A stretch of 64,000 nt of DNA from Multifurca ochricompacta. Taxonomy: Eukaryota > Basidiomycota > Agaricomycetes > Russulales > Russulaceae. This document shows positions 1 to 64,000 of the stretch, one piece after another. The notes below the pieces were generated by a model. It was not told the DNA's origin. It saw only the letters and a list, made by a program, of their open reading frames with translations, and did no database searches. The number at the start of each line of letters is the position of its first letter. Position 1 is the stretch's first letter. The position numbers and the translations under genes are program-made. Location of the stretch: positions 496,001 to 560,000 of the forward strand of contig WTXG01000010.1 of assembly GCA_022496185.1 (NCBI GenBank). The letters run 5' to 3'.

Positions 1-613
1 CGTGATCATCATTCGCTGGATTCCCCCAGCCATTGGCGAGAGCGAAGGGAGGTGGCTGTGGGACTTCGGGTAGGATCCACATGCTGGGATGGGATAGTGA
101 ACGGGACACGTTTGAGGGGGGTTGGAATTGTGATGAGTCTCCATAAGGGGTCGGGAAGGTAGGGCGATAGAGGGATCCTGATGATGCGGATCCCGGTACG
201 GTTGGGGAAATATAAGCCGGGGCCGGGTTATGATGGTGTTGGGGTGGTGGTAGTGTGGTGTGGGTAGTGGGGGCGAAGGTGGGGGGTGAAGACGGTTGCG
301 GAGGAAGAGAGTAGGGGAATGAAGGTGAGGGTGAGTATGGAGGTAGTGGGGATGAAGGTGCGGCACCGCCAGGACTAGGAACTGAAAGAGAAAAAAAATT
401 CGCGGGGTTCAATCGGGTTCAAGGAAGTCAAAACAAATATAAAAGATCGTGTGCGAACTCACACTGCGAAGTAGTAGGAGGTCCCGGGGCGAGCGCGGGG
501 TGGTAATGATCACTCGCTAAGGCCGGGGCTGATGCTGCTGCCATGGGTATGGGTATAGGGTTTGCAGCCGGTCGAAAAGGTTGCGGGAATGGAGGTTTGG
601 TATTCGGGGCCAT
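1..613 (-). CDS. Proline-rich protein of unknown function, 5' part only
   Basis: The reading frame starts at the ATG at 613 and goes leftward off the window edge. Exon 1 (613-463) ends in a perfect GTGAGT donor. The intron is 462-382, ending TTTCAG, and exon 2 (from 381) stays open to base 1 in the matching phase, giving at least 175 residues. The protein is dominated by Pro, Ser, Ala and His/Gln stretches and has no signal peptide or membrane segment so far. It looks intrinsically disordered, as in scaffolding or transcription-related proteins. I do not recognise the family, because any folded domain must lie beyond the edge. The splice junction restoring one long open frame is the best support that this is a real gene. 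Confidence 0.6.
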
Positions 614-2582
614 CGAAGTACAGGGTTGAGGTTGAGAGGAAGATGGTGGTAATTATTACTGTTAGTTGGATAGAGAGTGATTGTATTTAAGTGTCGTTGC
701 GTGAACCGCCTTTAGAAAGTGGGAGGGGAGAGAGGAACGCGATGGGTCGGCGACCAAAGGATATGGGTGGGAAAAAAAAGGGACCCAGCGCCGTGCATGG
801 GGTTCATGGGAACGGGGTTGAGGACGCCGAAGCGCAAGCCCACCGATCAAACAGTCCCCACACCAGGGCATGGTAGGGGGGTAGGGGGAGAGGCCGGTCA
901 TCAACAAGCGTCAAGGGGTATTGTGATCAGAGAGGCGCCCACCCATGCCGCTAGAAAGCGGGTTTGCAGGGTCTCGAAACATCTCTCCATCATCTCCCAA
1001 CAACTCTCCAGGACGTTGATTGGAGGTTAAGCGCCATGTATGCCGAGGCGCCCAATAAATCTCCAGATTGCGACGAGAGAGAAAGAGGGAGAGGCGCTTC
1101 AATACATCAATCATCGATCACGATACTTCACTCATTCGCCTATTCGCCTACTAAACAGGGTATCAACCCTGCGCCATAACCCAACAAAGCAACAGACTTC
1201 GCAATACGCAAGTTCCGGAAGGCTTCCGCGATCTCATATAGAATGAAACGAGATCGAAACGAGGTTGCATGATACGGTACGTACATGTAAATGTCCATGC
1301 CTTAAGAACCCCATGAAAGAGGCCATTCAATACGCGTGACCCCAGGGGGGCAGGTTTTGCGTTGCGTTGGAAGCTCGACACAATGGCAAACTCTGAAGGT
1401 GGGAAGGAGGGGGGCTTTTTCCTCCTTCGATCGTGCACGAGAAAGTCATCAATCGAGAAAACCCAAAGGAAAGGCGAAAGGCGAGAGAAGAGACGGAACC
1501 AAAAAGCTGATCGACACGTTCCATCCATGAAATGTGTGTGTGTGATGATATTATTAAAATCATGCACCTTCTACCACACACACCGGGAAAAGGAAAAATG
1601 AAATAACTCTTGTGTGGCTCTTGTTTGGTTCGGGAGTGGGAATATTAGATAGTGATCAGCAGCCGAGTCCCCCCCGTTCCCGGGCGAAGGGAAACTTGAA
1701 GCGGCGACTTGGTTATAATATATTATATAATACACAACCATCAAACGTGGGGGCGCTATTGGGATGATCTCGCGTGATCCGTTTATTGGACCTGGCGGTC
1801 CTCACTGGGCTCAGAAGGCTCTGACTGTGTAGTAGTAGCGACAGCCTCAGCCCAGGGCTACTGCACTTGGCGGGTACTGTGGACGCCTGGTTTATCTCAC
1901 ACCCACCTATCCCGCAGCCTGCTATCCACGTGCGAGGGTAGAGAGGTAATTATTAATCTCATTGATGCCATCCACCTACCCGTTCAATCGTTCGTTCGAG
2001 TGAACGATAGCAAGGTTGGCATAGCTTAGCTCAAGGCCGCAAACCTACCCAAGCGCCCAAAGCAAGCATGGTTCGACGACGAAGTATTTGAGCAAGGGTT
2101 CTTATCTTGTCGTTTTCCTGCTCTTTGTCTTCTTCTCGCTCGCTCGTTTCGGCTCCTTCGCACTCATTGCGCATGGCGCTCGGACACTCACGCACCCATG
2201 GCTTCACTATTGATTGTTCGTTGTGTGGCAAGGCAAGTTGAAGGCAAGTGAACGAAATACCGTTGAAATAATCATGGCATCGTATCCTCGCGAAGCTTCA
2301 ACAACGAGTCTCCTAGCAAATCATAGTGTCACGGAAACGAGGGCGTGTTCTGTCGATGCTCCGTTGAAATCGATGTCGTTGATACTGTTTCTGTACTCTA
2401 CCTTGGGTAATGAATTTACACATGCAGTCAATTGTCAATGCAGTCTCTCAAGGTCATATTAGGAGAATGAAACAAGAAGGAATCTCATAAACCTTACAAC
2501 GCGATAGGTTTGGAGGGGCAAGCCAGACGTGATTTTACTTTGTAGTAGATATGTGTGTCAATAAGCTTTATTTTCGATATTA
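614..2582. other. Intergenic region without a recognisable gene
   Basis: This stretch lies between the start of the proline-rich gene and the outer edge of the left CRN arm. Short open frames occur on both strands, but none resembles a known family or is joined by convincing splice sites. It would hold the promoter of the leftward gene. Composition changes from GT-rich near 614-900 to AT-rich near 1700-1760. Confidence 0.5.
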
Positions 2583-4891
2583 TGGCTAGCCCAAATCCAT
2601 ACCAATACATGATCTAGTAGTTACTGCCTCACAAGTTATTGGAAATGATAAATAATACTCGAGAATGAGAAGAACACTCACTGTAGCGGCAAGTCACAAT
2701 CCAGACAAGGTCATGGTCAAGTTCAACTCAATCTTCCTCATCAGTCTGTATCACCCCACAGGCAACGAAAGATCAGCAGTATGAACAACTTCCGAAGCCA
2801 ATCCAGCTTCCTCCTCATCTGAATCAACTCCCTCCTCAGATGTTTCTCCTTCATCACCCATCTGCGTAGATTCATTAATAAATCTCATCACACTCTATAG
2901 AAAATTCCCACATACACTCCCTCCTTGGTCACCTGGTGGACGGTAGTTTACCAGATCCAGAAAACGAAAATAGATCTCGATGGGAATCCACTTTTCCTCG
3001 ACTGTGAATCCAACCGATTTGCCCTCCCATTCAACCCGCATACCTTCTGCAATTTCCGCCTTGTCTGTGACGAACACATGGGACCACTTGCGATCCTTTC
3101 TAAATCTTGTGGGAAGACCATTAAAAACTTCAGTAAAGCCTTCCGCGTTCCAGCCATTCGTGGCAGTGGCAGCGGCAGCGGCAGATGCAGATGCAGAGGT
3201 AGTTATCTGAATTGTGATGATCCGGTTACTATCTGTGCAGACGATGACGTCAATAGTGGGAAATCCCGGTGTTTTAGGAACTAAACAGAATGGCGTGTTT
3301 TGGTTCAGACCTTCGAGATTGGAAGAGAACAAATGCCAGTCCCGACAATTTGGGATTCTCAATGACGGCAAAGCAGTGTCCAGAGGTGTGCAACCCAGCC
3401 CTTTCCACCTTGTTTGATAGTAGGAACAAAGCAACGCAACGACAAGCGACTTGCCGAACATGAAACCCACTGACGGTTTGAAAAGCCAATCGCTTCTCAG
3501 CATCAGCTTGTAAAATTTGATCTGCTCATCGAGATTGTGTGTGGAGACGGCATCAACGACTAGCAGATTCAGATACTCTGTTGGGATTTCTGCAATTGGG
3601 ACACCTCTCTCCCCAGGACTCAAACCCTTCGGGTGGATGGTAACAAGTGGGTGATAGGCCCCCATTTTGTCAATACCCAGGATGTGGCCATTGAAGTCTT
3701 CTGCAAAATTCCTTGCGATTTCCTCTACACGGGATTGATGCATGTCGAGGGTCCAAGGTTTTCGTGTTAATTTGATCAAGGTACCCGCAGAAGGACCCCA
3801 TTTATCATAATGATTCTTGAGGGTTTCCACAGAGAGATCAAGTAATATGCTATGGGAAAACCTTAGTAGGGACGAAAACATGGCTTGCAATCGAAAGACT
3901 GAACATACCCGAGTGCATGCATCTCGTCCCAAGGGAAACAGTCCATCAGATACAGAAACGCGCCACGATGCTTCTTCCAAGACTTCCACCGCCTTTCCCT
4001 CGGAAAGGTCGTTTGCACAATGAATGTTGTTTGCGAATTGGAACGGTATAGAAAGCCTTCGCATGGATGAACAACTTCCTCATTGGAATCGACAAGCGCC
4101 CATGTTCCATCTGGAAGTGAGGAATAGCGGCTGTGCATTTCTACCCCTGAGTCCTTGAAGAGGATGAAATAATTAAAGTGATTTTGAAATGCAGTGGGCT
4201 GCCCACTGCTTAGACGATGCAATAGAAGATAGAATAGGAAGCACTTTTTTCCTGTGTTGGTGATTGTCAGCTTATCAGAACAACATGCTCATCATTTGCA
4301 ACAACTACATACCGATTCCTGGTTGCCCTGTGATGACAACACCCCGTATACGGGATTCCCGACATTTCAGAGACATCTCCTCTATCACCCCAAAAGCATC
4401 ATTATATTCTTTGCGAACCAGGAGTACCTGTTCGTCATAGCCAAGATCTTTTAGTTGCAACTTCGAAACACTGTCTTTCGACAGATAATTGAACCTTTTC
4501 CCCAACTCTGGCACATCGAGTGTTTCCAATATTTGCTCGAAGGGAGTGTTCCATAAGGTACTATGCAGATACTCGGCCACCCCAAGAACTTGTTCGATAT
4601 CATGTTCCTCATCATCGTCATCGTCATCCGATTCGAGTCTCTGCTTCTTCTCTGGCCTTTCGACAGCTGGATTATTGTCAAACACGTGTGACAATCTGAT
4701 AAGAATGAAGACTTACATGGCACTTGTATGACAACATGCAGGTGGCCGTCCTTTGGACTGTTTTCCCAGTATTTGGAGAGCTCCTCGGTAGGGCGGAGGA
4801 GCTGAATGACAGCATTTCCATCTAATGCTTGTCTAGATTCTGGCAAAGGGAACTCGATTCCCTTGATGATTCGATGGAAAGCATGTTTCTC
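2583..4891 (-). repeat. Left arm of a 2.3 kb inverted repeat carrying a CRN gene
   Basis: Every position x in this arm pairs with 12899-x in the right arm (8008-10316). The relation holds at both ends, so there is no net insertion or deletion over 2,309 bp. Conceptual translations in several frames on both strands are identical between arms. Identity stops abruptly on the inner side at 4891/8008. On the outer side it stops at 2583/10316, apart from a few similar bases beyond. The spacer is 3.1 kb. Confidence 0.95.
2751..4891 (-). pseudogene. 5'-truncated Crinkler (CRN) gene copy
   Basis: This is the mirror copy of the intact CRN at 7792. By mirror coordinates its exons are 4891-4717 (partial), 4666-4313, 4251-3909 and 3849-2916, with a possible last exon at 2861-2751 (or the frame ends at 2895). 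All splice sites are kept. The first roughly 72 codons, covering most of the ubiquitin-like CRN header, are missing. Upstream of 4891 the sequence switches to an unrelated GC-rich LINE fragment, and the CRN frame meets a stop at 4921-4919. No in-frame ATG replaces the lost start. The ATPase and nuclease-like regions are unchanged at protein level, so the truncation is recent or maintained by gene conversion. Confidence 0.85.
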
Positions 4892-5775
4892 CCTGCGCGC
4901 TCTCCTCCGGCCCCAACCTCACCCCCCTCGCCGCCACATAGCGACCCACCCAGCCCGACACCCATGGACCCCCTTGACAGGATCGCCACCACTCTGGCGG
5001 CGATCATGACTCGGATGGACCAGCTGGAGTGTCGGTTGGGCCATGGGGGACCCCCGGGCCCTCCACCACAAACGACGACGGCCCGCCCCCCCGTCCCACA
5101 TGCCTCCCGACTGCGCCAGGGAGGCCCACCAGTCGGGGCTCCGCCGCACCCCATCCAATTAGTGACCCCAAGACAGTGGTCGAACAATAAGTCGCCCTGA
5201 CGTTCGCGCAGGCTGCTGCTGCGGCTCAAGGCCGCAAACCTATGGGCCGCCCCGCTTCTGGTTTGGCCCTACTGGCCTCCGCTCGCACACGTGCACCAGC
5301 CGGCCTTAACACTGAAGACACAGTACTTTTTCCGACCACAGACCGAGGCGCAGTTCGGAATGCCAGCCCCCCCATCCTCCAATTGATCCTCCAGGCTCGC
5401 CAGGCCCTTCAACGAGCCACGGCCAATCCCCCGCACCTCTTAGAGGGCCACTGGTCCCTTGGACAACTCAAGTCAGGGGGCAATTTCTTTTGGTGACATC
5501 GCCCCATATGCCAAGCTTCTTGTCACTCCCTTCCCTGGAGGTCACCTGGTCCCCACCCATGGGTGGTCATGGTTCCAGCTGCGAGGTGTCATCTTCAACT
5601 GCGAATCCCTCTGGGATGAACTAAAATGCAACAGGGTCCTTTGGGACACCCTCCTCTGTGCCCCTCCTCGGTGGCAGATCCCGGTGAGCTCCATCAAGAC
5701 CGCAGAGTACACCGTCATCTTTGCCACATACGGTCTCTCCAAATGTGAGACCGCTGTCCTCCTTGCCACGTCTGT
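4892..5775 (+). mobile_element. Broken LINE-type retrotransposon ORF1 (gag-like) fragment
   Basis: The sequence is markedly GC- and Pro-rich compared with its surroundings. Two frames (about 4829-5200 and 5242-5496) encode a Pro-rich leader, a short helical segment (MDPLDRIATTLAAIMTRMDQ) and a region resembling ORF1 of basidiomycete LINEs, with ARQALQRAT and HWSLGQLKSGGNF. The match continues in another frame at 5459-5780 with PFPGGHLVPTHGWSWFQLRG and APPRWQIP. At least two frameshifts or stops break it. The zinc knuckles and reverse transcriptase expected downstream are absent. The fragment ends where the dispersed repeat beginning TGTAAGGATGG starts. The family assignment rests on my recognition of these motifs. 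Confidence 0.6.
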
Positions 5776-6045
5776 TGTAAGGATGGCTCGGGCGTTGAGC
5801 ATGAAACCTCCAGCTATCGCCTCTTCTCTCTTTCATTACGAACCCTGAATTAGAGCACTCATGATCTAGTTTCATATATCGTTATCTGTATGTCTTTTAT
5901 CAGTACATTTGCATTCTGGGCTGCATGCCCGTCCATTCCTTCAACCAGTTTCACTACCTCCCTGTCTTTATAGCCAGGTTTTCACCTCTCTGTCTACACC
6001 TCACTGCCTTTATTGCCTGGCTTCATTTCACTTGTCTCGTCCATT
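5776..6045 (+). repeat. Dispersed repeat, copy A (partial)
   Basis: It begins TGTAAGGATGGCTCGGGCGTTGA and continues through a C/T-rich stretch (CATGCCCGTCCATTCCTT). It resembles copies B (6788-7370, +) and C (10575-11127, -), but similarity fades near 6045. It abuts the LINE fragment on its left. Confidence 0.7.
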
Positions 6046-6194
6046 TCCAATAGACGGGTGGTGGCCATTCAGGTTAAGCATTAGGTGTAGAAGAAGGTAA
6101 TGGCGGATGTGAAGTGCAAGGGCAACGCGTCTGATGCGGCCTCGTGTGTCGTGTGCTTGGTGTCTTCCTCGTCCTTACAATGCGATGGTCAGTG

Positions 6195-6780
6195 CTAGAT
6201 ATGCATTACGAGATCCGAAGAAGGGAAAGAGGATGCATTATGATCATAGTAAGTCACAATCGAGACGAAAACATTTCCAACCATCAAACTGAATACAACC
6301 CATAAGAAACACTCCGTCACATACACAGATGCGCTACACTGCCCGCTCCATTCCTGCCAACGTTCAACCTTCAGAGAAGTTATCTGCACGACGAAAGCTG
6401 TTCGCTTCTCGCAAGCTCTTCGAAAGGTGTTACACAGTATGATAAAAAGCCATTCATTCGAATCGACAAGCACCAATGTTCCATCTGGAAGTATACCAGA
6501 ATTGGGGCCGTACATATTTATGTGCTTTTCTGTGCAAAATGCGTATCACTACTGACAATCACGTACCAATTCCTGTAGGGCCATAGAAGATTGTACCACA
6601 TTAAACTAGTTGCGAAGCAGCGATACATATTCGTCCCGAGCCAGAAGTGCCTTCTCGACTTAGCCGAGATCGTCTAGGTGCAGGCTGGAGGGACTTTGTT
6701 GGGGCAAAAAAACCAAGCTCGTTTCCAATATCGAGTGTTGGAACTATTTGATTAGGTGGCTTGTGCTACAAAGCACTCCG
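6195..6780 (-). pseudogene. Degenerate third CRN copy
   Basis: Read on the minus strand, 6515-6195 encodes a frame with LPDGTLVLVDSNE, RTAFVVQIT and ERWQEWSGQC. It aligns with LPDGTWALVDSNE, TTFIVQTT and RRWKSWKK in exon 3 of the intact CRN. Just upstream (about 6590-6565) a Walker A-like GPTGIG is followed by a GT donor at the same place as the intact gene's second intron. Farther upstream (6600-6780) nucleotide similarity to CRN exon 2 continues, with frameshifts. It is clearly diverged, unlike the two identical copies, so it marks an older duplication. Confidence 0.75.
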
Positions 6781-6787
6781 CATACAC

Positions 6788-7370
6788 TGTAAGGATGGCT
6801 CCGGCGTTGAGCATGAAACAGCCAGCTATTGTCTCTCCTGAATTTAGAGCATTTAGAATCTAGCTTCGTATATCTTATCATTTACATTCCGGGCCGCATG
6901 CCCGTCCATTCCTTACACCGTTTCACTACCTCCCCGTCTTAATTGCCAGGTTTCTACCTCCCCGTCTACATCATCTCCGCCTTTATTGCCTGGCATCATC
7001 TCACCTTATCTTCTTTCAACCCTAATTCACCCTCTTTCTGCTTCATAACTCGGTCTCTCTGCAAGTATATAAAGGTACATACAATGCTTGTAGTAGACCA
7101 GCCAGTGAGCCAACAGAAGCAGAAATCAATCGGCATTTCTCCCCTTTCTTTATCTTTCTTTTGTGTGCTAAAGAACTTGTTGACGACATCGAGCACAAGG
7201 TCAAACGGAACCAGCAAAGCAGTAGATTCGCATCAGTTCAAAGCACGACGCACCCTCCTTCGAAGTCTAGTTATCTTTGGGACTCTTTCTGCGCGCTCTC
7301 CCTCTCTTCTTTACCTCTCTCACCATTTAGGGAAAACTTTGCCTCGCACTCACTGCGGATTGGATCCGTA
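6788..7370 (+). repeat. Dispersed repeat, copy B, with TATA-like core
   Basis: This roughly 580 bp unit begins TGTAAGGATGGCTCCGGCG and ends near GGATCCGTA. It matches copy C on the opposite strand over nearly its whole length. It contains CAAGTATATAAAGGTACATAC near 7062-7082, a plausible TATA box. Its end lies about 420 bp upstream of the intact CRN start, so it may supply or modify that promoter. The TG start and internal TATA suggest a solo LTR, but I see no clean target site duplication. Confidence 0.75.
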
Positions 7371-7791
7371 CAACACTGAGCTGCCTCACAAATGGAGAGC
7401 TCTGAACAATGTCATTCCCTTCAAAGTCTATGTCAGAATGCAGGGAAGGGAACTTGAGGGCGCTTAATCGAGTCCACTCGTGTTTTCAAAGCAGTCCTTA
7501 TAGGACGGGTCGGCGACAACTTCCAGCAGGTGAGTCGATATGTTGCAAGGTGATTAGCCATCTCGGTACTGATAGTCTCCTTGAGTTGTGAGACAAAAGA
7601 GGGTAGAGTAGTGTGTTCATGGTGGGGGTATTGGGTCGACGACGACATATGTCACGCTGACCCAACTCCTGACATTTCCAAAGAAGGAAAGTAGAACCGA
7701 TCTTATCAATATCACTATTTTAGGAAAGTCAGTGTGGAGGTGACTTCGCGGTTTATAGGAGCTCAGTGTCAAACAAACCTCCTAAACAACC

Positions 7792-10148
7792 ATGGCCACA
7801 GCACTCATCCTGTTTTGTCTCGCTATCGATAACCAAAATATTCCTATTGGGGACGTTTTTGACATTCAAATCCAATCAGATGACTGTCCCTTAGACCTCA
7901 AACACGCTATAAAGGCCAAGAAAGCTAATCAGTTCAGCCACCTCGATCCAAACCAACTAACCCTTTGGAAGTTGTCAACACCACTGCACATTGAGAGTAT
8001 AGAACCTGAGAAACATGCTTTCCATCGAATCATCAAGGGAATCGAGTTCCCTTTGCCAGAATCTAGACAAGCATTAGATGGAAATGCTGTCATTCAGCTC
8101 CTCCGCCCTACCGAGGAGCTCTCCAAATACTGGGAAAACAGTCCAAAGGACGGCCACCTGCATGTTGTCATACAAGTGCCATGTAAGTCTTCATTCTTAT
8201 CAGATTGTCACACGTGTTTGACAATAATCCAGCTGTCGAAAGGCCAGAGAAGAAGCAGAGACTCGAATCGGATGACGATGACGATGATGAGGAACATGAT
8301 ATCGAACAAGTTCTTGGGGTGGCCGAGTATCTGCATAGTACCTTATGGAACACTCCCTTCGAGCAAATATTGGAAACACTCGATGTGCCAGAGTTGGGGA
8401 AAAGGTTCAATTATCTGTCGAAAGACAGTGTTTCGAAGTTGCAACTAAAAGATCTTGGCTATGACGAACAGGTACTCCTGGTTCGCAAAGAATATAATGA
8501 TGCTTTTGGGGTGATAGAGGAGATGTCTCTGAAATGTCGGGAATCCCGTATACGGGGTGTTGTCATCACAGGGCAACCAGGAATCGGTATGTAGTTGTTG
8601 CAAATGATGAGCATGTTGTTCTGATAAGCTGACAATCACCAACACAGGAAAAAAGTGCTTCCTATTCTATCTTCTATTGCATCGTCTAAGCAGTGGGCAG
8701 CCCACTGCATTTCAAAATCACTTTAATTATTTCATCCTCTTCAAGGACTCAGGGGTAGAAATGCACAGCCGCTATTCCTCACTTCCAGATGGAACATGGG
8801 CGCTTGTCGATTCCAATGAGGAAGTTGTTCATCCATGCGAAGGCTTTCTATACCGTTCCAATTCGCAAACAACATTCATTGTGCAAACGACCTTTCCGAG
8901 GGAAAGGCGGTGGAAGTCTTGGAAGAAGCATCGTGGCGCGTTTCTGTATCTGATGGACTGTTTCCCTTGGGACGAGATGCATGCACTCGGGTATGTTCAG
9001 TCTTTCGATTGCAAGCCATGTTTTCGTCCCTACTAAGGTTTTCCCATAGCATATTACTTGATCTCTCTGTGGAAACCCTCAAGAATCATTATGATAAATG
9101 GGGTCCTTCTGCGGGTACCTTGATCAAATTAACACGAAAACCTTGGACCCTCGACATGCATCAATCCCGTGTAGAGGAAATCGCAAGGAATTTTGCAGAA
9201 GACTTCAATGGCCACATCCTGGGTATTGACAAAATGGGGGCCTATCACCCACTTGTTACCATCCACCCGAAGGGTTTGAGTCCTGGGGAGAGAGGTGTCC
9301 CAATTGCAGAAATCCCAACAGAGTATCTGAATCTGCTAGTCGTTGATGCCGTCTCCACACACAATCTCGATGAGCAGATCAAATTTTACAAGCTGATGCT
9401 GAGAAGCGATTGGCTTTTCAAACCGTCAGTGGGTTTCATGTTCGGCAAGTCGCTTGTCGTTGCGTTGCTTTGTTCCTACTATCAAACAAGGTGGAAAGGG
9501 CTGGGTTGCACACCTCTGGACACTGCTTTGCCGTCATTGAGAATCCCAAATTGTCGGGACTGGCATTTGTTCTCTTCCAATCTCGAAGGTCTGAACCAAA
9601 ACACGCCATTCTGTTTAGTTCCTAAAACACCGGGATTTCCCACTATTGACGTCATCGTCTGCACAGATAGTAACCGGATCATCACAATTCAGATAACTAC
9701 CTCTGCATCTGCATCTGCCGCTGCCGCTGCCACTGCCACGAATGGCTGGAACGCGGAAGGCTTTACTGAAGTTTTTAATGGTCTTCCCACAAGATTTAGA
9801 AAGGATCGCAAGTGGTCCCATGTGTTCGTCACAGACAAGGCGGAAATTGCAGAAGGTATGCGGGTTGAATGGGAGGGCAAATCGGTTGGATTCACAGTCG
9901 AGGAAAAGTGGATTCCCATCGAGATCTATTTTCGTTTTCTGGATCTGGTAAACTACCGTCCACCAGGTGACCAAGGAGGGAGTGTATGTGGGAATTTTCT
10001 ATAGAGTGTGATGAGATTTATTAATGAATCTACGCAGATGGGTGATGAAGGAGAAACATCTGAGGAGGGAGTTGATTCAGATGAGGAGGAAGCTGGATTG
10101 GCTTCGGAAGTTGTTCATACTGCTGATCTTTCGTTGCCTGTGGGGTGA
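7792..10148 (+). CDS. Crinkler (CRN) family protein: ubiquitin-like header, P-loop ATPase, restriction-endonuclease-like C terminus
   Basis: Exons read as 7792-8182, 8233-8586, 8648-8990, 9050-9983 and 10038-10148. Without the last intron the frame ends at 10004. All introns are 50-61 bp with GTAAGT or GTATGT donors, and TACTAAG precedes the third acceptor. Residues 1-130 form the CRN header: LFCLAID, then KHAIKAKKANQFSHLDPNQLTLWK, closing with HLHVVIQVP. An acidic linker (SDDDDDDEE) follows. A P-loop split by intron 2 reads GQPGIGKKCF; the usual S/T after GK is Lys. The C-terminal part has the PTIDVIVCTDSNRIITIQIT pattern of CRN REase-like domains, with the typical (D/E)xK weakened to QxT. 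An Ala/Ser run follows. CRN proteins are known as intracellular effectors or conflict proteins in oomycetes and fungi; the role in this fungus is unknown. The last exon would add an acidic tail. Confidence 0.82.
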
Positions 10149-10316
10149 TACAGACTGATGAGGAAGATTGAGTTGAACTTGACCATGACCTTGTCTGGAT
10201 TGTGACTTGCCGCTACAGTGAGTGTTCTTCTCATTCTCGAGTATTATTTATCATTTCCAATAACTTGTGAGGCAGTAACTACTAGATCATGTATTGGTAT
10301 GGATTTGGGCTAGCCA
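8008..10316 (+). repeat. Right arm of the 2.3 kb inverted repeat
   Basis: It is the partner of 2583-4891. It starts inside CRN exon 1 and ends about 170 bp after the last possible stop codon. The arms diverge from each other, with 3' ends of the genes pointing outward, around a 3.1 kb spacer. Transcription through both arms could give foldback RNA. Confidence 0.95.
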
Positions 10317-10574
10317 AGAATATCGATCGTCTATGTCAGACGGAAGTGGATCAGTGGCAAGCTGATCAATGATAACCGGTCATCGTTTACTCCGTTCACT
10401 GCTGATAAACGAGCTGTATATCGTTTGTACTGGGTTACAGATGAGTAGGGACCTGATTCCAATGTGTCCAATGTCCAATGGGAATGATTCAGAGGTATGG
10501 AACGGATCACACGGCGATGCGTTCATTTCTACTGATAATTTCCACAGATGGATGAAGATTGAAACTGACCTTTT
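10317..10574. other. Unassigned sequence between the CRN arm and repeat copy C
   Basis: No gene or repeat could be assigned. Immediately past the arm, CGATATTC resembles CGATATTA outside the left arm, so homology may have extended a few bases further before an indel. Confidence 0.4.
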
Positions 10575-11127
10575 TACGGACCAGATCCGCAGTGAGTGCG
10601 AGGCAAAGTGTTCCCAAGAGGAGAGGGGTAGAAAGGTGGAAGAGAGTGATGGAGGGGTCCCAGAGATAACTAAGATTTTGAAGGAGGGTGTATCGTGCTT
10701 GAACTGTTGCGAATCTACTGCTTGCTGGTTCCGTTTGACCTTGTGCTCGATGTCGTCAACAAGTTCTTTAGCACACAAAAAGAAAGATAGAGAAAGAGGA
10801 GAAATGCCGATCGATTTCCGCTTCTGTTGGCTCACTGGCTGGTCTACTACAAGCATTGTATGTACCTTTATATACTTGCAGAGAGACCTAGTTATGAAGA
10901 AGAAAGAGGGTGAATTAGGATTGAAAGGAGACAAGTGAGATGATGCCTGGAAATAAAGGCGGATATGATGTAGACGGAGAGGTAGAAACGGTGACGGAAA
11001 CTGGAATGGACAGGCAGGCGGCCCGGAATGCAAATGATAAGATATTCGAAACTAGATTATAAGTGCTCTAAATTCAGGAGAGGCGATAGCTGGCTGTTTC
11101 ATGCTCAACGCCCGAGCCATCCTTACA
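10575..11127 (-). repeat. Dispersed repeat, copy C (inverted relative to B)
   Basis: On the minus strand it begins TGTAAGGATGGCTCGGGCG at 11127. It carries the same TATATAAAGGTACATACAATG core and the same TTGTAGTAGACCAGCCAGTGA stretch as copy B, and ends GGTCCGTA near 10575. Small indels separate it from B, so these copies are older than the 2.3 kb CRN duplication. No CRN coding sequence follows it in its own orientation except the reverse of the right arm. Confidence 0.75.
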
Positions 11128-11431
11128 CCTTCATGTAAACTTTTTGTTTCCTTATCTTCCTAGCAATAGCGGACTATGCAGCTGTACGAGCCCTGTTGGC
11201 GCTTATCTCAATAGCGCTATTGGTCAAACTAAAAGTGTATGTATCAATACGGATTTAATAAGACAATTTTGTTTTTGGTAGTTCGAGGGGAGGTGGATCA
11301 CAATACAATAACACAACGACAAATGCAACAGCAATAGATACATGATGTACAAAAGGGAGTGGAGGGGGGAGTATTCAGATCGAATAAACGAAGCGAAACG
11401 AACTCTTGATTCTTGAGGGTTTGGGTTGAAA

Positions 11432-13209
11432 TCAAAGGACGAGCGTGGCTGGCGCGTTACGCGTGAAGACACTCACCCACCCTGCACTCGAATTGGCTCC
11501 TTCTTGCACGTGCTCACCACTAGGCACCACCCATGACACGTTCCCGATGATGGCACGTCCGGCTACCACACGCACGTTCACGTTACGTTCCCTCCCGCGT
11601 CCTGCTGGATCCTTGATGATGCCGCCATCACCTTCCTCGTAAAGCAAGGTGGGACGAAAACGAGTCGTCTGGAGTAAAAAACCACCTTCGAAAGCTGGGT
11701 AGAGCGACACGTGCGTTGGCGCGTTTTCAGTGGTCGCGTCTAGGACGAGACGGGAGTCTGGCGGTGCGGTCTTCTTTGAGAATGAGAGGGTGAGAGGTGC
11801 GTTGGTCGTGTGTGCGTAGACGCGAAAGTAGCCTCCCGTGCCTGTGGAAGAGTTGGTGGAGAGTGAGATGGTCGAGTTGAGTGGACTGATGTTGTTCGTT
11901 GTCCCGGGGGGGTTAAGTTGATAAAGTTTCTTCAGACGACGGATGTGCCGCTCACTCACCCATTGGTAGATTTGAGAGAGACCACCGTCGGCTTGCTTGG
12001 GGCAGTATTGTTGGCGTCGAGAGATACATTTATAGGACCGTTCGTTGTGGACAGCTTCAGAAACGCAGTCGCGTTGAAGGATCCTCCGATTTCCCCGTTT
12101 TGGCCTTCGACAATGATGGAATCTCCAACAACGGACTGGTTGAACGCGGCGTAATTGTCAGTTCGAGGACGTATATGAGGCAATGCCATAAATATAAAAA
12201 GTTGGGATTTGTGGATAATAATAATATTAAAAGAACTCACAGTCACCGTGATTGGTCTGTTTGTCGACTTGAGAGTGAACGCATCGAAACGGAACGAAGA
12301 TAGGTCATTAACATCTAGCTCGAATTCGGGCGTGTCTACAGCGAAGGTTGGGAAGTGCCGAGGAGGACGACCTTGCTCCGGGGACGGGAACGTCACGTCG
12401 ACAACGAAGAAGAGACTATCCTTGCGCCTCGGCGGAAGCCAACGGAAAGGAGTCTGGGAATGCGCCCGCCGCAACCCAACCCAAATGAGCATTATGGGGT
12501 CAAAGAAGGGGAGTCGCAACGCACCAAGATCGCCACACCGTTGCCTTCATTTTCGCGCATAACGAGGCAGACCTTAGCCGTGGAAAGGGCCTTTCGGTCA
12601 TGATAATGGGCAAACACATTGACCCTCAAATCTTTTACCTCCGACGATTGATGAACTCGGACGATACCAGAGGATAAGGAACCTCTCGAAATTAGGAATA
12701 GAGCCTTTGCATCGACGGGGAAATTAAATTTGACGCTTTCCCACGACAGGGACGGGTCAGGGTAAGGAAATGGGAGAGGGGGGTTCACATCATTTGAGGG
12801 CCGCTCCCAGCTGATACATTCTACGATGTTGTCACCCGCGAGAGCAGCTAGCTCGACATTGGTCTGGAGATAATAACAGCTCTAGTTGGTTACCACTCAA
12901 AAAAGGAGGGTGGAAGGGCCCGTGATGACAACGGATGACGCACGGTAAACCAGGTTTGATAAGTGGAGAGAATAGCCTCAGTGGCGAGGAGGCAATTCAA
13001 GATAATCATGACCAAATCGCGAACAAAAACACCATCTTGAAGCGGCTTGAAGCGATTTCTCGCCGCCGCGTACGAGGGAAGAGAAGGGGGATGTATGGAT
13101 TATCCATTCCGTAGACGTAGTCTGAATAAACGGGCTGCTCAGAATAGTTGGGGAGGTCAGAAGACTGGTATTCGTTCTTAAACGAGGCGGCGTTGGCGTT
13201 GGCATCCAT
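11432..13209 (-). CDS. DUF7330-like membrane-anchored protein (frame broken at a C run)
   Basis: The start is the ATG at 13209 (MDANANAASFKNEYQSSDLP). A single membrane segment follows the N-terminal tail (VRDLVMIILNCLLATEAIL, about 13020-12960). The next exon starts TNVELAALAGDNIVEC. Later exons join cleanly: one GTGCGT...CCCAG intron gives GVAIL then TPFRWLPPRRKDS, one GTGAGT...ACCAG intron gives ITVTS then VVGDSIIVEG, and the last gives STNG then PLNSTISLST. The outer part is beta-rich, with repeated TTNGP/TTNAP-like turns and N-glycosylation sites, and ends FTRNAPATLVL. Between YIP (about 13094) and the membrane segment the frame shifts by one at a run of five C (minus strand). The family is common in Agaricomycetes and has no known function. 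Confidence 0.75.
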
Positions 13210-14377
13210 GAGTGAGTGTGAGTATAGGGGGGGAGGGGGTGAAGCTGAAGCTATAACTGGACTGGAAAGAAGTGTGTGAGAGATTCCTGCCGTGCCGTGC
13301 TGGCGTGTCGCTGCAGTCGTACTAGATTGTCGTATTAGATTTAGATTAGAACCTTGTACCTAGAAAGGACAGTAGGCTGCGCCATAGCCATAGCACAGCA
13401 CTCAACCGCCTGGTTCTGGGGGGCGGTACTGTATTTGGACAGGTTCCGCGCCCGCAGGGAGTTTTCCGCGCTGTAAATAAATATTTGAGTTGCACAAAAG
13501 TTAGTTAGTTAGAATCCCAATCCCCTTGGGAAGAAAGAAAGAAAGGTTAACGTCAGCTTGCTGTCACCTGTCGCCTCCTCCTCCTCGTGAGTGAGTGGGT
13601 CAAGTCAAGTTGAAGGGTCAACGTCAACGTTATTTCATATGATTGTCACAAGTCACGGGACTGATTACATATTGGCTCCAGGTTGAAGGGAGGGTCTTGT
13701 CTAGACTTCTAGGGAGAAGGAGTGAAGGAAAAGGGAGGGAGAAGAAAGTATCATCTCAGTATCTCAGCCTCAGCCTCATCGCCCATCGCCTCAATCAGTG
13801 ACTCCGGAAATCGTCTGTCAACTACTGAACATGCTCCACGAGATTCTTAGCCCTGTCTAGCTTTTGTCTCGATCTCTTGCTATCTGGGTCCAAAGTCCGC
13901 GACATTTCGGAAGCGCACGTTCGAACTGTCTTTCACCGCCCGCCCATCAATGACGATTATTGTTAAATCTGTCTTTATCATCAAGATTAGAGTAGTGCTG
14001 CAGCAGCGAGATGGCTCATATGGACACATAGTGGCGACAATGCTGACCATTCAGCTTACTTGGCCTGAGCTCACCGTGGTCCACGGATCGGAGGAAAATT
14101 AAGACGGAAAATATCGGAAAAGAAGGAATCGCAGTAAGCAGCCTTGGACAAAGGGAGGCCAAACAACGTTCTCGGCTTCAAACAGGCACACCCGGAAGCA
14201 TGCCCGGGACATCTACTGATTATAGTCCGTCACATGAAACGAAGAATACACTGGACGCATCGGACAAACGGACATCAGTTTGAAAGCGGGCGTGGGTCAT
14301 ACATTCATATGTATACCCAAGTGAGTGTGCGATCTGGTTCTCAGGACCATTTAACTTAACCTCTGACTCTGACCACT
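13210..14377. other. Divergent intergenic region between the DUF7330-like and CBM21 genes
   Basis: The two flanking genes are transcribed away from it, so it should contain both promoters. It has C/T-rich and tandem TTAGTTAGTTAG bits near 13500 and GTCAAGTCAAG/GTCAACGTCAACG near 13600. I see no open frame with family resemblance. Confidence 0.5.
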
Positions 14378-15582
14378 ATGCCTTACGTTCCAGTTGCAAC
14401 ATTGACTGAGGTAGACGATCGTCTGAAACTATCAGCTACAATCCCACTAACGCATTCTCTCATGTCTTCATCCACTTTTATATCACGCCCCCAGTTCGCA
14501 TCAAATTGCCCAAATCGAAAGGGCTTTCCATTTTCACTATCTCCCAAGTCTCCTCCACACGGCCTGTTGCCACTCCAGCACAAGCTCATCACAAGTCCAC
14601 ACTCGTCGGACCAACCTTGAAGCCATCACTCAAATGCTCCGGCTCCTGGGGTCATACAAGGACAACCTCTACGCCAAGCGCACGCAATCATCGTACTCAC
14701 ACCTACCCGTCAAGTCGGAAGAGCGTTCGTTTCAAGGACAAAGACGGCGAGTTGGAGTCTATCTGTCTCTTTCGCTCCACCGGACGACCATCCTCTATCT
14801 TTCGTTCCCATTCTGACACGGAAACTGAGACTGAGCCGGAAAATGCCCCAGCAGCGATGGGACCACTACAGCGTTGCGCTGGCACCGTGCTTCTCAGGGT
14901 CACTGACGCAACGCCCATCCCTTCGTTATGTACCCCACCTGACGCGAACGTCCGCCTCGAGTCCATCTCGCTTTTACCTGCACGGCCCCCACTACTCCGT
15001 GGCACCATGTGCGTGCGTAACGTTGCCTACGAGAAACGCGTCATAGTGCGCTTTACGACAGACAGTTGGATCACCGTCTCCGAGATGCAAGCACAGTACG
15101 TTGGCCCTGCCGCGCTCGGCAGTGGTAGCGGCCGTGGGGTTGACGGCGTGTGGGATTGGGACCGGGATTGGGACCGGTTCGCGTTTACGATATCTCTAGA
15201 GTCGAAGGTGAGACCACGCGCGACGCCGTTACCGATTACGTTCATTTGTGCTGTGCACTATATTGTTCCGGACGTCGGAGAATGGTGGGACAACAATGGT
15301 GGTGATGATTTCCGGATCGTCCTTAGCCCCTTCCCCATCCCTGGGAAAAGTAATACGCTACCGCTACCACGCGTTGGTCTTACCACCACCACCACCGTCA
15401 TGAACAACTCACCGTTCATGGACGCCACAGCGGGAACAGTTCCTTGTCGATCATCTCGGGTTGTAGCGCGTCGTACGACAAACACCCCAGCCACAATGGC
15501 TTACGTACAGAAGACCACACTTACGAAATACGTCACACCTGTACCTCCGGCGGGGACGAATCGGTGGTTTCACTTTATCTGA
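14378..15582 (+). CDS. CBM21 protein phosphatase 1 regulatory (glycogen-targeting) subunit, Gac1-like
   Basis: The core frame is open from 14410 to the stop at 15582. It carries a PP1-docking RVxF-type motif, KSVRFKDKDGE (about 14720), and a C-terminal CBM21 domain. In the CBM21 domain ANVRLESISL, LRGTMCVRNVAYEKRVIVRFT, DRFAFTISLES and EWWDNNGGDDFRIVL all match the family in order. Such proteins bring PP1 to glycogen and activate glycogen synthase. No ATG exists in this frame before residue 118 or so. An ATG at 14378 (MPYVPVATLTE) opens the neighbouring frame and runs to a five-C run at about 14488-14492, where one extra base would join the two frames. A weak intron 14421-14494 is the alternative. 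The acidic TETETEPE stretch links the two domains. Confidence 0.8.
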
Positions 15583-16126
15583 AGGTCCCCCCGGGCTCCG
15601 ACGAAAACTCCATGTACGATAGGAAAAGTGGTGACGAGGGAGCGCGACCGAGGGTGAGGACGAGGAGGGGGGGGGGGTTAGATGGGTTCGTTTTTTTTGT
15701 CATTCATGTCCGCCGTGTTTTTTTTTGTTTTGTTTTACGGAAACAAACTAAAAAAAACTAACGTTTATTTCAAAGATTAAAGAGATTGTATTTGTATGTT
15801 AGCCTTCTTTGTTGTCTCTGTTAACTGACTAGTTAACTAACTATACGTTCCTTATGACACACACCGCCATTCCATCATTCGAAATAACTGCGATCCTTTT
15901 TTCCCCGCAGTTCCCTTCCTATCATCTTATGTTTTAACGATTTGCGATGCGAAGCGCTTTCGTCGAAAAAAAATAATTGTACAATTAGTTGCCCTGCGCG
16001 AATGGGCTGCTTCGTCTCTTTCCTGTCTCGTTCTTTGTTACCCGCCCGCCTTGCCATTCACGTGCACGCGACATAAAAAATCAGCGGGACGCGGAGATAG
16101 TTCTACTCGGCGCTGGCCCCCCGCAT
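15583..16126. other. Convergent 3' region between CBM21 and DUF6533 genes
   Basis: Both neighbours end here. It holds a G11 run near 15670, T-rich tracts and AT-rich sequence near 15730-15800 that fit 3' UTRs and polyadenylation regions. No gene is seen. Confidence 0.5.
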
Positions 16127-17954
16127 TTAGTTGTCGGATGACAAGAGAGGGGAGGGAAAAGGAGAAACAGAAACAGAAACAAGGCTTCTAGTTCCGAGGC
16201 TGCTGCCTGTCATCCTTCTTCCTCCTCCTCGTCCTTGTTCTCGTCCTTGCCCGACCCCGACCCCGACCCCGACCGGAACCGGTAAAGCCGCCTGAAATCT
16301 CCGTTCCGATTCTATGGTTATCGGCAGTCCCGCCTTAGCGGAGTTTTGCGCACGGAGATTTAACACGAGACGGGACACGAGGGTGGTGGAAAGCCTGTCA
16401 ATCAAATCCATACGAATCAGTTTTTTTTGGTTTTTTCTATGAAAGCAGGTAATCCGAGAAGAAATTGTCGGAAGCCAGAATATATAATATATAAAAGAGG
16501 AAGAAAGGACGAACACGTTTGTAAGATTGGTGGAGATGCCTTTAAGCATTGGCTGCGTGAGAGAGAGAGAATATATGTGTGTGTGAAAAAGGGGTCAAGT
16601 ACTCAGTAATGCTTGATAACGAACTGGAGCAAACTAGGGAGGAGACGTAGGTTGATTGTCATTAGATAAATGATGAAGGAAGGGAGAGGAAGGGGCGTAC
16701 TCGAAGCGTCATGATATTCGCTAGGTTCACGATGAACAGTGCCCTTTATCAGTGGGAAAGTCAGGGTATTATCGACAAACAGATGGGGCTTTCCGTACGA
16801 GTAATATATGGTCCCTGAGATGGATCGTGAGGTTAAGTGAGTGTAATACTTATCAGACGACGTACCATCGCGAACGATCACATCCAAGAGCCGTATGCCT
16901 CTCCCCATCGTAACCGCTTTGAACAGGGTGAGAGAGAAAATCACGCTGTCAAAGACGAGTACGCCGGTCCAGGCTAAAGCAGCAACTGATCTCGTCGCCC
17001 CCTGGTCATTACAGAGCCACAGCTCGGAGAATCGCTACAACTTACATTTACCCCTGATAAAGTAAGTAATATCATGTGATGTAAGGACACAGCACATACC
17101 CTTCAGGTGGCATGAATTGATGGCATTCTGGGATACTGGTTATAACATTTATCGTTTCGACCTTGGCGCGACGACTCCCGACCATCGCCCACTTTTTAAA
17201 AACGAAAACGGAGTCGTAAGGCATGCTGAGTTTTTCAAAAAAAAATGAAGACATACACATCCTGTGAGAATTGACGCTGCGCCAACAAAGACGAGAAATC
17301 CCAGGATGCGGCGACTTCTGCCATACAATGCGTAGACGCGAACCAGGCAGATGACTTCATGGAAAGGGTGTATCAGAAGGGGTAGGGAGATGAGCACAAC
17401 GTGTGTGTGAAGGACATACCGCCAGCGAGGAACTGCAACGCCATCCCAAAAATCTCATGATATACATGCAGAGCCTGACAACTGTATCCCATGAGCTCCT
17501 TGTTCTACGTATCATGTGGTGACGTGGTAACTTACAGCTGCAGTTGGTCAGGTTCAGTTTAGTTGCAGCTAACTTCAAATCAGGGACGCACGTCAGGGGT
17601 CTTTTGAGCCATATACGATGCAAGCAGCGGAATGTGTCCTATTATTGGGAGATAACGATTAAGAATACACGCCGATGTGAACAGCCCCAGCTTGTTGTAT
17701 GGCGGCCACAAGAACTCGATTTCCCAGTGTAGAGTGATCGCATAGTCATAATACAATATCACTGGGGAATCGAGATTTAGAGAGGAAAGTCACTGAGATG
17801 AGAGGGGAGATGAGCTCACCTGAGGCACAAAGATCGACGACAGAGTTGAGGTATCTAGGATGGATGAGGGGGTCAATGACGAAGCGCCCATGGGCAGAAC
17901 CACTTACATATATTTCGCGGCGTGTGGGCCGACTATGATGTCCGCCGGGGACAT
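16127..17954 (-). CDS. DUF6533 domain-containing integral membrane protein
   Basis: The start is the ATG at 17954 (MSPADIIVGPHAAKY). Splicing at GTAAGT (17909) and GTGAGC gives KYIYLNSVVDLCAS then VILYYDYAITLHWEIEFLW, the family's hallmark N-terminal helix with YDY and WP. Further exons carry membrane helices, including EVICLVRVYALYGRSRRILG (about 17350) and AWTGVLVFDSVIFSLTLFKA (about 16950). The C-terminal exons give MLKGISTNLTN (about 16540) and LSTTLVSRLVLNLR (about 16400), the last family motif. A Gly/Val/Arg-rich tail ends at 16127. About seven membrane segments are expected. The function of this large Agaricomycete family is unknown. Exact middle and late exon edges are uncertain. Confidence 0.8.
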
Positions 17955-19504
17955 AGCAAGCTCAACCAGCGAGCACGTTGATTACCAGATCCAACGCTTG
18001 TCTTCTCAAGAAAGGAAGTGAGCCCACAACGCTTGAGCGCAGACTATATACTGCATCACCCTCCACGGTGCGCCGCCCAAGGCCAGTAACCATGGATTTG
18101 CATTAATGCCATACGTAATCGAGGGAATCTACGGCACGTTGTGCCTAAGCCGATTTGAAGCATTATTTATGAGCGTCTCGGCAAGTGAAACCAATGAATG
18201 GGGCGATTTCAAAAACACCAGGATGATGGGATCACTCTCTGGGCCTATTAGTTTGTGTTTGTGCGGTTGTCTTGGAGAACTTGTGATCTGCCAGGAGCTC
18301 AACATACCATAGACTGACAGCTTGAGCGTGATGATGATGTGCATCTATCTAGTATAGGATTACATATTACGCAGAAGCAGAAGCATCATCAGGATCAGGA
18401 CCTGAGAGTTTCAATGCATCGCATAACATCAAGTATCATCATGACATGAGTCGACGGCCGTGCTAGCTTGGCCGTGCTAGCCTTATCACGTGATCACGTA
18501 GGAAGCGCAACACTGCCCTTGGGCCAAGCGTGTCGGTTGGACGAGAGGACGAGAGCAGAGAGATGACAAGGCCCGCCCTGGCACCCATTTAACGACGTAT
18601 ACACGGGGGATAAACATCGGCCCATTGGTCCGGGCAAGAAGAGAGCACTAGGCAAGGTGGACCGCATGACCCACCTCAAAACTCCAACGTCTGAACATAT
18701 ATTGGAAATGGAAATGAAATGAACCTCGTTTCTCTCTTTGCTATCTATTTCGAGAGGTTGTCTGGCTCTTTCATCTCTGAGTCACCTTTAATCACGCTCA
18801 CAGGTGTCAGTGGGTTGCTTGTTGGGTGCCACTCGGCCAAGGCCGACGAGCGGGGATTTTATTCTGCCGTAAAGGAGCGCAACCACAGCCTCATCTGATA
18901 GTTATATAGGATGACTGAACATGAGGACGATCAATGATCTTGTCATGGTGGATGAACCGAACAGCCCCGCGATAAGCGATCCAGAACGTGCTGTGCAGGC
19001 TCTGATTAATTTAGGATATTAGTCAGTCCGCTGAACAAGGTTACACTTGCTACACTTACACACTCACAATGAAGACGACCTACACTTGCTACACTTACAC
19101 TCACAATGAGACGACATTACATGTTCCATGCGGGTCTCATAATGAACTCTTCTTCTCTCCATCTGCGCTGGTGTTAATTCCTGGATGTTTTCATAACTTA
19201 TAGAGAGTGTACGTCTAGGCTCACTCTAGGCCAGGGGGGGGAAAGACATTGGACTCACATGATGATATGAAAGGTTCGAGAGCTGTTATTGCACGGTTCT
19301 GGGCGTGACGGGACCAATATCATGGTCATGTGACCTGAAGACAGGGGATCTCGGTCTTGGCTCACCCGACCACCACACCCAGTCCACCATTCATCCACTC
19401 AGTCCTCAGTACATATTAGATGATCTGTACACACATATATATACACGTATGGCTCCGCACTATGATATTGATACCTTACTCTTCATACTTTCATCTCTTC
19501 TACA
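17955..19504. other. Intergenic region upstream of DUF6533 and ADH genes, with a short tandem duplication
   Basis: It separates divergent genes and so should hold both promoters. CACATATATATACACG at about 19432-19447 is a TATA-like element 58-73 bp before the ADH start. A near-perfect tandem duplication (CTACACTTGCTACACTTACAC...CACAATGA) lies at 19041-19116. A repeated GCTAGCTTGGCCGTGCTAGCC lies at 18461-18482. No gene is recognised. Confidence 0.5.
19041..19116. repeat. Short tandem duplication upstream of the ADH gene
   Basis: Two roughly 38 bp units each read about ACACTTGCTACACTTACAC(AC)TCACAATGA(A)GACGAC. They differ by a two-base and a one-base indel. It is about 400 bp before the alcohol dehydrogenase start. 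Confidence 0.8.
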
Positions 19505-21076
19505 ATGTCGTATAACATCCCAAAAACGCAAAAGGCTGCCATCGTTGAATCACACGACGCACCCATACACATCAAGGACGACCATCCGGTAAGGCAGCCA
19601 GAGGAGCTCGCCCCCGGAGAGTGTCTCATAAAGTTGGACTGCACTGGCGTGTGTCACACTGACCTCCACGCCCGCAAAGGCGACTGGCCACTTCCTTCCA
19701 AACTTCCGCTCATCGGAGGGCATGAAGGCGTAGGCAAAATTGTTGCCATCGGCGCCCACACCGTTAGCTCCCCTGTCAACATCGGTGATCGTGTCGGCAT
19801 CAAGTGGCTTGCAGACTCATGTCTACAATGTGAACAGTGCCGCAAAGGCTTAGAACAAAGTACGTCCCTATTAATTCATTCATTCATTATATATTTCTCG
19901 TCATTCACATTTACACCGTAGGTTGTGCCAAGGCCAAGCTCAGTGGGTACACCGTGGATGGAACTTTCTCCCAATATGTGGTATAAATCCTCCTTTTAAC
20001 ATCTTACTCCCTCCTTTCCGTGTCAGTAATCAGCGATTTTTAGGTTTCCTATGTCTCCCACGTCACCCCCATCCCTCCAAATCTGAGCAGCGAAGAGGCA
20101 GCTTCTTTTCTTTGTGCAGTATGTAATTGCTTTTTTGGCTACTAAACCAGAGCGAATGTTGATGATTGGAGTTGCACAGGGTGTCACTGTATATCGTGCG
20201 CTAAAGTACAGCAAGACAAACCCGGGCGACTGGGTCGTTATTCCTGGAGCAGGTGGCGGTCTTGGACATCTCGGTCCGTGCGCTTCCCTTCACCGCATGT
20301 TCTATCTCATAGGAAATGCCTTTCAGCCGTTCAGTATGCTACGAATGCCTTTGGACTCCGAGTTGTAGCTGTTGGTTAGTTACTTGGGCTCCCTTTCACT
20401 TGGCCCATCCCTCATGATGTCGTCTAGACACCGGGGAGGAAAAGAAGAAGCTATGCTTGGAGCTCGGCGCAGAGAAATGGATAGACTTCCGGGAGTCCAA
20501 GGACCTCGTAAAGGATATCAAGGACGCTGCAGGTGGTGACGGTCCGCATGCTGCACTTGTTTCGGCAGCGAGTGTAAGTCTTCGGATCGATGAACATGTC
20601 ATACAATGGGCATAACCCAACACTTGGTTTTTCATAGAGCTCCGCATACGAGCAGGCGGTCGACTATCTTCGTCCTGGCGGCTCACTTTTAGTCGTCGGC
20701 CTTCCCGGAAAGGCCCAGATTGGCGCGCCCATCTTCTGGACGGTGGTCAAGAGTATCAACATCATTGGTTCCTACGTTGGGTGCGCATCCCGTTGTCCCT
20801 CCGCGTCTTGTGTGGCCGGAGTGGTTAATTATTATTTTTGGTTTTGAATCTTGCCCCAGTAACCGCCAAGATGCGCGTGAAGCTCTAGAAATTGCTGCCT
20901 TGGGCAAGGCTAAGTGTTATTTGGCACTCAAACCATTGTCCGCGCTGTCCGAGTACGTGATAACATAGAACTTCTGGGAGGTTCTCATCCGCTGATTGTT
21001 CCGCTTCTTCTTTAGAGTCTACGAAGGCATGGAGCAGGGAACTGTGGTTGGACGTGTTGTATTAAGTATGACATGA
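19505..21076 (+). CDS. Zinc-dependent alcohol dehydrogenase (ADH1-like, MDR family)
   Basis: Nine exons: 19505-19859, 19922-19980, 20044-20118, 20180-20273, 20327-20374, 20428-20573, 20638-20780, 20860-20952, 21016-21076. They give 357 residues, the usual length of fungal ADH. Catalytic zinc ligands are in GVCHTDLHARKGD and LIGGHEGVGKIVA. The structural zinc cysteines are CLQCEQC plus the Cys after the first junction (SCAKAKLSGYTVDG). The cofactor loop is GAGGGLGHLAVQYA, and the acidic residue in LRVVAVDTGEEK suggests NAD(H) preference. The enzyme should interconvert ethanol or similar primary alcohols and aldehydes in the cytosol. The protein ends VGRVVLSMT. No key residue is missing. Confidence 0.93.
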
Positions 21077-24000
21077 ATGGGGGCGGCTATCGACTACTCC
21101 GAAGGATCGGCCTTATCTATTGTGTAGAGAAGTTCCAGCAACAGTGTAATGAATTTTACGGCGATCAGTTTTGTAAACGAACGAAGTCTTCGGGTGCCGT
21201 ATATTGACAGACATGCTTATGCATTCTAGCCGTTGCATTGCGTTACAACCAAGGACAACAGGAGATCAACGAGCGAGAATGAAATTGTTTTTTGTTTTCA
21301 TCGATTCTATGAAAGAAAAAGTTACATACATCTCGTTTATGTTTTTACAACGCACATGTTGTTCATATACGTAAACGGCATGAGCACTAGGGCCCTGAGC
21401 ATCTGTATCTCCCGTATCGACCCGAATTCCTAATTTCGGATCTGTAGTGTTGCGAGGCGCCTCGGGGTGCATCGCTCCGTGGTTGCGCGCTTGTCCGCCA
21501 GCTATGTCAACTTCTTGCTCGCTCGTCCTTCCCACCATCTACTAAAAACAAAAACAAAAATCAGTTATTCAAGGCTCGCAAGGATTAAGATCTTTAGCTT
21601 GGTTCGTAAAGAGTTTGGCAAGACATGGGACGACTACCAGTGGAGTTGAAACTTGGACTTGGACTTGGGGACCCGAGCATCGAGCAGTTGAGTTGAGTTT
21701 GGTGTGGAGTATAATACACATTTGGGGTTTACGGGCACAAGTTTCTGCCAGCGCGCACGCTTTTTTTGTTTTGTTTTTCAGACAATCAATTTACTGGATT
21801 TTTGACAAGCTTGAACATATTTCGCGTTGTAGTTTCCACACGCTCCCAGTTTTAGTTCTCCGGCATCAATTTTGCCTGTAGCAAGTTACCCGCGTAGAGT
21901 ACCGCAAATCAAGAAGCTGAAAAGAGACCAGCCAGCGATCAAACAACATAGTTCAGGTCTTTCAATAGCTAGCTAGCCATGAATTCGTGTTTCCACTGCG
22001 CGGTGAAACGAAGAGACAGAGATACAAACTCTCCTTGCCATGTACACCCCAGAAGGAACGTGAGGACATGCACAATAAGAATTCTTATTTATGTCTAACA
22101 CTTCCAAAAAAAAATCGCGTAGTTGGTTATTTATTTTCACTCGAGTTCACCTCCAGACCTTGCCTTTCTTTGTAGACGTGTCAAATGATCTTACTGTAAT
22201 GGATGAAGGAAGACTTTTCAACATGTTCCATGCTCCATGAAATATCATCCACGTTGCCTGCGTTGATGCTGATCGAAAACACAAAGGACAATAGTGAACG
22301 GATCTGATAAAAAGGTCTTGTATCGGAACGTTCAAATGTCAATGGTAAAAAAGGCGACTCTTACTACCGGGTGATCGTACAAGACCCCTTCGTGCGGTCA
22401 TCAAGAGTACATCGACGATCGTCCACTCTACTCTCGTACTGGGAGCAATCCAGCTCCACCGATTACACCTATTGAAAGGTGTGCACGTGCTCGATTCATC
22501 CTTCACAATCATTCCGGTCGCTCCGTGTAAAGGTATCTTGGAGCACAGAACAAGCGCTGTGATACAAACACGTAGGCGATCCGATCGCAATGTTGCTCCA
22601 GCGCTGGCATGCCAGAGAGAGACGGCACAGTTCGCAATCGGTAAAAGAGAAGAGCCCCAGTCACAGACAGCTCCAGTGATTTGTTCTTGCTTTGAAGAAC
22701 CCTGTTGACCACCTCCATGGCTCTGAGCAGTAGGGATTTAGCGTGTCCTCACTTGAATGGATTACCGAATGTCGGTATACTCCTTGATGTCATCTATGCT
22801 TGATGATCTCAGATATTTCTGCTACCGTTTCACAGACGGCCAAGCCGCGCAGCCTGGTGGGGATGAGTGCGCTCACTTTATCCTTGAGTTCTTTCGTGAC
22901 GTGGGCCCGTTGACAACATACACATCATGCCTCTGACGCCATAAAAAAGTCCTGACTTTCTTTGGGCTACAACCTTCTCTTTGGGGAAGGGGAAGCCACA
23001 TTGCGCACGGAATCCGTGATATCGTCACGGAGACTGACGACTGAGGTGCTCTTCAATGACGAAGCTGCTCTTCGGGGGGTGGGAAGCATGTTAATCACAT
23101 GAAAAAGTTACTTGTTTTGCGGTAAGTCTGAAGAGATACGAAGGAAATGGGATGAAGTCCGCGGAGCAGTGTCACAGTATCGCTGGCGCTCATTGATGAT
23201 GAGGTCCGCCGGCCCGCCAGCAAAAGGTCAAAGATTTAGTCCGCTGGTCAATGTTGGGTGATATTTTACTGGATGAGCGCTCGTTGATGATCCTTTATGC
23301 ATTTTCCCACTTGGCCCTTGAGGTAAAATTTATCATAAAATTGCGTAAATAAAGGAGTAATGCCAGAAGGTCAGGGCACACTGCAGTCTAGCCATATCGA
23401 CGACAATCACTTTCCGGTAACTCATCTTCAAGTTGTCTCCGCGTTCTTTCCATCTTCATCCCTCCCCCTTAGAAAACTTCGCGATTTCGATTTATTGGCA
23501 ATAATAGATAGGCGCCGCGTTACGATATTAAAAATATTCAATTGATTCGTATTCTATCTCCAACCCTATTCAATTGGTTCTGCCGAGCGCCCACCCCGCC
23601 TGATCATGAACCTAGCCCCCAGCAGGTACACCATTCCAGTATCACCGTCCGTGCAGCCTCGGCAGTGTAAATCTCGACATATTTTCTCTAAATCCCGGTC
23701 ATGGCATAACATAACTACTCGGTAGGCATGCACTGATAAACCAGCGCCAACTGATGAGGCCGATATCGGAAAAGACAGACAGGAGCCCAGCTGACATTGG
23801 ATTGAGCGAAAATCGCTAAGGGTTGGCTCGGGTCCACGACAAAGTTTAGGCTCGAATTCTAGTAAACAGATTGCCACAGGAGTCTGCCCCCCCAGTTGAG
23901 TTGCCCCGTGCGGGGAGTGGGGTAGCGTTTTAAAATAAGCCGTCACGAGTCTCAGGTATACACTGGTTTTGAGATGATTTTTATGTCCCCATGACCCACA

Positions 24001-25261
24001 AAACAAAACTAGAACTAACTTTGCTAATCTAGCAAAGACTGACTCCTTCCCACCTTTGACAGTCTGACACCTGCACACTTTGCATTTACCACGTCGTTCG
24101 TTGGGCTAATTGCTTCCTAAACCAAGAGCCGCGTCAATGCGCGATAACCCCATCTTTCAACGAAATTAGATAAGGAGTCTCGTGAACTGCTGTTACTTGC
24201 AGAAGAAGAAAGCACAATTCGCCCGGCGATGCACAGAAGCACGGCAGTGGCGTCAATGGCGCGGCCATAGCGACCCAATGTCATGAAGGGTCCGGTGCTC
24301 TATCAACAACAACCCCCTCTGAAAATTGTTGGCCTGCTGCCGCTACTTCTTTTGGTCAATTGATCGTACCTTTGAAGGAAATATGGGCGCACGTGTGAGA
24401 GAACCCATTCACGTTGCACAATCCTATTTGCGGCCTAGACAGACCTCAACTTTTCATTTGAGTGTGTAACTAGTTGCCTGGAAGCTAGTCTTTAAAAGGG
24501 TGACCGAAACCCGTTTCTAGATATTGCGTGGATAGCTTGACTCGGATGAGGTTGCTGAAGGTAGCCATGCAAAATCGAATTCATTTTATTTGAGCGAGCC
24601 ATTTTTAATTTTATTTATTGACTCAGTGCTGACTAAGCAGAATTGTTGTTCTTCGTCATTTGTGGGAAAAAAATTGCCCTAAGGAACTGACAAATCTAAT
24701 ATCAGCGCATCTCAGATAACCCAAGGGTTGCGATAGGTAGGTACGTCTCCTGTTTCTGTCAATGAGAGAAACACGATAAACCAGCGATCACACAGTGTAC
24801 GGGTAGAGAGTGAGTGATATTTGCGGATGTAGAATGTAGAATGGAAGAGCGCAACCAAAACCGTGAGTCACGGACTACGACTAATTTATTGGGAAAACAA
24901 TGATTTAACCACCTTCTCAGGTTTTGTACACGTACAACTCGCAATCTCTCGAGTGCTCCGTCTTGCTGCCATCAGATAATTAATTGAGAATTTCCAGACA
25001 TTAGATGCCGGCACTGAAATAACAAGACTCGGAGCCCAAGGTTCAAACGACAGTTGCCAAAACGAGGAAGAGAAGCTTCGAGACCTACAAAAGGGGCATC
25101 TAAAGTTACGTGTAGCGACTCGGACTGGCCTATCACGCACCAACGCTACGCTAGCTCGCGCTCTTCTTCCCTTGCAACGAAAATTCGCTCGGATATAAGA
25201 GAATTAATCAACAATGTGCTGGCGGGCACAATCGAGGCAGCTATAAATTCACCCTTGGTTT
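21077..25261. other. Long gene-poor region between ADH and the MFS transporter
   Basis: Over 4 kb hold only short open frames with no family resemblance and no splice-linked series. A 170-codon minus-strand frame (24078-23566) is the longest, but it has no recognisable domain and uneven composition. The sequence is AT-rich near 23330-23560 and 24590-24680. It may hold promoters, old repeats or non-coding RNA that cannot be judged by eye. Confidence 0.45.
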
Positions 25262-27105
25262 ATGATGCAGAGTCACATTGGAACTTCCTCTTCAATGCCT
25301 CCCAGAAGATCAGAGTGCCTTGCCAATGAGGAGACACCTCTTCTCCGGGGTGAAAATGTGCAGCGAAAGCCAACGCCTTTGCCAGTGACCCAGATCTTGG
25401 TTCTCCTTTTGTTGCAACTCGCTGAACCGATCACGTCTCTTTCAATCAACCCCTACATAAATCAGGTTTGTTTTTTTCATCGCATTTCGTCAAGCGAAAA
25501 TGACGGTAACGTCTGTTTCAGCTTGTGAGCGAGCTTCCCGTCATCGGTGGTGATGAGCGGAAGGTGGGATACTACGCGGGAATATTAGTATGTCCTACCC
25601 GTTTCTTATTGAATGATGAATGGCACATGTTAAACATGACCACACACAGGTATCCCTCTATTTTGCAGCGGAGGCGGTCACGATACTCCAATGGAGCCGT
25701 CTTTCGGACTACATTGGGCGCAAACCTGTACTCCTATGTGGTCTCTTTGGTACGATTATTTCAAGCATCCTGTTCGGCCTTTCCCGTTCGTTCCCGGCGC
25801 TTGTTATGAGGTATGTTCGGCGTCTATCCTGGGGAGTTATGGCTCTCTTAACTCGATCATTATAGCCGATGCTTGCATGGCATGTTGAATGGCAACATTG
25901 GCGTGATGAAGTCCATGATGGCCGAGCTCACAGATGAAACTAATGTTGCGAGAGGTTTTTCATTGATACCAGTAGTCTGGGCTGTCGGCGGCACCATTGG
26001 GTTTGTGACATTTGCTTGCTGACCTCTTTGACAACTTAGTTGATGAATTGGGCTTCAGACCGTTTATCGGCGGTGTTCTGTCACGGCCACAGGATCGTTG
26101 GCCAGGCCTCTTCTCGCACCCATTCTGGGCTGAATACCCATACTTCCTACCGTGTCTCGGAACCGCCTTTTATGCTTTCATGTCGTTTGTCCTGGCTGCG
26201 GTTTTCTTGAAGGAGGTCAGTCATTTGGTCTATCAGTCGAGAGCCGTGCTTACCTTACACGTCACTTAGACAGTAGAATGTAGCCCATTAGCGATGCACA
26301 AAACACTGGACATTAATTCCGATATACCTCGGGCAGGAGCCGGTGAAATTTTGGATGAATCAGTTAAGGATCTGGAAAAGCCGCTACCGCTACGCTCTCT
26401 GCTTACAAGACCGGTCGTGATATCGATTGCCAATTATGGAATGATCGGGCTACTCGAGGTGACGGCTGGGGCCCTCATCCCGCTTGTCTGGTCGACGTCG
26501 GCAGAGTTCGGTGGACTGGGCATGAGTCCGGCATCTATCGGTTTGTGGATGGCCGGATATGGCTTCTTGAATGGCATCTTTCAATTTGTTGCCTTCCCGC
26601 ATGTCGTCGGGCGTTTCGGTCCGAGGGGCGTCTTTATCTCCAGCATCCTTGTGTTCATCCCAATCTATATCTTGTTTCCCTTCGAGAACTTGGCGCTACG
26701 TCATGCAAGCGGCGATGCAAACGTGATAGCGCCTCTGCTCATCGCCTTGCAACTTTGTTTTGTATCCTTCTCTGATATGGGATTTAGTGAGTATTTTGGC
26801 AATCTTATTCGTGCGCTGCCGTGGACGATTTACCGATGAAACCACCAGGCTCGGTATTCATGTATATAACTTCTGCAACGCCTAACAAGCGGTGTCTCGG
26901 CGCTACGAATGGCCTCGCGCAGACGATGGTCTCAATTCAACGAACAGTGGGACCGGCTGCGGCGGCATCGTTATTTGCCTTCTCTCTGAACAATAATGTC
27001 CTGAACGGAAACTTTACGTATGTTGTTCTGCTTGTTGTAGTCGGTGGAGTCTTGTGTGTCGCGGTACAGCTTCCAAAAAAAACGTGGAGCCGTTGTGAAA
27101 AGTAG
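25262..27105 (+). CDS. MFS transporter (drug/proton antiporter type)
   Basis: Seven exons read cleanly: 25262-25465, 25522-25587, 25650-25810, 25866-26000, 26059-26215, 26270-26786, 26849-27105, giving 498 residues. Helix 1 (QILVLLLLQLAEPITSLSIN) is followed by the cytoplasmic motif A, WSRLSDYIGRKPVLL. Next come SRCLHGMLNGNIGV and IPVVWAVGGTIGPFIGG in helices 4-5. A charged central loop (ESVKDLEKPLPLRSLL) precedes the second half, which includes YITSATPNKRCLGATNGLAQ near the end. This layout fits fungal MFS proteins related to YCR023C and plant ZIF1-like carriers. The substrate cannot be told from sequence. The start is at tandem ATGs; the second (25265) is equally possible. Confidence 0.9.
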
Positions 27106-28230
27106 ATTACAAAAGAAAAAAAGTCAAGTCATATACCATGTACGTTTGACTTTTGTACGAATTTTCAGTCGAGCTGTGGAGTGCAGTGCCGAGGACACGT
27201 ACTTATTAGCAGCAATGTACTTTCCTTCCTTTAACGCCATGGCTGTGGTTTCATCTTTTTCTTGTGCAGTTTGCCGTCTGATTCGATTCGAGAACGAGTG
27301 GGATGAAACTAGTCCCCTCAACCCTTACCTTACGCCCTTACACCCTACCTTACATCATTGACAGCAGATACACAATCAATGTACAGCCATATTCACCTCC
27401 CCGTGCGGTGCCAGCGCACCAATGGAAAAAATCACTTACGGAAAGTACGTTTTCTAGCGCGCACAGGCGGTTTACGTGAAAGGGTCATCGGTATCGTGTT
27501 GTGAATGAGTGACGACTAGAAGGGAGTAGAGTAGATCTGAGAACAGGAAATTGAGCCGTATGGCGTCACATTTCCCAGGGTTTCTCAAGGCCAAGATTCC
27601 AGGTTCCATCCCCTTCACCATACTCTCCAGTCCAGCCAGTCCATTATGACAGAAGTGTACGTACGATAAGATCAATAGTTCCGATTAGGAAGCGGCTATG
27701 ATGCGGGTTGGATCTGGCACAGCTTCTGTAGTCACCTCACCTGTCACCCCTCCTACTTAGACCCCGTCACAGCAGCTGCGCAACTTGCCTCGCGGCGATA
27801 AATTAGGGTCATCATGATCATGGTCATGATCATGCTACAAGTTGGACGACGAGAAGCGCTGGTAAGAAGAGGAGTCGATGGACGGGGCTGGAAGGAGTAG
27901 AGGTATGAACGCGACCTTCTGATGACGAGATTTACTACCAGATTCTGTTCGACTTTTCTATTTTATCAGGCTGAGGCCCAGGGGCGATGCTGTGTACCTG
28001 AAGGGTGGATACTGGATCCAATGATTGCCTATGAACCTTCCGGTCACTTAGGCTCCCATTCACAAATTCAATGCGTTGTATCGCAATCATTCCTCGTGTC
28101 CCTTCACGCAGCGCGGCTTCGAAAAGCTACTAAGCGTAAATGGAAACAGTACGCCGTGTGGCGAACAGCCCTTTCATATCTTTTAAAACCACATTCTGCC
28201 CCCTTCGAGTATCCTCAACCCTAGTCCCCA
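27106..28230. other. Intergenic region between MFS and the giant GTPase-VWA gene
   Basis: No supported gene. GATCATGATCATGGTCATGATCATG near 27810-27834 is a palindromic stretch. A 100-codon frame at 27922-28224 has no recognised similarity and could be leader sequence of the next gene. Confidence 0.45.
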
Positions 28231-31200
28231 ATGGATATCAACGCATTATTCGTCCCTCCTGACCTCTTCCCAACGCGTTCCGAGTATTCCACACCCGTGG
28301 ACGGTCATTTTTTTGGTGAGTGTGCAGGGTTGCTCGTTTCATGCGTTTCCCTAACCCGTTCGGCCTCAGGCACAGATGAACAAGCCCAGGCCCAGGCTAC
28401 GATTACGAACACACAAGCACATGGCAGTAGTGAGTAGCGAGTGTCCTATGGCTCGCTGACTTTACGCTGTGAAAATTAAATTACCGTGAAACAAGATTCC
28501 CATTATCTAGGTGCTCCTGTCACTGGCACGGGCAATTATTCGGGCCTGTCAGATGCACGTCAAGGACACGAAGGTAATATCCGGCTCCGACTGAGCTTGT
28601 TAATCCAAATGGGAAGTTGAATGTTCCTTGGTAGTCCCAGAGCAATTCAGTCAGCTTCCCAGAGAATATGTGACCGTGACCTCTGATCAACACAACCATG
28701 GGCTCGCTTCAACCACCTTCGTAGATCTGGCTGAAAAAGTTGAAGGCATGTATCGGCTCCTAGACCTCATCAGTGAATCAGGAAGCAATGGTTACGGTAA
28801 GGGTCATTTTCGGGACGCGACACTAACCGGGCTAATCCAGCACATTACACTGCAGTCGATAAGGTTATCATTGCCCAAAGCTCTCTCCAGCGTTTTATAA
28901 ATACCATATCTCCCGGAGCATACGCATCTATCACCAAAGTCGATTTCAAAACTTTGGATCGACTTATGATCAAACCAATCGGTGTGTACGGATCCAAGAC
29001 AGAGATCGTACGCCTCCTCAGATCAATCGGTGCCGTCGACGAGGACGCGTGAGTGACCTTCGTATCTTCAATCTCCTGTTTTATGAACTCAGCTCTCAGG
29101 GCTCGTTTACTGCTCGCGCAAACTGATGCCGGCGGTTCCCGGTCGTGCATTTCCTCTGGCCTGTACATTGTGAAAGCAAATAATGCAGAACTCGCAGACG
29201 ATCGTCACTACGTTATATACTGGCCTGAAGATACAACTTGGAATGATTCAGCAGTTTCCTCCGTTCGCCGCAATCGAGTCACGTTCATGCGGTGAGCGAA
29301 CAACTTCCAATTCTCTATTTTCCGTCACACTCTGATGAATACGGATCAGATACCTTACGAAGATGTGCGACCAAGTCGTTGCCCTCTTATCCCCTGATCA
29401 CTCACATCCATAGTCTGGAACGATGAGGACAGCGATGCCGAATCTGTTGACATGGACAATGGAGACTCTGATAGGCTATTCACATTTGAGGTCGCAAAGA
29501 CAAACGAACAAGAAGAGAGCGCGGTTTCGCGCCCCGGTTTTCAGGTAATCATCAAGCTCATCTCACACCGTTCGTTTCTGATCTCGTGGAAGATGAATTC
29601 CCCCTACATCTCGCGTTACGAGGCTCCTGCAGACTTTCCGGTTGATCCCGCAATTCTTACGACTCGCCTTCTACCTGGAGAAACCACGCAAGGGTTCTTT
29701 ACGACAACCTATGTTCCTCATCAAATCTATTCCGAACCTCTCGAACAACACTCGTTCAGCCGGATGTCTCTTAAACATTTAGTGTAGGTGCATTGGTAGT
29801 TTCGTGAGACTCCCAGTTCACACTCTCCACAGGAAGAACAACTGCTTGGTCCTATCGGAGACCCTTGATGAAAACACCATGCAGACCTTGGTCGATATCG
29901 CAATCTCAGAACTCTATCCGAAGCCATGCAGCGAGTGGCATGCCGTGAAACAGGATATCTATGATATTTTAAGTCGAGAATCGATGAAGAGGCAAAATAC
30001 AACTCTTGAAGACATTGCCAACAACGAGACTACGTTGAAACGTGTTCTTCGTGAGGCCCTTGTCGAGGAGGTGGCTAACCTTTTCCCGTATGTCTTGCTT
30101 GGGGTACTCCGGGTCATAGGATATTAAGGCTCCTTTTTTCACATAGGTCATTGGAACGTGACCGCCTCTCTCCTGGTTCGCGCGTCCGCAATGACTCTAA
30201 CACGAGCCAGGAAGCTGGAGGTAAGAAATCCTCTCGTAGTTGTTCCACAGCTCACCTTTGTTCCAGATACCATGCAGCTCTCCGATCTTGAGTTGCTTTA
30301 CCCTGAGTTCAGGGTCATCTATCAAAAGCGAGTCCAGGAAGCCCGTTTCGACATTGTATTAAGGCGTGACCCGTACTTCGAATCTCGGAAGCTTCGTCTG
30401 ATCTCCGTGAGACACCTTCTGACGAAACATCGACACCTGCCCTACGAAACACGTGTTGAAATCAAGCAGGCGCTGCTCAAAGGCGATTTTCATCGTGCAC
30501 AGCGGATGCTCCCCAAGGCAGATGAGAAGAAGAGATCAAACGTAGTCGCCTGGGCAGTCGGGTCTTTCCTATACTCTAGTGGTCCTGAGTCTCTAAAAGC
30601 GGAAATGAGGACTCTCGCAGCCAGTATCCCCGACTCGCAATTTTTGATCGAACTGAAAAATGTAGAAGACAAGGACCTGCGACCCTGGGTCCAGGAAGTT
30701 GAGGATCTTGTGCACGATCAGTTCATGTCTTTGATCGACGCAATCACGAAGACGGTGACTCGTGCAGTGTTGGCGATGCAGCAGGAGCATTGCAGAAATA
30801 CCATACATCGAGAAATCGAGAGCGAGAGAAGGAAGCTGCTGAGCGACGCGCTCGTGGAGTTCATTCGAGTCATCAACAAACAGTCGGCGGCCAGCCGGCA
30901 AGATTCGTGAGTTCAGCGATGTTGTCAAGATTTACTTAGAATTAACCGTATTTAGTGTGGTGTACCTTGATCGTATCGTCGCGACCACGCGGCCAACGGG
31001 GAAAGGGCGACGACAACAGTAAGTTTGCTGCTCCAGTCAAGATTGTAGACTGATCACTCTTAGACTGTACTATGAGCAAATTAACGTGCAATGGAACGGT
31101 AATTATCCTTCTCGCCAAACATTCCCGTCTTACCATGATCAGGGTGCGTCTGCCAGCTGTTGTGCGTAAAAGCTATTTCCTAGCTAATATATTATCAGAG

Positions 31201-34200
31201 TACTGGATCACCGGTCGCCGAGACGCTCTCCAAGGACCTCGACTTCAGTTTTGGATTCACCTCATGGATTTGACTAGCGATGACAAGCAAACCATCCAGC
31301 TAGATCCTAAGCACATACCAAACCCTACGGTGAACGGCCGGCTCTCATCTGCGTTCTATCTGCCTATTGGCGTAGATATCGCGTACGAGTCTGACTTCCT
31401 CATATTCCTCACACCCCACCTTACGATGCTTCCCCAGCTTTTATCAGCTTCTCGAGAACGAGAAGCTCCTCCTTGTTCTGACCGACCGGGACAAAATTGC
31501 CATTTATCTTGAGCGGCCACCAGCAATGAATATGGCCATACAGCGGGATAAGCCGATCAAAAGTCTGAACCGTGAGAAGCTAGGAGAAGATGTTCTTTTT
31601 GCGTTTGACGAAGCGAAGAGAGCCTTAGCTGTGTGTGCTCCGATGAAGGTATCCTTATGCTGATGGCTGAGAAGTACCAGTCCTGACCTGCTGTCTGCGA
31701 CCAGTTACAACTTCATGTGTTCCTTTTTGATGAGACTTTCAAGACGCTCCAGGGACAAGGAAGCTCCATTAATCTTGCCCCCTGGTATAGCCAACCAGGG
31801 ATCTCCATTCTACAAGCCGCCTTCGTCACTGGGAACGAGGAAGTTGTTTTGGTGGATTCAAGTGCTCAAGCCCGTATTTTTTCCTTCGTCACACTGCAAT
31901 TCAGGTGAGATTTTTGTTCACGTTGTAAGACCTCTCCTTAGAGCACGTACTCACGGGTGTTTGGAAGACCGGCTTCTATACAGCTTCCGTCTCTTCCTAC
32001 TGCCGTATTCTCGTCTCCGGATGGGTCCTGCCTCCTGGCTCTACATAAAGAAGACTCGCAGACATCGCTGATTGCTTATCATTGGGAGACGTTTGGGTCG
32101 ACTCGGGGAATTGCGCTAGATGTCCCAGATTTTCCTCTTGAAGGCGCGGTCTTGACGTCCATGGTCAACCGAGGGCGCATGTTTCTCCTCGGTCTAGATA
32201 TCGATGCGGGGTCCGTTCGGTCCGTCGCCGTCGATATCACAAAGAAGGTTACAGAGTTCATGTTCAAGGAGAAGGGCGGCAGAAGCGCCTCAAATAATAG
32301 CGAGCGTCACACCCTTCACAACAGTTTACTCGACTGCCACGCTGAAGTCTGGACTCGCTACCCAGTTCTTCCTGCTGTGAAACGCCGCACTGTGACGTCT
32401 CTGAGCGAGCGTCAGCAGAAGAGTCTCACATTCATTGCTGAAAATTTTACACGACCTTTCGATTCTTACTTCTCTGACCTCATCCAGACTTTCCAAAGGA
32501 CGGCGAGAAAGCCCACCGGCGACGAATTGCGCCAAATCAAAGTCTCTGCGATAGAATTCAGATCATTCCAGGAAAGGGTGATCCAAGACCGAGACTGGCG
32601 TGCGTCCCGCTACCGTGTAGGAGAGTGGCTTGTCGACCTCCTGTGCCTCATTCCCATCCATATCGCTGTTTGCCGCGAGAATCGATTTGTTCCCTTGGCG
32701 AATGGCGTTATCTCCTCGGAATTGGAAAGGTCACTTCTCGGCGCCGAAGTCAACAAGATAGTGGATAAGCTATCATTCGGTTGGTATGAGTCCATATTCC
32801 AGTCATATTTGGCAACCAAGGTATAGTACTTGAGTGACTACTCATTACATGAGTGGACAGATGCTGAAACTGTCGCGCATAGCCCGTAAAAGTTGTATCG
32901 TCGATGGGACAGCAATCCGTGGGCAAGAGCTTCTCGTTGAATCACCTCCTTGACACTTCATTCGCTGGGAGCGCCATGCGGACGACAGGTATAGTCGCTC
33001 CTCACTTTGTAATTAAGATCTAGGACTCAGCTGAGATACACAGAGGGAGTGTGGATGTCTGTGACACCAACAGACGAGGCGCTTATCGTGGCACTCGACT
33101 TTGAAGGTGGGCGTGATTATTTTCTACCTTTTCTACGGCGAAACCATTGACAAAATGGTAGGCGTTGATAGCGTCGAACGGTCACTTCAAGAGGATACAC
33201 TTCTTGTGCTGTTTAACACTGCGATATCAAATCTTGTACGTTGATTGCGTCTTGACGGTAACCCCCTTGTGACGTGGATTAGGTCCTGTTCCGCAACAAC
33301 TTTGCTTTCAGCCGAGACATTAGCGGATTATTCCAGTCATTCCAGTCTAGTGCGTCGGTCTTGGATCCAGCGGCAAATCCATCTCTTTTTCAATCAACGC
33401 TTGTGATCATCATCAAGGTGAGCTACTCGTGATAATTGCCGTCACACCATGTCGTGATGACCCCGTTATCAGGATGTTGTAGAACCCGACAAGATGGAAA
33501 TAACCCGCGAGTAAGGATTTGTTTTTAAAAGAATAAGATTACCCAGTGAGCTTAGAGGTTTGTAGGTTTTCTCTCAAATTTCAGAAGATCGTGCAACAAG
33601 AACAGGATGCGAACTTCATCTCACGGCTTCACGGTGGGAAGCTTGACATCATACCGTGGCCAGTGATCGAGTCGAAAGAATTCTACAAATTGTTCTCCAC
33701 GCTCAAGAAGCGATTGGATATGCAGAAGATCTCGCACCCGACCGCGGGTGAATTTCTCCATACAATCAAGACACTTATGGCGAAGCTCAAGGCGAGTTCT
33801 TATACTGTGCCATTAATATGATGATTTGACGTGTCCTGGCAGGCCAATGATTGGGGTGCACTCTCTCGTTCGTAGCTTCGTCTCTTCTTCACTTCACTAT
33901 TCTCATTCTTCTCGACAGAGACCATGACGGAACATCGTTCTAGAACACTCTCCACCCTCCTCCCAATTGCATTAGCTACAGGGTATTCCGAGGTTGAGCC
34001 TGATCTTGAACCGCTCAAGGTTCTGCTTCTCTTTAATCCGAACGAAGGGCGTGTCTGACAAAACACTCAGAATATTGACACCGACCTCATTGTGGAATGC
34101 GGAGACACTCCAGCACGCTTTTCTATATCCGAGCGTGATCAACTGTCTTCAGCAGACATTGAGATACACCTTGCTGCTCTACGGGATTCATGGAACCCAA

Positions 34201-37200
34201 ATACTGAGCGTCAATCCATTCCGGATTCTGAGTGGATGCAAAGCCTCGCGTCATATATCAATGATTTGATCGACCTGCGCGTCAACCACGTCCGACTATG
34301 GTTGGATTCCAACCTGGAGAGATTCCAAGCCGGTAATGCCACGATACAGGATCTACGCAGAAGATTCGACAACATGATCATCGAGATGAGGACGAATGTC
34401 CAATTATGTAGTGCTCAATGCGCATCGTGCCACCTCCACTGCGTTCGCGGTCGCTTACACGAAGGTGAACATAGTTGCCAAACTACTCACCGGTGTGTAC
34501 ACAAGTGTGCGTTCTGTGAGAACGGTGAGAAGCTTTGCGGTACACCGTGAGTTCTCTGATTTCTGTTTTTATGTGTTTCATTACAATGAACTGATGTGAT
34601 CAATAGCGCTGGACATCCTGGTGATCACGTGTACGTATAGCAAACCGCCTCCCGTCTGACAGTGCGATTTTCTTACCATCGTCCAGTTGCGTCGTCAATG
34701 CCCATTTATGTGGTGAACCTTGCAAGCTGTACGGAAGGCGGGGTTGCTTATATGATTGCACGAAAGTAAGTCCATTTGAATAGTTCAATCGACACGGCTC
34801 CTACATCTATTCAGGTTGCGGGACACGCGGAAGATGAACACATGTGCCCTGCGCCGGTACATATGTGCGGCGAGGTAGGGTGCGCTCTAATTGTGGAGGT
34901 GTGTCTTGCTTATGATATAAATACCACCAGCCCTGCGCTCTCAAAGGGATGAGGCTTCCAGGCGGGAGGACATATTCTTGCCCAGAGACCTGTAGTATTC
35001 CCAGGCATGTCCATTTCTCAATAGGTTTCCATTCCAACCAACTGAACCCCATACAGCGATCAAGACCACGAGACTCATTCCTGTGATACGAGGCTGTGCC
35101 CAGCGACCTGCGACCTCTGCAAACGGCTTTGCGTTCAACCCCACCTTCATGGGCTCGCTCCAGACATGCATCATTTGTGCGGGTTAGTGTGTGCCCTATT
35201 CCAATCTGACGTTGAAACTGAAAATTTGGGCAAACAGAGAAGCGCATGCGTGTTCGGCGCTATGTTCAGCGCCAGGAATATGTCAAATTGATACTGCACC
35301 CCAATCTATCGAGGCCACCTTTACCGGTAAACATGAGACATTCCAATACACCAAGGTATATTGCGGCGTTTATGGGTAGCTGATTGCTGGTTGATCATGC
35401 CTAATTTTTAACAGTACTCACAAGGTTTGTTCATTTGTTCGAAAGAAAATACAAGGAGTCGTGCTGACGTAAGGCCAGTTGCGAAACGGTTGCAATGTGT
35501 CAAGACTATTGAACCGGGACAAATGGCGCATACGGGTGCCCATATTCACAGCAAAGAAGAGCAGCCATTCCACTTCTGTGAGAACCGGTGTGTCATTTCA
35601 CAGTACATTCCATAGCAAATGATTGAGATCATAACGATACAGTTGCGAGAACTGTGGCTATTTCTGTACCTTGCCACTTGGTGAGAAGCCGAACCATATA
35701 TAACTACATCTATTTAATCTTTGAATGGTCACTTCCAGGTCATACTCAACAGGAGCACGAAACCAGTCACGGCTCCATGACACAGACTCGCTGGGCTGTT
35801 GATGGTCCCGATGACACCGGCCTTGAGCTGGATGGCCGCAGGTTCTCCGCTAATGATGAAGGAGCCCCCATGATGTGCAACCTAGTGTGTTCCTCGATGG
35901 GGAGACACGCACACATCGATTACTGCCGCGCTGAAGAGAATACACCCTGCGACGCGGCTGAGGTGCAGCATCTTAATTCGAGGATGGTCCCCAATCCGGA
36001 CAAACCCAAGGACGCCATCACTCACAATCTCTACTGGCGCAGGACAGGTATGATGAATTTCCCCTTCTTGGCCTACCCTAGACTAAACCTCATCTACAGG
36101 TTTCAAAGGTTATGGGAATTCATGTCTTCTGTTGCAAGCCGTACTGAAATTGGCAATCAGACCCATACACTCGTGACGAGCAAACGAACTTTACGAAATG
36201 GTGCGTTGTAAATCCCAGGCGTTAATTAGCCACTAAAACCCTACTGTAGTGACGCAATGTGCTCGGGTATGGTGCAGTGTCAATTGATGGTTACGCTTTT
36301 TTAACTTAGACCACCAAAATACAGGCCCTGAACACTCGGCGACGGCAGGTGTACCAGGACAGCCCTCTTACTGCACATTACCCATCTTCCATCCACCTAG
36401 GAACCTGAACGATCCCGTGAATGGTCCTGGTTATATATCCAATGATGGGCATGTGTTCGAGTGCAGGAATCCCGTTGTGCTGCAGCAAGCGTTCCACGTG
36501 TAAGCCTAACTCCGTCTCACTACCGAAGGCGTTAACGCCTCGACCTCTGCAGGATCTTCGTTATTGACAGGTAAAATTTCACGTCAGTTAAAGTGAATCG
36601 ACCCCCATATCTCACGTTCGCGTTTTAGATCCGGCTCGATGTCCCACAGGGACCGCCGTCCTCTGCCCGACGCCCCCGCCACAGAGCGGATCCGACGATC
36701 CGCCGATAACAGGCTTGGTGCTGTCTGTTCGGCTTTATACAGCTTCTGGACCGCTCGACACGCCGCCGTTACGGCGGGTCAACAGGCAGCCGGTGCACGA
36801 CGCGACGCATACAGCGTTGTCCTCTTCAACGATTCGATCGCAAACGCTGTGATTAACGACTTCACGAGCACTCCCCAACAACTTCTAGAATCCGTGCTTG
36901 CTATGCGAGCCAGTGGAGGAACAGATTTCTCTGAGGCTCTTAGAGCTGCTCATAATGCCATGGTGCAGAACTGGAGCACGGAAAGGTTCGTTCTCTTACA
37001 CAGCTTCTTCTACTCCACATTTTTAAAAACGGTTTCTCTTAAACCAGATCACCAATCATGATTTTCCTTTCTGATGGTCAATGCCCAGTATTAGACGAGG
37101 CCGTTCAAGATGTTTGTCGTTCCGCTGTTCAACGAGGGTAGGTTTGCTGTTGTTTGCTTTTTCGGTGCAAAGAGAAGCGGATCACTCAACTGCTTGGGCA

Positions 37201-37496
37201 GGAAACCGCTCTCTTTCCATACTGTTTCCTTTGGCCCAGATGCTGCGACTGGTACCCTCCGTAGGATGGCGCAGCTCGCGCTTGACATACAAAACAATGC
37301 TCCTCATGATCCTTTGCTTCCCGCAGCAGCCAGCATACCTTCGTCATTCACTACCGTCCTTGACACGGTAAGCACCTACGTCTCCCGTACAAATTAGAAT
37401 CGGGTAACACTAATATCTCCCCAGGTACGGCTCGCGGAGACATTCCTAGGGCTTGCGGAATCGTTAAGGAAGCCACGTGGTTCATTGATGCGCTGA
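28231..37496 (+). CDS. Giant multidomain protein: large GTPase (dynamin/GBP-like), Cys/His-rich region, C-terminal VWA domain
   Basis: More than 25 short exons in a consistent order make a protein of roughly 2,500 residues, starting MDINALFVPPDLFP. The N-terminal third (28630-31000) is mainly helical and acidic. The middle (31300-32270) looks beta-rich, possibly propeller-like. A GTPase follows: VVSSMGQQSVGKSFSLNHLL (G1, about 32895-32955), MRTT-EGVWMSVTP (G2 region), ALDFEG (G3, split by an intron at 33106) and LVIIIKDV (G4-like, about 33405). Then comes a Cys/His array (34410-36000) with repeated HxCxxxC and CxxxC units such as CSAQCASCHLHC and HLCGEPCKLYG. Last is a VWA domain with MIDAS residues: VIDRSGSMS (split by an intron near 36570-36630), GGTDFSEAL and FLSDGQC. 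The architecture recalls VLIG-type large GTPases fused to a metal-binding adhesion/scaffold domain. Its role is unknown. Individual exon edges are approximate. Confidence 0.78.
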
Positions 37497-37689
37497 AAGT
37501 CGACTTTCTGTACGTGCGGATTATACGTCGCCATCACATGTGGTTGCCGTTTTCGTGATCTGTTGTAGTGCTTTCCCGGTTGTGTTGTAGTTGTAGTTTC
37601 CCTGTTAAAACCACTCAGTCGTCGACAGTGAGAACGAGAGAGAACACCGGGCCGAAGTCCCGGGAAAGTTTTGACTTGAAAACTGAACG

Positions 37690-38677
37690 ATGTCGTCTGA
37701 GTTGGACTACTCTCCCTCCGTTAGAGGACCGTCTGATCTCCGTGCCCAGGCTCACTCGCCCAAGCCACCACCAAAGGATAGCCAAGACCATATTTCTCCA
37801 TGGATTCCAATTTCTATGGTTAGTGCACTTTTCCGTTTTCCGTCGTGGAGAATTAACAAGTGGGTATCAGCTTGTGGTCACGACAACTGCCCTTGCCGTC
37901 CCCCTTGTTCTGCTCCGTCGACAGCGTGCGGCCACAGTCGCATCTATTTTCAGTAGAAGCCCGTCTTCTTCGATACCGAGTGGTGCACCGCCCGTGAGAC
38001 GCATCCCATTGCGCAGCGTTCCCTCTGTTGTACCACCGCCTCGTGTTGCACCAGTACAGACGCCGATGTCACCAGTGGGGGCACCGTCGTTGGAAGCAGG
38101 AAGCACTTTTGGAATGTCATTTAAGGACGCATCGAGCGTGTCTAAAGAGGACGGTTTCAATGGCGCTTTGGACTCTCTCAAAGCATTCGGCATCGCTACT
38201 GCTCTCGTCATGGCTGGTGGTGCTGCCAGCGTATGGGGCATTAAAACATACCTCGGTGTAAAGGATGTGCGCAATCTTTAAACACCTACGCATCTAGCTT
38301 TAGATCTTATTATTCGTTTTCACGTTCGCCAGACCCAGGAGTTCGCATCCGCCATGCGCCTCACCCTCCTCACCAAGTGGCCACTCCTTACTTCACGCAT
38401 CCATCGCACGTCCGACTCGGCTCCTCTCCCTACCCAACCGGTCTCGTTACCAGCGAGCGTTCCTACAACATCGGAATCGGATGTACGGCCCCCGACGGCT
38501 GTTGTGCCAGATGCGGAGGGGTGGAACTGGCCCGCCTCTCAAGCGCGCCTCGCAGCAGCGTATGAGCGTGGCGGTGTCGCACAGTTCGCTGAGGCGGCTG
38601 TCGGAGAGCTGGAGGCTGAGGTTGAGGTTGAACGGCGCAGACGCGGGCTTGCAAACTCTCCAGAAGGCCGAAGTTGA
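37690..38677 (+). CDS. TMEM242-like mitochondrial membrane protein
   Basis: Three exons (37690-37818, 37871-38266, 38333-38677) give 289 residues. A first helix is LVVTTTALAVPLVLL. The conserved core FGMSFKDASSVSKEDGFNGAL leads into helix GIATALVMAGGAASVWGI, then YLGVKD joined across the last intron to TQEFASAMR. This matches the TMEM242/C6orf35 family, in which animal members assist ATP synthase and complex I assembly in the mitochondrial inner membrane. The fungal protein has longer disordered tails: a Pro/Ser-rich stretch between the helices and a Glu-rich C terminus (VGELEAEVEVERRRR). It lies 194 bp downstream of the giant GTPase gene on the same strand. Confidence 0.75.
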
Positions 38678-39441
38678 CTAACCCCATGTACAAGTCTGGG
38701 TTGCTGAAGCGACTCGACCCTCGCCTCTTGTCGGTACTATCGTACTGTAAGTTAGATCGTTATGTTATGTACAGCATTTAGGTCTGGAACACTACACCAC
38801 AGCCGAGACTAATCAAGCCCCGGAAGAGTATTATTATATACTGATGGTAGACCCAAGCTACGTGACCTAAGCCAAATGAATATACAGCATTCCCTAGGCT
38901 ACCGCGACTGAGCCCTGAGACCAGCGACATTTGCCAATGAGGCGCGGTTCTGGACTTTTGGTCCGCCTGAATTTTGATTTCAGTCAAGGGTAGAAACTAT
39001 AAACCCCAGACGTCTCTTTGGGATGCGATGAGGCACCCGTACAGAAACGATCCAACTAAGGTCTGTGGGCAAGGACGGATAATGTAACCACCGCTTGCAT
39101 TCCACGTGAATATAGCCATCAGCTTATTGGAGGCTGAGACCCCCGAAGTGAGGACCCCCGGGTAGAACTATGATCTGTTTCATACTTGCAAGAAAACAAT
39201 GGCTTTGTTGTTATTCGCGTAACAAGACCTGATACTTGTGGGCCGTTGTGAGCAATAAATACACATGGACCTATATTCGTCAACAGGCACCCACTTGGAA
39301 CAATAAGCCCGCGTAACCGAAGACAACAAAGTACTAGCGCGGTTGCCCTCTTGTTGCGAGAATGCATACTTTATATCTAACACCTTGCACATCCTCTGAT
39401 GGTGCAAAAAATACATCCTGATACCCACACAAGATCGAGTC
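38678..39441. other. Intergenic region before the DUF6535 gene
   Basis: AT-balanced sequence with no recognised open frame. It should contain the DUF6535 gene promoter and the TMEM242-like terminator region. Confidence 0.4.
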
Positions 39442-41685
39442 ATGTCCGCTCCCGAGTCAAAACCCCAGGCCATAGCAAATCCCTTTCGTGAGTCCCGAAT
39501 CATGGGTCAGTAATACATCTCTTCTCGCACTATACATCTCCCACCACTGGCAATCTAACTTCCCTCCGCTGTAGCTCTACAAGCTAGTGCTGCGGCCAAG
39601 GAACAACCTGGATCCTCCCACTCTTCCAATATATTGGGACCTGCACCAGCGGATGGCGAAGCCCCATTTACGGACTCATCGAGTCCCCTATTCTCTTTAT
39701 ACTTATCGCACGCGGAGAAGCACGATCAAGAACAGAGCGATAGATGGAAAGCAGGCGCGGATGGGATACTCGTCTTCGTACGCAGGCCTCCACTTGTTGC
39801 CTTTGCCGGGTTGCAATCCACACTGACCGACGCGAATACACCCCGGTAGACCGGATTGTTTTCAGCTGCGCTCGCCACATTAGTAGTCGACAGCTACAAA
39901 TCATTACTGCCAGACTCAGGGTCAAACACCGTCGCCCTCCTCACCCAAATATCTCAGCAGCTTAATGGATCATCACAAGTTGTTATATCATCGTCTCCGA
40001 CCGCCCCGCAGTCCACCTTCCAACCGACCACTTCCGCTGTTTTGGTAAATGTGCTGTGGTTTCTGAGCCTGGTCATTACTCTCTTTTGCGCTCTGCTGGC
40101 AACCCTCCAGCAGCATTGGGCTCGTCGATACCTCCGTCTCACCCAACCCCAATGTGCTGTTAATAAGCGTGCTCGCATTCGCTCCTACTTTGCCGAGGGA
40201 GCTGCCCGCTTTCATATAGACTGGGCGGTGGAAGCCATCCCATCTCTTCTCCATATCTCTGTATTCCTTTTCTTGGCAGGCCTCGTCATCTCCTTATGGC
40301 AAATTCATCTCGTCGTCGCATCTGCCGTACTCGCATCAACCTCAGTCTGCGTGTCTGTATACGTTACCATCACAGTGATTCCAGTATTCTGTCACGATAG
40401 TCCCTACCATTCCCCGTTGTCGGGGTTTGTTTGGTGTATCCATCGAATGATTTCCAAAGCGGTCCTAAATGGCATCCAATCCACCGCAATCTTTCTTCAT
40501 AAATATTCAAGGCCCTTCGCAGGGAGCTATTTCCGGTCTCTCACGACCAAGATCTCATCTTACAAAGAACGTCTTTCCGAAGACATGACCAGTGCCGCCC
40601 AGAAAGCGGCCCGGGACGAAGACTGGCACATCGACGCCCGCGCGTTAAGTTGGACACTTGACAAGTTGGATGAAGAACGCGAGTTTGAACAATTCGTAGC
40701 AGGGATTCCCGCGTTTATGCGTTCTCTCGAGGTGCAAGAACCCGCGTTGGTGCTCAAGGCCTCGCGACTGAGCCGCACTGATACCAGTCTCTATCGCGAA
40801 ATCATGACCCTACTCATCCGCGCCTCGAAGCCTGGATTGCTACGGGATTCAAAGTCCTTACCCGAGTCCGTACGGCAACAGCGAATCACGACCTGCTTAG
40901 AGGCTCTCTACTTGTTTCCGAACGCCATTGAAGAGATCCTGCGGCGCGTATCAGGCGTCGACAACATCAACAACAAGAAAGTCAGAGCTGGCTTCGCGTC
41001 GATACTCGAATCCATGGAGTCTTGGCTCCTCGCAGAACGATTGTCAGTCCAGAACAAGCGGAACAGCGAGGCCGTGATGATCGGAGCGCGATGTATGGCC
41101 ACCGCAATAGCCGCCCGACTACGCGACACGCGAGAACTCCCAATCCTTATGCAGGCTTTCCCAGTCCTCATGCGACAGTTGAATATCAAGGAGCCGCACC
41201 TCTTGAATTCTTTTCTACAGCCCTTCGATAGCCTCCTCCTCAAGAACCTGAATAATTTCCTCGAAGAAACGGTGCTCAAGTTCATTCATAAGGACGTCCA
41301 GATTTTCATTTGGACGATACGCTTGTCCAATGGGTTCCAGCTTCAAAATGCTAACCAAGAGCTACGCGACCACTTTCACAAACTTTTCGTCAAGTTGGAA
41401 CACCTCGCAGATTACTCACAACCGGAGATGACGGTCCGGGGGAACGCGAGGAAGGTGCTTTTCGAGCTCGCCTGTCTGCGTGGCCACCCCCAGCAGTCAC
41501 GGACACTCCCTGCGATGACAGTTACAGTTTCTACCACCATGGAAAGTACTCGGGCATCGTCTCTCCCCTATAATTTTTCTTCGCCGAGGGATTTACCGCC
41601 GTCTCAATTTTATCCCCGAACGCCATACTCAGCTACCTTCCCCTTAATGCCTATACACTCTCCACATGGTGATTCGGGACCGTAA
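39442..41685 (+). CDS. DUF6535 domain-containing membrane protein
   Basis: Exons 39442-39487, 39575-39777 and 39850-41685 give 694 residues. The signature is near the N terminus: DRWKAGADGILVF, joined across intron 2 to TGLFSAALATLVVDSYKSL. It is followed by LVNVLWFLSLVITLFCALLATLQQHWARRYL and a helix pair (LLHISVFLFLAGLVISLW, VLASTSVCVSVYVTITVIPVF). The DUF6535 region spans about residues 70-260 with four membrane helices. The remaining 430 residues are soluble, helical and repeat-like, ending in a Ser/Pro-rich tail. This family is abundant in Agaricomycetes and its function is unknown. No frameshift is seen. Confidence 0.9.
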
Positions 41686-42644
41686 TCGGAATTCGCAGCT
41701 GGTTTGCGTCTCGCTTATCTTTTGGGGGGAAGATAAAAGGAGATTACCCCTTGACCCCCAAATATACTGTACCCTTTGAATACTTTCATCTCGAACGCGA
41801 TGATACCTTATGTTTATTAGGAAAGATGTATGTAGAGTGCTGCAGGTGGAAGCGTTGTCTGTAAGTAGGTAATCGAGAATCAAGATAAAATTGCTGTACA
41901 GGATAACGCGCACTGTAAGTTTGCGAGATGCCAAGCCCGAAGGATAGGTTCTTATGATCTTGCCCAAAGATCGGAATTGCGAACGTCCAATTGTAGTCCC
42001 AACCTTTCCGCACTGTGCTGCTTCTTAAAAACATCAAAAAAAGTTTGCAGAATCGTTTTGGAGGTAGTAGGTACATACAACATGTTCTGTCCAGATTTAA
42101 ACATGTCGCTGCGGCCCTATTGTCACTGGAAGGACTTCAAGAGTGATATTATATGTAATGATAAATTTGTCATAAACCAGGATCGGGATCAACAACAACA
42201 ACTATATATATTTGTTGGGAAAGATATCCACAACTACCTCCAAGAACCTTCCTCAAAGGCGACAGAGACTCAATAGCACACGAAAACACGACCAGCTAAT
42301 AGAGACACCACCAATCGGAGATCAGAGAGCGCAAAGTCAAATGAGCAAATGAGAACATTGTGACCAGAGAGGCCACCCTTACAATCTGTTAGTTCGGACG
42401 GACAAATGGACGGCGAATCTTGCACCTCGTCATCTTTCCTGAAGCGCTGAGCATTGATCTTGGCCGGAAGTCGATTCCTGCATTATTGCGCTAATATAAA
42501 ATTTTAGAAAATTAAGCAATTCCGTTCGTAGTGATCACGTGCACGGTCGGGGGGTCGATTGCCGTTTACTCGTTCCTTGATTCCTTGTTGCTTGGTTGGT
42601 CGCTTGGTTGGTTGGTTGGTACCGTACCTGCCCAGTCTCGTTGG
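41686..42644. other. Intergenic region between the DUF6535 and Mis12 genes
   Basis: No gene is supported. GGTTGGTCGCTTGGTTGGTTGGTTGGT lies just before the Mis12 start (42595-42620). AT-rich tracts occur near 42150-42220 and 42480-42520. Confidence 0.4.
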
Positions 42645-43568
42645 ATGGCCCAACCGAGCACATCGAGAGTAACACCGACAGTTCTCGTCCCAGAGCTCCT
42701 CTCATTCTCGCCCCACTTTCTTCTTGATGACACAATCAACATCGCAAATGACGGTGTCGGACGAGCCGTAGACGCGATGGAAGATTTTCTCAACCGTTGG
42801 GCCGAAACGCGCCTCCAGAAAGAGCCTGACTGGGATGCAGACAAGGAACTCGAGCAAGGTCTCGTCTCATTCCAAACGCTTCTTGAATTCCACACCGACA
42901 TTGCGTTTGACTTCTTCGAGGCGTGGTCACTCCGTAACATCTTTGCTGTACACCCCGACCTCCCGCTCGTCGCGCCCCATCACGCTGGACTCAACTTTGA
43001 TCAACTTCCGGAGAGAGAGGCAGAGCTACTGGCAGAAGTTGACGAGCTGTGGCGAAAAATCGAAAATGTGAGTTGGGGTCCCAAGCCGTTTGGCTCGATT
43101 TGAAAATTCCAGTCCCCCCTCCTTCTCCACCTGACACGCGCGTGTTTTTGTACATTTCATTAGCAAAAGCATTTGAAGCGGCTGTTGACACGGGCAGCTC
43201 GTGCGTCTCAACGGCACGCGAAGCAAGCACAGACGCGTCTCGACCGTCTTTCCTTCATTCAACCCGAACAGCTGCGTGGGTTACACGTACTGGCTAAAGA
43301 CGTTGACACGCTCTACATGAACGTTTCTGGATTACCGCCACTTGATCCCACTGATATGGACGCTCATCTACCCGAGCCGGGAAAACGGGAGTGGGAGGTC
43401 GGGAAGGCGGGTTACCTCAGTTGGGCCAGCGCTCAGCTCATAGAGAACGCGAAGGGTGCTGCGGCTGGCGGATCCGTGCTGGGTGGTGCATCGGCAGAAG
43501 AAGTGAGCGCAGTGATTTCGAAGGAGGATGTTGCAGCTGCGGTTCATGCCCTCGGAAAGGAGAGTTAG
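42645..43568 (+). CDS. Kinetochore protein Mis12/Mtw1, MIND complex subunit
   Basis: Two exons (42645-43067, 43164-43568) give 275 residues starting MAQPSTSRVTPTVL. The N-terminal Mis12 signature, ELLSFSPHFLLDDTINIANDGVGRAVDAMEDFL, is strong; it forms the helical head that binds CENP-C. The rest is helical and coiled-coil (EREAELLAEVDELWRKIEN; RLLTRAARASQRHAKQAQTR), as expected for the rod of the Mis12/Mtw1-Nnf1-Dsn1-Nsl1 complex. The upstream in-frame stretch from 42531 is open by chance; the ATG at 42645 gives the expected N terminus. Confidence 0.85.
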
Positions 43569-44538
43569 CGGTGTCTGGACTGTGATAAGTGGGCTTTGTT
43601 TAATTTCCCATGTAGTTTTAGTCATATCCTAGAACTTTTTTCTTTCCATCAAAGCCACAAAGTGTTCTCAGCGTCAAATCGTAGGCAAAGGGCACTGGAC
43701 GGGTTTGAGGAATTGCAGATGGCGCCAAGCTGCAGTTTAGCGCAGTGCATACCCGGTTTACAAGATGCGCTTCCTTCGACCGTCTCGATCTGGCAGTGAA
43801 GTTGTTAGGAACGCGATCAGAGCTTTTAAGCGAGATGCCATGTGCGGGCCATACCATTACTTTCTTCGTCCAAGTAGGAAACTAAATTTAAGTTTTGATT
43901 CATGAAAAAGGGTCGTGATGCCTGTAGCTTGCAAAGTACATTGAGTCTCTTGGAAGTTTCAGGCCCCGATGAATTCGCGCCCGGGAGCTCTATCTTGTCC
44001 GTGTTGGTCATCACCGGCAACTCCACCTCATTCCACGAGTCCATAACTACTAGGTATCCCTCAGCGTCCCAAAAAGATGACCGCCGCCAAACCTCAAGTG
44101 CACGAGGTTAGTTCGTGACGATAAGTCATCCCCAGCCCCCCGGGGAGCTGAGTTCTCGTTTCACTGGATGATAAAAAGACGCGGATTTTATCTGACAGAT
44201 CAGATACCACATAACTTCGCTGGAGTTCTCTCGTATCGCGACTTCTCGCGCTGAAAGTTCGATTACTGTCAACTCGCCTCATGGGGGGAAAAAAACCAAA
44301 AGGAAGAAATGTTTTTGTACGCAGATAGCGCAAGGCCCAATCTTTGATCACCTTCAATTTGCCTCATGAGGAAAATACCGAAAGGAAGAAAAATGTTTTT
44401 TGTATGCGAATAGCGCAAGGCCTACCAAAAAACAAAAATACAAGTGTTAATTGAGATGCACTTCGCAACAGGCTCCCCCCGGCGCTCGTCTCGCTCACAT
44501 GCCCGAGCTGATATTAGATAAACAGCACAGACGTACGT
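43569..44538. other. Convergent 3' region between Mis12 and fungalysin genes
   Basis: No coding gene is recognised. It contains an imperfect tandem repeat (44271-44424). Confidence 0.5.
44271..44424. repeat. Imperfect tandem repeat, about 85 bp unit
   Basis: Unit 1 reads CAACTCGCCTCATGGGGGG ... AAAGGAAGAAATGTTTTTGTACGCAGATAGCGCAAGGCCC. Unit 2, from about 44356, reads CAATTTGCCTCATGAGG ... GAAAGGAAGAAAAATGTTTTTTGTATGCGAATAGCGCAAGGCCT. Each ends in the same AGCGCAAGGCC block. Confidence 0.8.
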
Positions 44539-47014
44539 CTAGCAGCCAGCAGGGACAGTCGAATCGTCAACGTGGTTCGCGGCGTTAACACCAAGACCCC
44601 TGCTCGCAAACGCATGCCACAGTAAGCAATTATTCGCACCCGCAAATCGGTTCGCGTCAGCCTGGATCCATGCGTTGCGAGCTGTGAGGACTATGATACG
44701 TTCCCGTCAACAGCTGAATAAATACGCGGGTGGTGCGCCAAAAAAATTAAAATGCTCACAAGTGGGGTTGCATGGTTGGAGGAGGAGACTGTCAAGGAAG
44801 AGATGCATGAAGACGACGTTTCCCTCTGTGGTATTCGGGTTTGTGCGTGCAGTTGCAGACCACCCGTGCGCAGTGACGAGCGAGGCGTACACATTGTGAA
44901 GCATGTTGGCCCAGACCTCGCCAATGGCTATACATGCTTAATATAGCTGGATAACACAGGGAAGAAAGGTGGGGGGCATACCATGGACTTCAGTGAGGGT
45001 TTGCAAATTTGAGTAGCGTAGTGGGTTGGTTGTCCTTTTTTGGGGGGGGGCGGGGAATATGGATAAGCAAAATGATCAATTATTGGAAGAGCGTGATTAT
45101 TTCGAAGGGCACGTACGCGGAGGTCGAATATGGGTGGGTGCGAATGCCAGCGGGATTATTGATGACGTACTGCCCTAACACGAAGTCAACCGTGGTGGCC
45201 CCTTGCGCGTTCCAGCTGTGTACCAAACTTTAACTAAAGGAGAACCCACGTTCAAAGCAGATCAAACACTTACTCCGCCATAGTATCTGACCAGCCCTCG
45301 CCCATGCCCCCGGCCTCGGTGGTTTGGAGGCAACGTCCGGTCCCACCGCCAGTCATGCGATTAGTAATCCCATGTGTGTTCTCGTGAATCACAATATCGT
45401 TTTCAATGGCACCGTCACGTTCCGGCTAGGCGCAATTCAGTCACTTCCCTTTTTTGTTTTTTAAATATTGAGTGTTGGGGACATACGTTAGTTATGTCCC
45501 ATAGGAACATACGCATAGCCCCAGATTGTCCACTGCATCATGTGAGAAATCCATCAAACAACCCATAATCGATATCTGTACGTACTCTGGGGGGGTCGAG
45601 AAATCGGCATTGTCCACTCCTGCCGAGTCCTGTACACTCACAGTGACGCGGTCATTACCACGTCCACCTTTGCCAAAATTATTGTTCTGGAAGTTGAACG
45701 TGGCTTCTGTGAAACCATATTTGTAGGAGAAATCATGAACCGAGTTGACGATATAGAAGGCATTGGTAACAGCTGCTGCAACGTTCGTTGCAGTGGTCGG
45801 AGCCACCCCAGCGTTCTGGGTGTAGATGAAGTTGAGTCCAGAAGACGACTGCGATGTGACGCCAGTCGTTGAACCTTTGAACGCAATCACGTTGTTTCCA
45901 CTGCTAAACCTCAGAGGGAATCAAGGATAACCCAGCGAATAGGATGTGCTCACGCGGTTGTTGTTGTCGAGGTCGTACCATCGCTGTGCCATCCGTCAGG
46001 AGACGCAGTCAAGTCTTGGGGATCGGTGAGAGTTTGGAAACCCTGAGTGAGGACCTCCTCATTAATCGGAAGAACTAAGTACTGCACGAAGAGAAATATG
46101 ATCAGCGCAAGCTATAAATGGCTATTGCTTCAAAACTGACAGATGCCTTGGTGACGAAGTCCGTCACAGAGAGGAGCTTGTTGGAGTGCGCGTCCACAAA
46201 GGCTTCAAACCACTTTCCCTCTTTCTCATTTTGAATTTGAATAACGTGAGTGAGAGCAGCCGAATCGTCGGGCTGTACAAGGAACTCCAGTGTCGCAGGG
46301 TGTCCGTTGTACGTGCCACCCAGCGCCTGCTCTGCCGTGCTAATCGCATCGGCAAGTGAGACAGTCGGGATTTTATCCGCATTATTAGCTTCATTTATTA
46401 ATTGAGTCAAGACAGCTCCAGCACCAGGTCATTCATTGGCAAAGACATACATGTTTTGACGAAAGACGAGCTAAACGAGACGACCTTGCCGTTACTGTTG
46501 AAAGCAACATTAGCAACCGCATTGGCGACGGGTACCCCATTCTATTTCAGATCATGTGAGTCAGTATGGAAAGGGGGAAGAGAGAGAGAGAGAGAATAAA
46601 CCCACGATCTGCTGCTGCAGGAAGGCATGTTGGGCAGTTTGCGCTTCTGCGCTTGTACGGAACTTGACGCCGTCTTGGGAGATACCTAACTTGGATGCTA
46701 GGAAAGAAACTGAGGCAGTTTTGATGTCGAAGCCACCACGACGTGCCAGTGGGTGGTCCAAGCCATCTACTCCATATCCCTATTCGAGAACTCATAGTCA
46801 AAAAAAAAAAATACTAAGGCAGGAAACGGCGTCTGTTCACCTCGAAAGTTGACTCGGGATGGAACGTCTCAAGCTTGAGTTCCCCGCGCGAGCCAATTGA
46901 ACGCGTGCGATGAGTGCTGTGCTTCAGAGATGAGGGCGACGGCATTGCAGTAGTAGCAGACGTATAAAGAAGTGCAATCAGCACAGAAGAGAGTAGCTTG
47001 GTGAAAGGAGCCAT
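44539..47014 (-). CDS. Fungalysin, secreted M36 zinc metalloprotease
   Basis: The start at 47014 gives a signal peptide, [20 protein letters not shown], then a propeptide with the usual blocks ([52 protein letters not shown]). The mature enzyme has [18 protein letters not shown] (about 45710). The zinc site [10 protein letters not shown] lies at about 45365-45395, and the third ligand is in [13 protein letters not shown] (about 45290). It ends [10 protein letters not shown] at 44539. At least eight introns separate these blocks, including one after PCNPT. The enzyme is exported, self-processed and digests extracellular protein such as collagen or elastin-like substrates. No break is seen in the active site. 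The middle exon edges were not all resolved. Confidence 0.9.
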
Positions 47015-48052
47015 GTTTACGAATGTGAGCGATGAGGAGACAGATACTAGGGCCTGCGAGATGGACTGGCGGGTGAAGATTGAATGAAAATATGGCCCAG
47101 TTTATAAAGTAGTCCTCCTCGGTCACGAGCTAGCATGAAGAGCTAGATATCCACGACCCTGCGAGGGTAGTGGTAAGGGATCCATGCGGACCAGCATGGC
47201 CCGAAGTTAAACACACGCGTCGAAGTGCCTATCCAAAGGGAGTGCAGTAAGTATGCACAAGCTTAGCCGGCGATGCCAAGCCCGAGGAAGCCAGTAAACA
47301 GAAGTCATGAGGAAGGCCGATGCAATTCGGTGAAGACTTGACTTGTCGAGCATCGTTTGGAAGATTGGGTGCCATAGATTATCAAGAGAATAGACTCGAT
47401 GACCACACAACCGTAGCATTGACATTAACGACACAATGCGGAGAGAGGAGGGCTGATAGTGCCGTCGACATCAAAGACCCAGTGAAACGCGGTCTGGATA
47501 GATGAAAATGGATTGAACCACTGGGAAATATGATACACCCATGCGAAAGGAAGTGTCTGGGATAAAACCAATGTGGAGGTTGGCTCAGCGCCAAGATCAA
47601 TAGTGTGACTTGAATTTCCTTATATGCTCAAGTCAGCAGGTTAGTATGACGGCCACGGTCAGACTCTCAACTCACACACCACGCTTGTATTCTGAGAGCT
47701 GGTGTGCCGGTGAGTACTGCTTTTTCATGGTCATCCAATTGCTTTCTCTTTTTTTGTTACAACATGAGGATATTACCCAAACTCGGAACAAGAGAAGTCA
47801 GAGTTGTGGGAATGCTTCCGTGTGTAAACTCTCAAAGACTAAGACTCATAATATATCCTCCTTGAACCGTTACTAGATTCTTCCTAAAGGAGAACGGGAA
47901 GACTAAGGACAGGTGTCGGCAATTACAGCGACGCTGGCCTGAACCCGGCTGCTACATAAAATGACACGGGGGCTACAGTATTATAAACCTGCGAGTGATG
48001 TTAACAACTAGGGCACAAGAGATAAACATCATGAGGTGGCGAGCACTCACAT
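47015..48052. other. Intergenic region between fungalysin and VPS29 genes
   Basis: It should contain the fungalysin promoter. A stretch at 47148-47290 weakly resembles 5S rRNA (ATCCACGACC, GAAGTTAAACAC), but the spacing is wrong. No open frame with family resemblance is present. Confidence 0.4.
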
Positions 48053-48886
48053 CTACCACACGCTTGGCTGTGATGCCCCCGCACTTGGAATGCTCTGAGG
48101 CATGACCGTGCTGCGAGGCCCAGCCGCTTCTCGCTCTCTTGCGTTGAGTGCTTCCGCATCCTTGCGATACTCAATTTTCTCAACCCGAACTTCGCCATCT
48201 ATGAGTTGATACACATATGTTACCACTACAGGACCCTGGATGTCCATGAGTGCAAATGACGGCGTGGGATCACTGAGCATAGAACACTGCAAGTTGTGAT
48301 GCTATGTTACTGGGAAATTCCGACGGGACACATACCCATTAAAATGGCTTGACCATGCCCCAGTAGCCGAACCCGGATTCACGAAGAAGCGACCGTCGTG
48401 GTCGATGGCTTGGAACCTGTGGGACCAAAATTAAATTGTAAGTCAACAAAGCTTAGTCACTTGCAACCGCCGTCATACGTATGAGTGTGTCCAGAGATGA
48501 GTACGTCAACATCCATTTGCCTGGCTATGGAGTTCAAGGAATCCAAATCTCCCGTTGGAATACACTGGTGGCCATGAATGACCCCTATTCGTATAGGCGA
48601 ATGGGTGACTGTTAAGGAAAGCGGAAAGGCAACGGACTAGTAGTGGATCGTTGGAAACACACAAGATGATACCTAAAAGGTAGCTCACCTCGTCGTAATC
48701 ACCACGGACAACGTGCACATCAGCGGCGACCGTCCTCAGATAGTCGTAGGTTTCACGATCGCAAACATTGCCAGTGCAAAGAATTTGCTGGATTTTTCCT
48801 GGGACAAGAAGCTTCTTAAACTTGGATGGTAGGTCGTGAGTTCTATGAGGGATGTGAAAATCGCCTATGACGAGGACGAGAACCAT
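48053..48886 (-). CDS. VPS29: Vacuolar protein sorting protein 29, retromer subunit
   Basis: Four exons begin at the ATG at 48886 with [15 protein letters not shown]. Exon 1 (48886-48689) ends VRGDYDE. Exon 2 starts at 48636 and contains [18 protein letters not shown] and [12 protein letters not shown]. The next exon gives [22 protein letters not shown], and the last gives [25 protein letters not shown]. These are all the metallophosphoesterase-fold motifs (GDxH, GNxxD, GDxD, GHxH) of VPS29. It binds Vps35 in the endosomal retromer and is generally not catalytically active. The C-terminal tail after [11 protein letters not shown] is about 30 residues longer than in many homologues. It shares a 123 bp upstream region with the Mdm35 gene. 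Confidence 0.93.
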
Positions 48887-49009
48887 GGCGGGTGGATGTG
48901 GCAGGTGGTAGGGCCTTGCCAAAACGAGTAAGAGATGATGGTTGTTCAAAGCCAAGCGTGTGAGGCGCCCAAAGTTGCATATTCTCTCTCGCTCGCTCTC
49001 TCTCCTGCC
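48887..49009. promoter_or_regulatory. Bidirectional promoter region between VPS29 and Mdm35 genes
   Basis: The start codons of the two divergent genes are only 123 bp apart. The gap holds CTCTCTCTCGCTCGCTCTCTCTCC on the Mdm35 side, the pyrimidine tract common before fungal start codons. No clear TATA box is visible. Confidence 0.6.
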
Positions 49010-49511
49010 ATGGCCCACAGTATTGAAGACAGCTGCACGCCGCTAAAGGTTGGATATGATTCCTGTTTCAATTCTTGGTTCGAAAACTATCTCGAACCCG
49101 CTGTTTCTGCCTCTACATCACCCGAAAGTCGCGCTAAATACTCAAAAGAAAAGGCAGAAGAATACGAACGCAAGTGCGGCAAAATTTGGGCAAGTTACCG
49201 GGATTGCGTGCAAGTACGCTGGATTATTATTATTACTTTGTTGCATGTAGCATAACTTATCACAGAAAGCCGTAAAAGAAAAGGGGTTGAACGACCTTCT
49301 TGACCAGGCGCGGAAGGAAACCCTCTCAAGGAGCCTCCAAAGATGTCACAACCTTCATGAAACTTACGTGGCAAACCGCCCCGGTTATCCCATTCGTTCC
49401 GGTGAGCGTTGTGTTCCCTGGTTTATCTCAGCAAGCATCATTCACTTTGGCAGCATGACGCAGGACCCTACACCGCACCGCATGGCGTCGTATTGCTTAC
49501 ATAGCGTTTAG
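49010..49511 (+). CDS. MDM35: Mdm35/TRIAP1-like mitochondrial intermembrane space protein
   Basis: Exon 1 (49010-49213) encodes [32 protein letters not shown] and ends [13 protein letters not shown]. Exon 2 from 49266 continues [18 protein letters not shown]. The paired Cys residues ([11 protein letters not shown] and [11 protein letters not shown]) form the twin CX9C fold. Mdm35 carries Ups/PRELI lipid-transfer proteins in the intermembrane space and supports cardiolipin and phosphatidylethanolamine metabolism. Homologues end soon after QARKE. Here the frame runs on for about 65 residues to 49511. A GTGAGC intron at 49402-49463 is possible and would end the gene at 49504. The C-terminal extension is therefore uncertain. 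Confidence 0.88.
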
Positions 49512-52500
49512 ACCCCCTTACGACAGTGTCTGCCTCGTGGAACTTGCTGCTTCGGTGTCCCACAACACTTATCTTTAATCAATATGGGCATGACCACCTA
49601 GACAACTATCAGACCCCACTCCCTTTTTTTTCCCGCTGCGATTTACTCCATGCACCGCCATGAGGTTCAGAAGCACATGTAGCACGAGCATCCTATCAAT
49701 ATCAATTTACTTCATGCCGATAACCACATCCAGCTCTAGTTTATCTAAACCTTTGTGGTGGAGGCGCCGCCGGGTTAAGGTATACTCAGGCCTAGCTGGG
49801 TCTCCAGACGTAAACTCGTATTTTAACCACCAAGGTCATCTTAAGCTTCATTCTATTCCATGTCTGGCAACGATACCCCACGGCCCCCCATCGAGTCTAG
49901 AGCACAGAATGTTGGGTGACCTTAAACCTTTACTGTCTCGCCAGTTGAGTGTCGTGGCTCGACGCGACGCGACGCGCATGGGTACACGGCGTGCCCATGG
50001 TTTCGATGATGCACCCCACCCTGGTCATTTCGGGGTCCCTTTTTTTAAAAAAATTTCAAATCAGTGTTGTGACACTGTACGGCAGCGGGCTGTGAGGTAA
50101 TTGACACGCCACTACTCTAGCCTCGGTTCTATGCCGTATCACCCAACGGACAAGAGATACTGATACGGAGGAGTGTGAGAACAGAACACTCTAGGATACA
50201 CGAGGCTCAGGCTTGGCACGTGATGGTGTAATTGGTTGCGGCGCCGCAAGTACGACCTTGGGTGGTATCCAATGACTCGGAAATCCTGCCCTCCTGTCTT
50301 GGTGAGAGTTCATGTTCATGATGATGTAGGGCGGCGGAACTCCAGCCGGAGATGTATCGGTCGTAACTGGGAAACCAAAACTCATATGCAGTATCAACGC
50401 GCCGCCCCAGGCCCTAATGAGATTGCGTGCAAAGAATCGACTAACTTGTTCTCTCGAGGAGTATAGCTATTGGACGTGTATAATCGTCTCCTATTCCTAT
50501 TGCATGTGATTTCTGACGACTACCCCGACGGCAATAGGTAGGCCTTTGAGAGGTCAGATGCCCTTTACCATCGCGATGTACGTCAGGGAATTCTCGTTGG
50601 AGGTCGAGGAAAACAAGGAGGTTGTGCACAAGGAGAAAGAAACCTTTTTTATAAACTTCTAGCATACAGTACTCGCAGTAGTTTTTTCTCGCAAAAAAGT
50701 TAAGCTTTGCTCCGTGTTTGATCGGCCTTACACACACGCAACCATTGCATTAAGGGGGATCGCGCGGGATGGATGTCCGTTTTCATCATTAGTGAGGAAT
50801 GGATTGCCCGCGCAGGTCCCGATTGTCCAGGATGGTCCAATGCAATGGTTTTCGGAATTTCGGATAAACATGTAGTGCGGGGGTGTCCATGGGAATTTTC
50901 GCTTCGCGCGATTTCGGCCTTCGTTGAATGGCGTCCTCACAATTACACGTGCTCCCACCGCGGGAGCGCGGTTGTAACAATTGCCTGTGAGTGTTATGTG
51001 TGTGGGTGTGTGAATGGTGAATGAATGATCTTTCTCTCCCCCTCCACTCTCCACACAACCCCACCCGGGTCCACGGGCCCAAACGTCATGGGGTCTCTAA
51101 GTACACACAAGTAGTATTTTTTTTTACCTCCTCCCATTCCGCCGCATAACCGCATACCGATCCCCCCGTTAGTTCACGTGGCATATATAGAAAGAGAAAG
51201 AAAGAACCTTTCTCCCCACAGGCCCTAGTGGGGAAAGCGAACGGCAACCGTCGCCAGGTGATGCTTCTATTCTAACCGAAAAACCCTCTTGCGCCGTGGC
51301 GGAGAGAAGCTTTTGGTGAGAGGGGGGTAAGGGGAAGGCATTTTAATTGTACACTTATAACTTTGTTAGAATAACTTCACGGAATGCGATAGTTCCTTCA
51401 ACTGGTGTGATGAGAGGCTTCGCATTCGCCCACGAAACTCAATCAGGCACACGACTACTACATCAAGCGTTCTGTGCGCATCGATTCTGTACCGTTTCTG
51501 TACAAGGATTTTTTGTGCGCATCTGTGTGTGATGAAACCCCACTTCTTCCCTTCCATTCTCCTCTCCTTTCCCTTGCTCGGCCATCCCTCAACTCTACGC
51601 TTCCCGGTCCCGATGCTAATGAGCTAATGATGATGATGGTGAAGATGATGATGATGATGGCAGGCACATGATGAGTCGACTTCCGATCATGTGATCCATG
51701 CTCTCGATAGGGGAGCGGGCGAGAGCCTGATCACACAAATTACTACACGAGACGAGAACTAGACAACTAGGGCGACCATATGAGCATCGCATTTCGATCG
51801 ACGAACATTTGCATTTCACAACTTCTTTTAACGTCCGCACTTACAAGCGGGACGGGCGGCGGGGGGGGAGGGCCTAGGCCGTGAATGCCCTCGGCGGGGA
51901 CCACCCCGGGACCGCGCGCCGATGTATAATCATTAATCATTGCGTTATACCTGCTGAGTTGAGATAAAGTGATATACCCCCCCCTACCCAAGCGCGATTC
52001 CCGTGAGCTTTTTTTTTTAGAGGTTGTGAACCAGAAATGGCCCTGGGAACGTCTGATGAGCGCGCACCAGTTTTTTTTTTTTGAACACCCGCCACTTGAC
52101 AGCACCCAAAGGGTTCGTTTAATTTACCAATCTGTTGGCGACGCGTTCCCATTTTTGATTTAGCTGCCGGTGGGAAAGAAAGAAGAAAAAGAAGTGAAGG
52201 AAGATTTCCTATTGAGGCTCTGATACTAAACATAATGATAACTTGTATTACTACCTTTCCACCAATTAGGGCCTTACACACAGGTTCGCAATACGAACAG
52301 AGAAAGCAAAAAGTATACAAGCCGCACTGCAATGCGACAGTGGATAAAAAATCAAAAAATAAAGTTGCAGTCCCGAAAGTGTTAAAGAAAATAAAAGAAA
52401 AAAATGCGATGGTAGTGAGTAAATAAACACGAGGAGACCACGAACGGTAAGATATTTAATGACCGATGAGACACCATTGAGACATGTGTGTGTGGGGGGG

Positions 52501-52568
52501 GGGATTCCCCGTGGGTTGCTACGATAAAAAAAAACGCGCACACCGCATAGCGCACGCTTTAATGTTCA
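49512..52568. other. Three kilobases without a recognised gene
   Basis: Only short unrelated open frames occur. There are homopolymer runs (T near 51116-51125 and 52071-52081, G near 51861 and 52494) and an ATG/GAT-rich trinucleotide stretch at 51625-51660. The 3' UTRs of Mdm35 and the Zn2Cys6 gene must lie here. Confidence 0.45.
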
Positions 52569-53980
52569 CTAACTTGACAAGTAGTTAACATACTGAGGTG
52601 TAAATCCGTTGTAGGCTAGTTTGGTTGCTGGGATATGCATCGAAAATCCGCTCGCATTAAAATCAGCGTCCAAGGGTTGCATCGAGATGCTGTAGTCCTG
52701 CCCTGCATGGTATACGGTATTACTACCGAAAGGATTCATTAGATTAGCAACTACCCGGCATGGTTTAAAAAACGTGGAGAGACTTACGGATCGTATGAAT
52801 GAAGGCCAAAAGCCACGCCTTGCTCATATTTGAGCTCAGGCTGCACGTACACCTCGTGTTCCACAAGGTGTTGGGGGGCATCTCAAATTGCGGCAATACG
52901 GGGAGCTGGATCTGCGCGTGCACCCCTGCAGTTTGCACGTCACTGTGTGCAGGCAGCGGCGCCACAAGTGGCTGAGATTGCGTAGGAACAGCCGATGACT
53001 GTCCTACAAGAGAATGGCCGGCGGCACCTGGGAGGATACCATTGTGGTGGAATTGCCAGGGCTCCTCCATAGGATAGTCATCGCTTGGTGTGGAAGCCTC
53101 CCAGTAGGAACTCGCGTGATCAGGATATTGAAGTGACATGAAGTCAGGTATCTCTGTCTTGATAGAATGGTCGGGAGTGGATGGGGAGGTCGTGTCTCTG
53201 TGTGCAGACTCTCGGGTCTCGCGGCGTGGGCGACGGGCCTTTGAGTTGTTTGTGGACTCTGAGGTGGCCTCAGATGCATATTCGCAGACGTAATCTCGCG
53301 AAGCACAACGAGCACATGATGGGCGAGTGCCAGTACACTGCCAGATCAAAATGATTTATAAGTAAGTGTAAGAAGTACAGGAAAGGGCGTGTGTGTGGAG
53401 GGGGGGGGGGAGAAGTGAAGGTGACATACCTTTGCCTTACGCTCGCGACATTTTTTGCACGCTTCTGAGGCGCGCTGATTGCGCAAAGGTGTAGGGGAGC
53501 GCAAGAAAATACAGTCGCCCTCTGGACCTGGAAGTATCCCTGCACGGTATTCTTCATATTCATGACCCCACGAGACATTGTAAGGGATGAGGTTCCAGGC
53601 ATCGTCAGGGTCAGAGGGAGTGCTAACTGAATCCGGTGATGGAATGGAATAGCCGCTAGAAGTCGACGGTGAGAAATTTGAGGATGTAGGTGAAATGGAA
53701 GTGTCAAGGGTGGGTGAGAAGGCAAGGCGCGCGCTTGGGGCAGGGAGGTGGACAAGGCCATCATCACAAAAGTCGGACACCATATCCTCCGCAGTTGCGG
53801 TACACCCTAAAATGAATATGATTATTGAGGGGTGAGGGGGGGGGGGGGGTAAGGAAATGGAGATGTATGGGCCTTACTGGGTTCGTGCCGCTGGTGTAGG
53901 GCATCAACACTGCGATGGAGTTCACCGCGGCCATCGACGGTGACGGCGAAAGTTCCAAACATTGAAGGAGTGCGGGACAT
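52569..53980 (-). CDS. Zn2Cys6 binuclear cluster transcription factor (late frame break at a C run)
   Basis: Exon 1 (53980-53878) starts MSRTPSMFGTFAVTVDGRGE. Exon 2 (53806-53430) is Ser/Pro-rich and ends RASEACKKCRERKAK. Exon 3 begins at 53337 with CTGTRPSCARCASRDYVCEY, so the six cysteines of the Gal4-type DNA-binding cluster are split by an intron. A basic patch (KARRPRRETRE) and a Pro/Ser/Gln-rich region follow. Near 52873-52878 (minus strand C6) the frame changes. The neighbouring frame then gives HLVEHEVYVQPELKYEQGVAFGLHSYD and, after a GTAAGT...GGTAG intron, YHAGQDYSISMQPLDADFNASGF, ending QYVNYLSS at 52569. This continuation is well formed, so the true protein probably includes it. 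Targets are unknown. The cluster sits unusually far from the N terminus, after about 150 residues. Confidence 0.8.
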
Positions 53981-56167
53981 CTTATCGAAAATGGTGTGGA
54001 GTGATAGGGTGATGATTGTGGCAATAATAATTCACCCAACTCAAGCAATGTAAGGTGGGGTGAGTAGAAGAGGTGGGGCGAAGAGAGAGAGGGATTTTGA
54101 GAAGGGAAGGGGAGACTATAAAGATGACATGATGATGGGTGACTTGGTAGCCACAACCGAGGTGAGTTACTTGAAGGGGATCGAAATAATTGTGTTCCAC
54201 CAACTCATTATTTCCAAACACAATTCTATTCTATTCTTTTCTACAGACAGACAGGGCTGAGTTGTTCATAGGTACGGATCTAGATTTAAAAATACGGGGC
54301 GGTCAATCGAGATGGAACCATTCATTCAAAAGAAAAAATAAATGTGGATTGGGCGCCGTTTCATCGTTCCTCCTAGTCCCGTGTCGTGTCGCCCTTCCAT
54401 CATCATCCAGACCTTAGCCTTGGCTCTTGTCAACCTTCCAGTTGATCACTTCACTTCGTGTTTATGTTTCCAAAAAAGATGAAAACTGTCAAACGGTGCT
54501 CGACACTGTCCAACCAACATACCCATACCATTACATTAAATTGAACTGAGTGGATTAAAGAAAATGAAAACTTCTGGCGGCGGTGATGATTTGTTCCTCG
54601 ACGATCCTCTTTGCGGATCCGGACTGTGAAAAACTGTTGGGCACGTTTATACATTTTGGGGTTGCCGATCGTTCGCAAGTGTCAGACGCACTCTGCTCCT
54701 GGAACTTGGCACCAAACTGAGCAACGCCGGCCGGTGAGGCGTGACCAAAACCTAATGCTAATTGAACACAACAACAAGGTCATGAGCTACATACATACAG
54801 CGCGGCGGCGCTGGTAAGCTTCCTCAGCCCTTCACGACAGTAAAAATAAACAAAATAAAACAAATAAAACAAAATAAAACAAAATAAAAACACAAAAATA
54901 AATAAATAAAAAACATTGGGTTTGGGTTTGGGTTTGGATTTGGGTTTGGGGCTGAGAGAATTGGTTAATGAATTATATGCAACACCCCCGGGTAACAAAG
55001 CGACCAATGCTTCTTGTTTCGGTGGGGATTGAAAAAAAAAAATTGAGGCTTTTAGTTAGCTTTTAGAAAATAAAAATAAAAATGAAAATGAAAATAAAAA
55101 TATTAAAATAAAAAGTAAAAGAGATCCGTCACGTTCAGGTACCGATAAGAGTGTAATCGTGACAAGAGCAAGTCACATCAACAGATATCCTAAAATGGTA
55201 ATCTAGCTAAGCAAGCAAGCAAGTAAGTAACTAATGGTCCGGGTCCGTGTTGATGGATGGCCGCCCTGTTTCGTTTCGTTCTTGTTGTAAAATGTAAATA
55301 CAATTCCAGTCCAGTCTTGATGTTAGCTCCTGACACGGGTCGCGAGGAGCCCTCCCCCGTTCACCCATTCATGATCCACTCTGAGATTGAGGGGCGTCCG
55401 GCAGTCACCGCGGCTATCCGTCCTTTCCCTTCTAAAAAAAAATACCGGAACCTCGGAGATGAGTCCACGACTCCCAAAGGGGGGGGGGTGCGTCCAATTG
55501 CCTAAATTAAAATATGCACGAGTGCATGGCCACCATTTCTGAACTCTTGCCTTGTCTTCTTGTTTCCAAAGACACAAGCCGTGCTGCTGGAAGCGCCTCG
55601 GCCGTTTCGGGCACCATTTCCAGTAGAAGGGATGGGGGAAGGGGATCCACCTCGGGATCCAAGTGTTCACCCTTCCTTGGGCACTTACTATTATATTCTA
55701 ATTACTAGACGCCTAACCTCGATCGGAGGGCTGATAGCTTTGATCAGCCCCATGCCCCTACTCCACATGTGCTAGGAACCTAAATGGGTAAACCTAGGGT
55801 TGTCAGTCAGAATATGGGGGGACGTCGGGGGGAGCAATGTGCAGAAAGTTAAGGTATGCAAAGCTCCAATTCACCCAATATCTATCCGATATCGGATCCT
55901 CGCTCTCGGGATTCGAAAGGACACATTATTTCCGGTACTTTTGAGCTGCGACAACCGGTACAATATAGAAGAAGTGACGAACACCACGAGGCATGCGCGT
56001 TGGAGGACAAACCCATTCGTCGATAGACGTTTTACATGAGTCACAGGCACTTGACAATGTTGTTAAGGGGCCTTCCCCAAACTACACATTCGGTCCAGTG
56101 ACATGCTAGGTAGGATACAATTATACGTGCAGAGCAAATAACGAGATGGGATAAGGCGGAGAAAGCT
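53981..56167. other. Promoter-side intergenic region of the Zn2Cys6 gene
   Basis: No coding gene is supported. It contains the AAAATAAAAC-type tract at 54841-54912, a TTTGGG hexamer microsatellite at 54916-54951, A-rich repeats at 55063-55120 and an AAGCAAGCAAGCAAGTAAGTAA tract near 55206-55231. Confidence 0.5.
54916..54951 (+). repeat. TTTGGG hexamer microsatellite
   Basis: About six units of TTTGGG follow an A-rich tract, one unit altered to TTTGGA. The unit is not the TTAGGG usual for fungal telomeres. Confidence 0.85.
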
Positions 56168-56736
56168 TCATGTTGTGGGGTCATGCAACACAGCAAGGAG
56201 ATATCGCTTGTCTAGGGATAAAAGAATGAGTGGAGTGTGACCCCTCCTCCTCCTCCCCCCACGGCATAAACGACTCACCTGGGGATATCATGATCTCGTG
56301 GCGCTTGGTTCGGATGCGCATGAACCGAATCTCGTCCTGAAATCGCGCATTAGCGGCTGAGAGGAATGAAGGAGCAAGTAGAACATACACCCTCATTCAC
56401 CTCACCACTGACTTCCTCCAGTGCACCCTGAACGCTCTCGATCATCCTCCCTATAGCGGTAGCATACTTCTTTCCATGTTCTCCTTCGAATACCACACCC
56501 GAGTGTCTGATGATGCTGACTGGTTGTCCACGAGAGAGTAGAAGATATCCAAGTACAGATCTGTGAGAGGAGAGGAGAGCGAGCGTCTGCTCAAGCTCCG
56601 GTGGTGTTGAGACGGAAGAAGGTGAGGTTGATGTTGGTAAGGCAAGAGAGGCTGTGCTGGTAGAGGGTACTGCCGATGCCTATCTTCAAAACTTAGTCCA
56701 TTTCTTCCCGGGATGATGAGCTATGAACCACACCAT
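56168..56736 (-). CDS. Dynein light chain roadblock/LC7 type
   Basis: The likely exons are 56736-56734, 56679-56401, 56336-56279 and 56211-56168, giving 127 residues. The conserved core is clear: PPELEQTLALLSSHRSVLGYLL, RHSGVVFEGEHGKKYATAIGR, MIESVQGALEEVSGE, joined to DEIRFMRIRTKRHEIMISP and DKRYLLAVLHDP before the stop. Roadblock dimers bind the dynein intermediate chain and help assemble the cargo-binding tail of cytoplasmic dynein 1. The N-terminal leader is Ser/Thr/Pro-rich and longer than in animals (about 100). No ATG exists in frame within exon 2. The start is inferred as a three-base exon ATG followed by GTGTGG with a 54 bp intron; this is the least certain part. Confidence 0.85.
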
Positions 56737-56970
56737 GAGTGATAAAAGGACTGATACTGAGGAGCGTGTCAGTTGTCAATGAGTAGGTCACTCACTCAGT
56801 TAGTGAAGGTGAAGGTGAAGGGATCAAGTTGAAAGCACGTGATGCCCAGCCTCAACAACTCGGAGTAGTTGAGCTGACTACACCCTTAAAGCTCGGGCTT
56901 GGGCTATCCCACTACCAGTCGAGACACACAACTTAACCGGGGTACCATTCTCACAAGTACTCACTATGCA
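56737..56970. promoter_or_regulatory. Shared upstream region of roadblock and Atg14-like genes
   Basis: The divergent start codons lie 234 bp apart. The region contains GTGAAGGTGAAGG near 56804-56818 and several short inverted stretches, but no factor site I can name with confidence. Confidence 0.5.
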
Positions 56971-58523
56971 ATGGAATGCCACAACTGCGAGTCGAGGCAG
57001 CGGCAGTTCTACTGCCATAATTGTATCAGAGCACAGTAGGTCAATGCTCAAAGGCCCTTTTAGCCACTCATCAGTGTGAATGATCGATCCCCACCCAGCC
57101 TACGTGATTTCCGCTTGCAAATACAGCACGTTGCCGCTGACCGCGATGAGCAAGTCCGTAAAGCCATAGCTGCGATTGACGCTATAAGCGAGTCTCGCAT
57201 TCGTCGCGCAGAAATTTCATCGAGTCAAGAACGGCTTGATGAACTGAATGAGGGACTCGCAAAGTTGCGAAGGGAGAACGACAAAAGCGAGTTTCCCCCT
57301 GCCCCTTCCCTTTCACGCTGTCATAGCCTCTCTAATTTCCTCCCCAGCCAGACAACGTCTTCGAGCCTTACGCGAAAGCTTGCCACCCGGCGACGGACAG
57401 TCTCTCAGGCAAAGCTCCTTCCACCAGCGCCTCTCGATCCTATGATCACACGCGAAGCCGCCCAACTAAACACGCGCTCAGAGACAATCGCACGCGCGCG
57501 TAGCGGACTTGTCTCAGAGCTCATGGAGGTGTTCAATATAGTTGAAGTTGGCGGCCGTCCCCCAATCGGTGGTAAAGCCGGTACCAAGGGAGAGTGGACG
57601 ATTGGTGACCTCGTCTTGCCTGTACCCGGGGACATCCGACGTACCTACCCTATTATCTTTACGTTTTTTTTTTTGCGTCCTGCTTACCTGTAGACAGGGT
57701 ACCCCCCCGACCATATCAACGCGGTCATAACGCACACCCTACATTTCATAGGACTTCTCACATTCTACCTCGGGATTCGCCTGCCGTTTGAGATTACATG
57801 GACAGGGGGGAAGCTCGGTGTGGGTCAACCTTGGATACGCTCAATCAAGGGGACCGAGTCCGGTAGTTGGGCAAAGTAAGCAGGCCCCCCATATGTTGTC
57901 CTTCTGTTCCTATCTTTTTTTTTTTCCCTGACCCCACATCCCTATCGGATTATTTCAATCAGGTGGACATCCAAGCATTGCCTTCATGTTTCTGCGTCCT
58001 CTCCCGCTCCAGTCGCTGATGCCCCTGCACCACTGGTTCAGTCAACATCAGACTCGTACATAGAGACGCGTCAACCACCGAACCCATCATCCTCTTTTAC
58101 AACTGCATACGCGATGCTGTTATACAACGTTTGCTATCTTGCACACACCCAAGCTGTCGAAGTCCCCCTCTCTCAAGCCGGCGACGTCCTCTCCAATCTC
58201 TGGGCCGTTTGTTGCTCCGCTGAGCTTGGCCGGTCCGCCAATTTCTCTCTATATATTCCACCGCGTGAATGGCAAACTAACCCTTATGGTTGTCACCCAG
58301 TCGTTCTCACCAAACATACCCTCTACTTCCCCCGCCCACACCACCCACCTTCCCACTCGACTTTGCACAACTACTTCAAGCCACCGCGGCCACCCCTACG
58401 TCGCGACCGCGCCCGGCGCGCCCACGCACAACAGGGACACACAAAAACCGGAATCAAATACCCGAGGAGGACGAGTGGGACCTGTTGGACGATGCCGATG
58501 AAGGTTCGCCTAGCCTTACTTAA
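56971..58523 (+). CDS. Atg14-like autophagy protein, PI3-kinase complex I subunit
   Basis: Exons 56971-57035, 57075-57640, 57698-57875, 57963-58232 and 58301-58523 give 433 residues. The N terminus is MECHNCESRQRQFYCHNC, the CxxC pair typical of Atg14. It is followed by a long coiled coil (RIRRAEISSSQERLDELNEGLAKLRREN). The conserved C-terminal half reads YPPDHINAVITHTLHFIGLLTFYLGIRLPFEI, LGVGQPWIRSI, and MLLYNVCYLAHTQAVEVPLSQAGDVLSNLWAVCCSAELG, and ends with an acidic EEDEWDLLDDADE. Atg14 directs the Vps34-Vps15-Atg6 complex to sites of autophagosome formation. The Vps38/UVRAG family shares this fold, but the N-terminal Cys pair favours Atg14. The stretch 57291-57348 may be an extra intron whose removal would keep frame. 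Confidence 0.8.
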
Positions 58524-61500
58524 ACTAAGCCTTAGTCAGTCACTCTCCTCCCCACACACACACAAACAAGCCGCTATTAGATTGTAGCATATCCGCGCAA
58601 TGCCTGTATCTTGCATCATTATCTTGCTCCACTACCCTCTCCAGTCACCCATAGCTATTTCCTGCAACTTCTATTGGTAGATGTACCTATGGTTTGGTTT
58701 TCCTTGTTTCTGTTTTCCCTTAATCTGGATAGCGCGGCGCAGTGGCAGTTAATTTTAGGTTGACAATTAATGCTGGACTGGGTTTGACGCAATTGATAAA
58801 GTACCAAAGTACAAAAGCCCCCGCCGGTATCAGTCATCTCACACGAGCAATCCATGTCGTTTGTTTGATCGGGGAAAACGGATATGGCTAAGTAGCTTGA
58901 TTTGTTGTGATTATGAGTTCGCCGTGAATGCGATACAAGCATAAGGCACGGTACGAAAAGCACTGTTAAGGATAGGCTTGTTACGGGGAATAGAGGCTGC
59001 CAAGGGATGGGAGACGGAGATGGTTATAGTGCATATGCAGAGGCGCAAAGACAGGCGGAGAATGAAGTGTGGGGTGGGGAAGAAGAGGTATGAAGGTGAA
59101 GGGTGTATTCCGGGCTATTCCGAAGGTGAAAGCATGTTGTTTGTTTAATGAGATCATGTATTATGGGATCATGAGGCCTTGTCGTAGTGGTGGTGATAGT
59201 GGTGGGTGATGGCCCCCCCCCGTTCCCCCGCCCGAAAGTCCCGAGCACTAGACCCTGTTCGGTAACATTGTTGTTCAAAGTCGGTGCCAATTGACCCCGT
59301 TAGACAGTCACATTAATGCTTATGATGAAAGCCCTAATAAATATATGGGTACATTGAAGGAAATTAATATGACTCTACCCCGGTCCCAGAACAGAATGGA
59401 AGCCTCCTCTCTCTCGACCCCCCGCCTTGTGTGCGCATATGCATGCGCGCGCGTGGAGGGATGGCAAGACGACGCCCCTATCATACGTCGTATTATTGTC
59501 GCTATTGAAGGTATTGTTGTTGTGAGATCCTCCCGGGACACAAGAAATATCTTTCAACTAACTGAAACGGCCAACTTATTATCGATGGCGATGATGAATA
59601 AGAATAAAATAAAAAGAAGAGATGCCATCTCCGGGGGGGGGGCACAAAGTACCCACGTGATGCCTCTTTTAGTGTCGATGGTAAGCGAGATGAATACATT
59701 ACTTAAAGCCAGCGAGATGGTATGAAGGTTTTGACAACAACTTCGAAGGAGGACACATTACGGATGGAACGGGATGGGGGTGCATGATGCAAGGAGTGTC
59801 CCGTAAATGAGCGGTAAAAGGAGGAGGAGGGGAGGAGGAAGGAGAAATTAAAAGCAAGGCTTTGATAGAACCCGTATGGATAATTTTTTTGACAAGCTGG
59901 GTTTTGATGAGAGGTAGAAAAGGAGAAGTAGCATGGGCATGGGGACATGTAAACAAAGCAATCATCGCGTCGGAAACGAGTAAGGAGGAAGAGTGACGAT
60001 GCTTAGCTGACGGAGGCTTTACAACAAAGTGAACTAAGTCTGAAAGAAAGTCATCCTACATACATCATCCCATCATTAGTGGGGGGGGGGATTGTCAATG
60101 TCAAAGATGATGATGCAGGTACACAAGTTGAGTCATGTTTCAGGTTTTTTTACTGTAGTCATCAGGGCAGGGATGGATCAAATTGTAACGTAGGTCCACC
60201 GCCATCCGAACAACGGACGGTGAACATAATCCCACGTGGATCGCACTTTTGGGTGCGAAAGTTCTGTACTATCTACCACCCCAACGGGGTTATTTCTGCT
60301 ATAGCCTCCGTGCCCGTGTGTGTGTGCGTGTGACGAGACATCATCCGCTGTCAGGGCGACTAGAACCCCGCGACAGAACCCCACTCGTCGAAAAGGTCTA
60401 TGGGCATGGGCAGTAATTGATGACTGTGACTTTGTGGGTGAGCACGGGTGAGCGGGCGGGCAATGTAATGCTTACAAACAAAACAAAACAAAACAAACCA
60501 ATTCACTCTCACTCCCCTCCGCTTCCACTCTCACTCATTCTCTCTCACAGACATTACAGAGTAAAAAGAAAAGAAAAAACCAACACACAGCACACAGCGC
60601 AACCTCGTGTTATGGGTTGTTTGCGCGAGAGTCAAAATCAAGCTATTGTTTGAGAGATGAATCGAATTCGTCTCGTTCTCGGTGCTAGCTAATGAACCAG
60701 ACTGGAGGAGTCCTGACCCCTTGCAGTAATATCAGGGCGGGGCGAACGTGACAATGACAATTTGCATTGTTCAGCGTTAAAGTACGGGTAAGTGAGAACG
60801 ACACTTTTCACGGTCACACAACCGAGCCGCACAACCGAGCCTTGTTCACCGAAGGAGTACTTTAGATAAAGACTTTCCAAAGCGGGTACGGGCGGGTTTT
60901 CTTTCATGGGCGCTCGGCGTGTGCAGTCAGTACACAGCAAGACAAATTATTTCCGGAGGAAAGAAGTGTAGGAAAAAGACCACCCCCCATTTTGATCTCC
61001 TAAACAAACCTTACTCTCCTCCCCCTCGTAGAACGCCACTACAATGATCTGCTAGCTCTACTAGTCAACCGTCGGTGTACAAACTCAATATTATTTTATT
61101 TTATTCTAATCCCGTCGTCGTCAATGGCAAATCTTATCCGAGGCACGCGCATGAGTTTTATTTGTCAGTTTGGGCCCCAGCCTCGTGCTTCGTGCCACGA
61201 CGAAAACTTCATGGGATCCAAATAGCGTACCGTGCGTCATCCTTTTTTTTTCTTTCTCTTTTTGAGGGAGGGTGCGTGTGTACGTTCTTCTTCTCTTACT
61301 ATTATTTTTTGCTATGCTATGCTATGCCATGCTATGCTCCTCCTTACAGTGCCAAGAGCGAGCGACTTTTTTCCCACACATACTTTCAATTATCTTGTGC
61401 TTTACCACAAGACGCGTATGGAAAACAAGGGGGGCGGCCCATTTGGGGCGCGTGTGAGTTTTACTTGGTTGTCCTCGAATCGCATCCGCAGCAGCAGGGT

Positions 61501-63173
61501 GTTCGAGGAAGGGGGTCTAGGCAGGCAACTCCCGGTTCTGAGACGTAATAACAAAATGTTGTGGGTGAAGGAGGCGCTCGAGACCTTTTCCTTTTTTAAA
61601 AATCAAAAATTAAAATCAAAAAGCGAAAAGTTTTTCTGAAGGGGGGGGAAGGGTGGTTTTGTGTGTGTGGCGGTTCAGATGTCCACATAACGTACAATTA
61701 CACTATAATAATATTATTATTCATTTCCTACGAGTACAACATAACGCCTCTGTGCGAGCCGACGGGCATCAGGAAGCAAAAAAAAAAAAAGTGCCGCTGA
61801 CAGCAGCGACGGCGAGCCTGTAACCGAGGTCCAACGAAATTGTTTCATAGCACATACGAGCATTAGACGCTGACGCTTGACACACAGTATTGGCAAAACA
61901 AATGACAGCATCATCATCGTCGTGATGCCGTGAACTCGTTTGAGTCGGATGAGTGGCTGACACGTTGGCCCCTGACTCTTCCCCGCGAAGCGAAGAGAAT
62001 TCAAAGAGTAAAGTTAAGGGGTGCGGTGGGGGTTGGTTGGTTGAGTTGGTTCGTTAGGTTCGCTTTTTCAAATTTCCTGGGAATGGTATAGCGTTTGCGA
62101 TTTCTTCGGTGCGACAATCGTGAGTGCTCGCAAAAAAAAAAAAAACTCCATCATGCATCCAGTACTGTGGGCCATCCCGGCGAATTGAGGCTCTATATTA
62201 TTTCAATGACTTTGTTTAGAAACGTTTTGAAGGGAATTTTTTTTCAAAAGAAACCCTTTTTACTGTATGGAGCATCGCACTTTGTGTGTCCGGCAGTCGG
62301 ATTGAAGGCCATTGCACAACGTCCATCTTGAAAGGGTGGTTGTGTTGTATCAATGAGCCATTGAGTGGGGATAAGATATACATATACATATACATATACA
62401 TATCATATCATGTTTCTATTGCTTGATCGGAAAGTTAGCGTTAGTGTTATTTCAAGCGTTGTTTTTTTTACAGAGGTTTGGGTTGCAATGGGTATCATGG
62501 AAGGAGAGAAAGAGAGATGGAACGGAGGACCGGTATCCGGTCATCCTCTTAGCCGAGGGACTACTCTACTGTTCGAATATCACTTTCACGTATCTTCGGG
62601 AGACATAGGTTTGCATGAGAGGTCTCACCGGGTAATTGAGGAAGAAGAATACGTTACGTGCCGTTTTGGGCGGCGACCCTTTAATATGAATAGGTACCAT
62701 ACGTACCAACCACTAAAATTGTCCGGGCTGGTCGCGTCTCGCGTCCAAAGTACAGTACACTTCGTAAACGAAGGTAGATCCAGATTGCAGATTAAAAACC
62801 AAAACACAAAAAGGGGGGATGGTGGGAGGAGGCCTCTAACCACGCACGCGGGTGACGACAGCCGTCTCTCATTCCTCTCATTTCATAGAAAAATAAAAAA
62901 ATAAAAAAGCGCTACACTGAAAGCCAACTGAGTGAGTACTCTGTAAAAAAACACGTTGAGGCAGGATGTGTAAGTGGTGGTGGCCCCTCACACCCTCACG
63001 AAACCCTTCTTTAGTATGTCAAACGGTTGAAAGAATCGCAAAAGTAGAGGCAAAAGAAATAAAAAAATATCGCACTCGAAAGCAGAAGTGAAGAGTATGC
63101 AAAAAAAAAAGAATAAAAAAAAAGTCATCAAATACGTACATCTCTCAGTGAAGACCACGAAGCTTTTTACCGT
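58524..63173. other. Long gene-free gap between convergent genes
   Basis: Over 4.6 kb separate the 3' ends of two convergent genes and no reading frame resembles a known family or is linked by splice sites. It is rich in homopolymers and simple repeats: G runs near 59212, 59632, 60080 and 61640; A runs near 61780 and 62130; and TACATATACATATACATATACA at 62376-62402. It may hide non-coding RNA or decayed repeats. Confidence 0.5.
62376..62402. repeat. ACATAT microsatellite
   Basis: Four or five units of the hexamer ACATAT occur in tandem in the gene-free gap. Confidence 0.85.
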
Positions 63174-64000
63174 CTATGCAAGCGGCTTCCACCCATCGCC
63201 TGCTGGCCATTTCATCTCGTCGCGCTCAAGCGGGCCACCACCACCACGTCGGCCTTCATCTACAGGTGACTCAGCGTCGACACCAAGACCGTCCTCGCTA
63301 CTCGATGCGCTCGGTAAACCCCCACTTTCTCTCCTCTCCGCAATCAATCGCTCATCCCTATCCAGGCCAGGGACCCACCCCCGTCGGCTAAATCCGGCCT
63401 CTGCCTTGTACCGCACAGCAGAGAGCGTGTCACGCATGTCGTCCCATAGCGGCTCACGCGCTGAGAGAGACAGGTGGCGCGCTAACCGCGGAAATGTTGG
63501 GCTTGAAGTCGCTGCTGACGCAGACGTGGAAGTGGCTAGCGGTGTGCGTGGAGAGACGGATGGGTTCTGATGGGGTGATAGTCCTGACCCTGGTGATGAT
63601 AATAACTGTACACTCTCCGGCCGGCGACGCTGTGGGATTGGTGGTGGTGATGGATGATGAACGGATTTTGATCGTCCAAAACGGGCTAAGGAGGGCGACA
63701 AGGTAGGGGTAGTAGGACTAGGCGCCGTCGTCTCCACTTGAGGGGTCTTTCGATTTGGATGTACGGGGGGTGGAAGGTCCGTTGTTGGCCGTGAGGGGGA
63801 AGGTGATTGTGACCGTGAACGCGACTGAGATCGCGAAGGCAAATGTAATGGCGAGCGTGAGCGTCGTACGGGTTCGCGGACGACGAGGCTGGCGCCTGCA
63901 ACTTGTTCAAATGAGTGGCTAGACGTGACCGATGGAGGTGGGCTAATGCGTGTGCGAGGAGGCAACAAGGGACCCGCCCCGTCCGCGGAGGAGCGCGAAC
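63174..64000 (-). CDS. Ser/Pro/Arg-rich protein of unknown function, 3' part only
   Basis: The frame is open from the right window edge to the stop at 63174, with at least 264 residues after the first visible Met (63968) and no obvious intron. The N-terminal visible part is disordered, with SRSQSRSRSQSPSPS-type RS repeats and many SP sites. The last 90 residues look more conserved: LARHLSLSAREPLWDDMRDTLSAVRYKAEAG, GWVPGLDRDERLI, and the end DEMKWPAGDGWKPLA. I do not recognise the family. The SP/RS-rich composition suggests regulation by phosphorylation, which is inference only. The remainder lies beyond base 64000. Confidence 0.6.
   Translation of the reverse strand, partial: SRSSADGAGPLLPPRTRISPPPSVTSSHSFEQVAGASLVVREPVRRSRSPLHLPSRSQSRSRSQSPSPSRPTTDLPPPVHPNRKTPQVETTAPSPTTPTLSPSLARFGRSKSVHHPSPPPIPQRRRPESVQLLSSPGSGLSPHQNPSVSPRTPLATSTSASAATSSPTFPRLARHLSLSAREPLWDDMRDTLSAVRYKAEAGFSRRGWVPGLDRDERLIAERRESGGLPSASSSEDGLGVDAESPVDEGRRGGGGPLERDEMKWPAGDGWKPLA

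Follow-up and report, generated by a model that had tools for sequence, protein, structure and literature searches.

A giant predicted GTPase fused to Cys/His domains and a VWA domain in Multifurca ochricompacta and in distant fungi

Does the locus at 28231-37496 of a stretch of Multifurca ochricompacta DNA encode one giant protein, and what could such a protein be doing in the fungal cell? The original prediction, made from the letters of a 64,000-nucleotide stretch of contig C2 (hereafter the window), was that one gene joins a GBP/dynamin-like large GTPase, a long Cys/His array and a VWA domain. A single intron-rich gene was found there on the + strand, with its domain pieces ordered in three forward frames and short introns between them. 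It is the gene of the database protein B0F90DRAFT_1935607 (P0001; 1994 aa), every residue of which is encoded in the window by 37 exons spanning 29452-37397; of its 36 introns (45-64 bases), 34 are GT-AG and 2 are GC-AG. This reading includes tiny exons of 10 bases (35415-35424), 9 bases (36100-36108) and 17 bases (36250-36266). Alignment to relatives extended the gene upstream by exons that encode a conserved N-terminal domain (from ~28700), and moved its end to the TGA of 37494-37496. On this comparison the P0001 model is without its N-terminal exons and wrong at its 3' end, where it closes at 37397 by a reading different from the conserved end of the relatives. Ahead of the N-terminal domain, the start codon (ATG at 28231) and the short leader exons are putative, being read from frame and splice sites only. 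Summing the joined draft and the P0001 exons gives a full protein of ~2,300 residues, short of the ~2,500 claimed at the outset.

The window copy carries one frame interruption, at ~29403. The haplotype contig C49 is 99.5% identical to C2 over 9,909 bases, and its frame is open at the equivalent place. Since C49 has single-base length differences of its own elsewhere in this near-identical stretch, the interruption is most simply read as an assembly error, which it probably is, and it would explain the downstream start of P0001. Divergence between the two haplotypes is uneven, with 4 substitutions over 28000-34500 as against 27 over 34708-36280 and 8 more from there to 37513, a pattern that could stem from local gene conversion or from a collapsed assembly. 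A frame break suspected at first in 31199-31270 was discarded, as relatives show the other frame to be correct. Four neighbouring single frames, including 26270-26839, 37859-38677 and 39180-39506, gave no Pfam match at E 0.1; the first of these is rich in hydrophobic stretches, and the neighbouring open frames probably need splicing.

The interruption and the incomplete database model are the two points that would speak for a gene-model artefact, with neighbours wrongly joined, or for a decaying, non-functional pseudogene. Against this, the identical domain order is carried by individual proteins in Agaricomycetes, Glomeromycotina, Endogone and Basidiobolus, the C49 copy is open at the site of the interruption and has its own single-base length differences elsewhere, and 13 of the 13 G-motif and MIDAS positions tested are present in P0001. 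An artefact or pseudogene is thus extremely improbable. Two or three separate genes are strongly disfavoured, as the same order is kept in single proteins of such distant fungi, and the claim of one fused gene is borne out. A survey of domain order across Agaricomycetes had been proposed as a check; as judged from the sequences compared, the architecture is shared by these fungi and extends beyond them, and is therefore special neither to the window nor to Agaricomycetes. The original prediction had overlooked the copy number, as well as the N-terminal domain and the predicted beta-propeller.

The domain order is as follows: an N-terminal domain, a predicted beta-propeller split by a helical region, the GTPase, the Cys/His array, a second Cys/His domain and the VWA domain, all on the + strand. 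The N-terminal exons (28231..29407), absent from P0001 and aligned to the relatives P0002, P0014, P0038, P0042 and P0103, comprise the start, a poorly conserved leader and, from ~28700, the domain itself (..AEKVEGMYRLLDLISESGSNGYG.. to ..TKMCDQVVALLSPDHSH). Close to their end lies the interruption (29403), absent in C49 by haplotype comparison. The stretch 29410..29783 holds the end of the N-terminal domain and the predicted first propeller strands, as mapped from the structure model of P0002, in which the aligned ranges of the propeller matches begin at about model residue 211. It is followed by a fast-changing helical region (29833..30906; helices 298-603 of the P0002 model) that is predicted to interrupt the propeller, and by the main part of the predicted propeller (30956..32300). 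The N-terminal domain of P0002 is 32-36% identical to that of eight non-basidiomycete proteins and its second Cys/His domain is 38-48% identical to that of eight non-basidiomycete relatives, while the helical region shows 18-22% identity to five basidiomycetes and 8-15% to eight other fungi, a faster change than in every other domain measured. In the predicted structure the propeller has a fold of the WD40/NHL type, and the rows listed in the VIA structure comparison were all propeller or VWA; the split propeller and the VWA fold are both model predictions. Pfam searches with the Cys region, the N-terminal domain, the propeller pieces and P0185 returned only two unrelated matches, both at E 0.12.

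A conserved region with one hydrophobic stretch (GEWLVDLLCLIPIHIAVC), delimited from relatives and hydropathy, leads up to the GTPase (32300..32880). The large GTPase domain itself (32883..33867) was located by Pfam profiles and conserved motifs: G1 is GQQSVGKS at 32907-32930, G3 is DFEG at ~33097-33108 in the unspliced frame, and G2 (RTTEGVWM) and a G4-like IIIKDV are each split by an intron within the domain. In P0001 the GBP profile of Pfam scores 24.8 bits (E 1.4e-5), above its cut-off of 21.1, whereas RHD3 (E 7e-9, 35.9 bits) and URGCP_GTPase (E 6.5e-4, 19 bits) stay below theirs of 42.4 and 55. Among 18 relatives searched at E 0.01, URGCP_GTPase and RHD3 were each found in 16 and GBP in 11. 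A profile search of solved structures gave weak matches, with GBP2 first (E 0.0018) and SEY1 third (E 0.016), and with GBP1 and GBP5 also present. Among 169 proteins with 1,900 residues or more, 133 have every tested G position when gaps, including those due to gene-model faults, are counted as missing. The P-loop Lys is replaced in 3 of 121 covered basidiomycete proteins, a count in which gene-model faults are not separated. The fourth motif, (R/K)D, is present in P0001; its first position is K or R in 154 of 162 and its second is D in 162 of 164 covered sequences (of the 169).

The AlphaFold model of the C-terminal half has a mean pLDDT of 55, and falls below 50 across the GTPase with 51 near relatives in the alignment; its confident parts are the VWA domain and some helices only. 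Comparison of this model by Foldseek and VIA showed no GTPase among the matches listed, as the low confidence would predict. The GTPase assignment accordingly rests on profiles and conserved motifs. G1-G3 are present together with a family profile of the GBP/VLIG/RHD3 superfamily, and by these signs the encoded protein is predicted to be a giant GTPase of the GBP/RHD3/URGCP(VLIG) type, in agreement with the GBP/dynamin-like domain first proposed. A search of the Multifurca genome with PF02263 gave nothing, and likewise nothing in 14 control genomes, hence it is uninformative.

The likeness to RHD3 brings up a membrane-remodelling GTPase in the manner of Sey1, atlastin and RHD3, with a part in the fusion of ER or vesicles. 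Of the Pfam GTPase profiles, RHD3 matches best in P0001, P0002 and P0038 (E 7e-9 to 2e-7), and SEY1 is among the PDB matches, but the RHD3 score is under the curated Pfam cut-off in all three proteins. Hydropathy of six proteins showed no membrane hairpin behind the GTPase, with no window above 1.4 among the four best of each, and one hydrophobic stretch (1.4-1.8) stands directly ahead of the GTPase. A role in membrane fusion is therefore improbable. A C-terminal CaaX was likewise absent from the four proteins inspected (ends RGSLLR, FSSKQT, ALLKKS and PSLMRN), a set that leaves out P0001 and P0002, whose ends are probably model errors. With neither a hairpin after the GTPase nor a CaaX, the protein is probably cytosolic.

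The GTPase is followed by a helical region (33919..34406), seen in the alignment and the structure model, and then by the Cys/His array (34407..35287), which was recognized by column conservation as repeated C-x3-C...H...H-x-C...H-x-C-x3-C units with probable zinc binding. The second conserved Cys/His domain (35288..36499; ..TFQYTKYSQVAKRL..CENCGYFCTLPLGH..HGSMTQTRW..GAPMMCNLVC..GRHAHIDYC..) was delimited by alignment. An alignment of 20 relatives has 42 Cys and 31 His columns that are conserved to at least 90%, and only 2 Cys and 1 His of the conserved columns lie outside the array, the second Cys domain or the VWA border. The pattern H-x-C-x(2-6)-[HC]-x-C-x3-C occurs four times in the P0001 array, whereas 500 shuffles of 230 residues averaged 0.03 copies and never exceeded 1. 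Four copies were found in 8 of 8 proteins examined (shuffle means 0.02-0.05, maxima 1-2), and a longer unit with a leading C-x3-C has one to three copies per protein. This conservation of Cys and His points to an array that probably binds zinc. The C-x4-H-x-C-x3-C spacing resembles the core of NF-X1 zinc fingers, but the fungal Cys region differs from these in that Pfam gave no match to any zinc-finger family, NF-X1 included, at E up to 10 with the HMMER filters applying.

The C-terminal VWA domain (36553..37496), placed by profiles and relatives, contains the MIDAS (DRSGSM, GGTDF, LSDG) and runs to a conserved end (..AETFLGLAESLRKPRGSLMR) and the stop TGA. VWA_2 matches P0001 in Pfam at E 6e-12 and is found in 18 of 18 relatives. 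All five MIDAS positions (D-x-S-x-S, T, D) are present in P0001, in keeping with the full MIDAS of the original prediction. In the set of 169 long proteins used for the G positions the MIDAS is complete in 113, gaps counting as missing, and the first Asp is replaced in 12 of 111 covered basidiomycete proteins, gene-model faults not being separated from true changes. Some relatives (P0002, P0007 and P0014) have extra residues inserted in the VWA; those of P0002 and P0007 repeat '..VYSALYSFW..', which may be an internal duplication or a gene-model effect.

A VWA domain of this kind could also belong to a protein-handling adaptor, in which the VWA would bind a ubiquitin or proteasome client like Rpn10, the propeller and Cys arms would dock, and the GTPase would drive a conformational change. 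The match to the Rpn10-type VWA is not specific, however, as the CLCA1, ANTXR2 and integrin domains follow within ~1.3 Z. Moreover, no ubiquitin-type domain is among the Pfam matches of P0001, P0002, P0038, four pieces and 18 relatives. Such an adaptor is unlikely.

How old is this fusion? The joined draft was compared to 5.8 billion proteins, giving 602 matches at E <= 0.001 among 7214 candidates; the best 120 consist of 107 single proteins of 2,000-2,512 residues and 13 shorter ones. The GTPase alone gave 804 matches, of which the best 120 add Tilletiopsis and several Glomeromycotina. A third query, made of four concatenated Glomeromycotina fragments, gave 609 matches from 7987 candidates scored. 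Its best 120 include relatives in Rhizophagus, Funneliformis, Gigaspora, Diversispora, Geosiphon, Ambispora, Acaulospora, Entrophospora, Endogone, Jimgerdemannia (1,627 residues) and Basidiobolus, and many of these proteins have 2,000-2,500 residues; we take these species to belong to the groups under which they are named here. No Ascomycota or non-fungal organism is among the named matches listed (the best 120 of the 602, 804 and 609). The order from GTPase to VWA is kept in an alignment of 20 chosen proteins (8 basidiomycetes and 12 others; seven rows viewed). In individual rows, P0315 of Endogone has an irregular stretch or gap at the P-loop, probably a splicing error in the model, and P0292 has a gap or odd stretch at the last MIDAS position that may be a gene-model fault.

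In a tree of 79 chosen proteins, with the Basidiobolus root set by hand, the 55 basidiomycete proteins form one group (support 1.0). Contig scans with two short patterns gave 47 pattern matches in viral contigs and 30 in prokaryotic genome contigs; none was a relative by tblastn, and bacterial or viral relatives were rejected on this ground. From these comparisons the GTPase-VWA fusion is judged to be old, and the simplest reading would be vertical inheritance since an early ancestor of the fungi, absences elsewhere being due to loss or to missing data. As for the description of the system as undescribed, no paper on a GTPase-Cys/His-VWA family was found in the open-licence PubMed Central literature, a scope outside which subscription journals mostly fall. 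That part of the description stands; the proteins already bear automatic database names (VWFA domain-containing, VLIG-type G domain-containing), and to this extent it does not.

The family is present in several copies in Multifurca itself. The propeller exon was found at 25 places in the genome and the GTPase exons at 82. Several contigs pair as haplotypes (C2/C237, 98.8% and 99.2%; C108/C423, 99.7%; C2/C201, 97.9%), and once haplotype copies are collapsed ~11 loci are left: six on C2 (near 126, 140, 165, 209, 402 and 528 kb), with C582, C21, C501, C324 and C108 carrying a single locus each. The pair on C501 and C324, at 95.7% identity, may be alleles; another match, a partial one, lies on C575. 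C21 carries two inverted family copies (L032 at ~13 kb and L033 at ~100 kb) with 99.5% identity over 9.7 kb, which may be a recent duplication or a folded assembly. In the 79-protein tree, three Gyrodon-Hydnomerulius pairs are old paralogues, and recent ones exist in Suillus and Lactifluus subvellereus.

What could a protein of this kind be doing? Our leading proposal, a tentative one drawn by analogy and held at clearly less than even chances, is that this giant, probably cytosolic GTPase is a GTP-switched, self-assembling recognition scaffold with intracellular non-self as its most likely target. On binding GTP, the G domains would pair up in the manner of GBPs; the zinc array and the second Cys domain would form a rigid arm; and the propeller and the metal-dependent VWA would be binding heads that hold partners or targets. 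Copies with a fast-changing helical region would recognize something variable, which would most likely be intracellular non-self such as a virus, an endobacterium or foreign cytoplasm. Copy number together with a fast-changing region is more typical of recognition genes. Relaxed constraint, or paralogues used in development, would also account for the expansion and the fast change. The family might accordingly serve development or stress response in mycelial fungi, expanded by duplication and without a defence role, which is possible but on the unlikely side. Several copies exist in many filamentous fungi, and the defence role on present grounds is an analogy; the copy number and the fast-changing region tell against a developmental family, though not decisively. 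The non-self or membrane-remodelling role suggested earlier for this gene is likewise an analogy, and a defence or non-self role, drawn from GBP/GVIN, is plausible as a candidate.

The recognition scaffold can be extended to a more specific idea, namely a GVIN-like cell-autonomous immunity of fungi, from Basidiobolus and Glomeromycotina to mushrooms. GTP-driven coats or scaffolds, with a VWA/propeller head diversified by duplication and helical insertion, would enclose or tag bacteria, viruses or foreign cytoplasm inside the cell. This extension is doubtful and is offered as speculation. If a defence role is true, the family would be a fungal candidate counterpart of interferon-induced GTPase defence, deeply conserved and multi-copy, in organisms from which interferon control is, to our knowledge, absent.

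Among known systems the GBPs are close in sequence. GBP2 is the best PDB sequence match, the motifs T-x-G-[VI]-W-M and D-x-E-G are shared, and the GBP profile of Pfam is above its cut-off in P0001, P0002 and P0038. The fourth motif is RD in GBPs and KD in the fungal protein, and a C-terminal CaaX, present in some GBPs, was not found in the four fungal proteins noted above. The fungal protein is, moreover, ~4x larger (the GBP2 chain has 591 residues) and has extra domains. Rpn10, CLCA1 and the integrin I domain share the VWA fold and the MIDAS with it, and differ from it in that the fungal VWA is fused to a giant GTPase. The VLIG/GVIN/URGCP proteins of animals are alike in being giant proteins with a related large G domain, and some of the fungal relatives are named VLIG-type in UniProt. 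Human GVIN1, the nearest protein of this kind whose action is known, forms a coat around a cytosolic bacterium in cell-autonomous immunity and has two large GTPase domains (PMC11974893), whereas Pfam gives one GTPase stretch in P0001, P0002 and P0038. The GVIN1 domain list consulted names no VWA, propeller or Cys array (PMC11974893), and the fungal protein has a VWA, a Cys array and a predicted propeller; if the defence role is true, these would together form a reading head that GVIN1 lacks on that list. In the text consulted, one paper describes VWA domains in prokaryotic conflict systems with no mention of VLIG or GBP (PMC7159879), and a recent review describes fungal regulated cell death and immunity in terms of NLR-like, HET and gasdermin genes with no mention of GBP, GTPase or dynamin (PMC12881547). 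Even without a defence role, this is a large fungal family with a defined and testable architecture, for which no published function was found in the open-licence literature. What appears to be new in comparison with these systems is the fusion of a predicted propeller, Cys/His arms and a VWA head to a giant GTPase of the GBP/VLIG/RHD3 group.
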